Position numbers and translations under genes: made by a program
Notes under the pieces: generated by a model
What the model saw: the letters and a program-made list of their open reading frames with translations, nothing else
Told to the model about the DNA's origin: nothing
Databases searched by the model: none
Part shown: piece after piece, positions 1 through 64,000 of the stretch
How the letters are laid out: each line of letters starts with the position of its first letter
How positions within the stretch are numbered: position 1 is the stretch's first letter
Assembly: GCF_900155525.1 (NCBI RefSeq)
Contig: NZ_LT706951.1
Coordinates: 596,508 to 660,507 of the forward strand
DNA from: Mailhella massiliensis
GTDB taxonomy: Bacteria; Desulfobacterota; Desulfovibrionia; Desulfovibrionales; Desulfovibrionaceae
Length of the DNA: 64,000 bases
Reading direction: 5' to 3'

Positions 1-119
1 ACACCGCCGATGCCGACGGCGGCTTCACGCTGGTCCGGGCATGGTGCCACCGCATGGTGGTGCCCGGGGCCATACAGCCGGCAACGAAAGTCATCATGGA
101 AGAGCGCGTGCACGCCTGA
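1..119 (+). CDS. C-terminal end of an unidentified protein (5' partial)
   Basis: The window opens inside a reading frame (codons in phase from base 3) that stops with TGA at 117-119 and gives about 38 residues ending EERVHA. The next gene starts 28 bases downstream on the same strand, so this is probably the preceding gene of the same operon. In Desulfovibrio the neighbouring genes of this cluster encode a molybdenum hydroxylase and an oxidoreductase, but the visible tail has no diagnostic motif. I do not assign a function. A longer ORF that starts at base 10 in another frame and runs into the next gene is a shadow. Confidence 0.5.
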   Translation, partial: TADADGGFTLVRAWCHRMVVPGAIQPATKVIMEERVHA

Positions 120-147
120 CCTTCCCCAACATCGAGGTGATATCCGC

Positions 148-363
148 ATGAGTCTGGAACCGAACTTCACAACGGACGGCGGCGACTGGGTATGCGCCCG
201 CTGCCATGTCCCCCTTGAGCAGATCAAGGTGCAGGCCCTTTACATGCACAGCGCCTTCGACGTATTCCTGCCCCGCTGCCCCTCCTGCGGGCTGACGCTC
301 ATCCCCCAGTCGCTTGCCGAAGGCAAGATGGCGGAAGTGGAAGCGCTGCTTGAAGACAAGTAA
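148..363 (+). CDS. Small two-CxxC protein, DVU_1557-type redox protein
   Basis: A 71-residue cytoplasmic protein with two CxxC pairs (CARC about residues 17-20 and CPSC about 45-48), the layout of a small zinc ribbon or rubredoxin-like metal site. The start at 148 is preceded by a GAGGTGA ribosome-binding site; the longer upstream extension is out of phase with the previous gene and was rejected. Size, CxxC pattern and position directly before a methyltransferase match the family known from D. vulgaris DVU1557. Its role is unproven; being co-transcribed with the radical SAM and XdhC-like genes suggests a redox or metal-handling partner in maturing a molybdenum hydroxylase. Confidence 0.75.
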   Translation: MSLEPNFTTDGGDWVCARCHVPLEQIKVQALYMHSAFDVFLPRCPSCGLTLIPQSLAEGKMAEVEALLEDK

Positions 364-364
364 C

Positions 365-1108
365 ATGCCTTCCGCCTCTCCTTTGTATGCTTCCGCGCTG
401 TTTCAGAGCATTTCGGGCGGCGCATGGCATCCCGGCGGGGAGGAACTCACCCGCCGGGGCCTTGCGCTGTGCGGCTTTCCGCCGGGAGCCTGCATTCTGG
501 ATGCGGGCTGCGGCTCCGGGGCCGGGCTCCGGGTGATTTCCTCCCTCGGGCTTCGCGGCACGGGGCTGGACAGGGAATGCCGTCTTTCCGAACCGTTCCC
601 CTTCGTGCAGGCGGATGTGCAGAACCCGCCCTTTGCCGAAAATTCGTTCGACGGCATCCTGTGCGAATGCGTGCTCTCCCTTCTGCCGGAACCGGAAAAG
701 GCCCTCGGCCGCTTTGCCTCCATTCTCCGCCCGGGCGGAAAGCTCCTTCTTTCCGACCTGTTCGTGCGGGGCGGCTCCCCCGTGCCGGGCGCGGCGGCAG
801 GCTGCGCCGCAGGTGCGCGCACGCTCCGCGAAATGGAGGATATGCTTGCCGGCGCAGGCTTTCTTCTCCTTGCGTTTGAAGACCACAGCGCAGCGCTCAG
901 GGAACTTGCGGCAAAACTGCTCTGGTACGGCGACGACACGCTCCACGCGCAGCTTCGCACAGGCGCGTGTTCCTGCAGCGCTTCCCGGGGCGGTCCCGGT
1001 TACGGGCTGTGGATGGCAACACCGGCAAAGTACCGTGCGGGGGAAGACATAAAGCCGGCTTCCGGTTCCTCTGCCTGCATGGAGCATTCGCCCCTGCCGC
1101 AGCCGTAA
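365..1108 (+). CDS. trsM: Class I SAM-dependent methyltransferase, DVU_1556/TrsM type
   Basis: A 247-residue protein with a standard Rossmann methyltransferase core: the S-adenosylmethionine loop DAGCGSG lies at residues 46-52, followed by the acidic LDRE after strand 2, an ADVQNPPF segment and the post-motif LRPGGKLLLSDLF. ATG 365 begins one base after the TAA of the preceding gene, so the two are translationally linked. The substrate is not known. In Desulfovibrio this methyltransferase always accompanies the radical SAM protein encoded downstream. The last 35 or so residues after GYGLWMAT look less family-like than the core and may be a drifted C-terminus. Confidence 0.78.
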   Translation: MPSASPLYASALFQSISGGAWHPGGEELTRRGLALCGFPPGACILDAGCGSGAGLRVISSLGLRGTGLDRECRLSEPFPFVQADVQNPPFAENSFDGILCECVLSLLPEPEKALGRFASILRPGGKLLLSDLFVRGGSPVPGAAAGCAAGARTLREMEDMLAGAGFLLLAFEDHSAALRELAAKLLWYGDDTLHAQLRTGACSCSASRGGPGYGLWMATPAKYRAGEDIKPASGSSACMEHSPLPQP

Positions 1109-1215
1109 GGCTTTTTCCGGGAACACCGGCCCCCCTCTTCGTCTTTTCCCTGCCGGAAACGCCGGAAAGGCCCGTTTTCGGGCCATGGCATGAACTTTTT
1201 TTCAAGGAGGCTTCC

Positions 1216-1680
1216 ATGAATCCTGTTCTGCTGGATCTTCTTCCCCATGTACGGCAGGGCCATTGCTGCTCGCAACTGCTCTTCGCCCTTGCCGAACAGC
1301 TTGCCGGAGCGGAAGAGCCCGGCCTCATGCGGGCCATGCGCGGCCTCTGCCACGGCATAGGCCAGTCCGGCGGGCCGTGCGGTCTGCTTACCGGCGGGGC
1401 GGCCGCGCTGGCATGGCTCTCCGGCGGCAGCGCCGGGGAACCCCATCCCATGCTGGACGCCATGACGGGCGAATACGCCGCATGGTTCGCCGAACGCACC
1501 GCCTCCTGCGGCGGCAGCGGCTGCGAAAACGTCTCCCGGGGCCTTGCTGCGGAAGCGGGCCAGAGCCTGCCCGAAGGGGCCATGCCGCCCATGGAACTCT
1601 GCGGCGACCTGCTGGCGGAATGCTGGGGGAAAATTCTTGATATCTACGACGCCTACGGCCTGGAAAACGCGAGGTCGTAA
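1216..1680 (+). CDS. C-GCAxxG-C-C family protein, DVU_1555 type
   Basis: A 154-residue Cys- and Gly-rich protein. It carries the family pattern as GHCCSQ near residue 16, a central GLCHGIGQSGGPCGLLTGG block and later cysteines in CGGSGC, giving the spaced C-G-C-C signature of this family. The start at 1216 has a strong AAGGAGG site 8 bases upstream, which excludes the long 5' extension of the same frame. Stop codon TAA at 1678-1680 abuts the ATG of the radical SAM gene. Family members are thought to bind metal or an Fe-S cluster, often beside redox enzymes; the specific job here is unknown. Confidence 0.75.
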   Translation: MNPVLLDLLPHVRQGHCCSQLLFALAEQLAGAEEPGLMRAMRGLCHGIGQSGGPCGLLTGGAAALAWLSGGSAGEPHPMLDAMTGEYAAWFAERTASCGGSGCENVSRGLAAEAGQSLPEGAMPPMELCGDLLAECWGKILDIYDAYGLENARS

Positions 1681-3060
1681 ATGCTGCTTTCCCAGACTCA
1701 GAGCCTCTGTCCCGTCTGCCTGCGCCTTGTGGACGCTTCCTATATTAAGGAAGGGGACACGGTGTACCTGCGCAAGCATTGCCCGGAACACGGCATGTTT
1801 CAGGTTCCCGCATGGAAGGAGGAAAAAGGCGCGCCGGAATTTCTTGCGTGGAAAAAGAGTCCGCGCATTCCCGCCTACCCGGCAGAACCCGCCGTTCCCG
1901 GCCGTCTGGGCTGCCCCTACGACTGCGGCCTCTGCCCGGAACACGCGCAGCATACCTGCACGGGGCTTGTGGAAGTGACCATGCGCTGTTCCCTGGGCTG
2001 CCCCGTGTGCTACGCCAGGGCGGGCAGCAGCAGCGACGATCCTTCCCTCGAACATGTTCAAAAGCAGCTCGACACGCTCTTCCGCGCCTCCGGCCCGTGC
2101 AACGTGCAGCTTTCCGGCGGGGAACCCACGGAAAGGGACGATCTGCCGGACATCATACGCATGGCGCGGGCAAAGGGGTTCGCGCTGGTGCAGGTCAACA
2201 CCAACGGCCTGCGCCTCGGCACGGAACAAGGCTATGCCGCCCGCCTCAGGGCCGCCGGGCTGGATTCCGTGTACCTTCAGTTCGACGGGGTGGACGATGG
2301 TGTATTCCGCACCCTCCGCGGCCGCGACTGCCTCGAGGTGAAAAACGCGGCGCTCCGCGCCTGCGGAGAAGCCGGACTCGGTGTGGTGCTCGTGTGCACG
2401 CTGGCGCGCGGCGTCAACGATCATCAGGCGGGGGATCTGCTGCGCTTCGCCCTGTCGCAGGGCGAACATGTGCGCGGGCTGCATTTTCAGCCGGTATCCT
2501 CCTTCGGGCGCTTTCCGTGGGACATGTCCGAGGCTCCCCGCATCACCCTGCCCGAACTCATGCTGGCGCTGGAGCGGCAGAGCGGCGGCATGGTGCGGGC
2601 CTCCCACTTCCACGCGCCTTCCTGCGAGCATCCGCTCTGCTCCTTCAGCGCCGTGTACGCAAGGGCGGGCCAGGCGCTGGAAGGACCTCTCGGCGCAGCC
2701 TGCTGCTCCGGCGGAACCGGCCTTGCCCGCAGCCCGCGCGTGCTCGACAACGCCGAAACCTCGCGTATATCCCGAGCCTTCACCGCCGCGCACTGGAGTT
2801 CCCCCCGGGCGGAACAGGCCTCGCTGAACGACGATTTTTCCCGTTTTCTCGCCACGTCCGGGGCGCAGAAGCGCTTCACCCTTTCGGCCATGGCCTTTCA
2901 GGATGCTCTCAGCGTGGATATCGAACGCGTGCGCGGCTGCTGCATCCATGTGGTTTCCCATGACGGCAGGCTCATCCCCTTCTGCCTGCACAACCTCACA
3001 TCCTTCGACAACGTGCCCCTCTACCGGGGAAAGGATGCAGAAAAAGGCACTCCGTCATGA
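1681..3060 (+). CDS. trsS: Radical SAM protein TrsS (cysteine form)
   Basis: A 459-residue radical SAM enzyme. The cluster-binding CxxxCxxC is at Cys103, Cys107 and Cys110, followed by the GGEP SAM motif and an NTNGLRLG strand. An N-terminal treble of cysteines (Cys10, Cys13, Cys34, then Cys78, Cys82, Cys85) suggests a zinc or auxiliary cluster module, and more cysteines near the C-terminus (CEHPLC, CC at RGCC) may bind auxiliary Fe-S clusters. Some members of this family are selenoproteins; here the frame is open with no in-frame TGA, so it is the all-Cys form. It abuts the upstream gene and its TGA overlaps the ATG of the CoA ligase. A 29-base piece of this gene (2024-2052) recurs at the faulty junction at 4055. 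Confidence 0.82.
   Translation: MLLSQTQSLCPVCLRLVDASYIKEGDTVYLRKHCPEHGMFQVPAWKEEKGAPEFLAWKKSPRIPAYPAEPAVPGRLGCPYDCGLCPEHAQHTCTGLVEVTMRCSLGCPVCYARAGSSSDDPSLEHVQKQLDTLFRASGPCNVQLSGGEPTERDDLPDIIRMARAKGFALVQVNTNGLRLGTEQGYAARLRAAGLDSVYLQFDGVDDGVFRTLRGRDCLEVKNAALRACGEAGLGVVLVCTLARGVNDHQAGDLLRFALSQGEHVRGLHFQPVSSFGRFPWDMSEAPRITLPELMLALERQSGGMVRASHFHAPSCEHPLCSFSAVYARAGQALEGPLGAACCSGGTGLARSPRVLDNAETSRISRAFTAAHWSSPRAEQASLNDDFSRFLATSGAQKRFTLSAMAFQDALSVDIERVRGCCIHVVSHDGRLIPFCLHNLTSFDNVPLYRGKDAEKGTPS
2024..2052 (+). repeat. 29-bp segment of trsS repeated exactly at 4055-4083
   Basis: Bases 2024-2052 are identical to 4055-4083, in the same orientation. Here they are a natural part of the trsS coding sequence (residues just after the CxxxCxxC motif). 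At 4055 they directly follow an adapter-like sequence, so that copy is most likely an assembly artefact and not a genomic repeat. Confidence 0.9.
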
Positions 3061-4017
3061 ACATGCCCCCCGTCACCCCCTCGTGCATGGACGCCTGGCT
3101 TGAGGCGCAGTGCGGCCCGGCGGACGGGCGCTCCCTCCCCGAACGGCTGGAGGAAGCCCGCTTTTCCGCCCTGCGCGCCACCCTGCGCCGCGCCCGGGAT
3201 CTGAGCCGCTGGTACGGCCGCACCCTGAAAGGCCTTGACCTCGACGTGCGTACCATGGAGGACATGCGCCGCCTGCCCTTCACCACCCCGCAGGATCTGC
3301 GCGACTACCGGGAATTTCTCTGCATTCCGCAGGGAGACGTGCAGCGCATCGTCACGCTTCAGACCTCCGGTTCCACCGACGCTCCCAAAAGGCTGGCCTT
3401 TTCGGAGGGCGACCTCGCCCGCACGGCATCGTTCTTTGCCGCAGGCATGGCGCAGCTCGTCCACGGCGGGCAGAAGCTCATGGTTCTCCTGCCCGGCGCC
3501 CAGTGTCCCGACGGCGTCACCGACCTTCTGCGCAGGGCCCTTTCTCCCGCCGGGGTGGAAGTGGTGCCCGGCTCGCCGGAAGCCACGCCCGAAAGCCTGA
3601 GAAGCGACCTTGCCCTCCACCGCCCGCAATGTCTGGTGGCGGCCCCGCATCAGCTCGCCGTGCTTTTCGAGGAAGTACGGAAGGACGCCGCCTTCCGAAG
3701 CCTCGCCCGATGTGTGAACGGCATACAGTCCAGCGGCGACATTCTCGACGCCTCCGTTCGCGACGGGCTGGAAAATGCTCTGGACTGCCTCGTGCTCGAT
3801 CATTACGGCATGACGGAAACCTGTTTCGGCGGCGGGGTGCAGTGCCTTGCGAAAAGCGGCTATCACCTGCGGGAACTGGACCTTTTTCTGGAAATTCTCG
3901 ATCCCGTCACCGGCCTTCCCGTGCCCGGCGGGGAAACCGGGGAAATCGTGCTCACCACGCTCCACCGCGAAGCCATGCCCCTCATCCGTTACCGCACGGG
4001 CGACGCCGCGGCCTGGC
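3057..4017 (+). CDS. AMP-dependent CoA ligase, DVU_1553 type, 3' end missing
   Basis: ATG 3057 overlaps the trsS stop (ATGA). About 320 residues of a phenylacetate-CoA-ligase-like adenylating enzyme are readable: the phosphate loop TSGST at residues 103-107, the DHYGMTE block typical of motif A5 and the YRTGD motif near residue 316. Such enzymes activate a carboxylate as acyl-AMP and pass it to CoA. The normal protein continues about 100 residues beyond YRTGD with the C-terminal catalytic lysine domain. Here the sequence stops being ligase-like at about 4017 and runs in frame through a sequencing-adapter-like stretch into an XdhC gene. I read this as a truncated gene in the assembly, not a real fusion. 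Confidence 0.75.
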
Positions 4018-4083
4018 CTTCCTCTTTTACCCATCTAGATGTGTATAAGAAAAAGCAGCAGCAGCGACGATCCTTCCCTCGAA
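4018..4083. other. Probable assembly artefact: Nextera mate-pair junction plus stray 29-bp trsS piece
   Basis: Bases 4018-4036 match CTGTCTCTTATACACATCT at 15 of 19 positions. Bases 4037-4055 match AGATGTGTATAAGAGACAG at 17 of 19, the first 14 exactly. Back to back these are the two Tn5 mosaic ends that form the Illumina Nextera mate-pair circularisation junction. Directly after it, 4055-4083 copy trsS 2024-2052 exactly, and then sequence jumps to the interior of an xdhC-like gene. Both flanking genes are truncated at the joint. The mismatches mean this is not a verbatim adapter copy, but no natural explanation fits as well. Confidence 0.88.
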
Positions 4084-5033
4084 GCGGCGCCGGTTCCCGC
4101 CTGATTGCCGGAGCCCGCGGCCTGCTCGGCGGCACCACGGGCGGGGGGTTGGCCGAAGCCCGCGTCATTGCCGCCTGCGCCGAAGCATGCAGAGACCAGA
4201 AGGCCCGCGTGCTCGACATCGCCATGGACGGCACCCTTGCCGCCCGCTCCGAAATGATCTGCGGCGGACAGGTGCGCGTGCTCATCGAACCCTTTTTCCC
4301 CGACGATCCCGCCTTTTCCTCCATCGCCGCGCAGGCGCTCCATGCGGCGGAAGGCGAAGGCTGCCGCATCGTGCGGCCCTATCCTGCCGTGCGTACGGCA
4401 TGGACGCTGCTGTTTGAAGACGGCACCATAAGCGGGGAAGAACTGCCCGAATCGGCGCGGCAGGCCCTGATCTCCGCACCTCTTGACGAAGCCGCCCTCA
4501 TTCCCTGCGGCGACACCATGTATTTCTGCGAATCCTGCCGTCCGCCGGAACGCATGATCATCGTGGGCGGGGGGCATGTTTCCAAACCCACGGCCGCCGT
4601 GGCCGGACTGACCGGCTTTGCCGTGCATGTTCTGGACGACAGGCCGGAATACGCGAATACCGGCCGCTTCCCCAACGCCGTCACGCACGTCACGCCGGAA
4701 TACGCGCACTGCTTCGACGAACTTCATGTCACAAGCCGCGACTATATCGTCATCGTCACGCGCGGGCACCTTTTCGACGGCGTCACCGTGGCCCAGGCCC
4801 TGAAAACCCCGGCCCGCTACATCGGCATGATAGGCAGCACGCGCAAGAAGCAGCAGATCTATGCAGGCCTCAGGGAAAGCGGCTTCACCGAAGAAGACCT
4901 CGCCCGCATACACGCGCCCATAGGGCTCGACATCGGCGCGGAAACGCCGGAGGAAATCGCGGTCAGCATTCTTGCCGAATGCATCGCCGTACGCCGCAAC
5001 GCTCCCGCCCCCGTGACGTGGAGAAAGAAATAG
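4084..5033 (+). CDS. XdhC-like molybdenum hydroxylase maturation factor, 5' end missing
   Basis: About 316 residues of an XdhC/CoxI family protein. The frame enters at GAGSRLIAG and GGTTGGGLAEA, which correspond to the early PRGAG and GGTVGGG motifs of XdhC, so roughly the first 30-40 residues are absent. Further on come the Rossmann motif MIIVGGGHVSKP, the DDRPEYAN acidic turn, IVTRGH, IGMIGSTRK and the GLDIGAETPEEIA C-terminal signature. XdhC proteins bind the molybdenum cofactor and help sulfurate and insert it into xanthine dehydrogenase or aldehyde oxidoreductase. The gene follows the CoA ligase as in other Desulfovibrio. Its start codon is lost at the artefactual junction at 4018-4083. 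Confidence 0.8.
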
Positions 5034-5380
5034 CGCATATTACGCAGTCGTGCCGCTCCGGCCGGAACCGTCTCCGGCCGGAAAAACGCCTTTTTTCCCC
5101 ATGGCGGCATACGGCGGCCTTTTGCCGCGTCTTGCCGCAGGCCTTCCCTTCCTGGGGCGTACGGTGAAGCGCTCTTTCTGCAAAGGCTTTCTGCCGCCCT
5201 CCGCAACATGTCTTCCACGGCTGGCGAACACATGGTACGGGGAAAAACACGGCGTTTTTTCTTGAATATCGGGCAGAGCACGCTTACCCTTTTCCCGGAG
5301 GGGAAAATTTTTTCCGTTTTCCGAAACTCCGGGCAGTCTTCGGGCCGCCCGGCCATTCAGGCTCCGCGCCGCACCGTTTC
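5034..5380. other. Gene-free gap with one hairpin
   Basis: No convincing gene is seen. The only structure recognised is the hairpin at 5057-5082 described separately. The AT-rich stretch around 5245-5315 could contain the promoter of the next gene, but I see no clear -35/-10 pair. Confidence 0.5.
5057..5096 (+). terminator. Possible terminator after the xdhC-like gene
   Basis: A perfect 9-bp stem TCCGGCCGG (5057-5065) pairs with CCGGCCGGA (5074-5082), followed by A-rich sequence and a T6 run at 5091-5096. The T run is offset from the stem, so efficiency is uncertain. Confidence 0.45.
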
Positions 5381-6538
5381 ATGAACGCATACGCCCTCAT
5401 TCTCGCCGCCGGTTTCTCCTCCCGCATGGAACCGCACTTCAAGCCCCTCCTGCCCCTGCCTCTGCCCGGGGGCTCCCGTTCCGCCCTTGCCGCGCTCTGC
5501 GGGCTGTATCTTGCCGAAGGGGTACGCCCCGTGGTGGTGGGCGGCAACAGGGCCGCAGAAACCCGGAAGGAAGCCGAAGCCTGCGGCGCGGCCTTTGCTC
5601 TGAATCCTCATCCCGAACGGGGCATGTTCTCCAGCATCCGCGCGGGAGCTTCGGCCCTGCCGCAGGACTGCACGCACTTTTTCGTGCATCCCGTGGATAT
5701 TCCGCTGGTGCGCCGCATGAGCGTGCGCGCCCTGCTTGAGGAGGCGGCCCCTTCCGGCGAAGAAGCGCTCCTTCCCGCATGGCGCGGAGAAACGGGGCAT
5801 CCGCCGCTTTTTCCCGCTTCTCTTCTGCCTGTCCTGCGCCGTGCAGGCGATGACGGATGCCTGCGCGATATTGTGAAGGAGGCCTCCCCCCGTTCCGTCC
5901 CCGTGGCGGATTCCTTCATTCTGAGGGATATGGACAGACCCGAGGAGTACGCCGCGCTCTGCGCCCTCGCCCCTTCGCAGGACATTCTTTCCCCCCGGGA
6001 GGCGGAAGAACTTCTCGCCGTGCGGCATGTACAGGAAAGAGGCGTGGCGCACAGCCTTGCCGTGGGCGCCGTGGCCGAAGCCTTCGCCCTTGCGCTGAAC
6101 CGCGCCCGCGTTCTGCGGCGGGAAGAGCCTCTCTCCCCCTCCCTCGCCCTTGCAGGCGGCATCGTGCACGACGTGTGCAAGGGGCAGCCGCATCACGAAG
6201 CCGCGGCGGGCAGACTGTTCCGTTCTCTGGGCATGGAACGCATGGCGCGCCTTGTGGAGGATCACCGCGATCTCACCCTGCCCGATTCCGTGCCCCTTTC
6301 CGAAAGGGAACTCGTCTTTCTTGCGGACAAATATGTGCGCGGCTCCTCCCCCGTCCCTCTGCGCGAACGCTTCCACAGCAAGATGGAACGCTTTTCGGGC
6401 GATGCCGAAGCCTGCGCCGCCATTGCCGGACGCATGGAGCGGGCGCTTCGCATGGAGGCCCGCCTTCAAAAGGAATGCGGCACGAGCCCGGAACGCATCG
6501 CCGCGCATACGCTGGGCGGGCATACGCCAAGCGCTTAA
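5381..6538 (+). CDS. MobA-like nucleotidyltransferase fused to an HD domain, DVU_1551 type
   Basis: A 385-residue two-domain protein. The N-terminal half begins LILAAGFSSRM, the glycine-rich nucleotide-binding loop of the MobA/CMP-sugar pyrophosphorylase fold, and has HPVDIP as the metal-binding segment, which resembles MocA/MobA enzymes that attach a nucleotide to molybdopterin. The C-terminal half, from about residue 210, is an HD-type domain: H at VRHVQERGVAHS, HD in GIVHDVCKG, and H/D in VEDHRDL. This fusion closes the gene cluster that starts at base 1. Inference: the first domain makes a dinucleotide form of the molybdenum cofactor for the hydroxylase, and the HD domain hydrolyses a phosphate-containing substrate that is unknown. 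Confidence 0.78.
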   Translation: MNAYALILAAGFSSRMEPHFKPLLPLPLPGGSRSALAALCGLYLAEGVRPVVVGGNRAAETRKEAEACGAAFALNPHPERGMFSSIRAGASALPQDCTHFFVHPVDIPLVRRMSVRALLEEAAPSGEEALLPAWRGETGHPPLFPASLLPVLRRAGDDGCLRDIVKEASPRSVPVADSFILRDMDRPEEYAALCALAPSQDILSPREAEELLAVRHVQERGVAHSLAVGAVAEAFALALNRARVLRREEPLSPSLALAGGIVHDVCKGQPHHEAAAGRLFRSLGMERMARLVEDHRDLTLPDSVPLSERELVFLADKYVRGSSPVPLRERFHSKMERFSGDAEACAAIAGRMERALRMEARLQKECGTSPERIAAHTLGGHTPSA

Positions 6539-6670
6539 AAAACGCGCGGAAGGCGGGCGCTGCGCCCGGCCTCCGCGTCTTTCCGCTTCCTTGTGCAGCG
6601 CGCCGTTTCCTGTATTCCGCCCCTTTCCGGCGGGAAGCCTGCCCTTTCCTCATAAGAGGCCGGAAACAGC

Positions 6671-6693
6671 GCCGCCCCGCAGAGCGGGGCGGC
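6671..6693. terminator. Strong GC hairpin between convergent genes
   Basis: A perfect 10-bp stem GCCGCCCCGC / GCGGGGCGGC with an AGA loop lies between the ends of the convergent genes at 5381-6538 and 6726-7637. There is no good T run on either side, so termination may need Rho; the position fits a shared transcription stop. Confidence 0.5.
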
Positions 6694-6725
6694 TAAAGGC
6701 CTTGCGGCGGAAAACAGAATACCGG

Positions 6726-7637
6726 TCAGATGCGGCCGATCACGGCATACACCCCGGCCAGCAGCAGCGGCAGCGCCAGAAAAGCAAGGGAACGGCGCTG
6801 CATGGGCAGAGCGGCACGGCTCACGGCATACCACAAAAGCGCGGCGACAGGCAGGAAGAACATGCCCGCGGTAAGCGCAACCGGGGCATACTGCGCGGCA
6901 AAGGGCAGAAGCGCCAGACTCTGCGCGGCATCCACGGCGGGATACATCCAGAACATGGACGCGGCCGAAGCCGTGAGCAGAAGGCCGGAGAACATGGCCT
7001 GCCGGGAACGCATGGCAAGGGTGAAGGTGTAGTAATCCCGTCCGAAATCGTCATGATTGCGGCAGAGAATATGCCAGCACAGCGCAAAGGCATAGGCGGA
7101 AGTCAGGGCAAGGCACAGGGCAAAAACCACAAACAGCGCAAACCCCAGGCTGTGCAGCCCGGCCAGAAGCACGAGAAAGGCCTGCATGGCCTCTTCCGGG
7201 TCGCCCGCGCCGCCCGTGAGCGCGCCGAGGCAGAAGGCCCAGCCCAGCACGCAGAGGAGCGTGGCCGCAAGCATGGCCGCAAGGCCGCTCAGCACGCTGA
7301 AGAACGTCCTGCCCTTCTTCCCGGCCAGAAGCACGGCCACGGAACAGAGCGTCCCCAGCGCGGCGGCAAGCACCAGCACTTCCCACACGAACATCCAGGG
7401 GCCCGTCATAAGGCGGTTGATGAAGCCGTCGGCCAGAAAATCGGCGGCAAGCCCGAGAGCGAACACGGTGTGCAGCACGGCGGTAAGGTGTTCCGTCTGC
7501 CCGGCGCTCTTGTCATACAGAGAACGGCGGCGCGCCGCGGCCAGCCTGTGATCCCATATGCAGACAAAGGGCAGAACGGCCCCGGCAAGCCCCACGCAAA
7601 GAAGCACGGCAAGCGCCGCGCAGGTATAAAAAGTCAT
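6726..7637 (-). CDS. Polytopic membrane protein of unknown function
   Basis: A 303-residue very hydrophobic protein with about eight predicted membrane spans, for example residues 4-25 and several leucine/alanine/valine-rich segments to the C-terminus. The start at 7637 was chosen because GACAGGAG lies 6 bases upstream and the protein then begins directly with a membrane span; the longer frame would add an Arg-rich leader without a site. No motif that I recognise identifies a substrate. Between the spans are short basic loops (LAGKKGR, RRRSLYDK). It is a single gene, facing away from the AsmA-like gene, so the two probably share a divergent regulatory region at 7638-7780. Confidence 0.7.
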   Translation of the reverse strand: MTFYTCAALAVLLCVGLAGAVLPFVCIWDHRLAAARRRSLYDKSAGQTEHLTAVLHTVFALGLAADFLADGFINRLMTGPWMFVWEVLVLAAALGTLCSVAVLLAGKKGRTFFSVLSGLAAMLAATLLCVLGWAFCLGALTGGAGDPEEAMQAFLVLLAGLHSLGFALFVVFALCLALTSAYAFALCWHILCRNHDDFGRDYYTFTLAMRSRQAMFSGLLLTASAASMFWMYPAVDAAQSLALLPFAAQYAPVALTAGMFFLPVAALLWYAVSRAALPMQRRSLAFLALPLLLAGVYAVIGRI

Positions 7638-7691
7638 GAATACTCCTGTCGCCTTCCGGCGTTGAAGGCCCCGACCGCGAACGATTTCCCC

Positions 7692-7720
7692 TTGTACACT
7701 GACGACAAGTTTTCTACTAT
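7692..7720 (+). promoter_or_regulatory. Candidate sigma-70 promoter of the AsmA-like gene
   Basis: TTGTAC (7692-7697) and TACTAT (7715-7720) are 17 bases apart, in the 143-base gap before the gene at 7781. An inverted repeat CTTGT-N9-ACAAG overlaps the -35 and spacer and could be an operator. Confidence 0.45.
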
Positions 7721-7780
7721 GCCCGCAGCCCGGCCTGAAAAAATCGGTACGAAAAGTACCGCGGCCCGTCAAGAGGGAAT

Positions 7781-10700
7781 ATGCGGAAACCTCGCCTTGG
7801 AACGGTACTTCTGCTTCTGTGGGGGATTTTTCTCACCTCCATGGTCTACGGTTACCTCGCATGGCTTCAGCCATCGCGTCTGTCCTCCACCGTGTCCCAG
7901 CTTCTGGAATCGAAGCTCGGCGTACAGTGCAGCATAGGCGAGGTATCCCTTTCCCTGTTTCCCCTGCCCACGCTCCACGCGAGCGATCTCAGCCTTCTGC
8001 GCGGCAGCATGAACCATATGGAGCTGCACATCCGGCGCGCCCATATCCAGATAAGCTATTTTTCCCTGCTCCGCCTCAGGCCCGTCATCCGCTCCCTCCG
8101 GCTGGAAAGCCCCACGCTCGACGTTTCGGCCGATCAGCTCTCCCCTGTCGAAAAGGAAAAAGAACAGCCCTTCGCCTCCTTCACGCTGCCGAAGCTCCCG
8201 CGCAGCGTCATCGGCGTGCGCATCGTCATGGAAAACGGAACCTGCCGCCTCATCGGCGCGGAAGGCAGGGGCAGTCTCGCCCTTTCCGGCATTCAGGCGG
8301 ATTCCCGCCTGCCGGGGCTTCTGCCGGGGCATCTCAACCTTGCCGTGGAGAACATGCGCCTCGCCCTGCCTTCCGGGCTGGAAATTTCGGCCAGGGATTC
8401 GCGCCTGTCCCTCGCTTCCCTGCGCCGGGGCCTGAGCGGCGTATGGAACGGGAGCGTGCAGCTTTCCTCAGAAATGCAGCTCGGCGCGCTCGATGCCGTG
8501 CTGGGCAGGGAAATTTCCGCCCCCTACCGCTATTTCCCCATGACAAAGCCCCTCGCTCTGGACTTTTCCGCCGATTTCACCGCCTCGCCCGAATCGGGCA
8601 GCTACAGCGCGCAGGGCAAGGCCGCAGCCTCGGCCACGCTCACCATGAACGGGCATCCCGTGCCCATTTCCCTGGCCGTGCGCTTCCACATGCCCGACCT
8701 TGCAACGCCCGTCACCATAGCGGAGGCCGACGCCCGCATGGGCGACGACCATGTCACCCTCTACGGCAATGTCTCCGGCCTCACGGAAGCCTCTCCCCTG
8801 TTCCGGGGCCGGGCCGACATCCATCATTTCAGCCTCATCCGCTGGTTCGGTTTCGGGCGGCTCATGGACCCGGGCCTTCAGCAGGCGCTGGACAATATCA
8901 CAGGTTCTTTCGAGAGTATGGAACTCAGCCCCAGGGGCATCGTCGTTCCCCGTCTCAAGGCCGTGGTGCAGGATATCCCTCTGGAAGGCGAAGGAAGCTG
9001 CCGGGAATTTCTCAAGCCCGACATCCGCATCAGCGCCCATGCCAAAAAGGCCGATCTGAACCGCATCTTCCCGGAACTTACGGGCAACATACCCGACATG
9101 TCGCACCTGCCTGCGCCGGTGCTGCCCCTTGATGAAGACGACGAACCTCCGCAGCCTTCCGATATCCATGTAGGCTACGACATACACATAAGCGCCGACG
9201 AGGCCGACATTCTCGGCCTGCGCGCGGGCGGGGCCGACGTGCATGTGGTTCCCGCGCCCTCCCACGGAACCATGCTCGTCATCGAGGTGGGAAACGTGTA
9301 CGGCGGCAAAGGCTCATCCCGCGTCTATCTTCAGGACGACATCCGCGTCACGGCCGATCTCAGCCGCGTTTCCATGGACGGGCTCACCAGAGACATGGCG
9401 GGCTTCGCCGCCGTGGGCGGCATACTCAAAAAAGGCTCGGTGGATCTCACCTTCCGCCCCGGTTCCGGCCTCACCATGCTGAGCAGCCTCAGCGGCAGTG
9501 TGAAGGGCAGCCTGGAACAGGGCCGCTTCACGCTTAAAAACGGCCGTTCCCTGCCCTGGCGCAGTATGGAGGTCAATGCTCAGGCCAAGGCCGCTCCGGG
9601 CAGAAAACTCACCTCCATGCCGCCGAGCATGGATTTTCGCGGCAAATGGAACGTGACGCTCGCCACGGATGCCTGGTCCGTCACGGCGGACGCTCCCCAG
9701 GCCGCCCTCGCCTTCAGCACATCCTTCGGTCTGCCCGTCGCCATGCGCGGCCAGGCCGTCACGCTTCAGGCCTCTTTAAGCAAATCCCTTTCCGCCCTGC
9801 TTGCACGGAACATGGAATTCACCCTTTCCGGCAAGGGCAGCTTCGACATCAATAACAATACCGTATCCCTGGAAGATGCCGTGCTCCGCCACCCGGCCTT
9901 CACCGTAAACGGCGATCTTGCTCTGGCAAACTTCCCCGCGCGCCCCTCGGCCACGGGCAGGCTTTCCTTCTCCACCTCGTCGCTCAAGGAATGCGCCGAG
10001 CTCTTCGGCCTGCCCCTGCCGCAGCTTTCCGGCAGAAAAAAACTCGAGAGCGCCAGGGCCTCCGCAGGCGTATCCTTCCAGGCGGACAAGGCGGAATTCA
10101 CCGACCTTGCCCTTACCGTGGACGACACGCACCTTACCGGCCGCCTGCGGCAGACGCTTCAGGGCAGGCCGCTGCTCAGCGGAGAACTCCACTCTCCTTC
10201 CCTGAATCTCGACGACTACATGGCAAAGGACGGCGAAAAAAAATCCGGCTCCGGAACCTCGACGCCGCTGCCTCTTGATTTTCTGAAAAACAGGGATCTG
10301 GATCTTAAAGTTTCCCTTCAGAAACTGCGGGCCTTCTCCACCACGCTTTCCCATGTGGAGCTGCCCGTTTCGCAGAAAAACGGCGTTCTCTCCATCCCCA
10401 TCCGCGCCGCCTTCCCCGGCGGAGGAAGCGCTTCCGGCTCCTTCCAGGCCGCGCTTTCCCAGAACGGAACCCATGCGGATCTTTCGCTGAACGCCCGCTG
10501 CCGCGAGGTGAACATGCTCAACTTCAGCCGCGACAGGGGGCAGAAAACGCATATCAGCGGAACCGGCAGCGCAGAAGCCGATCTGCGCTCCCGGCAGAAG
10601 AACTGGCAGGACTGGAAAAAGGCTCTGGACGGAAAGCTGTCCTTCCTCGTCAGGGACGGGGCCATCATCTCTCCCCCGCAGGAGGCGCGCGGCAAAAGCT

Positions 10701-11026
10701 CGACGACCGACTTCCGCACCATGTCCATGTCGGCGGCCGTCAGCAGGGGCGTGGCCACCTGCCGGGACTTTCTCATCAAGGGTTCCCTGACCACGGTCAC
10801 CGGCTCGGGCACCGTCAATCTGGCGGCGGAAAGCATCGACGCAAGGGCCACCGTCACCCTTGCGGGCATACCGGAAATGCCCATCACCATCACGGGCAAT
10901 CTGTTCAAGCCCAAGGTCACCTATCAGCTCATCGGCGCGGTTACGGGAACGGTGGGCAACCTGGGTTCCACCTTCTTCGACATCGTGGGCGGCGTGCTTA
11001 CCGCGCCCTTCCGCCTTTTCCAGTAA
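7781..11026 (+). CDS. AsmA-like envelope protein
   Basis: A 1081-residue protein that starts with a short basic stretch and one membrane anchor (about residues 7-29), then a long periplasmic region. The N-terminal ESKLGVQCSIGEVSLSLFPLPTLHASDLSL pattern is typical of AsmA proteins, and the C-terminal 250 residues (rich in beta strands, with SGTGSAEADLR and a final TVTLAGIPEMPITITGNLFKPKVTYQ) match AsmA C-terminal domains. Family members form bridge-like grooves that move phospholipid between inner and outer membrane or aid outer-membrane assembly. Its closeness to the mla operon, 0.8 kb downstream, supports an envelope-lipid role. The start is ATG 7781 after AGAGGG. Confidence 0.8.
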   Translation: MRKPRLGTVLLLLWGIFLTSMVYGYLAWLQPSRLSSTVSQLLESKLGVQCSIGEVSLSLFPLPTLHASDLSLLRGSMNHMELHIRRAHIQISYFSLLRLRPVIRSLRLESPTLDVSADQLSPVEKEKEQPFASFTLPKLPRSVIGVRIVMENGTCRLIGAEGRGSLALSGIQADSRLPGLLPGHLNLAVENMRLALPSGLEISARDSRLSLASLRRGLSGVWNGSVQLSSEMQLGALDAVLGREISAPYRYFPMTKPLALDFSADFTASPESGSYSAQGKAAASATLTMNGHPVPISLAVRFHMPDLATPVTIAEADARMGDDHVTLYGNVSGLTEASPLFRGRADIHHFSLIRWFGFGRLMDPGLQQALDNITGSFESMELSPRGIVVPRLKAVVQDIPLEGEGSCREFLKPDIRISAHAKKADLNRIFPELTGNIPDMSHLPAPVLPLDEDDEPPQPSDIHVGYDIHISADEADILGLRAGGADVHVVPAPSHGTMLVIEVGNVYGGKGSSRVYLQDDIRVTADLSRVSMDGLTRDMAGFAAVGGILKKGSVDLTFRPGSGLTMLSSLSGSVKGSLEQGRFTLKNGRSLPWRSMEVNAQAKAAPGRKLTSMPPSMDFRGKWNVTLATDAWSVTADAPQAALAFSTSFGLPVAMRGQAVTLQASLSKSLSALLARNMEFTLSGKGSFDINNNTVSLEDAVLRHPAFTVNGDLALANFPARPSATGRLSFSTSSLKECAELFGLPLPQLSGRKKLESARASAGVSFQADKAEFTDLALTVDDTHLTGRLRQTLQGRPLLSGELHSPSLNLDDYMAKDGEKKSGSGTSTPLPLDFLKNRDLDLKVSLQKLRAFSTTLSHVELPVSQKNGVLSIPIRAAFPGGGSASGSFQAALSQNGTHADLSLNARCREVNMLNFSRDRGQKTHISGTGSAEADLRSRQKNWQDWKKALDGKLSFLVRDGAIISPPQEARGKSSTTDFRTMSMSAAVSRGVATCRDFLIKGSLTTVTGSGTVNLAAESIDARATVTLAGIPEMPITITGNLFKPKVTYQLIGAVTGTVGNLGSTFFDIVGGVLTAPFRLFQ

Positions 11027-11414
11027 CGCCCCTCCCGAAGATGCGGGGGCGGAAACGGCGCTTTCTTCCGGGCTGCTTCCCGCCGCATGAAGGCGCGGCC
11101 AAGGCTGCGCGGGGCCCTCGCCAAGCCGTCTGCACGGACAGAAAAACAGCCCGGACAGGAACACTTCCCTCTGTCCGGGCTGTTTCATGCATGTTTATTA
11201 ATGATGCGGCGTGAATGATATCCGCCGTCAGGGCGTACCGCGCAGGGCCGCGCCTTCATGCAACGGCTGAGGTCACTCTGCCCCTCGGGCGCAACGCGGA
11301 ACCTTCCCCGAAAAGGCGGAAAAAATCGCGCTTCGCCAAGCCTTTCTCCCCCGCTGCCGTATTCCCTCATCCGGGCGGCAAAAGGCCTTTTTCCGCACGG
11401 AAGCGCGCGGAAGG
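11027..11414. other. Gene-free gap between convergent genes
   Basis: Contains the bidirectional terminator at 11145-11184 and otherwise nothing recognised. Confidence 0.5.
11145..11184. terminator. Bidirectional terminator between the AsmA-like gene and hypC
   Basis: A perfect 14-bp stem AACAGCCCGGACAG (11145-11158) / CTGTCCGGGCTGTT (11171-11184). On the minus strand the stem is followed by a T5 run, on the plus strand by TTT, so it can stop both convergent transcripts. Confidence 0.75.
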
Positions 11415-11675
11415 CTACAGCGCTTCCGGCGAAAGCCCCCCGTTCACGCCGAGTTCCGCTATCTGCCGGAATATCCTGAGCGATTCCTCGGCCTCGGCGG
11501 CATCAAGGCTGCGCAGGGCAAAGCCTGCATGAACGATGACGTAGTCTCCCGGGCGCGGAGCTTCGGGCAGAAGCAGCGTGGAAATATCCATATACGTTTC
11601 CCCGCTGCCCACGCGCACGCGGGCCTTTCCTTCTTCCGGCACGTCCACCACGCATACGGGAACGGCAAGACACAT
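11415..11675 (-). CDS. hypC: [NiFe]-hydrogenase maturation chaperone HypC
   Basis: An 86-residue HypC/HupF family protein. It starts MCLAVP, where the Cys just after the initiator Met is the residue that binds the iron-cyanide-carbonyl unit and the hydrogenase large-subunit precursor. GDYVIVHAGFALRSLD is the second conserved block. The start at 11675 was chosen because the AGGAG site is 7 bases upstream and because it puts Cys at position 2; the two further upstream in-frame ATG codons are not compatible with the family. No other hyp gene is near, so this is an orphan hypC; a hydrogenase maturation protease gene lies 45 kb away at 56971. Confidence 0.92.
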   Translation of the reverse strand: MCLAVPVCVVDVPEEGKARVRVGSGETYMDISTLLLPEAPRPGDYVIVHAGFALRSLDAAEAEESLRIFRQIAELGVNGGLSPEAL

Positions 11676-11781
11676 AGGCATTCTCCTGAAAAAAACGGTC
11701 TCTTTCAAAGTTCGGCCTCTTCCTCATACTCCGGCCGCGCCCGTCATGCAAGCGCCGCATACCTTACTGCCGCAAGGCAGA

Positions 11782-11810
11782 TTGCAATGTCATGCGAAAT
11801 CGGCTAACGT
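11782..11810 (+). promoter_or_regulatory. Candidate promoter of the mla operon
   Basis: TTGCAA (11782-11787) and TAACGT (11805-11810) with a 17-base spacer, 32 bases before the mlaE start codon. Confidence 0.35.
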
Positions 11811-11842
11811 CCGAAAATTACCCCTGAGGTTAAGGTATCAGT

Positions 11843-12616
11843 ATGAATGAAATCTGCGCACCCGTGCTGAATCTTGTGAACCGCCTCGGCGAAATGGCGC
11901 TGTTTCTGTCCGACGCCGTCCGGCAGACGTGGCATTGCCGCCGTCTGGCCGGCAAGGTGCTCCAGCAGGTGTACGTCATCGGCGCAAAGTCCATGTTCGT
12001 CATTCTGCTCATCGGCCTGTTCACCGGGCTGGTGCTGGGCCTTCAGGCCTTCTATGCCATGTCCATGTTCGGCGCTCAGGGCATGCTCGGCTCCCTGCTC
12101 GCCCTCACCCTCATCCGCGAAATGGCCCCCGTGCTCACCGCCGTCATGGTCACGGCGCGCGCCGGCTCCGCCATGACGGCGGAAATAGGCGTCATGCGCA
12201 TTTCCGACCAGGTCGATGCGCTCGAAGTCATGGACATCAACCCCGTGGGCTACATGGTCACGCCGCGCCTTCTCGCTTCCGTGATCACGTTTCCCCTGCT
12301 TACGGCCATCTTCACGGTGGTGGGCATCTTCGGCGGCTATCTTTCCGCCTGCGTGCTGCTCGGGCTCAACGAGGGGCGCTATTTTTCAGGCATAGAATCC
12401 AGCGTCACCCTGCACGATGTGGAAGGCTGCTTCCTCAAGGCGGCGGTGTTCGCCGTCATCGTCATCACCGTATGCTGCTTCCAGGGCTACAACGCCCACA
12501 GAAGAAGCGACGGCAAGGGGGCCGAGGCCGTGGGCAACGCCACCACCTCCGCCGTGGTCATGAGCTGCGTGCTCATTCTCATGGCCGACTATGTCCTCAC
12601 CTCTTTCCTTCTTTAG
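11843..12616 (+). CDS. mlaE: MlaE-type lipid ABC transporter permease
   Basis: A 257-residue inner-membrane permease of the MlaE/YrbE family with about five spans. The characteristic blocks are present: GLFTGLVLGLQAFYAM, LTLIREMAPVLTAVMVTARAGSAMTAEIGVMRISDQVDALEVMDINP (the conserved coupling region, given here only by its key motifs REMAPV, ARAGSAM, EQIDAL-like DQVDAL) and NPVGYMVTPR. It forms the membrane core of the MlaFEDB complex that moves phospholipids between the membranes. It is the first gene of a five-gene run in which mlaF follows after 8 bases. No MlaB (STAS) gene is visible in the operon. Confidence 0.92.
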   Translation: MNEICAPVLNLVNRLGEMALFLSDAVRQTWHCRRLAGKVLQQVYVIGAKSMFVILLIGLFTGLVLGLQAFYAMSMFGAQGMLGSLLALTLIREMAPVLTAVMVTARAGSAMTAEIGVMRISDQVDALEVMDINPVGYMVTPRLLASVITFPLLTAIFTVVGIFGGYLSACVLLGLNEGRYFSGIESSVTLHDVEGCFLKAAVFAVIVITVCCFQGYNAHRRSDGKGAEAVGNATTSAVVMSCVLILMADYVLTSFLL

Positions 12617-12624
12617 AGGCGCGC

Positions 12625-13446
12625 ATGAACCAGCAGGCCTGGGATATCAGCATAGAACATCTGGACGGCGGCTATGAAGGCCGCCTCGTCCTTCAGGATT
12701 TTTCCGCGGTACTGCCCGCCGGAACCATCACCACCATTCTCGGGGAATCCGGCTGCGGCAAGACCACGCTGCTGCGCCTGCTTCTGGGGCTGAACCGCCC
12801 CTCCGCCGGGCGCATTCTCATAGGCGGGCGCGACGTGTGCAACATGTCGGAAAAGCAGTTCCGCAAGCTGCGCCGCCGCTTCGGCGTGCTCTTTCAGGAC
12901 GGAGCGCTCATAAGTTCCCTCACCCTTGCGGAAAACGTGGCCCTGCCCCTCGTGGAACACACCACCGTTGCCCGGAAGACGCTGCGGGAAGCGGCCCTGC
13001 GCACTCTCGAACTTGTGGGGCTGAAGGACTTTGCCGACTATTATCCCGGAGAGCTTTCGGGCGGCATGCGCAAGCGCGCAGGTCTGGCCCGCGCCATCGT
13101 CACGGAACCGCCCGTGCTTTTCTGCGACGAACCCACCTCCGGGCTCGACCCCATCACCGCCGCCCAGATGGATCAGCTCCTTCTGGACATGAAGGCCTGC
13201 TACCCCTCCATGACCACCGTGGTGGTCACCCACGATCTCGGCAGTGTGGACCATATTGCCGGGCATGTGCTGGTGCTCAGAAGCGGCAGGGCGGCCTTTG
13301 CAGGCACCAGAGAAGAACTGAAGGCGTCGCAGGATGCGTACCTGCGCCGCTTCCTTGACCGTAAATTCGAAGAATCCCGCCGTATGGCGGCCCCGCCTCT
13401 GGACAGCTCCGTGCGCCGGGCCCTCGCCGAATGGCTGGACGATTAA
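12625..13446 (+). CDS. mlaF: MlaF-type ABC transporter ATPase
   Basis: A 273-residue ABC ATPase: Walker A GESGCGKTT near residues 40-48, the Q-loop in VLFQDGAL, the signature LSGGM in GELSGGMRKRAGLARAI, Walker B VLFCDEP and the switch histidine in VVVTHD. The GALISSLT and KRAGLARA wording is typical of the MlaF/Ttg2A branch. It powers lipid transport through MlaE. ATG 12625 follows the mlaE stop by 8 bases with a GAGG site; the much longer upstream frame is a shadow of mlaE. mlaD begins 10 bases after its stop. Confidence 0.93.
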   Translation: MNQQAWDISIEHLDGGYEGRLVLQDFSAVLPAGTITTILGESGCGKTTLLRLLLGLNRPSAGRILIGGRDVCNMSEKQFRKLRRRFGVLFQDGALISSLTLAENVALPLVEHTTVARKTLREAALRTLELVGLKDFADYYPGELSGGMRKRAGLARAIVTEPPVLFCDEPTSGLDPITAAQMDQLLLDMKACYPSMTTVVVTHDLGSVDHIAGHVLVLRSGRAAFAGTREELKASQDAYLRRFLDRKFEESRRMAAPPLDSSVRRALAEWLDD

Positions 13447-13456
13447 CGAGGAAGCT

Positions 13457-13900
13457 ATGTCTGCTGCAAAAAACACCGTCGTCGGAGTGTTCGTGGTCAT
13501 CGGCCTTGTCTGCGTGACCTACCTCACCATCAAGCTGGGCCGCATGGAAGTTCTCGGAGACAACGGCTACACCGTCACGGCCCGCTTCTCTTCCGTGGCC
13601 GGTCTGAGAACGGGCGCAAGCGTGGAAATCGCGGGCGTGTCCATAGGGCGAGTGTCGGCCATACGCCTGGATACGAAGGATTATACCGCCCATGTGGACC
13701 TGCGCATCAACGAGGGCGTGCCCCTTTCCGAAGACGTCATGGCTTCGGTAAAAACCAGCGGTCTCATCGGCGACAAATACATTGCCATCACCCCCGGCGG
13801 ATCGGAAGAACTGCTCGCTCCGGGCAGCCTCATCACCGATACGGAACCGGCTCTCGACCTTGAAGCCCTTATCGGCAAAGTTGTTTTCGGAGGCGTATAA
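13457..13900 (+). CDS. mlaD: MlaD-type MCE-domain lipid-binding protein
   Basis: A 147-residue protein with one N-terminal membrane span (about residues 7-26, VVGVFVVIGLVCVTYLTIKL) followed by an MCE domain, with the typical YTVTARFSSVAGLRTGASVEIAG-like pattern (key motifs ARFSSVAGL and VEIAGV.IG) and LIGDKYI. MlaD hexamers form a ring on top of MlaE that passes lipid into the periplasm. The length matches short MlaD proteins. It is 10 bases after mlaF and 3 bases before mlaC, with AACGAGGAAG as the ribosome-binding site. Confidence 0.92.
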   Translation: MSAAKNTVVGVFVVIGLVCVTYLTIKLGRMEVLGDNGYTVTARFSSVAGLRTGASVEIAGVSIGRVSAIRLDTKDYTAHVDLRINEGVPLSEDVMASVKTSGLIGDKYIAITPGGSEELLAPGSLITDTEPALDLEALIGKVVFGGV

Positions 13901-13903
13901 GCC

Positions 13904-14530
13904 ATGAAATTCAAGCTGTTCATTCTTTCCCTCATCGTTTTTTCCCTGGCGGCCCTGCCTGCCTTCGCCGCGCCCATGACGGCCCGGCAGACGGCGGAAG
14001 CCGGGGCGGAGCGCATTCTCGCCCTGCTCGGCGATCCCGCCTTCAAAACGCCCGAGGGCAAGCCCGCCATCCGTGAGAAAATCGAAGCGGAAGTGCTCAA
14101 TCTCTTCGACTTCGAGGAATTCTCCACCCGTACCGTGGGCCCCACCTGGCGGCAGTTCACCCCTCGGCAGAAGGAAGAGTTCAAAACCGCCTTCACCGAA
14201 CTTCTGCGCAACACCTACATCGACACGCTGGATGAATACAACGGCCAGAAGGTGCGCTTCACCGGCGAGGTGAGCGGCGGCAACGGCAAGCGCGTGGAAG
14301 TGCAGATGGAATTTCTGGCCGACCAGAAGGTCTACCCCGTGGCCTTCCGTATGCTGGAAAAGAACAACCGCTGGGTGGTGTACGACGTGCTCATCGAAGG
14401 CATCAGCATGATCAAGAACTACCGCGACCAGTTCCGCGACATTCTCAACAAGAACAATCCCCAGGAACTCATCGACCGCGTGAAGGCGAAGGCCGAGGAA
14501 CAGAAAAACAAAAAGAAGGAAGCGAAGTAA
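13904..14530 (+). CDS. mlaC: MlaC-type periplasmic phospholipid-binding protein
   Basis: A 208-residue exported protein. A signal peptide ends at about residue 22 (ALPAFAAP). The mature part is a Ttg2D/MlaC domain: FDFEEFSTRTVGPTWRQFTPRQKEEF, FTELLRNTYIDTL and WVVYDVLIEGISMIKNYRDQF are the usual conserved stretches. MlaC ferries phospholipid across the periplasm between the MlaA complex and MlaFED. Its end is Lys-rich (EEQKNKKKEAK). The TAA stop overlaps the mlaA ATG by one base, so translation of the two is coupled. Confidence 0.92.
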   Translation: MKFKLFILSLIVFSLAALPAFAAPMTARQTAEAGAERILALLGDPAFKTPEGKPAIREKIEAEVLNLFDFEEFSTRTVGPTWRQFTPRQKEEFKTAFTELLRNTYIDTLDEYNGQKVRFTGEVSGGNGKRVEVQMEFLADQKVYPVAFRMLEKNNRWVVYDVLIEGISMIKNYRDQFRDILNKNNPQELIDRVKAKAEEQKNKKKEAK

Positions 14531-15396
14531 TGCCACGCCTGCTTTTCGCCGCCCTCCTCGCGCTGGCGCTCGCCTGCTCTGCGGCCTGCTCCGCGCATAA
14601 GGAGGCCTCCCCCGTTGCGGATACGGAAATCTCCGCCCCCGCGCAGGAGCTTTCCGCCGCTCCCGAGCCCGCCGATACGGAAGACTACGGCGGCCTGGAC
14701 GACTACGACGATTTCAGCGAGGAGGACGCGGCCCTTCAGAACGACCCGCTGGAAGGCTGGAACCGCTTCTGGTTCCGTGTGAACGACTGGTTCCTCCAGT
14801 ATCTGGTCAAGCCTCTGCACAAGGGCTACGCCTTCATCGTGCCGGAAGCCATCCGTTCCGGCATCAGCAACTTCGCCCACAACGTCACCTTCCCGGTACG
14901 CATGGCCAACAGCCTGCTTCAGGGCGAATTCGCCCAGGCGGGCGTGGAATTCGACCGTTCTCTGGTCAACTTCATGGTCAGCCTCGGCTTTGCCGACGTG
15001 GCGAGCCAGAGCAAACCGCTGTACCCCTACCGGCCGGAAACGGAAAACTTCGACTATACGCTCGGCGTATGGGGCGTGCCCGACGGGCCGTACTTCATCA
15101 TTCCCTTCCTCGGCCCGTCCACCGTACGCGGGGCCGTGGGCGAAACGGGCGACGCCTTCATGAAGCCGCAGGACTACCTTCTCGGCTGGGAAATCAGCAT
15201 TGCCGGCAGCGCGTTCTTCGCCTTCAACAACGCCGATTCGCTGTACAAGGCCTACGACCAGATCACCGAATCCGCTCTGGAACCCTATGTGGCCCTCAGA
15301 AACGCCTACCTCAGCATGAGGAGGAATCAGCAGCTCAACCTTACGCTGACCTCCAACGCGCAGGACAAGCTTCCTGCCGATACCGTACAGGAATGA
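14530..15396 (+). CDS. mlaA: MlaA (VacJ) outer-membrane lipoprotein
   Basis: A 288-residue predicted lipoprotein. The N-terminal hydrophobic leader ends in two possible lipobox cysteines (Cys16 after ALA and Cys20 after SAA). After an acidic linker comes the MlaA domain with DPLEGWNRFWFRVND, FPVRMANSLLQGEF, FMVSLGFADVAS, GVWGVPDGPYFIIPFLGPSTVRG and DYLLGWEI, the hallmarks of the family. MlaA removes misplaced phospholipid from the outer leaflet of the outer membrane and hands it to MlaC. Having mlaA in the same operon as mlaEFDC, unlike in E. coli, is common in delta-proteobacteria. A one-base overlap links it to mlaC. Confidence 0.92.
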   Translation: MPRLLFAALLALALACSAACSAHKEASPVADTEISAPAQELSAAPEPADTEDYGGLDDYDDFSEEDAALQNDPLEGWNRFWFRVNDWFLQYLVKPLHKGYAFIVPEAIRSGISNFAHNVTFPVRMANSLLQGEFAQAGVEFDRSLVNFMVSLGFADVASQSKPLYPYRPETENFDYTLGVWGVPDGPYFIIPFLGPSTVRGAVGETGDAFMKPQDYLLGWEISIAGSAFFAFNNADSLYKAYDQITESALEPYVALRNAYLSMRRNQQLNLTLTSNAQDKLPADTVQE

Positions 15397-15507
15397 TCCG
15401 GGTGCGGGGCGCGGAAAAAGGCCGCGCCCCGCATCCCCGGCAAAACAAGCGACAGCCGCCGCACAACGCGCCCTTTGTCGGGAAACGCTTTTTTCAGGAG
15501 ACTTACC

Positions 15508-16005
15508 GTGGCAAAAGCAGACCGCTATCATAAAACCTTCCCCGTCACCTGGGAACAGCTCCACCGCGACGCCAAGGCCCTCGCCTGGCGGCTTCTGGAA
15601 CGCGGCGTCTTCACCAGAATCGTGGCCGTAACCCGGGGCGGACTCATTCCCGCAGGCATTATCGCGCGGGAACTCAACATCCGTCACATCGACACCGCCT
15701 GCATCATGCTCTACAACTACCGTGAGGAAAGCGACGCCGAAACCGTGCTCAAGAATGCCGATCCCTCCTTCAACGAGCCCGATACCCTCGTCATCGACGA
15801 CCTCGTGGATACCGGACACACGGCGCAGATTCTGCGCGCGGCGCTCCCCAAGGCACACTTCGCCACGCTGTACGCCAAGCCCGAAGGCATTCCCCTGGTG
15901 GACACCTACGTCACGGAACTGAGTCAGGATACCTGGGTGCTTTTCCCCTGGGATTCGGACATACAGTACGCCAAACCCATTATCGATCTGAAGCACGAAG
16001 CTTAG
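15508..16005 (+). CDS. gpt: Xanthine-guanine phosphoribosyltransferase
   Basis: A 165-residue type I phosphoribosyltransferase. TLVIDDLVDTGHT is the PRPP-binding motif (about residues 90-102), preceded by VAVTRGGLIPAGIIARELNIRHIDT, and WVLFPWDSD near the end is typical of bacterial Gpt. It converts xanthine or guanine with PRPP to XMP or GMP in purine salvage. GTG 15508 was chosen because CAGGAG lies 8 bases upstream. It is 111 bases after mlaA, may be read from the same transcript, and is followed by a strong terminator. Confidence 0.9.
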   Translation: MAKADRYHKTFPVTWEQLHRDAKALAWRLLERGVFTRIVAVTRGGLIPAGIIARELNIRHIDTACIMLYNYREESDAETVLKNADPSFNEPDTLVIDDLVDTGHTAQILRAALPKAHFATLYAKPEGIPLVDTYVTELSQDTWVLFPWDSDIQYAKPIIDLKHEA

Positions 16006-16007
16006 GC

Positions 16008-16038
16008 AGAGGCCGGGGCAACCCCGGCCTCTGTTTTT
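16008..16038 (+). terminator. Rho-independent terminator after gpt
   Basis: An 11-bp perfect stem AGAGGCCGGGG (16008-16018) / CCCCGGCCTCT (16022-16032) followed by G and T5, starting 2 bases after the gpt stop codon. Confidence 0.9.
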
Positions 16039-16336
16039 CCGATTCCCGCCCCTGCCTTTTCCAGAAAGCCCCGCGGGAAGGTTCTGGTCAGGCCGCTGAA
16101 CGGCATCGCCTTTTCCCTCCGCTGCGGGCCGTTCGCCCTCTCCCCTCCCCCATGCTCTTCCCTCTCCCTCGCTTTTGCGTGAGGCGTGCGTTCTTCCGGC
16201 GGAACACGCGGCAGATTCTTTTCCCGCCTCTTCCCGCGTTTTCCGCACCAGCGCCTTTTTCCGCGTAAAAAACAGCAAAAAACATCCCCGGAGAAAAATT
16301 TCCCCCGGGGATGACCATGTTCTTTGGCGGATGCGG
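16039..16336. other. Gene-free gap between convergent genes
   Basis: About 300 bases with a pyrimidine-rich plus strand. Apart from the minus-strand terminator at 16277-16313 nothing is recognised. Confidence 0.5.
16277..16313 (-). terminator. Rho-independent terminator of the Tat-exported HD protein gene
   Basis: On the minus strand a 9-bp stem CATCCCCGG / CCGGGGATG (16283-16291 with 16305-16313) is followed by a T6 run and a second T-rich run, 24 bases after the gene's stop codon. Confidence 0.85.
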
Positions 16337-17452
16337 TTACGCCGTGACCACCCGGCTCACTTCCTCAGCCAGGCGGGAAGCGCCGTTCTTGCTGTAGATG
16401 TTGTACAGCTCCATGGCGCTTCTCTGGGAAAGCACATAGTTGCGGAAGCTGTTGAACACCCTGCCCTCGAGGTCCTTGCCCCTGATGTTGTAGCGTTCGG
16501 CGGCAATCTTCTTCAGTTCCGCGGTAAGCCACTGTGCGGCGGGCACGCTGAGCACCCAGTCGTGGTCGGCCAGATGGGTGACGAAGCCCTCGGGTCTGCG
16601 GGGCAGAGGCAGCGTTTTGCCGTCCTTTTCCAGATAGCCGTTCGCCACGGGGTCCTTTCCGGCAATGATGGCGGCCGCCCTGATCCAGTTCACCACGGAG
16701 GCCTCCAGCGCCGAGGTTCCGGGATGGTCGTGAGCGCAGGCCTGGGCCACGCACACTTCCGCAGGAAGTCCCTTGTTCATGGATTCGGCCACGCTCAGGA
16801 TATGATGCGCGCCGGTACCGGCAATGGAAGCTTCCGGCAGGCAGGAGGCATCGTCCTTCCACTGGAACACCCACGGTTTATGCACGTCGTGCAGAAGCTG
16901 GGAGGCCAGGGCCACATCCCTGTCCACTTCCATGTGGAATATCGTTCTGTAGTTGTCGCACAGGGCCTTGGCGCTGGCCACGTTGAGCGCAACGTGCGTG
17001 ACAAGACCGCCGGGGTAGGCATGGTGGCTCCCCCAGCCGCTGCCGGGAGCGGAATAGGAAGGCTGCGGAGCCTTGTCGGCGCCTGCACAGGCGGGGAAAA
17101 TACCGGCGGCCTTTTCCTCCAGCAGCTTCGCCTTCTTCAGTTCGGCAACAAGGGCCTTTTCATCGTTCTTCGCCACCCGGGGCGCAGGATTTTCCAGCAT
17201 GTCGAGCACCGCGCCGCGCAGGGAGGCGTTCACGATTTCCCCGGCGGAATCCTTCATGTAGCGCCATGCGTCCATAACCTTGGCGGAACTTTCCGCCATC
17301 TGCCGGGGCGTCATGGAAACGCATTCCTCAAGGCTGACGACCTTCACCTTGCCGGGAGCGGCCGCAAAGGCTCTGGACGTCATGCCGCCCATGGCGAAGG
17401 CCGCACCGGCAACCAGAGTTCCGAACATAAAATCACGTCTGCTGCTGACCAT
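16337..17452 (-). CDS. Tat-exported HD-domain protein of unknown substrate
   Basis: A 371-residue protein with a twin-arginine signal: VSSRRDFMFGTLVAGAAFAMG then a cleavage region RAFAAAP. The start at 17452 follows GGAGGAAAAA and puts the RR pair at residues 5-6; the longer frame upstream would bury the signal. The mature part has an HD-like metal-binding pattern: HHAYPGGLVTHVALN, LLHDVHKPWVFQW, AHHILSVAE and CAHDHPGT. HD proteins are metal-dependent phosphohydrolases or related lyases, mostly cytoplasmic, and a Tat-exported form suggests a metal-loaded enzyme folded before export to the periplasm. It is a single gene with its own terminator. I do not know its substrate. Confidence 0.72.
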   Translation of the reverse strand: MVSSRRDFMFGTLVAGAAFAMGGMTSRAFAAAPGKVKVVSLEECVSMTPRQMAESSAKVMDAWRYMKDSAGEIVNASLRGAVLDMLENPAPRVAKNDEKALVAELKKAKLLEEKAAGIFPACAGADKAPQPSYSAPGSGWGSHHAYPGGLVTHVALNVASAKALCDNYRTIFHMEVDRDVALASQLLHDVHKPWVFQWKDDASCLPEASIAGTGAHHILSVAESMNKGLPAEVCVAQACAHDHPGTSALEASVVNWIRAAAIIAGKDPVANGYLEKDGKTLPLPRRPEGFVTHLADHDWVLSVPAAQWLTAELKKIAAERYNIRGKDLEGRVFNSFRNYVLSQRSAMELYNIYSKNGASRLAEEVSRVVTA

Positions 17453-17805
17453 AGTTTTTCCTCCATGAATATATGCCTTATCGAGCACGTCTAGAGAAAT
17501 ATCCTGCCGCTGTAACGGCACCATGAAGCGATTATGAATTTTACTGCGGCATGATACCGTGCTCATGATGCAATTCATGAAGAAGCATGACGCAATTTTT
17601 ACAAGAATATGAAGCCTTCCTGCCTGGCGGCGCTTTTTTCTTCCTGCCGGATTCACCGGTGCTGCATTTCTCTGCATGGGAAATGCCTGTGCCTCATGCT
17701 CCCGGATTTTTCCGACGAATAAGGGGGCTTCCCTGTTTTTCGGGGCCGTTTTTCTGCAGAAAAACGGAAAAAGAAAAAAAATTTCTTCAAACCCTAAAAA
17801 AATGC
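17453..17805. other. Gene-free gap between the HD protein gene and tRNA-Leu
   Basis: Holds the ribosome-binding site and presumably the promoter of the minus-strand gene, then an A-rich stretch (17760-17805) before the tRNA promoter. No gene is seen. Confidence 0.5.
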
Positions 17806-17833
17806 TTGCCAAGGGAGGGCAAATCGTCTACTT
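17806..17833 (+). promoter_or_regulatory. Candidate promoter of tRNA-Leu
   Basis: TTGCCA (17806-17811), a 16-base spacer and CTACTT (17828-17833), ending 10 bases before the mature tRNA. Confidence 0.4.
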
Positions 17834-17843
17834 ACACACCTGT

Positions 17844-17930
17844 GCCGAAGTGGTGAAATTGGTAGACACGCTAGGTTCAGGGTCTAGTTCCCGTTCGGGA
17901 GTAAGAGTTCGAGTCTCTTCTTCGGCACCA
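17844..17930 (+). tRNA. tRNA-Leu (anticodon CAG)
   Basis: An 87-base gene including the encoded CCA. Acceptor stem GCCGAAG (17844-17850) pairs with CTTCGGC before ACCA. The D loop has the AAATTGGTAGA pattern, the anticodon stem CTAGG/TCTAG frames the loop TTCAGGG with anticodon CAG, a long variable arm (TTCCCGTTCGGGA) marks it as a class II tRNA, and the T arm contains GTTCGAG. These features fit bacterial tRNA-Leu reading CUG. A terminator follows 13 bases later. Confidence 0.95.
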
Positions 17931-17943
17931 GCAGAAAGCATGA

Positions 17944-17976
17944 AGCCCGGAAGACAATACGTCTTCCGGGCTTTTT
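17944..17976 (+). terminator. Rho-independent terminator of tRNA-Leu
   Basis: Perfect 12-bp stem AGCCCGGAAGAC (17944-17955) / GTCTTCCGGGCT (17961-17972) followed by TTTTCTTTT. Confidence 0.9.
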
Positions 17977-18026
17977 CTTTTCCTCCGTCTTTCTTTTCCT
18001 GTCCGGCCTTGCGGCACAACGTGGAA

Positions 18027-18055
18027 TTGAATTTCATGCGGCGCTATGTTAACTT
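18027..18055 (+). promoter_or_regulatory. Candidate promoter of the esterase/ATP-grasp module
   Basis: TTGAAT (18027-18032), a 17-base spacer and TAACTT (18050-18055), located after the tRNA terminator and before the first esterase gene. Confidence 0.42.
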
Positions 18056-18117
18056 CGGGGAAACAACGCTCCGCACGTTCCTTTGCCTCAGCGGAGAAAA
18101 GGAAGCTTGTTCACTCT

Positions 18118-18888
18118 ATGGTCAAAACATGGAAACTCTCCATTCCTGAACTTACCGGCAGGGAAAGACGCCGCGCCTACGTCTACCTGCCCACCATGTA
18201 CAGGGAACAGCCGCGCCGCCGCTTTCCGGTACTGTACATGTTCGACGGGCACAACGTGTTTTTCGATTCCCACGCCACCCACGGCAAAAGCTGGGGGCTG
18301 GGGGAATATCTCGATTTTCTGGACGTGCCCATCATCGTCGCCGCCGTGGAGTGCAACCATCATCCCGACAACGGCCGTCTTTCCGAATACTCTCCCTACG
18401 ACTTCACCGATCCCGAGTTCGGTCCCGTCACGGGGCGCGGCGAAATCACCATGGAATGGCTTGCCAACACCTTCAAGCCCCTCATCGACAGGCGCTTCCG
18501 CACCATTCCCTGGCGGGAGCACACCTTCATTGCGGGCAGTTCCATGGGCGGCCTCATGAGCCTGTACGCCGTAACGAAGTACAACGAACTCTTCTCCCGC
18601 GCGGCCGCGCTCTCTCCCCACATCTGGGCCGATAAAAAAAGGGTGCTCCAGCTCATCCGCACCACCCCTCTCACTCCCGACACCGTCATCTACATGGACT
18701 GGGGCTCGGAGGAGTTCGGTGGCGACAAGAACATGACGCACGATCTGCGCCGCCTGGTGGACGTGCTGCTCGACAAGGGCGTGCACCTCACCTCGCGCGT
18801 GGTGCCGGGGGGAGAACACAGCGAAGCAAGCTGGGAACGGCAGATTCCCTTCTTCATGGAAACATTGATGTACGGCCTCGAAGGCTGA
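18118..18888 (+). CDS. Esterase-fold alpha/beta hydrolase (enterochelin-esterase-like)
   Basis: A 256-residue cytoplasmic protein of the esterase D/Fes type. RRAYVYLPTMY...FPVLYMFDGHNVFFD is the family entry, GSSMGG at residues 140-145 carries the nucleophile Ser142, and GGEHSEASWERQIPFF supplies the catalytic His with its usual flank. ATG 18118 was chosen as the first Met that begins the domain; GGAAG lies about 13 bases upstream, which is rather far. The gene is followed after 20 bases by a second esterase-fold gene and then an ATP-grasp gene. The three probably act together on one compound; no substrate can be read from the sequence. Confidence 0.78.
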   Translation: MVKTWKLSIPELTGRERRRAYVYLPTMYREQPRRRFPVLYMFDGHNVFFDSHATHGKSWGLGEYLDFLDVPIIVAAVECNHHPDNGRLSEYSPYDFTDPEFGPVTGRGEITMEWLANTFKPLIDRRFRTIPWREHTFIAGSSMGGLMSLYAVTKYNELFSRAAALSPHIWADKKRVLQLIRTTPLTPDTVIYMDWGSEEFGGDKNMTHDLRRLVDVLLDKGVHLTSRVVPGGEHSEASWERQIPFFMETLMYGLEG

Positions 18889-18908
18889 ACCGACAAGGAG
18901 GACACGAT

Positions 18909-19664
18909 ATGCAGACAAGATATTTCAAGCAGTACAGCCCCGCCCTCGGCCGCGACATGGAGTGCAAGGTCTACGGTCACGCAGGCAGACCGCTGCTGTT
19001 CGTGCCCTGCCAGGACGGGCGCTTCTTCTCCTTCGAGGACTTCCACATGTCCGACACCATGGCCCCGTGGATCGAAAGCGGCAGGCTCATGGTAGTGGCC
19101 ATCGACACCATCGACCAGGAAACCTGGTCCAACCGCGGCGGCGATGCATGGTGGCGCATCCGCAGGCATGAAGCCTGGATGAACTACATCTTCAACGAAG
19201 TAACGCCCTTCACCCAGCATCTGGCGCACACGGCCAACGGCTGGGAAAGCGACGCCGGTATCATCGCCTTCGGGTGCAGCCTCGGCGCGCTGCATGCCGC
19301 CAACCTGTACCTGCGCCGTCCCGACCTGTTCAACGGGCTTCTGGCCCTTTCGGGCATCTACACGGCTTCCTTCGGTTTCGGCGACTACATGGACGAAGTG
19401 GTCTACCGCAATTCCCCCGTGGACTACATGGCGAACATGCCTTCCGACCACCCCTACATTTCCCTGTACAACAGCCGCCGCGCCGCCATCTGCGTAGGCC
19501 AGGGCGCATGGGAAATGCCGGAAACCACCCGCCGCCTGCAGGAAATATTCGAGCACAAGGGAATCCATCTCTGGGTGGACATCTGGGGGCACGACGTGAA
19601 CCACGACTGGCCGTGGTGGTACCGTCAGGTGGAATACTTCATGCCCTGGCTGCTCGGGGAATAA
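18909..19664 (+). CDS. Second esterase-fold protein of the module
   Basis: A 251-residue alpha/beta hydrolase-like protein related to but clearly different from its upstream neighbour. It has a GxSxG nucleophile elbow, GCSLG at residues 122-126 with Ser124, a strand LLFVPCQDGRFFSF where the oxyanion region usually lies, and HDVNHDWPWWYRQVEYFMPWLL with possible catalytic His residues near the C-terminus. A strong CAAGGAGG site precedes ATG 18909. Such proteins are annotated as putative esterases; some relatives transfer acyl groups instead. It is followed by a 175-base gap and the ATP-grasp gene. Confidence 0.75.
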   Translation: MQTRYFKQYSPALGRDMECKVYGHAGRPLLFVPCQDGRFFSFEDFHMSDTMAPWIESGRLMVVAIDTIDQETWSNRGGDAWWRIRRHEAWMNYIFNEVTPFTQHLAHTANGWESDAGIIAFGCSLGALHAANLYLRRPDLFNGLLALSGIYTASFGFGDYMDEVVYRNSPVDYMANMPSDHPYISLYNSRRAAICVGQGAWEMPETTRRLQEIFEHKGIHLWVDIWGHDVNHDWPWWYRQVEYFMPWLLGE

Positions 19665-19839
19665 CGGCGCATCGCACGCCCGGGGCCGCCCTTCCCCGCC
19701 CCGCAAGGGCCCGCCGCATCAGAAAATGCCGCCGTATGATAAACCATGTTGATGTTGCCGATAAAAAACGAAAACAACAAAAATCCGAACGGAAAACAAC
19801 ATCACTGTCCGGCGGTACGCCAATAAAAAGGAAACGCCC

Positions 19840-21036
19840 ATGAAAAACTTCGTGTTCATCTCGCCGAATTTTCCCGTCAACTACTGGAAGTTCTGCCATC
19901 ACCTCAAGGCCGACGGCATCAACGTGCTCGGCATCGGCGATCAGCCCTATGCCGAACTTCTGCCGGAACTGCGCGACAGCCTTCAGGAATACTACAAGGT
20001 CGGCAGCCTGGAAAACTACGATGAGGTTTACCGGGCCATGGGCTACTTCATCCACAAATACGGCCGCATCGACTGGCTGGAGTCCAACAACGAATACTGG
20101 CTGGAACGCGACGCGGCGCTGCGTACCGACTTCCACATCACGAGCGGCTTTCAGACGAGCGACATGCCGCGCATCCGCTACAAGTCGGGCATGAAGGAAT
20201 ACTACCAAAGGGCCGGCATCGCCACCGCGCCCTACACGCTGGTGGAAAGCAGGGAAAACTGCCTCGCCTTCATCAAGGAAACGGGCTGGCCCGTGGTGGT
20301 CAAGCCGGACAACGGCGTGGGCGCGTCGGATACGCGCAAGCTCACCTGCGAAGAGGATCTCGATGACTTCCTCGCCCGCAGGCACCCCGGCGTGCGCTAC
20401 ATCATGGAAGAATTCATCCATGCGGAAATCAACTCCTACGACGCCATCTTCAATTCCCGGGGCGAGCCCATCTTCGAAACCGGCAACGTCACGCCCATAT
20501 CCCTCATGGACGTGGTCAACGAAGCGGACAACGCCATCTACTACCTGCTCAAGGAACTGCCGGAAGACACCCGCGCCGCAGGCCGCGCCACGGCAAAGAG
20601 CTTCGGCGTGAAGAGCCGCTTCGTGCATTTCGAGTTCTTCCGCCTCACGCAGGACCAGAAAGGCATGGGCAAAAAGGGCGACATCGTGGCTCTTGAGGTG
20701 AACATGCGCCCCTGCGGCGGCTACAGCCCGGACATGATGAACTTCGCCTGCAGCACCGACGTGTACAAGATATGGGCCGACATGATCGCCTACGACCGTT
20801 CCACCCAGCCTGTGGGGGAACACTTCTACTGCGCCTTCGCCGGCCGGCGCGACGGCAAGAAGTTCAAGCTCTCCCATGAAGACATCATGGCCCGCTACGG
20901 CGCGCAGATGAAGATGGTGGGCCGCATTCCCTCGGCTCTGGCCGAGGCCATGGCCGACCAGATGTACATGGCCAACTTCTCCACCATGGAAGAAATGCGG
21001 CGCTTCTACGCCGACGTGCTCGCTCCGCAGGACTAG
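19840..21036 (+). CDS. ATP-grasp ligase of the esterase module
   Basis: A 398-residue cytoplasmic enzyme. WPVVVKPDNGVGASDT is the ATP-grasp nucleotide loop (about residues 148-163), IMEEFIHAEINSYDAIF the middle strand, and LEVNMRPCGGYSPDMMNFA contains the metal-binding Glu and Asn of the fold. The N-terminal FVFISPNFPVNYWKF and ESNNEYWLERDAALR belong to the pre-ATP-grasp domain of the carbamoyl-phosphate-synthase/carboxylate-amine ligase type. Such enzymes join a carboxylate to an amine or thiol with ATP hydrolysis. With two esterase-fold partners this suggests making, then trimming or transferring, a small peptide- or ester-like compound. The product is unknown. AAAGGAAAC precedes ATG. Confidence 0.8.
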   Translation: MKNFVFISPNFPVNYWKFCHHLKADGINVLGIGDQPYAELLPELRDSLQEYYKVGSLENYDEVYRAMGYFIHKYGRIDWLESNNEYWLERDAALRTDFHITSGFQTSDMPRIRYKSGMKEYYQRAGIATAPYTLVESRENCLAFIKETGWPVVVKPDNGVGASDTRKLTCEEDLDDFLARRHPGVRYIMEEFIHAEINSYDAIFNSRGEPIFETGNVTPISLMDVVNEADNAIYYLLKELPEDTRAAGRATAKSFGVKSRFVHFEFFRLTQDQKGMGKKGDIVALEVNMRPCGGYSPDMMNFACSTDVYKIWADMIAYDRSTQPVGEHFYCAFAGRRDGKKFKLSHEDIMARYGAQMKMVGRIPSALAEAMADQMYMANFSTMEEMRRFYADVLAPQD

Positions 21037-21584
21037 AAGAAGCTCTTTCGCGGCCCGGTTCGCCTGTCTCCCAAGGAAAGGCGCACCGGGCCTTTGTTTC
21101 TTTTCTCCCGGCAAGAGGATGAAGGGCAAGACCCCTTCCCGAGGGATTCCGCAGCTGATCTGCCGCTGGAAAGGGCCGTATGTTCCACGGACGCTCCGGC
21201 CCGCGCCGGAAATGACGGCGGCCTTCTGCCCGGAAGAGGGCGAAAAAAGCTGCCGCACTCCGCCTCCGCCGGCCGGAAAAACATCGCCTGCGGATGCTGC
21301 CTGCGAGAGTTTCAGGCAAGAATATGAGCGTATCCGCTCTGGACAAAAAGGCGCTCTTTTCCAAAGATGGGAGGCGGAAAGCCGCCCTTCCGTATCGAAG
21401 AAGGCAGGAGCGGTCCTTCCCGGCTGCTTCCGGCATTCCGGTACGCCTCGCATCCGCCCCCTTGCCGTGCGCCGACTTCCGGGAGAGGGAACAACGCCGT
21501 ATTTCACCGCGCCGGGCACGCCCGGCACACAACCATCGCAACGGCTCCAGACAAGCCGCGGCGCATACGCGCCTGGAGGAGAAT
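21037..21584. other. Gene-free gap after the ATP-grasp gene
   Basis: Holds the terminator at 21052-21104. The frame that continues upstream of the flavoprotein gene from 21294 is Arg-rich, has no ribosome-binding site and matches nothing I know; I treat it as non-coding. Confidence 0.5.
21052..21104 (+). terminator. Rho-independent terminator after the ATP-grasp gene
   Basis: Stem GGCCCGGT (21052-21059) / ACCGGGCC (21085-21092), extended inside by TCGCCT / AGGCGC, followed by TTTGTTTCTTTT. Confidence 0.8.
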
Positions 21585-22118
21585 ATGAAAAACATCCTCA
21601 TCATTTCCGCAAGTCCGCGCAAAGGCGGCAATTCCGAACTTCTGTGCGAATCGTTCATGAAGGGAGCTCTCGAAGCCGGGCACAAGGTGGAAATCGTGCG
21701 CCTGCGCGAGCACGACCTGCATCCCTGCTTCGGCTGCGAAGCCTGCCAGGCCACGCACGCCTGCGTGCAGAAGGACGGCATGGCTCCCCTGCTGGACAAG
21801 CTCCTTGCCGCCGACGTGGTGGTCATGGCCACGCCCGTGTACTTCTATTCCATGAACGCACAGATGAAGACCTTCATCGACAGAACGCTTCCGCACTACA
21901 CCGAAATTTCCGGCAAGGAGTTCTACTTCATCGCCACCGCCGCCGACAGCAACCGCTCCGCGCTGGAACGCACCATCGACGCCTTCCGCGGCTTTACCGA
22001 CTGCCTGGAAAAGCCGCAGGAAAAAGGCGTGCTGCTTGCGCCCGGCGTGTGGAAAAAGGGCGACGTGGCCTCCAGCCCTGCCATGGAACAGGCCTTTGCC
22101 ATGGGCCGCAACGCCTGA
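21585..22118 (+). CDS. Flavodoxin-like NAD(P)H-dependent FMN reductase / iron-sulfur flavoprotein type
   Basis: A 177-residue flavodoxin-fold protein. ISASPRKGGNSE (residues 8-19) is the FMN phosphate loop. HPCFGCEACQATHAC gives Cys48, Cys51, Cys54 and Cys60, close to the cysteine cluster that binds a 4Fe-4S centre in Isf-type flavoproteins of anaerobes. ATPVYFYSMNAQMKTFIDR is the second FMN-binding signature. Likely role: electron transfer or quinone/oxygen detoxification in the cytoplasm. ATG 21585 has GGAGGAG 6 bases upstream. It stands alone. Confidence 0.85.
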   Translation: MKNILIISASPRKGGNSELLCESFMKGALEAGHKVEIVRLREHDLHPCFGCEACQATHACVQKDGMAPLLDKLLAADVVVMATPVYFYSMNAQMKTFIDRTLPHYTEISGKEFYFIATAADSNRSALERTIDAFRGFTDCLEKPQEKGVLLAPGVWKKGDVASSPAMEQAFAMGRNA

Positions 22119-22245
22119 GCTGCGCTTCGGCCTTTTGCGGGCCTGGCGATTCTCGCCAAGGGCGCACAAGCCTCCTTCCTCTGCCGCATGAAGGCCGCAT
22201 GAAATGCCCCGCCCTTTCGGGCTTCGCTTTCGTCTGATACCGGGG

Positions 22246-22271
22246 GCGGAGCGGGCCGCCGCCCGCTCCGC
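22246..22271 (+). terminator. Hairpin after the flavoprotein gene
   Basis: Perfect 11-bp stem GCGGAGCGGGC (22246-22256) / GCCCGCTCCGC (22261-22271). Only a loose T-rich tail follows (CTTTTCC at about 22281). Confidence 0.5.
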
Positions 22272-22319
22272 TTCCCGCACCTTTTCCTCCAAAACACGCC
22301 CCCGGCTCCGCACCTGCCT

Positions 22320-23447
22320 ATGCGACTTCTCCTGCCTTCCGTCATCGCCGCCGTCTACTGCTTTATGAGTCTCGTTCTTCCCTTGAAGGCGGGCTTTGTC
22401 CTCAAGGCCCTCATGGGCGCGGCATTTCTGGCCGCAGGGCTCAAATACGTCTTCTATCAGGTGGTGGGCGGAGGCTTTTTCCGGCCGGAGCTGCCGATTC
22501 CCGTCATGCTCGCGGCGGAAGCCCTGTACGCCGCGCTGCTGGTGCTCTTTTTCCTTGCGCTGGTCAAGGATGCGGCAAGCCTCGGCCTGTGGCTGGCCCG
22601 GCGCATGGGCGCTTCGTGGCGCATGCCCCTCACGGGCGGCATACGCTGCACAATCCTTGTGGTTCTGGCTCTGGCAAGCGGCGCATGGGGCACATGGCAG
22701 GCCGTGCGTGTACCCGATGTGCATACCGTGGAACTGGAGCTGGAAAAACTTCCAGCAGAACTTGAAGGTTTTACCCTTGTCCAGCTCAGCGATCTGCACA
22801 TAGGCCCGGTGCAGAAGGCCGCGTGGCTTGAAGAAGTGGTACGCAGGGTCAACGCCCTCTCCCCGGATGCCGTGGCCATCACCGGCGATATTGCAGACGG
22901 CCTGCCCCGTGCGCTCAGCAGAGAAATGGCCCCGCTGGCAGAGCTCAGGGCGAAATACGGCGTGTTCGGGGTCACGGGCAATCACGAATATTACTACGAC
23001 GCACGCGGCTGGCTGCAGGAACTTTCCTCCCTCGGCGTCATCATGCTGAACAACGAACACCGCGTGCTTCCCGGCGGGCTCGTCATCGGCGGCGTTCCCG
23101 ACAATACCGCGGCCCGTTTCGGCGGCCGGGGAACGGATGTGAAGGCCGCGTTTTCCGGCGCGCCCGAGGGGCCGCGCATTCTTCTGGCCCACAAGCCCAA
23201 CGACAAAGGCCTGCCCTCTTCCGTTGCGGACGTGCAGCTTTCCGGCCACACCCACGGCGGACTCATCTTCTTCCTCGCACCGCTTATCGGCCATTACAAC
23301 GACGGATACGTCCTCGGTCTGTACCATACGCCGCAGGGCAAGCTTCTCTATGTCAGCCCGGGTACGGGCCTGTGGAACGGCTTTTCCTGCCGCCTCGGCA
23401 TACCCTCGGAAATCACCCGCTTCGTGCTGAAGACCAAAAGGCCGTAA
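22320..23447 (+). CDS. Membrane-anchored metallophosphoesterase (YaeI/YkuE type)
   Basis: A 375-residue protein with about four hydrophobic spans in the first 135 residues and a calcineurin-like phosphoesterase domain after them. The metal-binding motifs are all present in order: SDLHIG, GDIAD, GNHEYYYD, and GHTHGG. Relatives such as YaeI cleave lipid A precursors or other phospho-lipids at the membrane, others act on unknown phosphodiesters. It is a single gene; I see no clear site upstream of ATG 22320 except a weak CCTGCCT region, so the exact start is less certain than the domain call. Confidence 0.82.
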   Translation: MRLLLPSVIAAVYCFMSLVLPLKAGFVLKALMGAAFLAAGLKYVFYQVVGGGFFRPELPIPVMLAAEALYAALLVLFFLALVKDAASLGLWLARRMGASWRMPLTGGIRCTILVVLALASGAWGTWQAVRVPDVHTVELELEKLPAELEGFTLVQLSDLHIGPVQKAAWLEEVVRRVNALSPDAVAITGDIADGLPRALSREMAPLAELRAKYGVFGVTGNHEYYYDARGWLQELSSLGVIMLNNEHRVLPGGLVIGGVPDNTAARFGGRGTDVKAAFSGAPEGPRILLAHKPNDKGLPSSVADVQLSGHTHGGLIFFLAPLIGHYNDGYVLGLYHTPQGKLLYVSPGTGLWNGFSCRLGIPSEITRFVLKTKRP

Positions 23448-24040
23448 GCCGGAACTTCACGATTCTCCGCCCTCTTCTGAGCAAAGCCCCCGTTTCTGCC
23501 CCGTGCAGAATAGCCTTTGCACCGTTCTGCAAAGCTCCCGGGGCTTCTCTTTTCCGCCGTCCGGCCCGCCGGAAAAACGGACCGTGCCGCCCCCTGCCGC
23601 GCGGCTTCCGCGTTTCTGCGGTACGGCCCCGGGACGGCCGTGCGGAAAAAGGCCTCAGCCTCAGGCCGTTCCCGTCAGGCTGTCTTTTCCGCGTCCGCCG
23701 GGCAGGGGAACGGCCCTTGCCGCTGTCCCGGGGAAAGCCCCGTTTCAGAAAAAATACCCGGCCCTGCCTTCCCGCAGACATCTCTGCCGCCGAAGGTCGG
23801 CAGGCCTGATTCGTCCGCCCCGTCCCGGAAAAATTCCGGTATGCTCTGTGCGCCCGGCATGTTCCGGCACAGCGCCGTGCGGAAAACACGCCTTCCGTCA
23901 CGCAGCATCCCCGTTCCGCGCGGCCCGGCGACCTCTCCCGCCGGAGTCGGAACATAAAAAAAACGGAGTCCGCGCAAAACGCGAACCCCGCTTCCCACCG
24001 GAAGGGACGAAAACGGCTCCGTCCCGTTCCGCAGTTCCCG
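23448..24040. other. Gene-free gap between convergent genes
   Basis: About 590 GC-rich bases. Only the minus-strand terminator at 23956-23989 is recognised. Confidence 0.5.
23956..23989 (-). terminator. Terminator of the relA/spoT gene
   Basis: On the minus strand an imperfect 10-bp stem (GGGGTTCGCG with GCGCGGACTCC region, including G-T pairs) is followed by T8, about 50 bases after the stop codon. Confidence 0.65.
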
Positions 24041-26332
24041 TCAGATATCCATATTGGAAGTGCCGCGCCGCACTTCGAGCACATGCTCTATGGTACGCAG
24101 CTTGTCTATGGTCTGGTACAGATGCACGGCGTCGCGCACTTCCACGGTGAAATCCATCTGGGAACGGCCGTCCACGGTGGACTTTATCTGGAGCGCGTTG
24201 ATGTTCACATCCTGCTGGGCGAAGGCAAGGCTGATCTTGGCCAGCAGGCCCTTTTCGTTGAGACCCACCACGCTGACTTCCGCCGGGAAGGGCTTGCTCT
24301 CCTCATTGTTCCAGTTCACGGAAATGAGGCGTTCCGATTCCAGGTTCTGCACATGGGGGCAGTTTGCCGTATGCACGATGACGCCGCGCCCGCGGCTGAT
24401 GAAGCCCACCACCTGATCGCCGGGCACGGGCTTGCAGCACTTGGCGAAGTGTATGAGCGTCTCTTCGATGCCCTTGATGGTAATGCCGTCGGCAGGCTTT
24501 TTCGGCGTGCCGTCGGTCTTGGGCGCGGGAGCGCTTTCCGCAGCGCTTTCCTGCCGGGGGTTCAGAATGGAAATGAGCTTCTGAATCACCTTTTTCGGCG
24601 TGAGCCGCCCCGTTCCCACGGCGGCGAACAGATCGTCCAGCGCGTTCAGCGAAAATTCCGGCACCACGATCTGCAGCCTGCCGTCCTTGGCCGCCCGGGT
24701 GACGTTGAAGTCCATCTTGCGGCCTTCCTTCTCCAGCAGTTCCTTGCCGAGGGCCACGGCGGCCACGCGCTCTTCGGTGCGCAGATAATGCTGGATGCGG
24801 CTTCTGGCCTTGGCGGTCTTGACGATTTTCAGCCAGTCGCGGTGGGGATGGCGGTTCTTGTCGGTAATGATCTCCACCATGTCGCCGTTTTTGAGCGGCG
24901 TGGCGAAGGGTTCGAGCTTGCCGTTGATTTTCGCGCCCACGCAATGCGCGCCCACGTCGGAGTGAATGAGGAAGGCGAAGTCGATGGAGGTCGCGCCCTT
25001 GGGCAGGCGCTTCACCGCGCCCCGCGGCGTGAACACATAGATTTCGTCGTTGAAGAGGTCCATGCGCAAAGAGCTCATGAACTCGCGCGAATCCGCCTCG
25101 TCCCTCTGGCGCTCCATAAGGTCGCGCAGCCACTGGAACTGCGGCATGTCCTGCATGGCTATGGCATGGTTGCGCTCCTTGTACATCCAGTGCGCGGCCA
25201 CGCCGTGTTCGGCCATGTTGTTCATCTCTTCGGTGCGTATCTGAATTTCGATGCGCTCGCCCTCGGGCCCGATCACCGTGGTGTGCAGCGACTGGTAGCC
25301 GTTGGCCTTGGGCATGGAAATATAGTCCTTGAATCTGCCGGGCACGGGCTTCCACAAAACATGCACAAGGCCCAGCATGGCATAGCAGTCCCGCAGGTCG
25401 CCCACGATGACGCGGAAGGCGATGATGTCGTGCATCTCGTCCAGGGGCGTCTTCTGGGCCATCATCTTGCGGTAGATGCTGTAGGTCTGCTTGATGCGGC
25501 CGAACACGCGCCCGTTGATGCGGTTCTCGGTCATGATGGCTTCGATTTTGCCGATGACCTTGGAAATGAGCTGCCGCTCCACGATCTGGTTTTCGGAAAG
25601 CCAGGTCGTGATTTCCGCATAGGCGTCGGGCTGAAGGTAGCGGAAGCTCAGATCCTCCAGCTTCTGCTTGATGAGGTGCAGGCCCAGGCGGTTGGCGAGC
25701 GGCGCATAGATGTCCATGGTTTCCTTGGCGATGCGCTGCTGCTTGTGGGGCTTCTGAAAGTCCAGCGTGCTCATGTTGTGCAGGCGGTCGGCCAGCTTGA
25801 CCACGGGAACGCGGATGTCGTGCGCCATGGAGAGGATCATCTTGCGGATGTTTTCCGCCTGCGCCTCCTCCTTGGTGTCGAAGCTCATCATGGTGATCTT
25901 GGTCACGCCGTCCACGATGTCGGCCACCTGTTCGCCGAAGAGCTCGTCGAGCTCGTCGATGGAGGAATCGGTATCCTCCACGGTATCGTGCAGAAGCCCG
26001 GCGGCCACGGCGTGCTCGTCGAAGCCCATCCTGGCCAGAGTGAGCGCCACGGAGGCAGGGTGCAGGATGTACGGGTCCCCGGAAAGGCGGAGCTGTCCGG
26101 CATGGGCGGCGGAAGCGTAGTCGTAGGCGCGCCGCACCATGGCCGCATCCGCGTCGGGATAATGCGTCAGAAGCTGCTCCACGATGTCGTCGGCCGAAGG
26201 CACCTTCGAAGCCGGCGAGCTTTCCCCGGTCACGGGAGAAATCACCATGGATACGTTTTCCGGGGCATGAGGCTGTTTCTGCCGGGCGTCGCCCGCTTCC
26301 TCAGACGGCTGAACAAGGGAAGTCTGACTCAT
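24041..26332 (-). CDS. relA/spoT: Bifunctional (p)ppGpp synthetase/hydrolase
   Basis: A 763-residue RelA/SpoT homologue. The hydrolase HD motif is intact (HDTVED at 115-120, with upstream HPASVALTLA), so it can break down (p)ppGpp. The synthetase region follows with EMHDIIAFRVIV, PGRFKDYIS and NGYQSLHTTV. Then come a TGS domain (IYVFTPRGAVKRLPKGATSIDFAF), a conserved-cysteine segment (HFAKCCKPVPGD) and a C-terminal ACT domain. It is therefore likely the main stringent-response enzyme. It starts 9 bases after the stop of the peptide-binding protein gene, so the two are co-transcribed. Compared with the usual proteins it has about 45 extra residues at the N-terminus. Confidence 0.95.
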   Translation of the reverse strand: MSQTSLVQPSEEAGDARQKQPHAPENVSMVISPVTGESSPASKVPSADDIVEQLLTHYPDADAAMVRRAYDYASAAHAGQLRLSGDPYILHPASVALTLARMGFDEHAVAAGLLHDTVEDTDSSIDELDELFGEQVADIVDGVTKITMMSFDTKEEAQAENIRKMILSMAHDIRVPVVKLADRLHNMSTLDFQKPHKQQRIAKETMDIYAPLANRLGLHLIKQKLEDLSFRYLQPDAYAEITTWLSENQIVERQLISKVIGKIEAIMTENRINGRVFGRIKQTYSIYRKMMAQKTPLDEMHDIIAFRVIVGDLRDCYAMLGLVHVLWKPVPGRFKDYISMPKANGYQSLHTTVIGPEGERIEIQIRTEEMNNMAEHGVAAHWMYKERNHAIAMQDMPQFQWLRDLMERQRDEADSREFMSSLRMDLFNDEIYVFTPRGAVKRLPKGATSIDFAFLIHSDVGAHCVGAKINGKLEPFATPLKNGDMVEIITDKNRHPHRDWLKIVKTAKARSRIQHYLRTEERVAAVALGKELLEKEGRKMDFNVTRAAKDGRLQIVVPEFSLNALDDLFAAVGTGRLTPKKVIQKLISILNPRQESAAESAPAPKTDGTPKKPADGITIKGIEETLIHFAKCCKPVPGDQVVGFISRGRGVIVHTANCPHVQNLESERLISVNWNNEESKPFPAEVSVVGLNEKGLLAKISLAFAQQDVNINALQIKSTVDGRSQMDFTVEVRDAVHLYQTIDKLRTIEHVLEVRRGTSNMDI

Positions 26333-26341
26333 AATAACCTG

Positions 26342-28018
26342 CTATTGCTGGAGCGCTCTGGGAACCCACCAACGGTCGAAGTTATAGGTGATCCCCGCCG
26401 GAGCGGGCTCTATCCCATGGAACCTCGACTGGACCATGGGCAAAGAATACGGCACATAAAGGAAAAGGTAGGGCTGCTCTTCGTGCAGAATCTGCTGAAA
26501 ACGGTCATACAGGCGCTTTCTTTCGGCCCTGTCCGCCGAAGCGCGGCCCCTTTCCAGCAGGCGATCCACCTCCTCGTTGCAGAATCCGACGAAATTCAGG
26601 CCGTTTCCCGCCGCTGCCGAAGAATGCCACACGTCGAAGATATCCGGGTCATCCAGGATATTCCAGGCGAGAATGAGGGCGTCGAACTTGCGCGTATCCA
26701 CAAATTCCTTGAGAAACGCCGCCCATTCCACCGTGCGTATGGAAACCTTCACGCCCACGGCGCGGAACATCTGCTGCAAGATGACGGCCACCTTGATGCG
26801 CTCGTTGTTGCCCTGATTCACCAGAATGGTGAACTCGAAACGCAGACCGTCCTTTTCCAGCACTCCGTCCTTTCCGGGGAGCCACCCCGCCTCCGCAAGG
26901 AGACGGCGCGCCTTCTCCGGGTCATAATCATACGGCTTCAACGAAGTATTGTACACCCATGTTCCCGGCTTGTAGGGGCCGAACGCGGCCTCTCCCATGC
27001 CGAGGAGCGCGCCCTTGATGATGCCCTGCCTGTCGACGGCGCAGGAAAGGGCCTGCCTCACCCGCCTGTCCTGAAAGAAGGGGCTTTTCTGGTTCAGGCC
27101 GAGGAAGGTGTAGCCCGAAGCCAGGTATTTGTATTTGTTCCAGTGCTTTTCCCACCATTCGCCGCCGGTCTGCCGCAGGTACTGCTGGGGGGAAAGCCCC
27201 ACGAAGTCGAGCCTGCCCGCCCTCGCTTCCAGAAACATGGTGGTGGTGTCGGGAATGATGCGGTAGATGACCTCGTCAAGGTACGGGCGCCCCTTGAAAT
27301 AGCGCTCGTTGGCCTCAAGAACGATACGGCTGCCCGGCTCCCACGACTTCAGCTTGAAGGGCCCCGCGCCTATGGGGTTGCGGGCATACCTCGTGGAGGC
27401 GATGTTTTCGTGTTCCAGCACATGCCTGGGCAGGATGGGGTGCATCCAGGTAATGGCCGCGCGGGCATAGGGCGCGTCGTAGCGCACTTCAAAGGAAAGC
27501 GGCCCCGTCTGGCGGTATTCCTTCACGTTGAGGAAGTCCGCCGCGTAGGCGGTGGGCGTTTTCGGGTCGATCATGAGGTTGTAGGTGAAGGTCACGTCGT
27601 CCGCGGTAAGGGGGTGCCCGTCCTGCCAGACAAGCCCCTCTTTCAGCCTGAAGCGCATGAACGTGCCGTCCTCAGAAACTTCCCATTCCTCGGCGGCGCA
27701 TTTTATGATATTGAAATTCCTGTCATACTCCAGCGGCGAGGTATAAAGAAGCCCCGCCACTTCCGCCGAGGCGGAATCCGAAGCGAGGTAGGGAATGAGG
27801 TTGGAAGGCTCGCCGATGCTGCCCATGAGTATCTTCCCGCCGTATTCCGGCCGCAGATCGGCGGAAGCCCCGGCAAAGGCGCCTTCCGCCGGGCGGAGAA
27901 GCAGAAGACACGCAACGGCGAACAGAAACACGGCGCAAGACGCGGCTCTCTGCCGAAAAACTTTCCGGCAGAAGCGTTTTTGCTCCTGAGAGTGCAGAAA
28001 ACATAACTTTTTTTTCAT
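26342..28018 (-). CDS. Peptide/oligopeptide ABC transporter substrate-binding protein (family 5)
   Basis: A 558-residue exported solute-binding protein of the DppA/OppA class. A long basic N-region precedes the hydrophobic signal segment at about residues 27-43, with likely cleavage near AEGAFAGA. GGKILMGSIGEPSNLIPYLASD, LTADDVTFTYNLMID, RNPIGAGPFKLKSWEPG and VRQALSCAVDRQGII are the standard motifs. No permease or ATPase gene is near, so it must work with a transporter encoded elsewhere or act alone. Its stop is 9 bases before relA/spoT, so nutrient-peptide sensing or uptake and the stringent response share a transcript. The start has a weak ribosome site. Confidence 0.88.
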   Translation of the reverse strand: MKKKLCFLHSQEQKRFCRKVFRQRAASCAVFLFAVACLLLLRPAEGAFAGASADLRPEYGGKILMGSIGEPSNLIPYLASDSASAEVAGLLYTSPLEYDRNFNIIKCAAEEWEVSEDGTFMRFRLKEGLVWQDGHPLTADDVTFTYNLMIDPKTPTAYAADFLNVKEYRQTGPLSFEVRYDAPYARAAITWMHPILPRHVLEHENIASTRYARNPIGAGPFKLKSWEPGSRIVLEANERYFKGRPYLDEVIYRIIPDTTTMFLEARAGRLDFVGLSPQQYLRQTGGEWWEKHWNKYKYLASGYTFLGLNQKSPFFQDRRVRQALSCAVDRQGIIKGALLGMGEAAFGPYKPGTWVYNTSLKPYDYDPEKARRLLAEAGWLPGKDGVLEKDGLRFEFTILVNQGNNERIKVAVILQQMFRAVGVKVSIRTVEWAAFLKEFVDTRKFDALILAWNILDDPDIFDVWHSSAAAGNGLNFVGFCNEEVDRLLERGRASADRAERKRLYDRFQQILHEEQPYLFLYVPYSLPMVQSRFHGIEPAPAGITYNFDRWWVPRALQQ

Positions 28019-28046
28019 GAAAAAAGCCTAGCACAGTTCACTTCTC

Positions 28047-28073
28047 TTGAAAACTGGGATAATATCGTATAAT
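28047..28073. promoter_or_regulatory. AT-rich divergent promoter region
   Basis: Between the divergent peptide-binding and helicase genes. On the plus strand TTGAAA (28047-28052) and TATAAT (28068-28073) are separated by only 15 bases. TATTAT on the minus strand overlaps, so both directions may start here. Confidence 0.4.
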
Positions 28074-28197
28074 CCTAGAGGGCAATGGCCGGTATTGCCT
28101 CTTTTCGCCCATCTGTTCCCTGAGCCATTCTTTCCCGGCCCGGCCCGCCGTACTTTCCTACCTGTCCATCTTCTGCCACAATTTGAGGACTGTTACC

Positions 28198-31100
28198 ATG
28201 AACCGACGAGAGGAAGTCGCCGCCCGTGGACTTGCTGAGACCTTCATTCAGAACACCATCCCGGAATACATCACGGAGTACGGTCGGTCCATTGAAGCCG
28301 AGGGCAACCTCAGCAAATTCACCCTGCGCTTTGAAAACGACATTTGGACGGTGGAAAGCACCGTGCAGGGAGAAGACTTCGAGGCCTACAGCCCCGTGGT
28401 CACCATCAATCTGGCGGAACAGCGGGTGGACTCCATGTGCAACTGCATGGAGGCCTTCAACGGTCCCTGCCGTCATGTAGCCGCAACGGCCATTCACTTC
28501 ATCAATTCCCTCGACATTTCCGAAGGCAAGGCCGACCCCGCCCCCGCCCCGCGCGAGGACTGGCGTCAGAGCTTCCGCCATTTCTTCGGCGGCACCTTCG
28601 AACCGGAAACCGGCCGTCATTATTTCCTTTTCCGCTTCTTCCCGGAACCGGGCCGCCTTTCGGTGGAATTTTTCCGCGCCCGTCAGAACAAGACGGGGCT
28701 TTCCACCGTGCGCCAGGAAGTGACGCTGGAACAGATACTGCGCAACCCCGAATGGTGCGAGCATTCCCCGGAACTGCCCGTGGTCTGCCGCCAGATCGCC
28801 CAGTATCTCGATTACTACGGGCACCGTGTGGAAATCCCGGACGGGCTTCTTTCGTGGTTCTTCTGGGCCATACGCAAGGAAGACTATCTGTTCTGGAAGG
28901 ATACGGAAATCCCCTGCCGTATTGAAAGCTCCACCATGGCGCTCAAGCTCCGTCCCGCGCTCGACGACGACGGGCTGCGCTTCGACGTGCTTCTCCAGCG
29001 TGAAGGCAAGAAGCCCTTCTCCATCATCGACGAGGAACCGGACGACACCGGCGACATCCCCGCCCCCGCCCACGAAGGAGCCACCTTCCACGGGCAGATG
29101 CCCCTGTGGGTGTGCTGGAACCAGGGCTTCTATCCCGTGCAGACCTGTCTGAATCACCGCGTCATCCAGGCGCTGGTGCACAAGGGGCCCGTCATTCCGC
29201 AGGAAGACATTCCCGAATTTCTCGACAGGGTGTGGACGCGCCTGCCCGCTTCGGAACTCTACGAACAGGACGAGTTCCTCAAAATCATGGAACCCGTGTT
29301 CCAGCCGGCGACGTACAATCCCAAGCTCTTTCTGGACGAGGAAGGGAGCCTGCTCACCCTGGAGGTGCAGAACATCTACGAAACGCTGCACGGCGAGTTC
29401 ACCCTGCCCGGCCCGAACCCCGATTTCCAGACGGGCAGCTATGTGTACGAGGGCAAGACCTTCCTCGTGCGCCGCAATCAGACGGAGGAAAACGCCCTCA
29501 TCACCCAGCTTTCGGACATGCGTTTCCAGCCCCGAAGCAGCCGTCTGTGGTTCATGGAACCGGAAGAAGCCATTTCCTTCCTGCTCGATTCCTACCCCAC
29601 GCTGCTGGAAAACTGGCGCGTGTACGGCGAAGCCACGCTTTCGCGCTACAAGGTGCGCGCCTCCACGCCCACCATCAACGCCAGCGTGGAAAGCAACGAG
29701 AAGGAAAAGTGGTTCTCCCTCGATATTTCGGTGGAATACGACGGGCAGAATCTTCCGCTCGACCGCATCTGGAAGGCCTGGCTCAAGGGCAAGCGCTACG
29801 TGCAGCTTAAAGACGGCTCCTATGCGAGCCTGCCCGAATCCTGGCTGGAAAAGCTGGCCCACAAGCTCAAGGTGCTGGGCCTCGATCCGGCAAGGCCGCC
29901 CAAGCAGAAGTTCAAGCAGTACGAAGCCCCGGTGCTCGACAACCTGCTGGAAGACCTGCCCGGCGCGCTGGAGGATTCCTTCTGGAGCAAGCTGCGCGAC
30001 AACATCCGCAACTTCCATGAAGTAAGGCAGATAGAAACGCCCGCCGGCCTTCAGGCCTCGCTGCGCCCCTACCAGATACAGGGTATTTCCTATCTCAACT
30101 TCCTCAACGAATACGGCTTCGGCGGCATTCTGGCCGACGAAATGGGCCTCGGCAAAACCATACAGACGCTGGCCTTCATCCAGCACATGGTCAATCACGG
30201 CGCCCAGGGGCCGAACCTCATCGTCGTGCCCACGTCCGTTCTGCCCAACTGGGACAGGGAAGCCTCGAAGTTCGTGCCCGGGCTTTCCCGCCTCATCGTG
30301 TACGGCACGCGCCGCGAAGGGCTGTTCCGCAAGATCGCCTCTTCCGATCTCGTCATCACCACCTATGCGCTGCTCCGGCGCGACATGGAGGAACTGGAAC
30401 AGCACGAATTCAACGCCATCATTCTCGACGAAGCGCAGAACATCAAAAACCCCAACACCATCACGGCGCGTTCCGTGCGGCAGATCAACGCGAAAATGCG
30501 CCTCTGCCTGTCGGGTACGCCCATCGAAAACAACCTCTTCGAACTGTGGAGCCTGTTCGAGTTCCTCATGCCGGGCTTCCTCGGCAGCCAGCACGCCTTC
30601 CAGCGCGGCGTCATCAAGCCCATCAAGGAAGGGGATGCGGAAACGCTGGAATACCTGCGCTCCCGGGTCAAGCCCTTCATCCTGCGGCGCACCAAGTCCG
30701 AGGTGGTCAAGGACCTGCCGCCCAAGGTGGAAAACGTCATGTACTGCGCGCTGGAAGAGGAACAGGCGGAACTCTACGCCTCCCTTGCCCGCAAGCTGCG
30801 TGAACAGGTGCTGGCCGACGTGGACAAGAAGGGCATGGCCAAGAGTCAGATGTCCATTCTCGACGCGCTGCTCAAGCTGCGCCAGATCTGCTGCCATCCC
30901 AAGCTGCTCAAGCTGGATATGCCCGGCTTCAACGCCAACATGCCTTCCGGCAAGTTCGAGGCCTTCAAGGACATGATCCTCGACATCGTGGAAGAAGGGC
31001 ACAAGGTGCTGGTCTTCTCGCAGTTCGTGCAGATGCTGCAGCAGATACGCGCCTGGCTCCAGATGACGGACATCCCCTTCTGCTACCTCGACGGTTCCAG

Positions 31101-31452
31101 CAAGGACCGTCTGGAACAGGTGGACCGCTTCAACAACACGCCTTCCATCAGGATCTTCCTCATTTCCCTGAAGGCGGGCGGTACGGGCCTCAACCTCACG
31201 AGCGCGGACTACGTCATCCACTACGATCCGTGGTGGAACCCCGCCGTGGAAAGCCAGGCCACCGACCGCGCCCACCGCATAGGTCAGTCGCGGCAGGTGT
31301 TCTCCTACAAGCTCATCTGCCAGAACACCGTGGAAGAAAAGATTCTGAAGCTTCAGGAAATGAAGCGCGGCGTGGCCGAGGCCGTCATTCCCGGTCAGGA
31401 TTCCTGGAAGTCTCTCACCAGAGAAGACCTGGAAATGCTGTTCGAGGTATAG
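28198..31452 (+). CDS. SNF2-family helicase with SWIM zinc finger
   Basis: A 1084-residue protein. Near the N-terminus is a SWIM zinc finger (Cys81-x-Cys83, Cys91-x-His93). A long central region of unknown fold precedes the SNF2 ATPase. Walker A ADEMGLGKT is at about residues 646-654, the DEAQ box (LDEAQNIKNP) at about 743, SGTPIENN, and the C-terminal helicase lobe has LVFSQF, KAGGTGLNLT and DRAHRIGQ. Such HepA/RapA-like SWI2/SNF2 proteins use ATP to move along or remodel DNA-protein or RNA polymerase complexes. The start is ATG 28198 after GAGGA. It is a single gene with its own terminator. The exact cellular target is unknown. Confidence 0.88.
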   Translation: MNRREEVAARGLAETFIQNTIPEYITEYGRSIEAEGNLSKFTLRFENDIWTVESTVQGEDFEAYSPVVTINLAEQRVDSMCNCMEAFNGPCRHVAATAIHFINSLDISEGKADPAPAPREDWRQSFRHFFGGTFEPETGRHYFLFRFFPEPGRLSVEFFRARQNKTGLSTVRQEVTLEQILRNPEWCEHSPELPVVCRQIAQYLDYYGHRVEIPDGLLSWFFWAIRKEDYLFWKDTEIPCRIESSTMALKLRPALDDDGLRFDVLLQREGKKPFSIIDEEPDDTGDIPAPAHEGATFHGQMPLWVCWNQGFYPVQTCLNHRVIQALVHKGPVIPQEDIPEFLDRVWTRLPASELYEQDEFLKIMEPVFQPATYNPKLFLDEEGSLLTLEVQNIYETLHGEFTLPGPNPDFQTGSYVYEGKTFLVRRNQTEENALITQLSDMRFQPRSSRLWFMEPEEAISFLLDSYPTLLENWRVYGEATLSRYKVRASTPTINASVESNEKEKWFSLDISVEYDGQNLPLDRIWKAWLKGKRYVQLKDGSYASLPESWLEKLAHKLKVLGLDPARPPKQKFKQYEAPVLDNLLEDLPGALEDSFWSKLRDNIRNFHEVRQIETPAGLQASLRPYQIQGISYLNFLNEYGFGGILADEMGLGKTIQTLAFIQHMVNHGAQGPNLIVVPTSVLPNWDREASKFVPGLSRLIVYGTRREGLFRKIASSDLVITTYALLRRDMEELEQHEFNAIILDEAQNIKNPNTITARSVRQINAKMRLCLSGTPIENNLFELWSLFEFLMPGFLGSQHAFQRGVIKPIKEGDAETLEYLRSRVKPFILRRTKSEVVKDLPPKVENVMYCALEEEQAELYASLARKLREQVLADVDKKGMAKSQMSILDALLKLRQICCHPKLLKLDMPGFNANMPSGKFEAFKDMILDIVEEGHKVLVFSQFVQMLQQIRAWLQMTDIPFCYLDGSSKDRLEQVDRFNNTPSIRIFLISLKAGGTGLNLTSADYVIHYDPWWNPAVESQATDRAHRIGQSRQVFSYKLICQNTVEEKILKLQEMKRGVAEAVIPGQDSWKSLTREDLEMLFEV

Positions 31453-32228
31453 CCTCTTTCCGCATACGCAGACACACGAAAAGCCTTCTTCCGCACACGG
31501 GGGAAGGCTTTTTTTGCGCCCCCGCACAGCCGAAGAAAACACAAATATTCAAGCAAAACTTGAACTCTCCCCATCCGCACGGGCCCCTCCGACAACGTGA
31601 TGCGATACGCACCGCGCGGCGGACATGCGGCAGAAAACGGCCGTACCCTTCGGAACAATACCCGCGGGGCCGCGCAACACAGCGCCTTCCCGACAGCTCG
31701 CCCCCCCCGGAGAGCGGGGCAGCCTTCCTTCTGAGAACATTCTTTGGGATAAAAAGGCATGGATTTTTGATGACGCGTCATGGAGCGAACGCCCGCCCCT
31801 TTTTCATGGTCCCGCCGCACGGCGGCAAAGCACACCGGAGAAGAAACGTCATGTCGAGCCGCCCGCCGACCTCTTCCGACATCGACGCTCCTCAGGCAGC
31901 GCCCCACGCACAGGGAAAAACGTTTCCGCTCCAGACCGTCTTCCCCGGGTATCCCTTCCCTGCCCCAAAACACGATCTTCACCTGTTTCTCCCGTCCGCA
32001 GGACAGGCGGCCCTCCCCTGGGCTCCGTACCAAGGACTGCGCTCATTCCCGCCGACACATGGCCGCCACGATCCGTACCCCGCCGCTTCCGGCAAGCTCT
32101 CTTCCCTTTTACAACCGCGCTCATACGACGTACCATGAGGCCCTGCCCTTCCCGCAGGCGGTCTTCACGGCCGTAAACGACCGTTCCCATCACCGCGGAG
32201 CCATGCCCCGCGCCACAAGGAAACCATC
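31453..32228. other. Long gene-free gap
   Basis: Contains the terminator at 31480-31515. Open frames in it lack ribosome-binding sites and family resemblance. From 31540 on it is mixed in composition with local AT-rich spots (31535-31560, 31740-31770). No feature recognised. Confidence 0.5.
31480..31515 (+). terminator. Rho-independent terminator after the SNF2 helicase gene
   Basis: AAAGCCTTC stem paired with GAAGGCTTT, extended by CC/GG pairs around a GCACAC loop, followed by T7. Confidence 0.85.
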
Positions 32229-32951
32229 ATGACGCTCACCGAACTTCTTTCCCAGGCAAAGCACGCCGTCGTCCTCACCGGCGCGGGCATTTCCACCCTT
32301 TCGGGCATTCCCGACTTCCGGGGTGCGGGCGGCCTCTACACCCGCACGGACATCGACGCGAACAAGCTCTTCGATCTTGACTACTTCATGAAGGATCAGC
32401 GCTACTATTACGAGCATTCCAAAGACTTCCTGTACAATCTCGACGAAAAGGAACCCAACATCGTTCACAATACGCTGGCCCGTCTGGAGGAAAAAGGCAT
32501 CATCCATGCCGTCATCACCCAGAACATCGACCTGCTGCATCAGAAGGCCGGTTCGAGAAAGGTGCTGGAACTGCACGGCTCGCCGCTGCTCCATCACTGC
32601 CTGCGCTGCGGCAGAAGCTGGAGCTTCGAGGAAATAGCCCCCCGCGTCCGCGCCGGAGAAGTGCCCGTGTGCGACAAGTGCGGCGGCATCGTCAAGCCCG
32701 ACATCGTCTTCTTCGGGGAAGGCCTGCCCGAATACGCCCTTACCGAGGCGGAGCGCGAAGCCCGCGCCGCCGACCTCATGCTGGTGCTCGGCACCAGTCT
32801 CACCGTTTATCCGGCGGCGGCCGTGCCGGAAATCACCCTGCAGTGCGGAGGCAAGGTGGCCATCATCAACCGCGACCCCACCCACCTCGACCGCTACGCC
32901 TGCTGGACTGCACGCGATCTGAAAAAGGAAATGGAAGAACTGGCCCTGTAA
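32229..32951 (+). CDS. cobB: Sirtuin NAD-dependent protein deacylase
   Basis: A 240-residue Sir2 family protein. GAGISTLSGIPDFRG is the NAD-binding start (about residues 18-32), TQNIDLLHQKAG the NID motif, HG the catalytic histidine region (LELHGSP), two CxxC pairs (CLRCG and CDKCG) hold the structural zinc, and GTSLTVYPAA with INRDPT complete the NAD site. It removes acetyl or other acyl groups from lysines using NAD. It is close to standard length. It is a single gene, and GGAAACC precedes ATG 32229. Confidence 0.93.
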   Translation: MTLTELLSQAKHAVVLTGAGISTLSGIPDFRGAGGLYTRTDIDANKLFDLDYFMKDQRYYYEHSKDFLYNLDEKEPNIVHNTLARLEEKGIIHAVITQNIDLLHQKAGSRKVLELHGSPLLHHCLRCGRSWSFEEIAPRVRAGEVPVCDKCGGIVKPDIVFFGEGLPEYALTEAEREARAADLMLVLGTSLTVYPAAAVPEITLQCGGKVAIINRDPTHLDRYACWTARDLKKEMEELAL

Positions 32952-32959
32952 CCCACGCG

Positions 32960-32990
32960 GACGGGCCGCAGGCAAACGCGGCGGCCCGTC
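32960..32990 (+). terminator. Hairpin after cobB
   Basis: A perfect 10-bp stem GACGGGCCGC (32960-32969) / GCGGCCCGTC (32981-32990) just after the stop codon, without a clear T run. Confidence 0.5.
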
Positions 32991-33642
32991 TCCGTCTGTG
33001 CCCGGCAAAGGGGCGCCGTTCTTCCCCGGGCCGTGGGCATGGTTCCGAATCCTTTCCCCGGAAAGACCGCCTGCGGTCTCCTCCCCGAACATTCCGCCCC
33101 CTTCCACGGCCGCGACCTTCCCGTCTTTTGCAGCGGCGACGCGGTGCTCCCTTTTCTCCGCTCCTTTCACCGCAGGAAAGCCGCCACAGGGGGCCGCCCT
33201 CCCGCCTTTTCCCCCTGCGTACACGCTGCCGCGCCCCTTACCGTTTTTCTTCGTCCCGGTTCCGGCAGTCTTCCCGGCCGCTCCACGGAAATACCCGGGC
33301 CTTTTTGTATCGGCCTTCTTCTGCTGCCGGGAACCGCTTCCGAAGAACGCTTCTCCCTCCTCCGCTCTGCCCAACGCTTCTCCGCAACGCTCACCGGAGA
33401 AGTCCCCCCACAGCCTGCATTCTTCCTTCCCCGAGCCTGCCCGTTGCGCCGGCATACGGCCGCCCGACCGGGCTCCTGCCCAGCCCACACGGCCCTTCTT
33501 CCGCAACACGGCACATCATTCCCCCGACTCTCCGGTATTCCGGCCCGAACATACGGGCACGCCCACCGCAAACGCCCTGCGCGTTTCCCCCCAAAAAGGA
33601 TGCACGCGAGGAATTTTCCGCCCCGACGCGCTCCGTCACAAC

Positions 33643-33688
33643 AAAAAAACGCACGGAACGGAAAATTTTTCTCCGCCGTGCGTTTTTT
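33643..33688. terminator. Bidirectional terminator of the ArsR-type gene
   Basis: Stem AAAAAAACGCACGG (33643-33656) / CCGTGCGTTTTTTT (33675-33688) with T-rich tails on both strands. On the minus strand it lies about 120 bases after the ArsR-type gene. Confidence 0.8.
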
Positions 33689-33810
33689 TTTTGCAGAACT
33701 TTTTTCCCCTTCCGTCGGGCCTTCCCGGCACGCGGAAACGGACTTCCCCTTTTGTCTGTTTGGCCATTTTGGCAAATACTTGTCTCTGCGGAAGCCGCAG
33801 ACCGGAGGAG

Positions 33811-34164
33811 TCAGGGGGCCATCATGGCCGTAAGCTGGGCCTGCCGTTCCTGGGCGCGCTTGTCCATGGCGGCCGAGGTGCAGGTCAGAAACTGGCCGAG
33901 CCCCATCAGTTTCAGAGAATAGTAAACATGCAGGCCCCGCTTTTCGTCCGAAACGATATCCGCGTTCTTCAATACCGCAAGGTGACGGGAAACCGTAGAC
34001 ATATCGGCCCCAACAAGGTGCTGAAGATCGGCCACGCAGAGAGGCCCGTCCAGAAGCGCCTCCACCATGAGCAGCCTGCTGGGGTGCCCCAGCGCCTTGA
34101 ATATTCTGGCCTGCGCCTCAAGGTACTTTCCGTTCTGCGCACGCCTTAAAGGAAGAAGCGTCAT
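33811..34164 (-). CDS. ArsR/SmtB family transcriptional regulator
   Basis: A 117-residue winged-helix repressor. RIFKALGHPSRLLMVEALLDGPLCVADLQHLVGADMSTVSRHLAVLKNADIVSDEKRGLHVYYSL contains the helix-turn-helix (key parts GHPSRL, LCVADL, STVSRHLAVLK, RGLHVYYSL). The LCVADL segment keeps only one of the two cysteines of the classical metal site, and another Cys lies in FLTCTS, so the effector may be a metal, a thiol-active compound or something else. The start at 34164 follows AGAGGGA. It is divergent from the TAXI transporter genes and probably controls itself and possibly them through the palindrome at 34187-34203. Confidence 0.85.
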   Translation of the reverse strand: MTLLPLRRAQNGKYLEAQARIFKALGHPSRLLMVEALLDGPLCVADLQHLVGADMSTVSRHLAVLKNADIVSDEKRGLHVYYSLKLMGLGQFLTCTSAAMDKRAQERQAQLTAMMAP

Positions 34165-34186
34165 GATTCCCTCTCTGCCTCCAATA

Positions 34187-34203
34187 TTTGCATACTTTGC
34201 AAA
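34187..34203. promoter_or_regulatory. Candidate ArsR-type operator
   Basis: Perfect inverted repeat TTTGCA-N5-TGCAAA (34187-34192 and 34198-34203) lying 23 bases upstream of the arsR-type start codon, where an autoregulatory operator is expected. Confidence 0.5.
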
Positions 34204-34318
34204 ACAAGCAAGGAGATTGCTCTTTGTCAACTCCGCATCTCTCCGCAGTTCCGCCCTGCCGAAGAGGTCGGTTTCACATTTTCGTCAATTCCATACCTAT
34301 TGCACTCCGCAAAAAACC

Positions 34319-34346
34319 GTGACATTATCCGGTTCTCAGATAAAAT
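34319..34346 (+). promoter_or_regulatory. Candidate promoter of the first TAXI receptor gene
   Basis: GTGACA (34319-34324), a 16-base spacer and TAAAAT (34341-34346), 78 bases before the start codon. Confidence 0.45.
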
Positions 34347-34424
34347 AAAGGGAAGAACGCTCCGAAGGTCGGTTTTTCTTTCCATCTTTTGACAAAGCTG
34401 AAACTTTTTGCAGGAGGTTCTTTC

Positions 34425-35402
34425 ATGTTCAGGAGATTCTTCGCCGTCGCTCTCGGCGCGGCCGTGCTTCTTACCGGAGCCCTCTCCACCGACGCCATGG
34501 CCGCCAAGTTCGTCACCATCGGTACCGGCGGCATCACCGGCGTGTACTACCCCACCGGCGGCGCCATCGCCAAGATCATCAACGCCAAGAAGGATGTCTA
34601 CGACATCCGCGCCAGCGTGGAATCCACCGGGGCCTCCAAGTTCAACATCAACGCCATCAACAACGGCGATCTGGAATTCGGCATCGCTCAGGCCGACACG
34701 CAGTATCAGGCCTACAAGGGCATCGGCGACTGGGAAGGCAAGCCCGTGACCAAGCTGCGCTTCGTGTTCGCTCTGGCTCCCGAGGCCGTCACCTTCGTGG
34801 CTGCCGAAGATTCCGGCATCAAGAGCGTGAAGGACGTGAAGGGCAAGATCATCAACCTGGGCGATCCCGGTTCCGGCAACCGCATCAACGCCCTTCAGGT
34901 GTTCAAGGAAGTGGGTCTGGAACCCGGCAAGGACTTCCGCGGCGAAGGCCTGAAACCCGCCGACGCTCCCCACACCCTGCAGGACGGCCGTATCGACGGC
35001 TTCTTCTACACCCTGGGTCATCCCAACGGGAACATCAAGGAAGCCACGGCCGGCAAGCGCAAGTGCCGCATCGTGCCCATCACCGGCATGGAAAAGCTGC
35101 TTGAGGAATGCCCCTACTACTCCAAGACCACCATCGACATGAGCCAGTACCCCGACGCGAGCAACGCCGCCGACGGCAAGGTGGAAACCATCGGCATGCT
35201 GGCCACCTTCGTGACCTCCGCCGACACTCCCGACGACATCGTCTACGCCATCACCAAGGAAGTGGTGGAAAACCTCGACGAATTCAAGAAGCTGCACCCT
35301 GCGCTTGAAGCCATCACCAGGGAAAGCCTGCTGGAAGGCCGCACCGCTCCCTTCCATCCCGGCGCTGAAAAGTATTTCAAGGAAGCCGGTCTGCTCAAGT
35401 AA
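34425..35402 (+). CDS. TAXI family TRAP transporter solute receptor (system 1)
   Basis: A 325-residue periplasmic binding protein. The signal peptide ends at ALSTDAMA-A (about residue 25), followed by FVTIGTGGITGVYYPTGGAIAKIIN, the standard entry of TAXI (TRAP-associated extracytoplasmic immunogenic) receptors. LEFGIAQADTQYQAYKG, INLGDPGSGNR and DGFFYTLGHPNG are further conserved sites that form the ligand cleft. The ligand of most TAXI systems is an organic acid or amino acid and cannot be told here. CAGGAGG precedes ATG 34425. It is followed, after a large hairpin, by the fused permease. Confidence 0.9.
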   Translation: MFRRFFAVALGAAVLLTGALSTDAMAAKFVTIGTGGITGVYYPTGGAIAKIINAKKDVYDIRASVESTGASKFNINAINNGDLEFGIAQADTQYQAYKGIGDWEGKPVTKLRFVFALAPEAVTFVAAEDSGIKSVKDVKGKIINLGDPGSGNRINALQVFKEVGLEPGKDFRGEGLKPADAPHTLQDGRIDGFFYTLGHPNGNIKEATAGKRKCRIVPITGMEKLLEECPYYSKTTIDMSQYPDASNAADGKVETIGMLATFVTSADTPDDIVYAITKEVVENLDEFKKLHPALEAITRESLLEGRTAPFHPGAEKYFKEAGLLK

Positions 35403-35420
35403 GAGAGGCCTCGGCGCTTG

Positions 35421-35448
35421 CGGGGGCGGGCTGCGGCCCGCCCCCGCT
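35421..35448 (+). promoter_or_regulatory. Intercistronic hairpin, likely partial terminator between receptor and permease
   Basis: Perfect 12-bp GC stem GCGGGGGCGGGC (35421-35432) / GCCCGCCCCCGC (35437-35448) then TTTCTGTTTTCC, 18 bases after the receptor stop. Such a structure would stop most transcripts and protect the receptor mRNA, giving more receptor than permease. Confidence 0.65.
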
Positions 35449-35519
35449 TTCTGTTTTCCTCCCAGCATGTGCAGCAAGGGGAAAGCATTCCTTCCAACCG
35501 TTCAGTTGTGGAAACTCCC

Positions 35520-37616
35520 ATGCCTCAGAAACACATCCCAACCGCTCCCGCCGGAGACAAGTACAAGGAAGACGTAGCCCATGCCGAACACGGCATGCGC
35601 GGCGACACCATGGGCATCACGGCGAAGATCACCTTCGTCATCGCCCTGTGCTGGTCGCTCTTCCAGATGGCCAGCGCCAGCATTCTGCTCATCGACTCCA
35701 TCTATGTAAAGTCCATCCATCTGGCCTTTGCCATCATTCTGGTTTATTTCAACATTCCCATGATAAAGCCCTCGGCCTCCTCAAGGTGGGATCTGCGTAT
35801 CCTGCTGGCCATGAACCGGGTTACCGTCATGGATTACATCCTGGGCATCATGGCCGCCGTGGCCGCGCTCTACATCTTCATCGACTACGCGGGCCTCGCC
35901 TCCCGCCCCGGCTCCCCCATCGCCCGCGACATTCTCATGGGCATACTGCTGGTGGTGCTGCTGCTTGAGGCCACGCGCCGCGTGCTCGGCCCGGCGCTTC
36001 CCATCATCAGCACCGTGTTCATCATCTACGTGTTCACGGGGCCGTATCTGCCCGATTTTCTGGCCTTCAAGGGCGCGTCGCTTTCGCGCTTCATTTCCCA
36101 GATCACCATGGACACGCAGGGCGTCTACGGCATTCCGCTTCAGGTGTCGGCCACCGTGGTGTTTCTCTTCGTGCTCTTCGGCACCATGCTCGACCGCGCG
36201 GGCGGCGGCACCTTCTTCACGCAGCTCGCCATCAGCGGTCTCGGCCGCTACCGCGGCGGCGCGGCCAAGGCTGCGGTATTCAGCTCCGCCCTTTCCGGCA
36301 TGGTTTCCGGCTCCAGTATCGCCAACGTGGTGACCACGGGTACCTTCACCATTCCGCTCATGAAAAAGGTGGGCTATCCTGCGGTAAAGGCGGCGGCCAT
36401 CGAAGTGGCCTCCTCCGTCAACGGGCAGCTTGCGCCGCCCGTCATGGGCGCCGCGGCCTTCATCATTGCCGAATACGTCAACGTGCCCTACATCGAAGTG
36501 GCCAAGGCTGCGGCCATTCCGGCCTTCGCCTCCTACGCCGCCCTTTTGTGGATCACCCATGTGGAAGCCTGCAAGCTCGGCCTGCGCGGTCTCTCCAAGG
36601 ATGAACTTCCCCGCGCCCGGGACGTGCTGCGCGGCGGCCTGCATTTCCTCTTCCCTCTGGCCATGCTGCTGTATGAGCTCATCGCCCTCCAGCACTCCGC
36701 CGAACTTGCGGTGTTCCGCGCCATCATCGTGCTGGCCGTCATCATGATATTCCAGCCCGTGTGCATCGCCGTGGTACGCAAGACCTCCAAGTGGGAAGCC
36801 CTCAAGGAAGGCCTCAGACTCACCATCTCCTCCATGGCGGCGGGCGCCAACAACATGGCGGGCGTGGCTCTGGCCACGGCTTCCGCAGGCATCATCGTGG
36901 GCTGCGTGTCCCTGGGGCTCGGCCAGCAGATCACCTCCTTCGTGGAAGTGCTTTCCATGGGGAACATCTTCCTGCTGCTCATCATCACGGCGGCGGCAAG
37001 CCTTCTGCTCGGCATGGGCCTGCCCACCACGGCCAACTACATCATCATGGCCTCGCTCACCGCTCCGGTGCTGGTGGAACTCGCCTCCGGCTTCACCATT
37101 CACGGTATGCAGCTTGCCGTGCCGCTCATGGCCGCGCACCTGTACTGCTTCTACTTCGGCATTCTGGCCGACGATACGCCCCCCGTGGGCCTCGCCGCCT
37201 ATGCGGGCGCGGCCATCGCCAACACCTCGCCCATCGCCGTGGGCATACAGGGCTTCTTCTACGACATCCGTACCGCGCTGCTGCCCCTGGTCTTCATCTT
37301 CAACCACGACATCATCCTGTGGAACATCCACAGCCTGCCCGAAGCCGTCATAATCTTCTGCATGACCTCCCTCGGCATGATCAGCTTCTCTTCCCTGATT
37401 CAGGGCTGGTTCATCACCAAAACCAGCATTCTGGACAGACTGCTGCTTTTCGCTGCCACGGTGGCGCTCATGTACCCCGCGCTCATCACCGGCTTCTTCC
37501 TTCCCCATGATCAGCGCTATCTGGGTTACATTCTCGGTCTGGCGCTCATGATTCTCACCTGGCTCCGCCAGAAGGCGGGCGCGAAGTTCGCTGCGCCCCG
37601 GGAGGCTGCGGCATGA
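35520..37616 (+). CDS. TRAP transporter fused permease (TAXI system 1)
   Basis: A 698-residue membrane protein that joins the small (DctQ-like) and large (DctM-like) TRAP subunits, as is normal for TAXI systems, with about 16-18 spans. VFLFVLFGTMLDRAGGGTFFTQLA, SALSGMVSGSSIANVVTTGTFTIPLMKKVGY, SSVNGQLAPPVMGAAAFIIAEY and LLGMGLPTTANYIIMASLTAP are the hallmark DctM motifs (given as separate conserved blocks). It imports the receptor-bound solute using an ion gradient. ATG 35520 was chosen as the first Met with a GGAA site; the longer frame begins in the hairpin. The stop overlaps the next gene by four bases. Confidence 0.92.
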   Translation: MPQKHIPTAPAGDKYKEDVAHAEHGMRGDTMGITAKITFVIALCWSLFQMASASILLIDSIYVKSIHLAFAIILVYFNIPMIKPSASSRWDLRILLAMNRVTVMDYILGIMAAVAALYIFIDYAGLASRPGSPIARDILMGILLVVLLLEATRRVLGPALPIISTVFIIYVFTGPYLPDFLAFKGASLSRFISQITMDTQGVYGIPLQVSATVVFLFVLFGTMLDRAGGGTFFTQLAISGLGRYRGGAAKAAVFSSALSGMVSGSSIANVVTTGTFTIPLMKKVGYPAVKAAAIEVASSVNGQLAPPVMGAAAFIIAEYVNVPYIEVAKAAAIPAFASYAALLWITHVEACKLGLRGLSKDELPRARDVLRGGLHFLFPLAMLLYELIALQHSAELAVFRAIIVLAVIMIFQPVCIAVVRKTSKWEALKEGLRLTISSMAAGANNMAGVALATASAGIIVGCVSLGLGQQITSFVEVLSMGNIFLLLIITAAASLLLGMGLPTTANYIIMASLTAPVLVELASGFTIHGMQLAVPLMAAHLYCFYFGILADDTPPVGLAAYAGAAIANTSPIAVGIQGFFYDIRTALLPLVFIFNHDIILWNIHSLPEAVIIFCMTSLGMISFSSLIQGWFITKTSILDRLLLFAATVALMYPALITGFFLPHDQRYLGYILGLALMILTWLRQKAGAKFAAPREAAA

Positions 37617-38104
37617 AAAGAAGAAAAGGCATCATCGCCAAGCGTTCCCTGCGCCCGGTCACGGTGAAAAAGGCTCCCGAAAACGACGTGCAGCAGGAAC
37701 TGCAGTGCGCCCAATGCAAAACCGTCTTCCCCGACTTCCTCGGCCGCTGCCCGGAATGCGGGAGCGACGAGTGGACGGCCCTTGTGGAAGTGAACCCCTA
37801 TGCCCGCGTGCCCATGGAAAGCCTCATCAAGGGATGCGCCCACATCCTCTGGATGCTGGGCATACTCGGCTTCTTCATCCTCGTCTGGCAGATGGACAGC
37901 CCGGATGACGCGACCAACCGCCTGTACCTCTACGCGGCCATCGCCACGCTTCTGGTATGCATCCTCATTTCCACGGCCCTCTTCAGCCTGAGCGAGCTCA
38001 TGCGCCGCGTGCTGCGCATACAGCGCCGCCTCAAGGTCTTCCATGAGCATTACAACGAAACCCATCCCGTCAAACACGTCTGGAAATCCCACAACGTGAA
38101 ATGA
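37613..38104 (+). CDS. Zinc-ribbon membrane protein next to the TAXI permease
   Basis: A 163-residue protein whose ATG overlaps the permease stop (ATGA), so it belongs to the operon. After a Lys/Arg-rich start, CAQCKTVFPDFLGRCPEC (about residues 32-49) is a two-CxxC zinc ribbon. Two membrane spans follow (about residues 77-92 and 104-124), and the tail is His/Arg-rich. I do not recognise a named family. Inference: an accessory or regulatory subunit of this TRAP system, or a protein that simply shares the transcript. A terminator follows. Confidence 0.7.
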   Translation: MKRRKGIIAKRSLRPVTVKKAPENDVQQELQCAQCKTVFPDFLGRCPECGSDEWTALVEVNPYARVPMESLIKGCAHILWMLGILGFFILVWQMDSPDDATNRLYLYAAIATLLVCILISTALFSLSELMRRVLRIQRRLKVFHEHYNETHPVKHVWKSHNVK

Positions 38105-38147
38105 CGGCCTTTGCCGCAGACCCGTACGGGCCGCGGCAGCTCTCCCC

Positions 38148-38180
38148 GGCTCCCGCTTCGCATGAGGCGGGAGCCTTTTT
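38148..38180 (+). terminator. Rho-independent terminator of TAXI operon 1
   Basis: Stem GGCTCCCGC (38148-38156) / GCGGGAGCC (38167-38175) followed by T5. Confidence 0.85.
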
Positions 38181-38776
38181 CTTTCCGTACCCTGCTCTCC
38201 GCCCGCAGCCGCCATCGCCCCGTCTCCCGTGCTCCGGGCGTTCTTCCTCACGGCAACGCAGCCGTACGCCCGGACCCATAACGGCACGCAGAAAAACATT
38301 CGGCGGCCCCGCACATGTTCCGGCAGTCTTCCGCGTCGCTCCCCCCAGGCCATGATGCCTCGGGAGGCTTTGCTTTTTTCCGGCAGGCGCTTTTCCTCAT
38401 GCCGCCCTTCCCCCGGAGAAAACGCGCGATACGTCTTCTTCGCCTGCATGAAACGGCGTCTCCACGGCACAGACTCCGACCATAAGGAAATAAGGGCCCC
38501 CGCCCGACGTTCAGCTCGGCCTGCCGCAAAGCCTCCCCTTCCGCCCGGCACGGTACGCCTCTGCACGCAGCGCACGGCTTTTTCCGCTCTTCATGCCTCC
38601 GCCCGGCCCCGAAAAACACGGCATCGCCCCATCTCGCCGCCCGTGCCGAAGCCTCAGAAAATCATGCGTCCCCCAGAAGCATGAGCCTTCTCCTTCTTCC
38701 CGGCCCCGCTCCTGCGGAGAAAACGCTCCTCCTGTTTCCCGGAAACCGGCATGATTCTCCCTGAGACGGACAACAG

Positions 38777-38806
38777 AAAAGGGCGGCGGAATCCTTCCGT
38801 CGCCCT
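38777..38806 (-). terminator. Terminator of the IS-split envelope gene
   Basis: On the minus strand a stem of about 11 bp with one G-T pair (TTCCGCCGCCC half and GGGCGACGGAA half) is followed by TTTTCTG, 25 bases after the original stop codon. Confidence 0.7.
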
Positions 38807-39220
38807 CATGCCGCCCTTCGCAGAGCAGCGCTACTTTCTGTTCAGGTATTCCTGCAGAGGCTTCGTGCCGGGAACGGACGTGAAGGTGAACGGAAACTTT
38901 TCAGGCATCCTGAAAAACATCCCGACAAAGGCCTTCAGCTCCACGGGTTCTTCGGAAGAGAAGGTCATGCTGCACGTTCCGGGCGCGGTGAACTGCTCGC
39001 GCAAAAGCCTGCCCAGCTCCCGGAATCCTCTGTCCGGGACCTGTTCCAGCGCTCTCCCCGTTTCCAGCACCTTGTCCGCATAGACTTCGGGGCGTTCAAA
39101 ATTCCTCCAGGCAACCAGTTCCAGCATCATGGGCAGCAGGCCGGAATCGTTGCAGGAAGCATTCAGCTTTTCCAGAACCAGCCTCTTCTGGAGCACCTCG
39201 TATATATTATTCCCGGAGGA

Positions 39221-39228
39221 AAAGAAAA
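39221..39228. repeat. Target-site duplication, left copy
   Basis: AAAGAAAA directly flanks the IS left end and is repeated at 39942-39949 directly after its right end. Eight bases is the usual duplication length of IS1595-family elements. Confidence 0.93.
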
Positions 39229-39941
39229 GGGGCTGTCCTAGCTAAGACTAGTGTTTAGCTTGTTTTACCCAATAAGTTAGCTGAGTTAGAAGTTGTTTAT
39301 GGTTGCCTCCATTGAAGCGCCATTCGCATTCTTTGAGGAACCAGTAAAAGTGTTCTGGCTTGATACCGTTAAAACGACGTAAGTGTCTTTTGGCTTGATT
39401 CCAGAAATTTTCTATTCCATTGATATGATTATGGTGTTCTGCAAACTTCTGAGAATGATTGATACGATGATGATGGAATCCGTTGATATCCAAGGCGTTG
39501 TAAGCTGAAAATGTATCTGTATAGACTATACTGTCAGGTTCCACCTGTTCTTTGATGATGGGGAGAAGTGTTTCAGTACGGGCATCAGGAATGATTACTG
39601 TGTAGACTCTTTCGTTTCTCTTCAATAGACCAAAAACAGCTATTTTTCCGGCAGATCCCCGTCCTCGTTTACCTTTTCTTACACCTCCAAAGTAACTTTC
39701 ATCGGCTTCTATTTCTCCGGACAGCCGATAGCTGGGGAGATGAGAAGCAATAAGACGTCGCAAGCGCATGAAATAGGATGTGGCAGTGTTACGGTTTACT
39801 CCTACCATCTCTCCGGCAGCCCTTGCCGTGGCACCGGCCACAAAAAACTTTATGAGTTCGGTCTGTTGCCGATTATTTAGTCTGCTGCGTCTTTCATACA
39901 TGCCGGTATCCTAGCTCTTTTTTCTTAGCTAGGACAGCCCC
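39229..39941 (-). mobile_element. Complete IS1595-family (IS1016-like) insertion sequence, 713 bp
   Basis: Both ends carry the same perfect 19-bp terminal inverted repeat GGGGCTGTCCTAGCTAAGA (39229-39247 and the complement at 39923-39941), flanked by 8-bp duplications AAAGAAAA. One transposase gene fills the element. Its base composition is clearly more AT-rich than the surrounding chromosome, which suggests arrival from another host. Intact ends, duplication and transposase indicate a recent, probably still mobile copy. Confidence 0.95.
39248..39901 (-). CDS. IS1595-family transposase
   Basis: A 217-residue transposase. An N-terminal helix-turn-helix (GATARAAGEMVGVNRNTATSY) is followed by the DDE/N-type catalytic domain: EADESYFGG with the first Asp, IVYTDTFSAYNAL with the second, and HHNHINGIENFWNQAKRHLR with the Asn and Glu characteristic of the ISXO2-like/IS1595 group. 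No zinc-ribbon domain is present, as in the short IS1016 subgroup. The start ATG (complement of 39899-39901) lies 40 bases inside the right terminal repeat; the stop is just inside the left one. Confidence 0.93.
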   Translation of the reverse strand: MYERRSRLNNRQQTELIKFFVAGATARAAGEMVGVNRNTATSYFMRLRRLIASHLPSYRLSGEIEADESYFGGVRKGKRGRGSAGKIAVFGLLKRNERVYTVIIPDARTETLLPIIKEQVEPDSIVYTDTFSAYNALDINGFHHHRINHSQKFAEHHNHINGIENFWNQAKRHLRRFNGIKPEHFYWFLKECEWRFNGGNHKQLLTQLTYWVKQAKH

Positions 39942-39949
39942 AAAGAAAA
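39942..39949. repeat. Target-site duplication, right copy
   Basis: AAAGAAAA, identical to 39221-39228. Confidence 0.93.
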
Positions 39950-41261
39950 ATACATCCTTCAGCTCTTTCAGCGCGTCGGCATCCCCCAAAATCCGCCACC
40001 CGCATTCCACGACGCCCAGTTTTTCCACCTCACAGCGGCCCGTGCAGGAAAGAGACGTCCCGGTCATCACGCTGTCCGTCTTCACAGTCAGCACGAGTCC
40101 ATCCGGCGCATAGCGGGCTATGATGGTAAAATACTTGTCCCCTTTCCGGGGAAGCAGCAACCGCAGGCGGGAATACTCCGTCTTCTCCCTGCGCACCCCT
40201 TCCCCTTCCATGGAAAGCGCGGAAGAGAAACCGTCGAAGAACACCCCCGCGGGTATGTCCGTAGAAACCAGTTCCATGTCCTGCATGGTCAGCGAGGCAT
40301 ACGGCAGAGCAGCTTCCTGCTGCTTCTGCCAGAGTTCCAGCATTCCGGCAACGAGTTCCTCCCCCGGACGTTTCCGCTCGAACAGCTCCGCAAGTTCCGC
40401 CAGGACTTCCGGTTCGGGAAGACGCAGGTCTCTGATGTCCGCACGCTGCAGAAAACCGGTGAGGCCCTGCCCGGAAATGCTCAGGCCGGAAAGCTCCAGA
40501 CTCAGAGACGAAACCATCGTCTCCCCGCTCGGCGCGTCCAGCCCTTCGGAAAGGGCCACGTTCTCCACGTTCATCCTCACGGGAGCGGCCAGTCCCGACC
40601 GGGAAAGCGTAAGTTCCACCCGGCTGATTTCCAGCCCGTCCAGACGGCAGCGGTACAGTTCCTCAAAAAAGGAAGGAGAGGAAGGATGGAGGCGGTACTC
40701 GTACAACAGCCTGCCGAGGCGCTGACGCCAGCCGCGTATCCGCATGTTCCCTACGCGCTGATCCACCCGCACCGGCCCATCCTGCACCGTTTCCGTCATA
40801 TCGGTGAACACGAGCTGTTCCGCCACAAGGGGAAGATCCTCCCTGTCGCGTTCGTCCGCGGCGTACCAGTCAAGGAGCATCCTTCTGTTCATGCCCTCCG
40901 CGACCACTCGCTCGACGGCACCCGTGCGCACCGCTCCGTTTCGTTCCCGCACCTCATAAGTCATGCCCTGCAGAACAAGAATATTGTCGAGAAGATGATA
41001 GTCTGCTTCCCGCACCTGTCCCCCTGCGGCGACAAACGCTTCGACTATGTTTTTCTCCACCCTGTCTTCCAGAAAGCGTACGCCACCCCAGCCCGCAACT
41101 ACGGCCAGAACAACCACGCCTCCGACAACGGAAATTTTCCTCATTCCCTTTCTTCCTGAAGTCAGGACCGCCCCTTCAAGGGGCGGTTTGATTTGACCCT
41201 ATAAGGGTCTGTTACCCGGCTGCCCTCTTAAGAGGGCTCTGTCTCGACTCTTGCCGAAGAG

Positions 41262-41723
41262 TTATTTCCTGCTGCTCGTAAACGAGCTGACGGGCCGTTC
41301 TACCAGGCTATACTGGTCTGTTATTTTGTCTCGTTCTTCCTGCTCCCTCACATATTTGATGATGGTCGCCTCATTTACTCCCACCGTGCTGACAAAATAA
41401 CCGGTACACCAGAAATGGCGATTGCCGAACTTGTAGCGCAGATGCGGAAAACTCTCGAATATCATCAAAGAACTCTTCCCTTTCAAATACCCCATGATCT
41501 GCGCCACGCTATACTTGGGCGGAATCTTGACGCACATATGAATATGGTCCACACACGCATTTGCTTCCACTATCTCTATTCCTTTGTATTCACACAGTTT
41601 TCTCAGAATTTCGCCGATCGTTCTGCGATACCTTCCGTATACCAGCTTGCGTCTGAATTTCGGAGCGAAAACGATGTGATACTTGCAGCTCCAACGGGTA
41701 TGGTTTAAACTCTGGTCATTCAT
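41262..41723 (-). CDS. tnpA: IS200-family TnpA transposase
   Basis: A 153-residue Y1 HUH transposase. CVDHIHMCVKIPP has the HUH metal-binding pair, and YVREQEERD near residue 125 supplies the catalytic tyrosine that attacks single-stranded DNA. KYHIVFAPKFRRKLVYG is the family start. ATG 41723 with AAAGGAA upstream is preferred over an in-frame TTG at 41762. The ribosome-binding site falls inside a long inverted repeat (41728-41785), which would hold translation low. Length and motifs look intact. Confidence 0.9.
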   Translation of the reverse strand: MNDQSLNHTRWSCKYHIVFAPKFRRKLVYGRYRRTIGEILRKLCEYKGIEIVEANACVDHIHMCVKIPPKYSVAQIMGYLKGKSSLMIFESFPHLRYKFGNRHFWCTGYFVSTVGVNEATIIKYVREQEERDKITDQYSLVERPVSSFTSSRK

Positions 41724-41727
41724 TATT

Positions 41728-41785
41728 GGGTTCCTTTGTGTATAGATTTCGAGTCGAGACAACTGGTTATCTCACAAAGGAACCC
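41728..41785 (-). promoter_or_regulatory. Leader hairpin that masks the tnpA ribosome-binding site
   Basis: A perfect 13-bp inverted repeat, GGGTTCCTTTGTG (41728-41740) with CACAAAGGAACCC (41773-41785), directly upstream of tnpA. In tnpA mRNA the half next to ATG contains the AAAGGAA site, so the folded leader would block ribosomes. IS200 of enterobacteria is known to be silenced in a similar way. Confidence 0.75.
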
Positions 41786-41852
41786 CTTTTTTAACTTATG
41801 TAAAGGCTTCGCCTTTTTGGAACTCCCCGCATAGCGGGGAGTTTTCAATCTT

Positions 41853-41890
41853 AAAAAACAGCCCCCTCCGCCTTTTCCGGCGGAGGGGGC
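41853..41890 (-). terminator. Rho-independent terminator of the intact envelope paralogue
   Basis: Perfect 12-bp stem GCCCCCTCCGCC (41861-41872) / GGCGGAGGGGGC (41879-41890); on the minus strand a T6 run follows (41853-41858). It starts 12 bases after the stop codon. Confidence 0.88.
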
Positions 41891-41902
41891 CGAACAAGTT
41901 TT

Positions 41903-43675
41903 CTACGGATTCACCTTCCCGGGGGCGACGGGCATCTGCGCTTCATCGGGCGTTTCCGGCAGGGTAACCGTTTCCGCAGGCTTCTCAGATTCCGCAGCCT
42001 CTTCCTGCACGGCGGGAGCCGCAGATTCCGCGGCCTTGTTCCCTGCCTCCGTCTTCCTGGGCAGATACTCGGCCAGGGGCTTTGTACCGGGCGTGGAACC
42101 GAAGGAGAAGGGAAGCGACGCAGGGTCCATGAGCGCCATGGAAAGAAGCTCCATGAAGCTCCTGGGCGTTTCCGAGGTAAAGGCGACGCTCATTTCTCCG
42201 GGTGCGGTGAACTGTTCCCGCATGAGCTTGCCGAGTTCCGCAAACATGCTGCCCGGCATCCGTTCAACCTCGCGCCCTATCTGCACGGCCATGGCCGCGT
42301 ATTCTTCGGGAGAACCGGAGTCCTCCAGCGCGAAGACTTCCAGGGCCAGAGGCAGCAGACCGGAATCCCTGTAGACGGCGGAAAGCTTCTTCAACTGCAG
42401 CTTCTGCATCGCCTCAAGATAGGCGTCTTCCGAAAGGAGCAGGGGCATGGTTTCCAGCGCGGCAAGGTCGCCGGAGTACACGCATTCGCCTTCCAGCTCG
42501 CCCAGGCCTTCCAGCTCGTAGCGGGCGGTGCTGACAATGTCGTTCTTTCCGGTGCGGATACCGGCCTTCATATTCAGCACAAAGCCTTCCGGCGCATAGC
42601 GGGAAAAAACGGCAAGCAGCGGTTCCCCGCCCCGGGGCAGGGTCAGATGCAGGCGGGAAACATCCGTCGAGCTCTTCGTCACGCCCTCGCCTTCCATGGC
42701 CTGCGTATAGGAAAAGCCGTTGACGGCGATGCCCATGGATTCGGGGCCTTCGCTCAGGGAAACCTTCAGGCCCTGCAGGCCGAAAAGCGATACGGGCAGG
42801 TTCTTCACATAATACTCATACAGCTCCGCCACCGCGGCTTTCAGCCTTTCTTCCTGCGAAAGGGCGGCGTTCTCCCCGTCTGCGGCGGCCCCTTCCGGCG
42901 CCCCGTCCGCGTTCTGCATGGCGACAAGATCCGCCATGAGTTCCGGCGAAGGCAGGAGCAGGTCCTTCACGTCCATGCGCTGCAGCGCGCCGGAGAACCT
43001 GTCCCCGGAAAAGCGTACGCCGGCAACATAGAGACTCAGGGGGGACACCTTCGCCTCGCCGCGGGGCGCGGCAATGCCCCGGGCAAGGGCCACCTTCTCC
43101 ATGTCGACCTTCACGGGCACGGGAAGTTCCGGGTCGGAAATCACGGAGCGGACGTCGTTTACTTCCAGCCCGTCCAGACGGCAGCGATACAGTTCCTCAA
43201 AGAAGGAAACTTCTCCCTTGTGCCTGCTGCGCTGATCCAGCAGCATACCGAGCCGCTGATACCAGCCGTTCACCTGCACATCGGCAATACGCTGTTCCAT
43301 CTGCGTGTTGCCGACATGCACCTTGTCCACAATACCCGTGGCGCTGATGGATTCCGCCACGATGGGCAGCGTATCCGCGTCATAGGCGGGCATACTGGGC
43401 TTGACGAACATGCACTTTCTGTTGAAGCCCTTCACTTCCACGCTTTCAATGGTGCCCTTGTGCATGACGGCATCGTCGGGCAGCTCATATTCCACGCCCT
43501 TCAGGCTGAGCGTATTGTTCAAAAAGGAATAGCGTATTTCCTGCGCCTGCGCAGGCACGGCGGAAAGCGCCGCAAACACGGCGTCTTCGGTATAGCTTTC
43601 CAGAATGCGAAGCCCCATGTAGCCGGAAAGTCCGGCCCAGAAAACAAGGCCCCCCGCAATGTATTTTTTGTTCAT
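41903..43675 (-). CDS. Envelope protein of unknown family, intact paralogue
   Basis: A 590-residue protein with an N-terminal membrane anchor (KKYIAGGLVFWAGLSGYMG, residues 3-21) and a large presumably periplasmic domain. It aligns along its full length with the neighbouring split gene: RYSFLNNTLSLKGVEYELP, EELYRCRLDGLEV, MDVKDLLLPSPELM, FTAPGEMSVAFTSE and GTKPLAEYLPRK have counterparts there. The last 60 residues are Ala/Pro/Glu-rich and absent from the paralogue. The layout (anchor plus long beta-rich domain) is loosely like DUF945/YdgA proteins, but I cannot confirm that. The start at 43675 follows AAGGAGAGGT; the longer frame was rejected. Confidence 0.75.
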   Translation of the reverse strand: MNKKYIAGGLVFWAGLSGYMGLRILESYTEDAVFAALSAVPAQAQEIRYSFLNNTLSLKGVEYELPDDAVMHKGTIESVEVKGFNRKCMFVKPSMPAYDADTLPIVAESISATGIVDKVHVGNTQMEQRIADVQVNGWYQRLGMLLDQRSRHKGEVSFFEELYRCRLDGLEVNDVRSVISDPELPVPVKVDMEKVALARGIAAPRGEAKVSPLSLYVAGVRFSGDRFSGALQRMDVKDLLLPSPELMADLVAMQNADGAPEGAAADGENAALSQEERLKAAVAELYEYYVKNLPVSLFGLQGLKVSLSEGPESMGIAVNGFSYTQAMEGEGVTKSSTDVSRLHLTLPRGGEPLLAVFSRYAPEGFVLNMKAGIRTGKNDIVSTARYELEGLGELEGECVYSGDLAALETMPLLLSEDAYLEAMQKLQLKKLSAVYRDSGLLPLALEVFALEDSGSPEEYAAMAVQIGREVERMPGSMFAELGKLMREQFTAPGEMSVAFTSETPRSFMELLSMALMDPASLPFSFGSTPGTKPLAEYLPRKTEAGNKAAESAAPAVQEEAAESEKPAETVTLPETPDEAQMPVAPGKVNP

Positions 43676-44089
43676 TACCTCTCCTTGCGATGATGATGGA
43701 ATGTTCCCGTTCCGCGTGCCCGGTCCCGGCGGGTCTGCGGGAAGAATCCCGTCCCGCGCAGCACGCGTCGGACCGCCTGCGCCGCCCCCTGAGAGGCCTG
43801 TCCCGCCCGTGCAGGAATCGGAAAAGGCGCAGGTCCCTTCCCTCCGGTCTGCCCCGTGTCGGAAAGGGCCGCTCCTCCGGGAAGGAAAAAAGAAAAAGAC
43901 CCCGCCCTTCGAGGGCGCCCTGTCCGGTGCGGATGAAGGAAACGGGGATACGGGTCGAAAAACAGGTCTCTCCCGCACGGCGAAGAACTCGAAGAGCCCT
44001 GCGGAACGTCGGGCCGGAGCAGAAACTCCGGTGCGCCGGAGCTGCGCCGTCCGGCCCGGGGAGTCCGGGCCGCCGTGCCGGGGAAAAGG
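43676..44089. other. Gene-free gap
   Basis: About 410 GC-rich bases upstream of the envelope gene and downstream of the glutaredoxin-like gene. A GGCCCGG/CCGGGCC hairpin near 44056-44074 may end the latter's transcript. Nothing else is recognised. Confidence 0.45.
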
Positions 44090-44527
44090 TCAGTTCAGGC
44101 CGAGCAGTTCCTTTACGGCCTCTTCGCGGAAGCCCACCACGCTGCGGCCGTCGGGCGCCACCAGCGTGGGGAAGGACCCCCTTGCGTTGTAGGAACGGAG
44201 CGTGGCCATGATTTCCTTCCGGGCCGGATTGTCGAACTCATCCACAAACACCAGGCGGTGCTCTATGCCGTGCTGCACGAGAAAATCCTTGAGACGCACG
44301 CAGTGACGGCAGGTATGCAGCGTGTACATGACGGGCACGCCTGCGGAACAGGGGTCCACCCCCCAGCGGTACAGCTCTTCCATGCCCTGCGGAATACCCG
44401 TTTCGGGCACGGGGGCGACATGCCTGTGCTTCTGCGCCGGATTCTTCCTGCGGAAGAACAGAATGAGCAGAAAAACGCCGATGACGACAACACCAACCAG
44501 AGGTAAGGCACCTGATCCAGTTTCCAC
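44090..44527 (-). CDS. Membrane-anchored glutaredoxin-like protein
   Basis: A 145-residue protein. One membrane span (about residues 9-26, LVGVVVIGVFLLILFF) is followed by a basic linker and a glutaredoxin fold with the redox pair in TLHTCRHCVRLKDFL, then GSFPTLVAPDGRSVVGFREEAVKELL, where the cis-Pro and C-terminal helix fit glutaredoxin/NrdH. The GTG start at 44527 was chosen because AGGAG lies 6 bases upstream; a longer frame with a TTG start overlaps the terminator of the next gene. With the N-terminus short, the redox domain is probably cytoplasmic. Partner unknown. Confidence 0.78.
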   Translation of the reverse strand: METGSGALPLVGVVVIGVFLLILFFRRKNPAQKHRHVAPVPETGIPQGMEELYRWGVDPCSAGVPVMYTLHTCRHCVRLKDFLVQHGIEHRLVFVDEFDNPARKEIMATLRSYNARGSFPTLVAPDGRSVVGFREEAVKELLGLN

Positions 44528-44592
44528 AAATCGCTCCTGAAACCGGTCCGCCCGGGGACCGTCTGCCCGTACCGGAGGTACGGAAAACAAAA

Positions 44593-44612
44593 GAGCCGGC
44601 AAAAACCGGCTC
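44593..44612 (-). terminator. Terminator of the cyclophilin gene
   Basis: Stem GAGCCGG (44593-44599) / CCGGCTC (44606-44612); on the minus strand TTTTGTTTT follows. Confidence 0.8.
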
Positions 44613-44627
44613 CTCCGCTCTCAGCGG

Positions 44628-45134
44628 CTATTCAAAACGACCGACGCGGGTAATGACGACCATGTCCACGGGCACGGCCTCATGTTCGCCCTGCGGCTTC
44701 ACCTTGAGTTTCGCAATCTTGTCCACCACGTCCATGCCGTCTTCCACGCGGCCGAACACGCAGTAGCCGTACCCTTCGGGGGTATCGTCCTTATGGTCGA
44801 GCTCCTCGTTGTCCACCAGGTTGATGAAGAACTGGGCCGCGGCGGAATGAGGTTCGGAAGTGCGCGCCATGGCAATGGTGCCGCGGGTGTTGGAAAGCCC
44901 GCTTCCGGCCTCGTTCTGGATGGGCTCATGGGTGGGCTTTTCGTCCATGCGCACGCCGAGTCCGCCGCCCTGAATCATGAAGCCCTTGATGACGCGGTGG
45001 AAAATGGTGTTGTCGTAAAAGCCCTCGTCCACATAGCGCAGGAAGTTGGCCACCGTGACGGGGGCCTTGTCTTCAAAAAGTTCCAGCAGAATGTCGCCGG
45101 AGGAAGTTTCCATAAGGATAAGAGGATTGCTCAT
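44628..45134 (-). CDS. Cyclophilin-type peptidyl-prolyl isomerase
   Basis: A 168-residue cytoplasmic cyclophilin: FLRYVDEGFYDNTIFHRVIKGFMIQGG holds the catalytic Arg in FHRVI, MARTSEPHSAAAQFFINLVDN is the substrate-binding strand and YCVFGRVEDGMDVVDKI the C-terminal block. It speeds cis-trans isomerisation of proline bonds. No signal peptide is visible from the chosen start (45134, GGAG upstream); the longer frame to 45191 was rejected. Next to asparaginase, 63 bases apart, and possibly on the same transcript. Confidence 0.92.
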   Translation of the reverse strand: MSNPLILMETSSGDILLELFEDKAPVTVANFLRYVDEGFYDNTIFHRVIKGFMIQGGGLGVRMDEKPTHEPIQNEAGSGLSNTRGTIAMARTSEPHSAAAQFFINLVDNEELDHKDDTPEGYGYCVFGRVEDGMDVVDKIAKLKVKPQGEHEAVPVDMVVITRVGRFE

Positions 45135-45197
45135 CGCTGACTCCGCAAAGGTAATTTTTTCCTTTGTGACGCAAAAAGGAGGAAAAGGCAAGGCAGA

Positions 45198-46166
45198 CTA
45201 GACGGGCCTTTCCATGAAGGCGCGCACATCTTCCATGCTCCGGCAGTGATACAGCGCCTGCATGAGGCGCACGGTAAGAGTTTCCACGGTCTTGTCGCCG
45301 CCGGAAACGGCCCCCATCCGCGCGGCCAGCACGCCTATGGGGTAGCGCGAAAGGTCCACGCCGTCGAACACGCACTGCGACGCGCACACGATGACCACGC
45401 CCTTTTCCACGGCTCTGCGTATGGCGGGCAGAAAGCTTCCCCGGCTGTCGTTGGGCACGCCCCCCGCGCCGAATCCTTCTATGATGATGCCGCGATAGCC
45501 CGCATCGACCAGCATGTCCAGAAGTTCGGGCCGCGTGCCGGGGATGAGCTTGAGCACGCATACTCTGCGTTCCAGCCCGGCGACCAGTGAAAAGGCCTTT
45601 CCGTCAGAAGTGCGGCGCTCACGCCACTGCACGCCTTCGGGCGTGATTCTCGCAAGCGGCGCGTTCACGCTGGCGTAGGCGGCAAAGCGTTCGGTATGCA
45701 TCTTCTTGGCTCTCGCCCCGTCGATGACATCTCCGTGGAACACCACATACACCCCGGGCACGCCCTCGCAGGCCGTGAAGAAGGCATCGCGCAGATTGCG
45801 CGGCCCGTCGGAACCTTCCATGGCAAGGGGCAACTGGGAACCGGTAATGATTACGGGCCGCGCAAGGTGCCGCAGCATCTGGTGCAGGGCTGCGGCCGTA
45901 TAGGCCAGCGTATCCGTGCCGTGGCTTATGACGAAGCCGTCGAAATCGTCGTGGGCCTCGGCCACGGCCCGGGCCATGGTCTCCCAGTCTTCGGGCTGAA
46001 GATTGCTGCTGTCCAGATTCATGAGCTCGCGCACGCTCACTTCACAGGGCAGTTCCCCCAGTCTTTCCAGCATGGCCCCGCCCGACAGCCGGGGAACGAG
46101 TCCGTCCTCCGAGGGTTCGCAGGCAATGGTGCCGCCCGTGGCCAGCATGAGTATGCGTTTCATCAT
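45198..46166 (-). CDS. L-asparaginase (type I-like)
   Basis: A 322-residue asparaginase. LATGGTIAC (residues 8-16) has the first catalytic Thr, SHGTDTLAYTAAAL the second Thr and Asp, ITGSQLPLAMEGSDGPRNLRDA is the central loop. It turns asparagine into aspartate and ammonia. There is no signal peptide, so it is cytoplasmic. Aspartate made here could feed the nad genes encoded 3 kb away, but that is inference only. Its start overlaps the yigZ stop (two adjacent ATG codons at 46166 and 46163; the first was taken). Confidence 0.92.
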   Translation of the reverse strand: MMKRILMLATGGTIACEPSEDGLVPRLSGGAMLERLGELPCEVSVRELMNLDSSNLQPEDWETMARAVAEAHDDFDGFVISHGTDTLAYTAAALHQMLRHLARPVIITGSQLPLAMEGSDGPRNLRDAFFTACEGVPGVYVVFHGDVIDGARAKKMHTERFAAYASVNAPLARITPEGVQWRERRTSDGKAFSLVAGLERRVCVLKLIPGTRPELLDMLVDAGYRGIIIEGFGAGGVPNDSRGSFLPAIRRAVEKGVVIVCASQCVFDGVDLSRYPIGVLAARMGAVSGGDKTVETLTVRLMQALYHCRSMEDVRAFMERPV

Positions 46167-46813
46167 TCCTCCTCCGGCGCAAGCTGGCCGGAACCGTCCG
46201 TGGCCTCACTCAGGGCGAGGCGGCACGGTTCGAGACATTCCTCGGGCATCTCCAGCGTGAAGCGGGCCGCCTCGTCGAAGGCCTCCTCCGCCACTCGGGC
46301 CTGAAAACGGGGCAGCAGGCGGTAGAATCTGTCCACATACGCATAGCCTATGCGTACCGACGCACGGACGAAAACCTTTTTCTCCGTCACGGGCAGAAGA
46401 GCCAGCGCCTCCTTCACGCCGTTCTGATACGCGCGCGTGAGCCCGCCCGTGCCCAGCTTGATGCCGCCGAAGTACCGCGTGGTCACGGCGGCCACCTCGC
46501 CCACGCCTCCGTAAAGAAGCTGCGCGAGCATGGGCCTGCCCGCAGTACCGTGGGGTTCGCCGTCGTCGCTCTGCCCTATCTGCGCCGTGTCTCCGGGCCT
46601 TCCCACGGCGTAGGCATAGCAGTTGTGCCGCGCATCGGGAAATTCCCTGCGCACGCATTCCACAAGGGCAAGCGCCCTTTCCCGGCTGTCCGCACGGGCC
46701 AGCGTGGTGATGAAACGGCTGCGCTTGATTTCCTCCTCAAAGCGCACCCACTGTCCCCCGCCGGGAGCGGAACCGTCGAAAAGCGGAAGGTCGGGAACCT
46801 GGTAGCCGGGCAT
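46163..46813 (-). CDS. yigZ: YigZ/IMPACT family protein
   Basis: A 216-residue protein. RSRFITTLARADS, HNCYAYAVG, QSDDGEPHGTAGRPML and VTTRYFGGIKLGTGGLTRAYQNGVKEAL (conserved in every member) identify the family; DUF1949-type sequence follows at the C-terminus. Bacterial YigZ proteins have unclear roles, perhaps in translation or nucleic-acid binding. About 20 additional residues precede the domain. Start 46813 has an AAGGA site. It is translationally coupled to the asparaginase gene. Confidence 0.88.
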   Translation of the reverse strand: MPGYQVPDLPLFDGSAPGGGQWVRFEEEIKRSRFITTLARADSRERALALVECVRREFPDARHNCYAYAVGRPGDTAQIGQSDDGEPHGTAGRPMLAQLLYGGVGEVAAVTTRYFGGIKLGTGGLTRAYQNGVKEALALLPVTEKKVFVRASVRIGYAYVDRFYRLLPRFQARVAEEAFDEAARFTLEMPEECLEPCRLALSEATDGSGQLAPEEE

Positions 46814-46880
46814 AAAAATCCTTCAATAACAACTGGTTGAAAAAAGTTTCCCTGTTTTTTCCGTATATGAAAAAAAACAC

Positions 46881-46909
46881 TTTACAAAACGGAAAGTCTC
46901 GTCTAAATA
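46881..46909 (+). promoter_or_regulatory. Promoter of the rubrerythrin gene
   Basis: TTTACA (46881-46886), a 17-base spacer and TAAATA (46904-46909) in an AT-rich 170-base gap, 75 bases before ATG. A PerR-like box might be expected around the -10, but the match is poor. Confidence 0.55.
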
Positions 46910-46983
46910 AGAATCATTCCTGTTACGGAACAAAAAACGAACATTCAGACTAACATCAACGTCTTTTCGCACAAGGAGCTGTT

Positions 46984-47475
46984 ATGAGCAAGACCTACGA
47001 CAACCTGATGGAAGCTTTCGCCGGTGAATCCCAGGCCAACCGCAAGTACCTCGCCTTTGCCGCCCAGGCGGAAAAGGAAGGCTGCAGGCAGGCCGCCAAG
47101 ATGTTCCGCGCCGCCGCCGAAGCCGAAACCATCCATGCCCTGGCCCATCTGCGCAACGCCAAGGAAGTGAAAAGCACCGCTGAAAACATTCAGGCCGCCA
47201 TTGCCGGCGAAACCCATGAATGCGTCAACATGTATCCCGGCATGATCCTCGACGCGAAGAACGAAGAGGAAATGGCCGTCGCCAAGTACCTCGACATGGT
47301 CTGCAAGGTGGAAGGCGTACATGCCGAACTGTACAAGGACGTGGCTCTCGATCCCTCCACCGATGCCGAAGACTACTACATCTGCCCGGTGTGCGGCTTC
47401 ATCAGCAAGGGCAAGTTCGACGGCAAGTGCCCCGTGTGCGGCGCTTCCGGTGAAAAGTTCTATACCGTGAAGTAA
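46984..47475 (+). CDS. rbr: Rubrerythrin
   Basis: A 163-residue peroxide-scavenging protein. The ferritin-like domain has the iron ligands in ESQANRKYLAFA, EAETIHALAHL and EEEMAVAKYLDMVCKVEGVHAELY. A C-terminal rubredoxin-like domain carries CPVCGF and CPVCGA. It reduces hydrogen peroxide in the cytoplasm using rubredoxin-type electrons, a typical defence of strict anaerobes. The length is short for rubrerythrin (about 190), like the smaller Desulfovibrio nigerythrin-type variants. CAAGGAG precedes ATG. Confidence 0.93.
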   Translation: MSKTYDNLMEAFAGESQANRKYLAFAAQAEKEGCRQAAKMFRAAAEAETIHALAHLRNAKEVKSTAENIQAAIAGETHECVNMYPGMILDAKNEEEMAVAKYLDMVCKVEGVHAELYKDVALDPSTDAEDYYICPVCGFISKGKFDGKCPVCGASGEKFYTVK

Positions 47476-47973
47476 TTTCGCGCCCGACGCCCCTCCTCCG
47501 GGGGGCTCCCGGCCGCCGGATATTCCGGCGGCCTTTTTTCTTTAAGCGCCGCATCCTGCTTCTTTTCTCCCCACCGCCGCAAAAAAGACGGAAAAAATGC
47601 CGTACGGCACACCCCGCCGCGAGAGTGCAACATCGCAGGAAAAGAAAGCAACGCCGCCGGGCGGAAGCGGTACCCCCCGACGGCAGACCGCCGATTTTTC
47701 CCGGTGAAGCGGCATACGCCGCAAAAAAAAACGGCCTGTTCCGAAGGAAGTTTTCCTCCTTCCCCCTTTCGGCGGAACGGATGCAGAGCACGAACACGCA
47801 AAAACGGCTCTGCATAGTACGCATAAAGACGCCCGGCGGCGCAGAAACAGGGAAACGCCTGCTTCCGGCACGTCTTTTTTTGCGCTCCCGGCCGGAAATT
47901 CCCCTCTTTTTTCCATTTACAAAAGCGGCCCAAAGGCATAGACGCTTGCTTTACACCATTTTCCGAGGGCAGC
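47476..47973. other. Gene-free gap
   Basis: Contains the rubrerythrin terminator and otherwise no recognised feature, though an AT-rich stretch before 47974 may hold the promoter of the TSUP gene. Confidence 0.5.
47511..47539 (+). terminator. Rho-independent terminator of the rubrerythrin gene
   Basis: Perfect 10-bp stem GGCCGCCGGA (47511-47520) / TCCGGCGGCC (47524-47533), then T6. Confidence 0.92.
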
Positions 47974-48711
47974 ATGAACGATCTACTCATCATTGCCGGA
48001 GCCTGGTTCATAGGCGCTTTCATCAACGGCCTCACGGGCATGGGGGGCACGCTCATCGCGCTTCCGCTCATCTCCCTGTTCGTGTCCTCCAAAGACGTCA
48101 TTCTCATAAGCCTCATTTCCGGCACTCTGGTGGGCACCATGACCATGGTGTTCTACTGGCGTCATATCGACGTCAGGGAAGTGCTGGGCTTCTGGCTCCC
48201 CGCCATTCCGGGCATAGCCCTCGGCGTATGGACGCTGAAGGTCGTGGATATCGAGGTGCTGGAACTTCTGCTCTGCATCCTCATCGTGGTGCATATCGTA
48301 GTGCAGCTCATTCAGGACTGGCTGGGAACGTGCATGGCTCCCCGTGCGGTCATGAAGTACGTCTGCGGTTTCGTGGCGGGCTTCTTCGGCGGCGCCATCG
48401 GCATCAACGGTCCCATCATGGCCATCTACGCCTCGCTCATGTGCATGGAAAAGAACAGGGCGCGCGGCTTCTTCGCCAGCGCCACGGCCACTTCCTACAT
48501 CAATATCGCCATCGTGGCCGCAAACGGCCTGCTCACCGAACAGGTGCTCTCCTCCTGCTCCTGGGTGGCTCCTTCCGCCGTCATCGGTTTTCTGTGCGCC
48601 TGCCCGCTGGCCAAGCGCATCAAGCAGGAAACCTTCCACATCGCGCTGCTCATCCTTCTGGCCTTCGCCGCGCTTTCCCTGTTCGTGCGCGTCATTCCCG
48701 CCTTCTTCTGA
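47974..48711 (+). CDS. TSUP family (TauE/SafE-like) permease
   Basis: A 245-residue membrane protein with about seven to eight spans. AWFIGAFINGLTGMGGTLIALPLI is the family N-terminal half-repeat, and CGFVAGFFGGAIGINGPIMAIY the second half-repeat with the same G-GG-P pattern. TauE/SafE proteins export or import sulfonates, sulfite or related anions, which would suit a sulfite-metabolising organism such as Bilophila, but the substrate cannot be told from sequence. It is a single gene, with a weak GAGGG site before ATG 47974, and is followed by a hairpin. Confidence 0.85.
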   Translation: MNDLLIIAGAWFIGAFINGLTGMGGTLIALPLISLFVSSKDVILISLISGTLVGTMTMVFYWRHIDVREVLGFWLPAIPGIALGVWTLKVVDIEVLELLLCILIVVHIVVQLIQDWLGTCMAPRAVMKYVCGFVAGFFGGAIGINGPIMAIYASLMCMEKNRARGFFASATATSYINIAIVAANGLLTEQVLSSCSWVAPSAVIGFLCACPLAKRIKQETFHIALLILLAFAALSLFVRVIPAFF

Positions 48712-48742
48712 TCCGGGCTTCCTTCCCGGCTCCGTCGCCTCC

Positions 48743-48777
48743 AGAGGCCGCCCTTCCCTTCGGGGAACGGCGGCCTT
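48743..48777 (+). terminator. Terminator after the TSUP permease gene
   Basis: Stem AGGCCGCC (48743-48750) / GGCGGCCT (48767-48774), extended by TTCCC/GGGAA around a TTCG tetraloop, then TTT. Confidence 0.75.
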
Positions 48778-49512
48778 TTCGGTTCCCCGGCCCGGACATA
48801 CGGAAACGGCACGCCCGGAGAGCCGCGTCGAAAAAACGTTCTCTGAACAAAAGCGCGCCGCGGCCGGAAACGCAGAAAAACGGCCCCGGCAATAACGCAG
48901 CGCCTCAAGGCCTGCGCAACGCCTTTGCGGAATCTGTCCATGCCGGAGCCCATTCCGCCGCCATGCCCGGCGTCGCCCCTTCCGACGCGCACATGGCGGC
49001 AGACACACGGCGGCAACAGGCGGCACGCCCCGCTGCCGCCAGAATACGCCCTTCCCGAAGCCGCCCCCGCATCCTGCGGCAGGCGGAACACTCTGTCCGG
49101 CCGCGCCGTAGCCCCCGAAAGGCTTCGCCGCTTCAGCGGTTCTTCGCTTTTCCCTCTCCGACGAAGAGGATACGCTCATCTCCGGCAAAGTTTCCCACCG
49201 TCCGGGACACGGGGCCGGGGCAACTTGCCGCTTCTGCGGCGCGTGCGCCCTTCCGCGCACATCTTCGTCATATTTCCCCCATGCCCTTTTCTTCCCGCCA
49301 TGATACAACTGTCGGCGGTGCTGCGGGACAAAGCCCGTGTGCTTTTGCAGTTCCCTTTCCGCTCAGGCATTCCAGCCTCTCCGTTGCGGCCGCCTTCCGA
49401 CGGGCGCAGTTGCCGGACCGCACCCCATGTTTCGGCCAATCAAAGGGAATGCCCGATATTCTCGCTCTGCGTTCTCCGGCCCCGGCCGGGCTGGGGGGGC
49501 TTTAAACCGGAA

Positions 49513-49536
49513 ACGCCCCGGGAAAGCCCGGGGCGT
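49513..49536 (-). terminator. Hairpin after nadB
   Basis: Perfect 10-bp stem ACGCCCCGGG (49513-49522) / CCCGGGGCGT (49527-49536), 84 bases past the nadB stop; on the minus strand TTTCCGGTTT follows. Confidence 0.6.
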
Positions 49537-49619
49537 AAAGAACGGCAATCGCTCATGCTGCGGAACATGCCGGAACGCGCTTTCCGCGCAGCTTTCCGGC
49601 AGCGCCGCTGTTGCCTGCG

Positions 49620-51197
49620 CTAGTCCTTGCGGTAATGGCAGCCCAGGCTCTGCTTGTTGCGCAGCGCGGCCTGAGTGATGAGGTAGGCCGTCTGGCAGCC
49701 GTGGAAAAGGTGCACCAGAGACTGCGTGAGCGGAGTATGCCGGTAAAAGTCGTGCAGGTGGCTCGTCAGATCGCGCAGATCGGCAAAGGCGCGGCGCAGG
49801 CGGCTTTCGGTACGGATGATGCCCACATAGTTCCACATGGTGTGGCGTATGGTGGCCCAGTCCTGCGCAATGAGGGCCGGGTCGTCGTTATGTTCGTTGC
49901 CGGTATGCTTCCAGTCCGCGATTTCGGCGAACACGCGCGTGTCGAAGTGTTCCGACACCATGCGGGAAGCGATGTCCTCACCGGCGGAAATGCCCCACAA
50001 AAGCGCCTCAAGGAGCGAAGTGCTGGCAAGGCGGTTTGCGCCGTGAATACCCGTGCAGCTGCATTCGCCCACGGCATAGAGCCTGTCCAGCGTGGTTCTG
50101 CCGTGCAGATCCACCAGAATGCCGCCGCAGAAGTAATGCGCCACGGGCACGATGGGCAGGGGCTGGGTACGCATGTCGATGCCGATTTTCCGGCAGCTTT
50201 CAAACACGGTGGGGAAGCGGCGCGTTACGTCGCAGTCCAGAGTGGAGCAGTCGAGGAGCATGTGTTTTTCGCCGGTGGAGAGCATTTCGCTCACAATGGC
50301 CTGGGAAACCACGTCGCGGGGGGCAAGGTCGCCCCGGCTGTCGTAGCGGTACACGAAGCGTTCGCCCCGGCTGTTGACCACATGGGCGCCTTCCCCGCGC
50401 AGGGCTTCGGTCAGCAGCGGAATCTGCTGGGCATGGTTGAAAAGCCCCGTGGGGTGGAACTGCATGAATTCCATGTTGGCAAGGCGCACGCCCGCGCGGT
50501 GCGCCATGCTGATGCCGGACCCCGTGGCCCAGGGATTGTTGGTGGAATACAGGTACACCTGTCCCACGCCGCCCGTGGCGAGCACGGTCATTTCGGCAAG
50601 GTGCAGTTCCACTTCACCCGTGGCGTCGTTGAAGGCGTAGGCGCCCACGCACTGGTTGGTGAGCTGGTAGTGGTAGGCGTTGGAACGGGCGTGGTGTTCC
50701 GTGGTCACAAGGTCGACGGCCGAACGCCCGGCAAGCACGGTGATGTTTTCATGGGCGGCCACGGCGGCATGAATGTATTCAATGATGGTTCTGCCCGTGT
50801 AGTCGGCGCAGTGGGCAATGCGCGGCACGGCGTGCCCGCCTTCGAGGGTCATGTCCCATCCGCCCCCGGCGTTGCGGTCGAAGGGCACATGGAGCTTTTC
50901 GATGAGCAGCTTCTGCACGGCCTCGCCGCCGTGCCCGGCAAGAAAATGCACGGCCTCGCCGTAGTTGTAGTCGTGCCCCGCCACGAACATGTCGTGTTCA
51001 AGGGATTTCTGGTCTTCCGGGTCGGTGGAGAAAACGATACCCCCCTGGGCCATGGCGGAGTTGCCGCCGTCCAGCCCCTCGGTGGGCATGAGAAGATGCA
51101 CCTCAAAGCCCCTGTCGGCCATGGTAAGCGCGGCCGAGCATCCGGCCAGGCCGGAACCTATGACAAGAACCTGGGAACGATAGCGTAATGCGTTCAT
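49620..51197 (-). CDS. nadB: L-aspartate oxidase
   Basis: A 525-residue flavoprotein that oxidises aspartate to iminoaspartate, the first step of NAD synthesis. VLVIGSGLAGCSAALTMADRG is the FAD-binding N-terminus, GGNSAMAQGGI, EFMQFHPTG, RGEGAHVVNSRGERF and the C-terminal GECSCTGIHGANRLASTSLLEAL are the family blocks. Start 51197 was chosen as the Met preceding the FAD domain; the upstream site (GGACA) is weak. In anaerobes fumarate is the likely electron acceptor. It is the last gene of nadC-nadA-nadB; a 221-base gap with a hairpin separates it from nadA. Confidence 0.95.
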   Translation of the reverse strand: MNALRYRSQVLVIGSGLAGCSAALTMADRGFEVHLLMPTEGLDGGNSAMAQGGIVFSTDPEDQKSLEHDMFVAGHDYNYGEAVHFLAGHGGEAVQKLLIEKLHVPFDRNAGGGWDMTLEGGHAVPRIAHCADYTGRTIIEYIHAAVAAHENITVLAGRSAVDLVTTEHHARSNAYHYQLTNQCVGAYAFNDATGEVELHLAEMTVLATGGVGQVYLYSTNNPWATGSGISMAHRAGVRLANMEFMQFHPTGLFNHAQQIPLLTEALRGEGAHVVNSRGERFVYRYDSRGDLAPRDVVSQAIVSEMLSTGEKHMLLDCSTLDCDVTRRFPTVFESCRKIGIDMRTQPLPIVPVAHYFCGGILVDLHGRTTLDRLYAVGECSCTGIHGANRLASTSLLEALLWGISAGEDIASRMVSEHFDTRVFAEIADWKHTGNEHNDDPALIAQDWATIRHTMWNYVGIIRTESRLRRAFADLRDLTSHLHDFYRHTPLTQSLVHLFHGCQTAYLITQAALRNKQSLGCHYRKD

Positions 51198-51373
51198 AGC
51201 AAATGTCCAAACTGCGGCAGGCTCCGCAGAACATGGGTGCAAGGACACCCGTTTGATTCCTCGGAAAACCGCGCGGCCCCTTCCGGCGGGCGGAAGCCGT
51301 ACATCACGGGCAAAGGGGCGCGGCGCGTCTTCTCGCGGCCTGTGGGCGGGCTTTTTTCAGGTCGCAATCCTCA

Positions 51374-51398
51374 ACGCCGGAGTCTCAGCCTCCGGCGT
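51374..51398 (-). promoter_or_regulatory. Intercistronic hairpin between nadA and nadB
   Basis: Stem ACGCCGGAG (51374-51382) / CTCCGGCGT (51390-51398) just after the nadA stop, without a T run. It may trim or partly stop the transcript, lowering nadB, or be a stabiliser. Confidence 0.4.
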
Positions 51399-51418
51399 CA
51401 TGATACCCTGAAAGGGTT

Positions 51419-52477
51419 CTACCGGCAATGCTCCAGCATACGGACGACGGCGTCGCGGGCGGGGGCCTTCAGTTCCTCTTCCACGGAAACGACGCCCGTA
51501 CCGTCCTCCAGATGCTCCAGCACGGCAAGGAGCTTCGGGGCATCCACCTTTTCCATGTCGGAGCAGGAGGCCTGCGCCAGCGGAATGATATTGATGCGCC
51601 CGGCGTAGCGTTCCATGAGACGATGCACGAGGTGGAACTCCGTGCCTATGCACAGGTTTTTCTCGCGGCCCTCGGCGGCGGCCTTTTCCACTTCCCTGAT
51701 GAGGTAGGCCGTGGAACCTGCGCCGTCGCAGCGCTGCACCACATCCGGCGTGCATTCGGGGTGCACGAGCACGCGGCAGCCGGGGAAGTGGCTGTGGAAG
51801 GCGTCCACCATTTCGGGCTTCATCAGGCTTTCGTGGATGGGGCAGCAGCCCGGCCAGAGCAGAATTTTCGCTCCGCGCACCGCCTCGCTTTCAAGGTCGT
51901 TCCCGGAAGCGGAAATGAACACCTGCTTTTCCCCGGGAATGCCGAGAATGCGCGCCGTATTGCGGCCGAGGTTCCTGTCGGGCAGAAAGAGCACCGTATC
52001 GCCCCGCTCCATGGCCCATTGCAGCATGGTCTTCGCATTGGAGGAGGTGCACACGGCCCCGCCGAAGCGGCCCACCACGGCCTTCACGGCCAGGGAGGAA
52101 TTGACGTAGGCGAGGGGCACCGTCTTCATGCCGAGCGCGGCAAGCTTTTCCAGCACCCTTTCCACATCGGCGGCGCGGGCCATGCGGGCCATGGCGCAGT
52201 CGGCCGCATGGTCGGGCAGAAACACCCGCTGCGTCGGGCGGGCCAGAAGTGCGGCGGATTCCGCCATGAAATACACGCCGCAGAAAACGATGTTGCGGGC
52301 CTCGATGTCGGGGATGCGCCGGGCCAGTTCCAGAGAATCGCCCACGATATCCACATGACGGATGATTTCATCGGCCTGATAGTGATGGCCGAGAATGACG
52401 AGAGCCGAGCCGAACTTCTTTTTCAGCTCCGCGATGCGGGCATGGATCGCATCCGGTCCGCAATTCTTATAATCCAT
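51419..52477 (-). CDS. nadA: Quinolinate synthase
   Basis: A 352-residue enzyme that condenses iminoaspartate with dihydroxyacetone phosphate to quinolinate. ALVILGHHYQADEIIRHVDIVGDSLELAR is the N-terminal substrate region (key motif GHHYQ). Three cluster-binding cysteines are at positions expected for the 4Fe-4S NadA (Cys in NIVFCGVYFMAESAA, CTSSNAK, and the C-terminal CSDMEK region). ATG 52477 with GAGG 8 bases upstream was preferred over the in-frame TTG 52483. It lies between nadC (41 bases upstream) and nadB. Confidence 0.95.
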   Translation of the reverse strand: MDYKNCGPDAIHARIAELKKKFGSALVILGHHYQADEIIRHVDIVGDSLELARRIPDIEARNIVFCGVYFMAESAALLARPTQRVFLPDHAADCAMARMARAADVERVLEKLAALGMKTVPLAYVNSSLAVKAVVGRFGGAVCTSSNAKTMLQWAMERGDTVLFLPDRNLGRNTARILGIPGEKQVFISASGNDLESEAVRGAKILLWPGCCPIHESLMKPEMVDAFHSHFPGCRVLVHPECTPDVVQRCDGAGSTAYLIREVEKAAAEGREKNLCIGTEFHLVHRLMERYAGRINIIPLAQASCSDMEKVDAPKLLAVLEHLEDGTGVVSVEEELKAPARDAVVRMLEHCR

Positions 52478-52518
52478 AGACAAACCTCAAATGTTTTCCG
52501 GTTACCGGTGGGCGTTCA

Positions 52519-53493
52519 TCAGACGCCGCGCTCCATCTTCATGCTGAAATCGGCCGAAGGCGCGGAATGGGTGATGCGCCCCACGGAAATGAAATCCGCC
52601 GGGCGTTCGCGGCAGGCCAGGGCCAGGTCGCGTATGGTTTCCAGCGTCACGCCGCCGCTGATCTCCGCCTCCATGTCGCGGGGAATGAGCGGAAGCACCT
52701 CGGCAAGAAGCGCGGCATTCATGTTGTCGAGCAGAATGCGGTCGGGGCGGCTTTCCACGGCCTCGAGCACCTCGGCCCGGTTGCGGCATTCCACCTCAAT
52801 GGGCGGACAGGGGCTGTAACGGTCGCGCAGGGCCTTCACAGCCCCGGCTATGGAACCTGCCGCGTCGATGTGATTGTCCTTGATCATCAGCATGTCGCCG
52901 AGATTCATGCGGTGGTTGCATCCGCCCGCCACGCGCACGGCGTACTTTTCCAGATAGCGGTGGCCGGGCAGCGTCTTGCGCGTATCGAGCAGGCGGACGC
53001 CCGTGCCTTCCAGGCGCAGAACGTATTCCCGCGTCAGATCGGCCACGCCGGAAAGGTGCGTCATCAGGTTGAGAATGATGCGTTCGGCCTTCAGAAGCTG
53101 TACGGTGCGGCCGTGCAGGCGGGCCACCACGGTGCCGTTTTCCACAAGGTCGCCTTCCCTCACTTCCGCGTGCCACGCATCGGACGGCATACCCGTCACG
53201 GCAAGCACCAGACTGATGAGGGGCAGCCCCACCACCAGCGTGCGCTGCTTGGCCACGATATAGGCGGAAGCCTCCTCCTCGGGGGGGAAGATGCCGAGGC
53301 TGGTCAGATCCGGCCCGTCTTCATCAAGCGCCATGCGTATGAGCCGCACGGCGAAAGCGCAGGCCGTTTCGGAAAACACCGCCGCGGTATCGGCGGGAAC
53401 GGCCACGCCTTCCACAAAAAGCCCGGAGCCCTCAGCCATATTGGAACTTGCCCCTGCGGCGTGAGCATGATATTCAAAATCGTCTTTGGACAT
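52519..53493 (-). CDS. nadC: Nicotinate-nucleotide pyrophosphorylase (carboxylating)
   Basis: A 324-residue quinolinate phosphoribosyltransferase, producing nicotinate mononucleotide from quinolinate and PRPP. LLDTRKTLPGHRYLEKYAVRVAGGCNHRMNLGDMLMIKDNHI is the family signature (key parts TRKTLPG, GGCNHRM, MLMIKDNHI), followed by EVECRNRAEV and ILLDNMN. The start at 53493 follows AGAGGCGG; the longer frame is rejected. About 30 extra residues precede the usual domain. It is the first gene of the nad operon and is divergent from mgtE over a 125-base region. Confidence 0.95.
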   Translation of the reverse strand: MSKDDFEYHAHAAGASSNMAEGSGLFVEGVAVPADTAAVFSETACAFAVRLIRMALDEDGPDLTSLGIFPPEEEASAYIVAKQRTLVVGLPLISLVLAVTGMPSDAWHAEVREGDLVENGTVVARLHGRTVQLLKAERIILNLMTHLSGVADLTREYVLRLEGTGVRLLDTRKTLPGHRYLEKYAVRVAGGCNHRMNLGDMLMIKDNHIDAAGSIAGAVKALRDRYSPCPPIEVECRNRAEVLEAVESRPDRILLDNMNAALLAEVLPLIPRDMEAEISGGVTLETIRDLALACRERPADFISVGRITHSAPSADFSMKMERGV

Positions 53494-53618
53494 GTCCGCC
53501 TCTTTACTTTTTCCTTTCCGGGCGTACCCCGGAACGGCAATCACCGTGGAATGGAGTGAAGCAACAGGCTAGGCGACCTCTCTCGATTCGTCAAGAGTGT
53601 TTGGGGAGAATGCATGAT

Positions 53619-55196
53619 ATGAGTAAAAAAACACAATCGCACATGGAAAAAGAACCCGATTCCCCCATGCTTCAGGCTCCTGAGAATCATCCCCTTCCGC
53701 AGGAAGAGTCCGTGCACGAAGAGCCTTCCCGCCGCATGAAGGAAGAGGAAAGCGCCGCCGCCTTCTACGCCTCCGCTCCCCAGAAGCCCGCCTCGGAACA
53801 GCCCGCGACCGAAAACGCCGCCGCTCCCGGAAAGCCTGAAAAAGACACGGAGGAAGAGGAGGATCTCTCCCAGTACGAGACCAGCGCCCGGGAAGCGGGG
53901 CTGGAACTTTGCGGAAGCGACATCAGCAGCGACGACTTCATTCACCCCGCCGACCGTGCGGAACACCTTGAACAGCTCCCCCTGAACAAGCAGCTGTGCG
54001 TGCTCACGCACCTTTCCACGGAAGAAGCGGCCGAGGCCCTCGCGGAACTCGACGAGGAGGTGGCCGGCGACGTTCTGGAAAACATGGACGCCGACGACGC
54101 GGCCCGCCTCATTGCGGAAATGGACCCCGACGACGCCGTGGACATTCTCGACGAAGTGGAGGAAGGCCACCGCGACATTCTGCTCAGCAATCTTCCCGCC
54201 GACGACGCGGAAGAGCTGCGTATGCTGCTCAGCTTCGACCCCGATACCGCCGCAGGCGTGATGAACACCGACATCATCACCGTGTCGGTGAACTCCACGG
54301 TGGACGAAGCCATCATGCTCATCCGCAGCGAGCTGGAAGAAAAGGAAATGCCCTACTACGTCTATGTGGTGGACAGGCAGGAAACGCTGGAAGGCGTCAT
54401 TTCCCTGCGCGATCTCATGCTGGCCCGGCCCGGCACCATGCTGGCCAACATGGTCAACCAGCAGGACGTCATTTCCGTGCAGTTCGATACCGACAAGGCG
54501 GAAGTCGCGCGCCTGCTCGGCCACTACAACTTCCTCTGCCTGCCCGTGGTGGACAGGGACGATCACCTCATGGGCGTGGTCACGCACGACGACGTCCTGG
54601 ACATCATTCAGGATGAGGCCAGTTCCGACATGCTGGGCATGGTGGGCGCCGGTCAGGACGAAAACGTGGACACGCCCTGGACGCGTTCCATACGCATCCG
54701 TCTGCCCTGGCTCGTCATCAACATGTTCACCTCGTCGCTTTCGGCCTTCATCGTCTCCCTGTTTGAAGGCTCCATCGCGCAGATGGCCCTTCTTGCCGTG
54801 CTCATGCCCATGGTGGCCAATCAGGCGGGCAACACGGGGCAGCAGGCCCTTGCCGTCATGATCCGTCAGCTCGCCACGGAAAGCTTCGATGCGCGCCGTT
54901 CCTGGGGCGCGGTGTTCCGCGAAAGCAAAATAGGGCTGGGCACGGGCATATTCATGGCCCTGCTGGCGTATGCTGGCGTCATGGCCATCAGCGGCAATTC
55001 GCGCCTCGCCTCCGTCATGGGCGTGGCTTTGCTTCTGGACATGCTGCTCGGAGCCATGGCGGGCGGCGCCATTCCTCTGGTGCTGCGCGCTCTCGGCCGC
55101 GACCCGGCGCAGGCTTCCAGCATCTTCCTCACCGCCCTTACCGACTCCGGCGGCTTCTTCATCTTCCTCGGGCTGGCTACCGCCTTCCTGCTTTAG
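53619..55196 (+). CDS. mgtE: MgtE family magnesium transporter
   Basis: A 525-residue magnesium channel. An unusual N-terminal tail of about 90 acidic, Glu/Pro/Ala-rich residues precedes the MgtE N domain (LSTEEAAEALAELDEEVAGDVLENMDADDAARLIAEMDPDDAVDIL, typical DA-rich repeats), a pair of CBS domains (from GVMNTDIITVSVNSTVDEA and GHYNFLCLPVVDRDDHLMGVVTHDDV) and five membrane spans with LMPMVANQAGNTGQQALAVMIR, the pore signature. The N and CBS domains sense Mg2+ and close the channel. ATG 53619 was chosen since GGGGAG lies 10 bases upstream; an ATG at 53610 is too close to that site. A decayed copy of its 3' end lies just downstream. Confidence 0.92.
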   Translation: MSKKTQSHMEKEPDSPMLQAPENHPLPQEESVHEEPSRRMKEEESAAAFYASAPQKPASEQPATENAAAPGKPEKDTEEEEDLSQYETSAREAGLELCGSDISSDDFIHPADRAEHLEQLPLNKQLCVLTHLSTEEAAEALAELDEEVAGDVLENMDADDAARLIAEMDPDDAVDILDEVEEGHRDILLSNLPADDAEELRMLLSFDPDTAAGVMNTDIITVSVNSTVDEAIMLIRSELEEKEMPYYVYVVDRQETLEGVISLRDLMLARPGTMLANMVNQQDVISVQFDTDKAEVARLLGHYNFLCLPVVDRDDHLMGVVTHDDVLDIIQDEASSDMLGMVGAGQDENVDTPWTRSIRIRLPWLVINMFTSSLSAFIVSLFEGSIAQMALLAVLMPMVANQAGNTGQQALAVMIRQLATESFDARRSWGAVFRESKIGLGTGIFMALLAYAGVMAISGNSRLASVMGVALLLDMLLGAMAGGAIPLVLRALGRDPAQASSIFLTALTDSGGFFIFLGLATAFLL

Positions 55197-55789
55197 GCGC
55201 AAGGCCCCGCTCCGCAGCCTCCACGCTCCTCCGCTGCGCCTTCCCCCCCCCGCGAAAGGCGTTCTTCCCGCACGCCCTCACGCACTCGCGCCTTCTCGTC
55301 CTTCCGGCGTCATGAACCGCCGTCATGCCGCGTGCCGGGCGCGGTATGCCGCACAGGCGGCGGGAACATCACCGCCCTGCCGCTACCGGCGGGCCATCCG
55401 CGGCGCTCCCCCTCCGGCATGGGCACGGCGCAGCTTCCGCCATACGTCCGAGCTGCGACGGGCGGAGCCGTTCCTCTGGTGCCGCGTCCCGGCCGCAACC
55501 CGGCGCAGACTTCCGGCATCCTGCCCTTACCGGTTCCGGCGTTTTCTTTCTCTCCCCGGGCCGGACATTCCTGCGGCAAACGCGCAACGCGCTTTCCGAA
55601 TCCGTACCTTCCCTTTTCCCCAGACCTGTGGAACAAGGTATTTTTATATTATTCTGAAATTATTAATCTTTTTTAAAAAAAAACGGCTGACCTTTGCCCT
55701 GCAACCATTTACCAGACTTCCCCAAGACACGGCAAAAAAACATTTATTTCAGATAAATACGCAAGAGTACGGAAAAATCGGCAAAAACT
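55197..55789. other. Gap with a decayed mgtE fragment
   Basis: No intact gene. It holds the mgtE-like remnant at 55380-55575 and an AT-rich stretch at 55630-55690 that may once have been the promoter of the transporter pseudogene. Confidence 0.55.
55380..55575 (+). pseudogene. Degenerate copy of the mgtE 3' end
   Basis: Bases about 55417-55570 align with the end of mgtE (55011-55180): CTCCGGCATGGGC against CTCCGTCATGGGC, GGGCGGAGCCGTTCCTCTGGT against the same stretch with two changes, ACCCGGCGCAG, then CTTCCGGCATC, and GCCCTTACCG, in the same order and spacing apart from two small deletions. The reading frame is broken. It is either a tandem partial duplication or the relic of a second mgtE gene. 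Confidence 0.7.
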
Positions 55790-56954
55790 TTCCCTGCCGG
55801 ATTCGCCCTTTCTCTGGCGCTGGTACCGGCCCCGTGGCAACCGACATGTATCTGGCCTCCATGCCGGACATTGCCGGGCATCCGCATGTTTCCTACGCAA
55901 AGGTGCCGCTCTCGCTGAGCGTCTTTCTGCTGGCTCAGGCGCGGGCCAGCTTTTCTGGGGACCCGTCATCGACCGCTTCGGGCGGAGAATCCCGCTGCTG
56001 TCCGGGCTTGTGCTCTTTGCCGCCAGCTCCTTCTGGGCAGGCTGCTCCGACACCCTGGGCATACTGATACTGAGCCGCTTCATACAGGGGCTGGCGGGCG
56101 CTCTTCTTCTGGTCATCGGCTTCAGCAGCGTCAGCGACGTTGCCCATGGAACAGCCGCCGCAGGCATTTTTTCCGTTCTCATGACCGTGGAAGGGCTGGC
56201 CCCCATCTTCGCTCCCGTGCTCGGCGGCTTCATCGACGAATATCTGGGATGGCGGGCCGTGCTGTGGGCAAGTTCGGCCATGGCTGTTCTGGCCCTCATC
56301 AACAGCATTCTTCATCTTAAAGAAACGCTGCCGCCGGAAAAACGCCTTCCCCTGCACCCCGCCTCCATTCTGAAAACCTACCTGGCCATCACCTGCGACA
56401 AGGGCTTTCTTCTGCCCACGCTGGCCCTTTCGGCCGTCTTCTTCTACCTCTTCGCCTATATTGCGGGGGGCGCGTACCTCTACCAGAGCATTTACAGCCT
56501 CTCTCCCGACACATTCGGGCTCATCTTCGGCATCACCGGCGGCGGCATTATGCTGGGCGCCGTGGCCAGCGGCCGCCTGGTCAAAAAAACAACGGTGGGA
56601 CATACGGCCAGGCTCGGCGTCACGCTCATGGGGCTGGGAACCCTGCTGGCCATGACAGGCCACCTCACCACAGGTTTTCCCGGAATCATGGCCGGTTTTC
56701 TGCTGGCCATGTTCGGCATGGGCATGGCGGAACCCATGCTGGTTTCTCTGGCCATGTCCTCCCAGAAGGGCGCGGCAGGATTCACGGCTGCGCTCATGGG
56801 GGCCTGCCATCTTCTGCTTTCGGCCTTTGCCACGCCCCTGTCGGGCTTCCTCCTGCCCCTCAGTTCCGTCGGCTGGTTCATCTTTCTCCTGCTCTCCGCC
56901 CTCGGAGCGCTGGCCGTCACCGTTCTTGCCTGCCCTGCTCAGAAAAAAAGCTGA
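55790..56954 (+). pseudogene. Bcr/CflA-type MFS multidrug transporter, frameshifted
   Basis: The 3' part (from about 55944) gives an unbroken 12-TM-family sequence: GQLFWGPVIDRFGRR, SRFIQGLAGALLLV, WRAVLWASSAMAVL and AEPMLVSLAMSS. The preceding 100 bases encode PVATDMYLASMPDIAG and SVFLLAQA, the standard Bcr/CflA opening, but in another frame. A one-base loss near 55938-55943 separates the two. A second frame change near 55824-55830 is needed to keep FALSLALV before PVATDMY, and no start codon is visible. Probable inactivated drug-efflux gene; sequencing error is the alternative. An intact-looking frame from ATG 56010 would lack the first two spans. Confidence 0.72.
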
Positions 56955-56970
56955 TACGACAGGCTGCAGC

Positions 56971-57480
56971 TCAGAACAGGGCATCTTCCGCAGCGCGGGC
57001 ACGCTCTGCGGAGGATGCCCTCCGTTCTGCAAACTCCCGGACCATGTTGCGGATCATGGTCAGGTATCGCCCCATGTTCTCCCGTACCGGCGCGGAAAGC
57101 TCCATGCTCCACGCCGACACATCGAGGGGTTCCATGCCCGCCACATGCAGTACGGGACGCCTGCCCCGCAGCGCGGCAAGGTCCAGCGCGTCCAGCAGAT
57201 CGCACTCGTGCAGGGAAAGCCCTCTTCGCCCCTCCCGCACCAGTTCCCGGCGCGAAAGCCGGTACAGGGAACCGGGCGCGCCGCCTGCCATGACGGCATC
57301 CAGCGCCACAATCACGTCGTAGCCCTCAAGCAGGGAAAAGCAGTCCGCCAGCGATGTGCCGAGTTCCAGCATGTCCGCCCCCTTCAGCCCTTCCCCGGCC
57401 AGACGCCTCAGCGCATGTACGCCGAGGCCGTCGTCGCCTTTCAACACATTTCCCATACCGAGCACCAGCACCGAGGCCAT
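56971..57480 (-). CDS. Hydrogenase maturation protease (HyaD/HybD type)
   Basis: A 169-residue endopeptidase of the [NiFe]-hydrogenase maturation family. VLVLGMGNVLKGDDGLGVHALRRL is the characteristic N-terminus, with Glu/Asp nickel ligands expected in GDDG and at LDAV (VIVALDAVMAGG) and His in HVAGMEP. It cuts the C-terminal tail off a hydrogenase large subunit after nickel insertion. The start at 57480 follows AGGAGGGG. No hydrogenase structural gene lies in the window, and the nearest accessory gene is hypC at 11415, so the system is scattered. Confidence 0.85.
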   Translation of the reverse strand: MASVLVLGMGNVLKGDDGLGVHALRRLAGEGLKGADMLELGTSLADCFSLLEGYDVIVALDAVMAGGAPGSLYRLSRRELVREGRRGLSLHECDLLDALDLAALRGRRPVLHVAGMEPLDVSAWSMELSAPVRENMGRYLTMIRNMVREFAERRASSAERARAAEDALF

Positions 57481-58066
57481 GGCCCCTCCTTTTCCCTGCA
57501 TGGTGCCCGCAGAAGAAGCAGAACACCATGATAAAGGCGGTTCCCCCCGGTATCGCGCCCCCGGCGACAACACGGGCCTTTCCGAAAAAAACTCCGCTCC
57601 CTCCCTGTGACGACCTGCTCCGCTTCCCGGACGACGCTCGCCTCATCCGCCCGGCAGGAATGTCCGGCATCGCCCTCCTTTTCCTCGAAGCCCGGCATCC
57701 GTCCCCGTTCACGGCCTCCTGAATGATGTTGCCCAGGTAGTGCAGGAAGGGAACGGGCCTTCCTCGCTGCCGTTTTTCCTCGTCCTTTTCCCCATAAGAT
57801 GACCGGAGCCCCCTCCGTTTTTTCCCCGGGCAGAACGGCATCGGGCAGAACGCACCGCAAAAGTTCCCCGCCTTCCGCACGCCGCTCCGAAAAGCCGCTC
57901 CGCCTTCCGCAACGTCCGCGCCCTTGCTCCGACATGCGGCACGCGCGCCGGCCCACATGCGACAAAGGGCGGCCCCCTCAGGGACCGCCCTTGCAGCAGA
58001 TACGAAAACTCATGCCGGAAGCAGGAAGCGGCGTCTCATGCCGCCGCTTTTTCCCCGAACGCACGG
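57481..58066. other. Gene-free gap
   Basis: About 590 bases. The hairpin at 57967-57990 is the only recognised element. Confidence 0.5.
57967..57990 (-). terminator. Probable terminator of the argH-58067 unit
   Basis: Stem GGGCGGCCCC (57967-57976) / GGGACCGCCC (57981-57990) with one mismatch; on the minus strand TTTGTC follows. Confidence 0.55.
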
Positions 58067-58327
58067 CTAGTAGAAAAAGCTCTCCCCTTCCGGGGTGACT
58101 TCCACATCCTGCGTGATGGGGTCGATGATGCGGCAGTAGCCGTAATTGAGCCATTCATCCAGCACGTTCAAAAGCTCTTCCCGCAGAAAGCCCTCTTCCA
58201 CGGACTGTTCCAGAATCTTCGGGAAACATCCCGCAGGCAGGGGGCGCGGAGCGCTGTGGACGGCCTTTTTCAGCCAGTCCCTTGTTTCCGCAAGCGTGGC
58301 GGGAGCGTGCTTTTTTCTGCGCGGCAT
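58067..58327 (-). CDS. Small conserved-looking protein after argH, unknown
   Basis: An 86-residue protein with a Lys/Arg-rich start (MPRRKKHAPA) and the sequence CFPKILEQSVEEGFLREELLNVLDEWLNYGYCRIIDPITQDVEVTPEG, which suggests two helices and a beta hairpin. Its start codon lies 2 bases after the argH stop, so translation is coupled with argH. Two cysteines are present but not in a metal pattern. I do not recognise a family. Similar short proteins in Desulfovibrio are annotated as hypothetical. Confidence 0.65.
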   Translation of the reverse strand: MPRRKKHAPATLAETRDWLKKAVHSAPRPLPAGCFPKILEQSVEEGFLREELLNVLDEWLNYGYCRIIDPITQDVEVTPEGESFFY

Positions 58328-58329
58328 GG

Positions 58330-59718
<1,389 letters not shown>

Positions 59719-59764
59719 GGTAACTCCAGGTGTTTTCGGGCGCACGGTGCCCATGATAAGCGGG

Positions 59765-59814
59765 AAAAAACAAGGCCCGCAGCCGCCTTCCGGCCAGGGA
59801 AGGCGGCCGCGGGC
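59765..59814 (-). terminator. Terminator-like hairpin between argG and argH
   Basis: A 17-bp stem with one mismatch (GCCCGC and GCCGCCTTCC at 59775-59791 with GGAAGGCGGC and GCGGGC at 59798-59814) followed on the minus strand by TTGTTTTTT. It lies between argG and argH, so argH expression depends on readthrough or its own promoter. Confidence 0.75.
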
Positions 59815-59848
59815 GCGACACGCGGCCCCGGGCGTACCCGGGCCGGGA

Positions 59849-61057
59849 TTACTTCAGAAAGCGGCTCACGCGGTCGGCATAACCGCGGATGCGCAGACCC
59901 TGCAGGCGGATGAAGCCCGCGGCGTCCTTATGGTCGTAGGTGGCGCATTCCTCGAAGGTGGCCAGATCCTGGCAGTAGAGGCTGTGGGGAGAATAACGAC
60001 CCACGGGCCAGGCGTTGCCCTTGTAGAGCTTCAGGCGCACTTCGCCGGTCACGCCGCGCTGCATCTGATCGATGAGGGCCTGCATGGCTTCGCGTTCGGG
60101 GGAGAACCAGAAGCCGTTGTACACGGCGGCCGCGTAGCGGGGGATGATGGTCTCGCGGGTGGCGAGGGCTTCGCGGTCGAGGCAGATGCCTTCAAGATCC
60201 TGATGGGCGATGTGCAGCACGGTGCCGCCGGGGGTTTCGTACACGCCGCGGCTCTTCATGCCCACGAAGCGGTTTTCCACCATGTCGAGGCGGCCGATGC
60301 CGTGTCTGCCCGCAATCTTGTTCAGGCTCATGACCATTTCACGGGGGGTGAGGCGTTCGCCGTTGAGGGTGACGGCGTCGCCCTTTTCAAAGCCGATGGT
60401 GATGTATTCCGGTTCGTTGGGAGCCTGCTCCACCGGCACGGCCATGACGTAGCTGTTGGGGCCGGGTTCTTCCCACGGATCTTCGAGTTCGCTGCCTTCA
60501 AAGGAGCAGTGCAGCATGTTGCGGTCCATGCTGTAGTGCTTGTTGGAGGAGTTGACCGGAATGCCGTGCTTTTCGGCAAAGGCGGTCAGAGCGGTACGGC
60601 TCATGAGGTCCCATTCACGCCAGGGAGCGATGACCTGAAGGTCGGGAGCCAGAGCGTTGATGGAAAGCTCGAAGCGGACCTGGTCGTTGCCCTTGCCGGT
60701 AGCGCCGTGGGCGATGGCCACCGCGCCTTCCTGACGGGCGATTTCCACAAGACGCTTGGAAATGAGCGGGCGGGCGATGGAAGTGCCCATGAGGTAGCGC
60801 CCTTCGTAGGTGGCGCCGGAACGCAGCATGGGATAGATGTAATCGCTTGCAAACTCGTCGCGCAGGTCTTCAATATAGGCCTTGGTCGCGCCGGTCTTCA
60901 GGGCCTTGGGTTCCACGCCGTCGAGGTCGTCTTCCTGACCGAGGTCGGCGGTGACGGTAATGACCTCATAGCCGCGCTCCACGATGAGCCACTTGAGGAT
61001 GACGGAAGTATCGAGCCCGCCGGAATACGCAAGGATCACTTTATTGTTCTTAGCCAT
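59849..61057 (-). CDS. argG: Argininosuccinate synthase
   Basis: A 402-residue enzyme that joins citrulline and aspartate with [17 protein letters not shown] is the N-terminal PP-loop, [14 protein letters not shown] the citrulline/aspartate site, PWREW and GRYSPHSLY the family C-terminal signature. Start 61057 was chosen as the Met before [10 protein letters not shown]; no strong ribosome site is visible except GTGAGG. The upstream leader of about 130 bases contains two short hairpins. Together with argH it completes arginine from citrulline. Confidence 0.95.
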
Positions 61058-61189
61058 GGCAAAACCTCACAGGCGAAACGCGCCCATGGTTGACGTTAAC
61101 CGCCGCAGCGGAAAATCATGCCGGAAAAACCGGCTTTCTGGCGAATGACGCGCTCCGGCCCCACCGGGGCCGAACGCGGAAGAAACCTT
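61058..61189 (-). promoter_or_regulatory. argG leader with two hairpins
   Basis: In the minus-strand transcript the leader forms GCCGG-TTTTT-CCGGC (61120-61134) and CGGCCCC-GGT-GGGGCCG (61156-61172). Neither is a perfect terminator, though the first has a T-rich loop. A possible regulatory leader, otherwise unexplained. Confidence 0.35.
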
Positions 61190-61218
61190 CTTGTAGGAAG
61201 ATTCTCACTCTTTGTAAA
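61190..61218 (-). promoter_or_regulatory. Candidate promoter of argG
   Basis: On the minus strand TTTACA (61213-61218), a 17-base spacer and TACAAG (61190-61195), about 130 bases upstream of the start codon. Confidence 0.38.
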
Positions 61219-61905
61219 GACCTGTTCCCCGCGCCCTGCCCCGTGCGGATCCGCTCTGCGCGCAAAGGCGGCCCACGGGGCAGGCGCCGCGCTCCGCAGG
61301 GCATGATTCCCCGCCCCGCGCATCGCTCCGAAGGCTCTTTCTACCGCCTTTCTTCTCAGGGAACATCTCGCCGGATTGCCGCCCTTTCCCGGCAGGCCGT
61401 CCCCCTGCCTCTCCCGTCCGCCGGAAGAACGCCGCCCGGGCCGCACAGCCCTTTCCCCCGCCGCCGTACAGAAAGCCCCCTTGCCGGTATCAGCCGCGCT
61501 GCCCGCCTGCGCCCTGTTGCAAAACGCAGGCCTCCCCGTCCGCCCCATCGCCTCTCTGCATCCCCGCCCGCGCTGTCGGCGCGTTTCTCTTTGCCCCACA
61601 ACGTTCCCGCCTCCGCGTCCTCTCCGCCTTCCGCAAAAGGCTCCCTGCTCCCTCAGGTAAAAATCCGCATCTCACAACGCCGCCGGAAATGAACGCTTCT
61701 TCTCCGTCCCCTTCCCGACGGGTTCTCCGCCCGACGCCGGGCACGGCTTCTCCCCGCCTCCGCGCCCTTCCCCTCCGGCAGATGCGAAAGGCGCCCGCCC
61801 GCCCTTTGCCTTCTCCCTCCCAAAGCCCGTTCCGGCCTTTTCCATACGAAAAGGCCGCCCCTGCCCTGCGGCGGAGGCGGCCCTCAAGTCCGGGAAAAAG
61901 GCGGC
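61219..61905. other. Gene-free gap
   Basis: About 690 bases, strongly pyrimidine-rich on the plus strand (61320-61870). The hairpin at 61849-61882 is the only element recognised. Confidence 0.5.
61849..61882 (-). terminator. Terminator of the second TAXI receptor gene
   Basis: On the minus strand GGCCGCC (61876-61882 complement) pairs with GGCGGCC (61853-61859 complement), followed by TTTT, 24 bases after the stop codon. Confidence 0.6.
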
Positions 61906-62877
61906 CTACTTGAGCACGCCCACTTCCTTATAGTACTTTGCCGCGCCGGGATGCAGCGGGATACCGGCAAGGTCGGTCACCGCGCCCTCAAGGGTGATGT
62001 CCTTCATCACGGCATGGGAATTCTTCACGATATCCTGATTTTCCCAGAAGCACTTGGTGAGGTCGTAGATCACGTCTTCGGGCAGGGAGGCGTCGGTAAT
62101 GAGGATCATCTTCACGGCAGTGGTCTGCACGGCCTTATCCTGATCGGGGTAGGTACCGGCAGGAATCTGGAACTTGGCGTACCAGGGGTATTCCTTGCTC
62201 AGAGCCTCGAAGGTGGCGTCGTCGATGTTCACAAGGCGGCCGTCGGCGGTGGCGCACATTTCGGAAACGCCCGCATTGGGCAGACCGGCCATGATCCAGG
62301 TACCGTCGATCTGCTTGTTGCGCATGAGATCGCCCGCTTCGGCGGGGCCGACGTACTGGGGCTTGATGTCGCCGGGGTAGGCAAGGCCCGCGGCCTTGAA
62401 GTGAACCTGCGTTTCACCGATGGTGGTGCCGCCGGCAACGCCCGGAGCGAACACCTTGCCCTTGAAGTCCTTGAGGGAATTCACGTTGCTGTCGGCGCGG
62501 GCGATGACCTGGTTGGGGTTGTAGTAAAGGCCCGCGATGATGCGCACGTCGGGGTATTCATGGCCCTTGAACTTGTCCAGCCCCTTCATGGCCTGATAGG
62601 TGATGCTGGTAATGGCGAAGGAAACCTGGGCGTCCTTCATGCTGAGAAGCTGGAGGTTCTGCACGCCGCCCTTGGAAGACTGCACGCTGGCCTTCACATA
62701 GGGAAGCTTGGTGCTCCACAGGTTGCCGAGGGCCGCGCCTATGGGGTACAGCGTGCTGGTGGTGGCCGCGGTGGGGATGCTGATGGTCACGGGCGCGCGA
62801 TCGGCGGCGGAAGCGTCCATGGCGCCGAAGACCATGGAAACGGCGGCCATCATGGAAAGAAGGACTTTACCGTACAT
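61906..62877 (-). CDS. TAXI family TRAP transporter solute receptor (system 2)
   Basis: A 323-residue exported binding protein. Signal peptide ends at MDASAA-D (about residue 25), then VTISIPTAATTSTLYPIGAALGNLWSTKLP, the TAXI family entry. SFAITSITYQAMKG, GVAGGTTIGETQVHF and DGTWIMAGLPNAGVSEM are the ligand-site blocks. It differs from the first receptor (34425) throughout, so the two systems probably take up different solutes. CAGGAGTG precedes ATG 62877. It follows the permease gene, the reverse of the order in system 1. Confidence 0.9.
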   Translation of the reverse strand: MYGKVLLSMMAAVSMVFGAMDASAADRAPVTISIPTAATTSTLYPIGAALGNLWSTKLPYVKASVQSSKGGVQNLQLLSMKDAQVSFAITSITYQAMKGLDKFKGHEYPDVRIIAGLYYNPNQVIARADSNVNSLKDFKGKVFAPGVAGGTTIGETQVHFKAAGLAYPGDIKPQYVGPAEAGDLMRNKQIDGTWIMAGLPNAGVSEMCATADGRLVNIDDATFEALSKEYPWYAKFQIPAGTYPDQDKAVQTTAVKMILITDASLPEDVIYDLTKCFWENQDIVKNSHAVMKDITLEGAVTDLAGIPLHPGAAKYYKEVGVLK

Positions 62878-62982
62878 AAAACACTCCTGAACCTGTTGTG
62901 GTTTCCCTTCCCCTGAGGAGAAGGAGGGATGGCATGACCAAACGGCCGGAACGCTCCCGAAGGCGGCCCGGCCGCACGGAAA

Positions 62983-64000
62983 CTAGGCGGAAGCCTTTTC
63001 CCCCGCGCGCAGGGCGGCGCTTGAGCGGCGGTTGAGCACGGCCGCGGCGAGAATGACGGCTATGCCTATGGCGTCGGTGGAAAGGCCGGGGTCGATGGTG
63101 AGCACCGCCCCCGCAATGAACATGATGCTCTGCAGCCAGGAGCAGGGGCCGAAGAGCCAGCGTTCCAGGCCCACGGCCAGGGCGCACACGCCGAAGCTTG
63201 CGGTGATGAAGGCCCACACCGTAGCCATGGCCGGATTGTCGGAGCTGTAGAGCAGCAGCGGATTATTGAGGAAGAAGAACGGCAGGATGAAGCCGGAAAG
63301 TCCCAGCCTCACCGCAATGAGCGAGGTCTTCGTTTCGTTGGAATGGGCGATGCCCGCAGCCACATAGGAAGACATGGCCACCGGCGGGGTGATGTTGGAA
63401 AGGCAGGCGTAGAAGAGGCAGAACATGTGCGCGGACATGGGCTGCACGCCGACTCCGGTGAGCACGGGCACGGCCACGGCCGCAACGATGACGTACGCCG
63501 CAACGCCGGGCACGCCCATGCCGAGAATGGTGCTCATGACCATGACGAACACGCCGCCGAGGTAGAGCTGCCCTTCGCCCACATACTTGAGCACCTGGAA
63601 GCCGAAGGTGAGCCCGAGCCCGGTCAGGGACACGGAACCGATGATGATGCCGATGATGACGCAGGAAACGCCCACGCCCACGGCACCCTTCGCGCCTTCC
63701 TCAAGAGCCTGAAGAATACGCCTTGCGCCCATGCGCGTTTCGGGGGAAAGCCAGGAAGCGACCACGGTGGCGAAAATGGCGAGCGCCGCGGCAAAAAGCG
63801 GGGTATAGCCCATGAACATGACGACCATGAGCACCACCAGCGGAATGATGAGGTGCCCGCGCTTTTTGATGACCACCATGGCGTCGGGAATATACTCCCG
63901 GGAAAGCCCCTTGAGGCCCAGCTTTCTGGCCTCGAAATGCACGGCCATGATGAGGGCGAGGTAGTAAAGGAAGGCGGGAATGGCCGCCGCGAGCATGACC
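62983..64000 (-). CDS. TRAP transporter fused permease (TAXI system 2), 5' partial
   Basis: The C-terminal 339 residues or so of a large TRAP permease; the gene continues beyond the window end. VMSTILGMGVPGVAAYVIVAAVAVP is the DctM motif near the end, NITPPVAMSSYVAAGIAHSNE another, and at least eight spans are visible. It is the partner of the receptor gene 105 bases downstream. The visible C-terminal tail (RRSSAALRAGEKASA) is basic. The start codon lies outside the window. Confidence 0.9.
   Translation of the reverse strand, partial: VMLAAAIPAFLYYLALIMAVHFEARKLGLKGLSREYIPDAMVVIKKRGHLIIPLVVLMVVMFMGYTPLFAAALAIFATVVASWLSPETRMGARRILQALEEGAKGAVGVGVSCVIIGIIIGSVSLTGLGLTFGFQVLKYVGEGQLYLGGVFVMVMSTILGMGVPGVAAYVIVAAVAVPVLTGVGVQPMSAHMFCLFYACLSNITPPVAMSSYVAAGIAHSNETKTSLIAVRLGLSGFILPFFFLNNPLLLYSSDNPAMATVWAFITASFGVCALAVGLERWLFGPCSWLQSIMFIAGAVLTIDPGLSTDAIGIAVILAAAVLNRRSSAALRAGEKASA

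Follow-up and report, generated by a model that had tools for sequence, protein, structure and literature searches.

Do the genes for two esterase-like proteins and an ATP-grasp enzyme that lie side by side in Mailhella massiliensis form a functional unit, and what reaction could such a unit carry out? The genes are found in a 64,000-nucleotide stretch of contig NZ_LT706951.1 (positions 596,508 to 660,507, hereafter "the window"; the source genome comprises 3.47 Mb in 28 contigs).

The Gene Trio and Its Surroundings

All three open reading frames reported by the initial annotation on one strand at positions 18118–21036 were confirmed. E1 (18118–18888, + strand, ATG start, 256 amino acids) codes for a PF00756 serine esterase, E2 (18909–19664, + strand, ATG start, 251 amino acids) for an esterase-D-like serine hydrolase or acyltransferase, and AG (19840–21036, + strand, ATG start, 398 amino acids) for an ATP-grasp ligase resembling L-amino acid ligases. 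In comparisons with four relatives, each gene was under purifying selection (dN/dS 0.08–0.20, 12/12 gene comparisons), and E1, E2, and AG are therefore working genes. E2 is followed by AG after 175 nt, and the RNA structure of the gap is unremarkable (z −0.53). We infer that the three genes share a single transcript. Their GC content gives no sign of transfer (0.600 vs. 0.615 in the window). A simple hydropathy scan revealed no hydrophobic N-terminus in any of the three proteins, which are thus presumably cytosolic. Further upstream, an open reading frame on the − strand (16337–17812 of the window) carries a twin-arginine-like signal, SSRRDFMFG.

Strong terminators had been proposed on either side of the trio, and both hairpins exist. 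The one 3′ of AG (21052–21092, + strand) has a T-rich tail, lies inside a fold of −33.6 kcal/mol (z −2.5), and is a likely terminator. The upstream one (17942–17974, 14 bp plus a T-run, −25.8 kcal/mol, z −6.4) was assigned no strand and is terminator-like on the − strand too. It starts 12 nt past the end of a tRNA-Leu (CAG) gene predicted by ARAGORN (17844–17930, + strand), an upstream neighbour outside the module, and is therefore most simply the terminator of that tRNA; a module-boundary role for it was dropped. The promoter-like sequence reported upstream was not recovered in a σ70 consensus scan of positions 16500–22500, which returned 0 sites vs. 1.2 expected by chance; other promoter types are possible.

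AG and E2 Form an Obligate Pair

The initial annotation had proposed co-occurrence of the trio's genes in other genomes as a check, and the outcome is strongly positive; the constant core is the obligate pair of AG and E2, however, and not the triplet, for E1 is a part that is gained and lost. On 78 GTDB contigs, found with the query's own peptides and hence biased to close relatives, the order E1-E2-AG on one strand within 2.5 kb was seen in 60 of 79 AG copies, and 53 of the 57 copies with enough flank had at least one esterase beside AG. Apart from lineage-bound genes, no recurrent partner gene was found in this close set, and no transporter, regulator, or multi-gene pathway. Protein distances of E1, E2, and AG correlate across 56 triplets (Mantel r 0.69–0.85, reached by 0 of 999 permutations).

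Three genome samples (own-phylum, Oscillibacter-centred, and Bacteroidota-type) were searched with profiles. Of 297 genomes of the own phylum, 12 carry AG; E2 was found in 9, each of them an AG carrier. The three AG genomes lacking E2 are G161, G178, and G296. Ten of 12 E2 copies lie 15–185 nt from AG, and the remaining two occur together in G099. On contig C22 of that genome (locus L176), these E2 copies stand without AG at 8585–9619 and 12163–12912, one of them directly after a glycogen/starch-synthase-like gene. Among 299 genomes around Oscillibacter valericigenes, AG was present in 10 and E2 in the identical 10, always adjacent (26–129 nt); in one of them (G429), E2 contains one internal TAA stop, and this pseudo-split was kept as found. 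The two centre genomes had been picked for having AG and were hence left out of the statistics. With this exclusion, E2 was present in 8/11 AG carriers vs. 0/285 non-carriers in the own phylum (Fisher's test, 1e-13) and in 9/9 vs. 0/289 in the Oscillibacter-centred sample (2e-17), values that overstate independence, since the sampled genomes are related. The E2 profiles were built from copies mostly neighbouring AG, so distant AG-less kin of E2 may escape them. With E2 in no other sampled genome, these pairings place the functional link between ligase and esterase near the maximum that gene content can provide. In the Bacteroidota-type sample, AG was detected in 3/296 genomes; two of these matches were weak (E 1e-42 to 1e-45), and neither E1 nor E2 was found on the 16.5–17 kb of sequence that contains each of them.

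Gene arrangement was compared in 27 mostly profile-found AG copies, namely the second copy of the M. massiliensis genome, the full profile matches from the own-phylum and Oscillibacter-centred samples and from one further search, and two single copies; G802, G810, and an AG fragment in G1008 were omitted. An esterase was beside AG in 22/27, mainly as AG-E2 or E2-AG, with four AG-E1 and two E1-E2-AG loci. In the other five (L102, L109, L110, L160, and L161), neither E1 nor E2 was found on the same strand within 2.5 kb, and L109 has an E1-like gene on the opposite strand. The G1008 fragment, cut by a contig end, had no E1, E2, or Agu matches (Agu genes are discussed below). Three of the four annotated-plasmid AG loci used are AG-E2, and one has no esterase; a Streptomyces plasmid match (L150, 25% identity) was excluded from the neighbour count. 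The second AG-E2 pair of the M. massiliensis genome, at G000:C27:451819-453743 (L084, about 7820–9744), has no E1. Its AG and E2 are 50% and 49% identical to those of the trio, and the pair recurs in several congeneric genomes. No third E2 was found in the genome at E 0.001. From the partnership as a whole, we infer that E1, E2, and AG act in one pathway.

Distribution and Likely Origin of AG

The nearest public matches to AG are contigs of Mailhella, a gut genus of Desulfovibrionaceae, at no more than 91% identity. AG was found in 12/19 genomes of the same genus, 1/28 others of the family, and 0/32 of the order; in this sample, gene neighbours were checked for the two copies of the window's genome and for G337 (the esterase-less L161). 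A quick tree built from 62 AG rows places the five Mailhella rows within gut Bacillota, where they join first to a metagenome-assembled genome labelled Faecalibacterium (SH-aLRT 98); deeper forks of the nesting have supports of 89–94, and several are open. The simple reading of this tree is a transfer of AG from Bacillota to Mailhella. A misbinned contig could explain the Faecalibacterium neighbour alone but not the wider nesting. AG also occurs on three scaffolds from the human gut that are deposited as UNVERIFIED Bacteriophage sp. (L188, MT836893.1; L189; L190). One of them holds the whole trio, and the scaffolds resemble bacterial DNA in a phage collection.

AG Resembles L-Amino Acid Ligases

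AG matches ATP-grasp Pfam models solely below their cut-offs. Its predicted structure is that of a full-length ATP-grasp ligase (pLDDT 89.9), with Foldseek and VIA-align matches covering residues 1–398 of the model. The full-length fold is shared with the L-amino acid ligases RizA (4wd3), BL00235 (3vot), and BacD/YwfE (3wnz, 3vmm), which take Foldseek ranks 1, 2, and 3 (RizA, E 2.7e-25). The best VIA-align matches are BL00235 (Z 29.6) and RizA (Z 29.3), followed by PurK-type enzymes from Z 26.6; BacD/YwfE has Z about 25. The AG profile matches RizA at 3.5e-21. In both fold and sequence, AG is thus closest to known L-amino acid ligases, which agrees with the carboxylate-amine type proposed initially. 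No close AG homologue of known function turned up.

ATP/Mg motif residues of the ligases are retained: Lys155, Glu190, Glu286, Asn288, and Arg290, which we take by analogy to bind ATP and Mg, are invariant in 23/23 alignment rows. AG differs from the ligases in sequence (identity of 19% or less) and in its constant esterase partner. E1, E2, and AG all score below the cut-off of every NCBIfam model; for AG, the best score is 28.4 bits vs. a cut-off of 625. AG is therefore treated here not as a member of the L-amino acid ligases but as an enzyme that may act in their manner. An amide product would not be forced by the predicted fold, for PurK, biotin carboxylase, and others are only slightly weaker matches.

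One RizA study gives T81, K83, and S84 as acceptor-pocket residues (PMC9321006); in our alignment, they correspond to AG Asn84, Tyr86, and Trp87. Asn84 is found in 21/23 rows and Tyr86 in 14/23 (otherwise H, F, or T), Trp87 is present in 23/23, and the intervening Glu85 is invariant. Because Trp87 and Glu85 are invariant and Asn84 nearly so, AG likely acts on one conserved acceptor.

E1 and E2 Are Serine Esterases of the PF00756 Type

Two esterase-fold proteins, each with a GxSxG elbow and a possible catalytic His, had been recognized from the outset, and the closer comparison bears this out. E1 and E2 match PF00756 at 82.7 and 40.6 bits, respectively (cut-off 22). Nucleophile elbows (GSSMGG in E1, GCSLGA in E2), acid, and His follow in the expected order in both proteins. 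The likely triads are Ser142-Glu199-His234 in E1, invariant in 12/12 alignment rows, and Ser124-Glu202-His232 in E2, invariant in 25/25; in the predicted E2 model (pLDDT 96.2), each triad residue sits just past a core strand. By sequence, E1 is related to CE1, ferulic acid, and siderophore esterases. The E2 model best matches Esterase D/S-formylglutathione hydrolase, CE1 ferulic acid esterases, and antigen 85 (top matches 7yvt, 5vol, 7xrt, and antigen 85C). E2, for which COG4947 is a candidate label, is about 15–18% identical to its PF00756 relatives and has a Trp-rich C-terminal motif of its own, H232-D-W-x-W-W. Antigen 85 is a secreted protein; E2, in contrast, has no N-terminal hydrophobic stretch.

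A Model for the Function of the Module

On balance, we favour the view that E1-E2-AG is a self-contained cytosolic module with an obligate AG-E2 core, in which one metabolite undergoes both ATP-driven amide formation and the cleavage or shift of an ester or thioester. The trio probably makes or remodels one small molecule. The initial annotation had suggested a peptide-like or ester-like compound, but no sign that such a product is made or released emerged from the analysis. AG would act in the manner of L-amino acid ligases, using ATP to convert a carboxylate to an acyl phosphate and handing this to an amine, with a small amide as product; the identity of both partners is a guess. In E2, and in E1 where present, the catalytic serine would become acylated as an ester or thioester of AG's metabolite is cleaved or shifted. 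The esterase step would most likely free the carboxylate before ligation or unmask the product after it, the order of steps again being a guess. The ligase and the serine esterases have no regular companion of a third kind, which suggests that the pathway is short and starts from common metabolites. Bacilysin-type and other ATP-grasp dipeptide pathways share the ligase type with AG; unlike bacilysin-type pathways, the trio has no companion multi-gene pathway, transporter, or regulator.

The same pairing could also reflect a make-and-break cycle, in which AG builds a small amide as a store or signal and E2 or E1 hydrolyses the AG product; cyanophycin synthetase and cyanophycinase are a comparable pair. 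That a ligase and a serine hydrolase occur together with no further constant partner is consistent with such a cycle. So is the presence of E1 in place of E2 in genus g133 (all four full AG genomes), as expected if hydrolysis suffices. The nearest folds of E2 are, however, esterases, thioesterases, and acyltransferases rather than amidases, and we consider the cycle rather unlikely.

The gene neighbourhood in genus g133 raises the question of the amine. All four full AG genomes of this genus have the order AguA-AguB-AG-E1 (L108, 5901–9811; L184–L186), where AguA is agmatine-deiminase-like and AguB is N-carbamoylputrescine-amidase-like, a pair that would convert agmatine to putrescine. In a second family, AguB-AguA lies within 5 kb of AG and E1, as seen in G296. 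Agmatine deiminase matches were present in 28/297 own-phylum genomes at E 1e-60, none of them over the curated cut-off, and their link to AG was not significant (3/12 genomes with AG vs. 25/285 without, p 0.09); the M. massiliensis genome has none at E 1e-60. A polyamine link as a general rule was rejected on these grounds and is retained as a lineage hint. A bolder reading is that AG-E2 is an undescribed module to which E1 was added later, and that in gut bacteria and in several other phyla it makes one conserved amide whose amine part is a polyamine or agmatine derivative. In our estimate, this is improbable.

Other AG neighbours are of mixed types, and no shared theme is claimed for them. 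Aminopeptidase N is encoded 5′ of AG-E2 in three loci of one genus, an M18 and an M20 peptidase 5′ of E2 in two loci of the Oscillibacter sample, and methyltransferases 5′ of AG in G161 and on a Massilia plasmid; histidine-breakdown genes are close to AG in L058 and L146. In the latter locus, from Peptoclostridium acidaminophilum (7776–13043), two 3-deoxy-7-phosphoheptulonate synthase genes flank AG-E2, with the histidine-breakdown genes beyond. The Massilia plasmid locus (L149, 5872–9173) has a class-III aminotransferase, a methyltransferase, and then the AG relative, with neither E1 nor E2 alongside, and is possibly a natural-product variant.

E2 could alternatively acylate the AG product in the manner of antigen 85, which transfers mycolate. 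The best fold matches of E2 include antigen 85 entries, and the mutants in the titles of these entries (S124A, E228Q, H260Q) point to the same kind of Ser-Glu-His triad. Yet a TM-score of about 0.7 at 14–18% identity is also reached with plain esterases ranked equal or higher, which makes the transferase reading somewhat more doubtful still. Modification of a ribosomal precursor peptide by AG is very unlikely. Some graspetide loci do pair an ATP-grasp enzyme with an α/β hydrolase, according to PMC8939145, but the hydrolase given there belongs to pfam00561 vs. PF00756 in the trio, and a small test found no precursor gene close to the trio. By fold, AG is closest to amino acid ligases and PurK-like enzymes, no recurrent extra open reading frame of at least 80 amino acids lies near the trio, and, in that test, four short + strand frames (20–90 amino acids, in the gaps and 560 nt past AG) had no match in the loci of 10 relatives at E 0.01. 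An anti-phage or other conflict system, which patchy spread, transfer between lineages, and the three scaffolds filed as phage might bring to mind, is the least credible reading, as PADLOC-DB gave 0 families for E1, E2, and AG at E 0.01, the genes around the module are housekeeping genes, and the scaffolds filed as phage are short and unverified.

Significance

The initial annotation regarded the trio as a candidate for a new small system. Its components are known enzyme superfamilies, and what stands out is their unusually faithful partnership, an obligate one that we did not find described; the module was not found named in any paper, in a literature search whose coverage of subscription journals is thin. 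Being three small, soluble-looking enzymes, the trio is cheap to test. For the module as we favour it, the product, if found, would be a metabolite common to gut Bacillota and Mailhella, and would give functions to two protein groups now named just "ATP-grasp domain-containing protein" and "alpha/beta hydrolase-fold protein".
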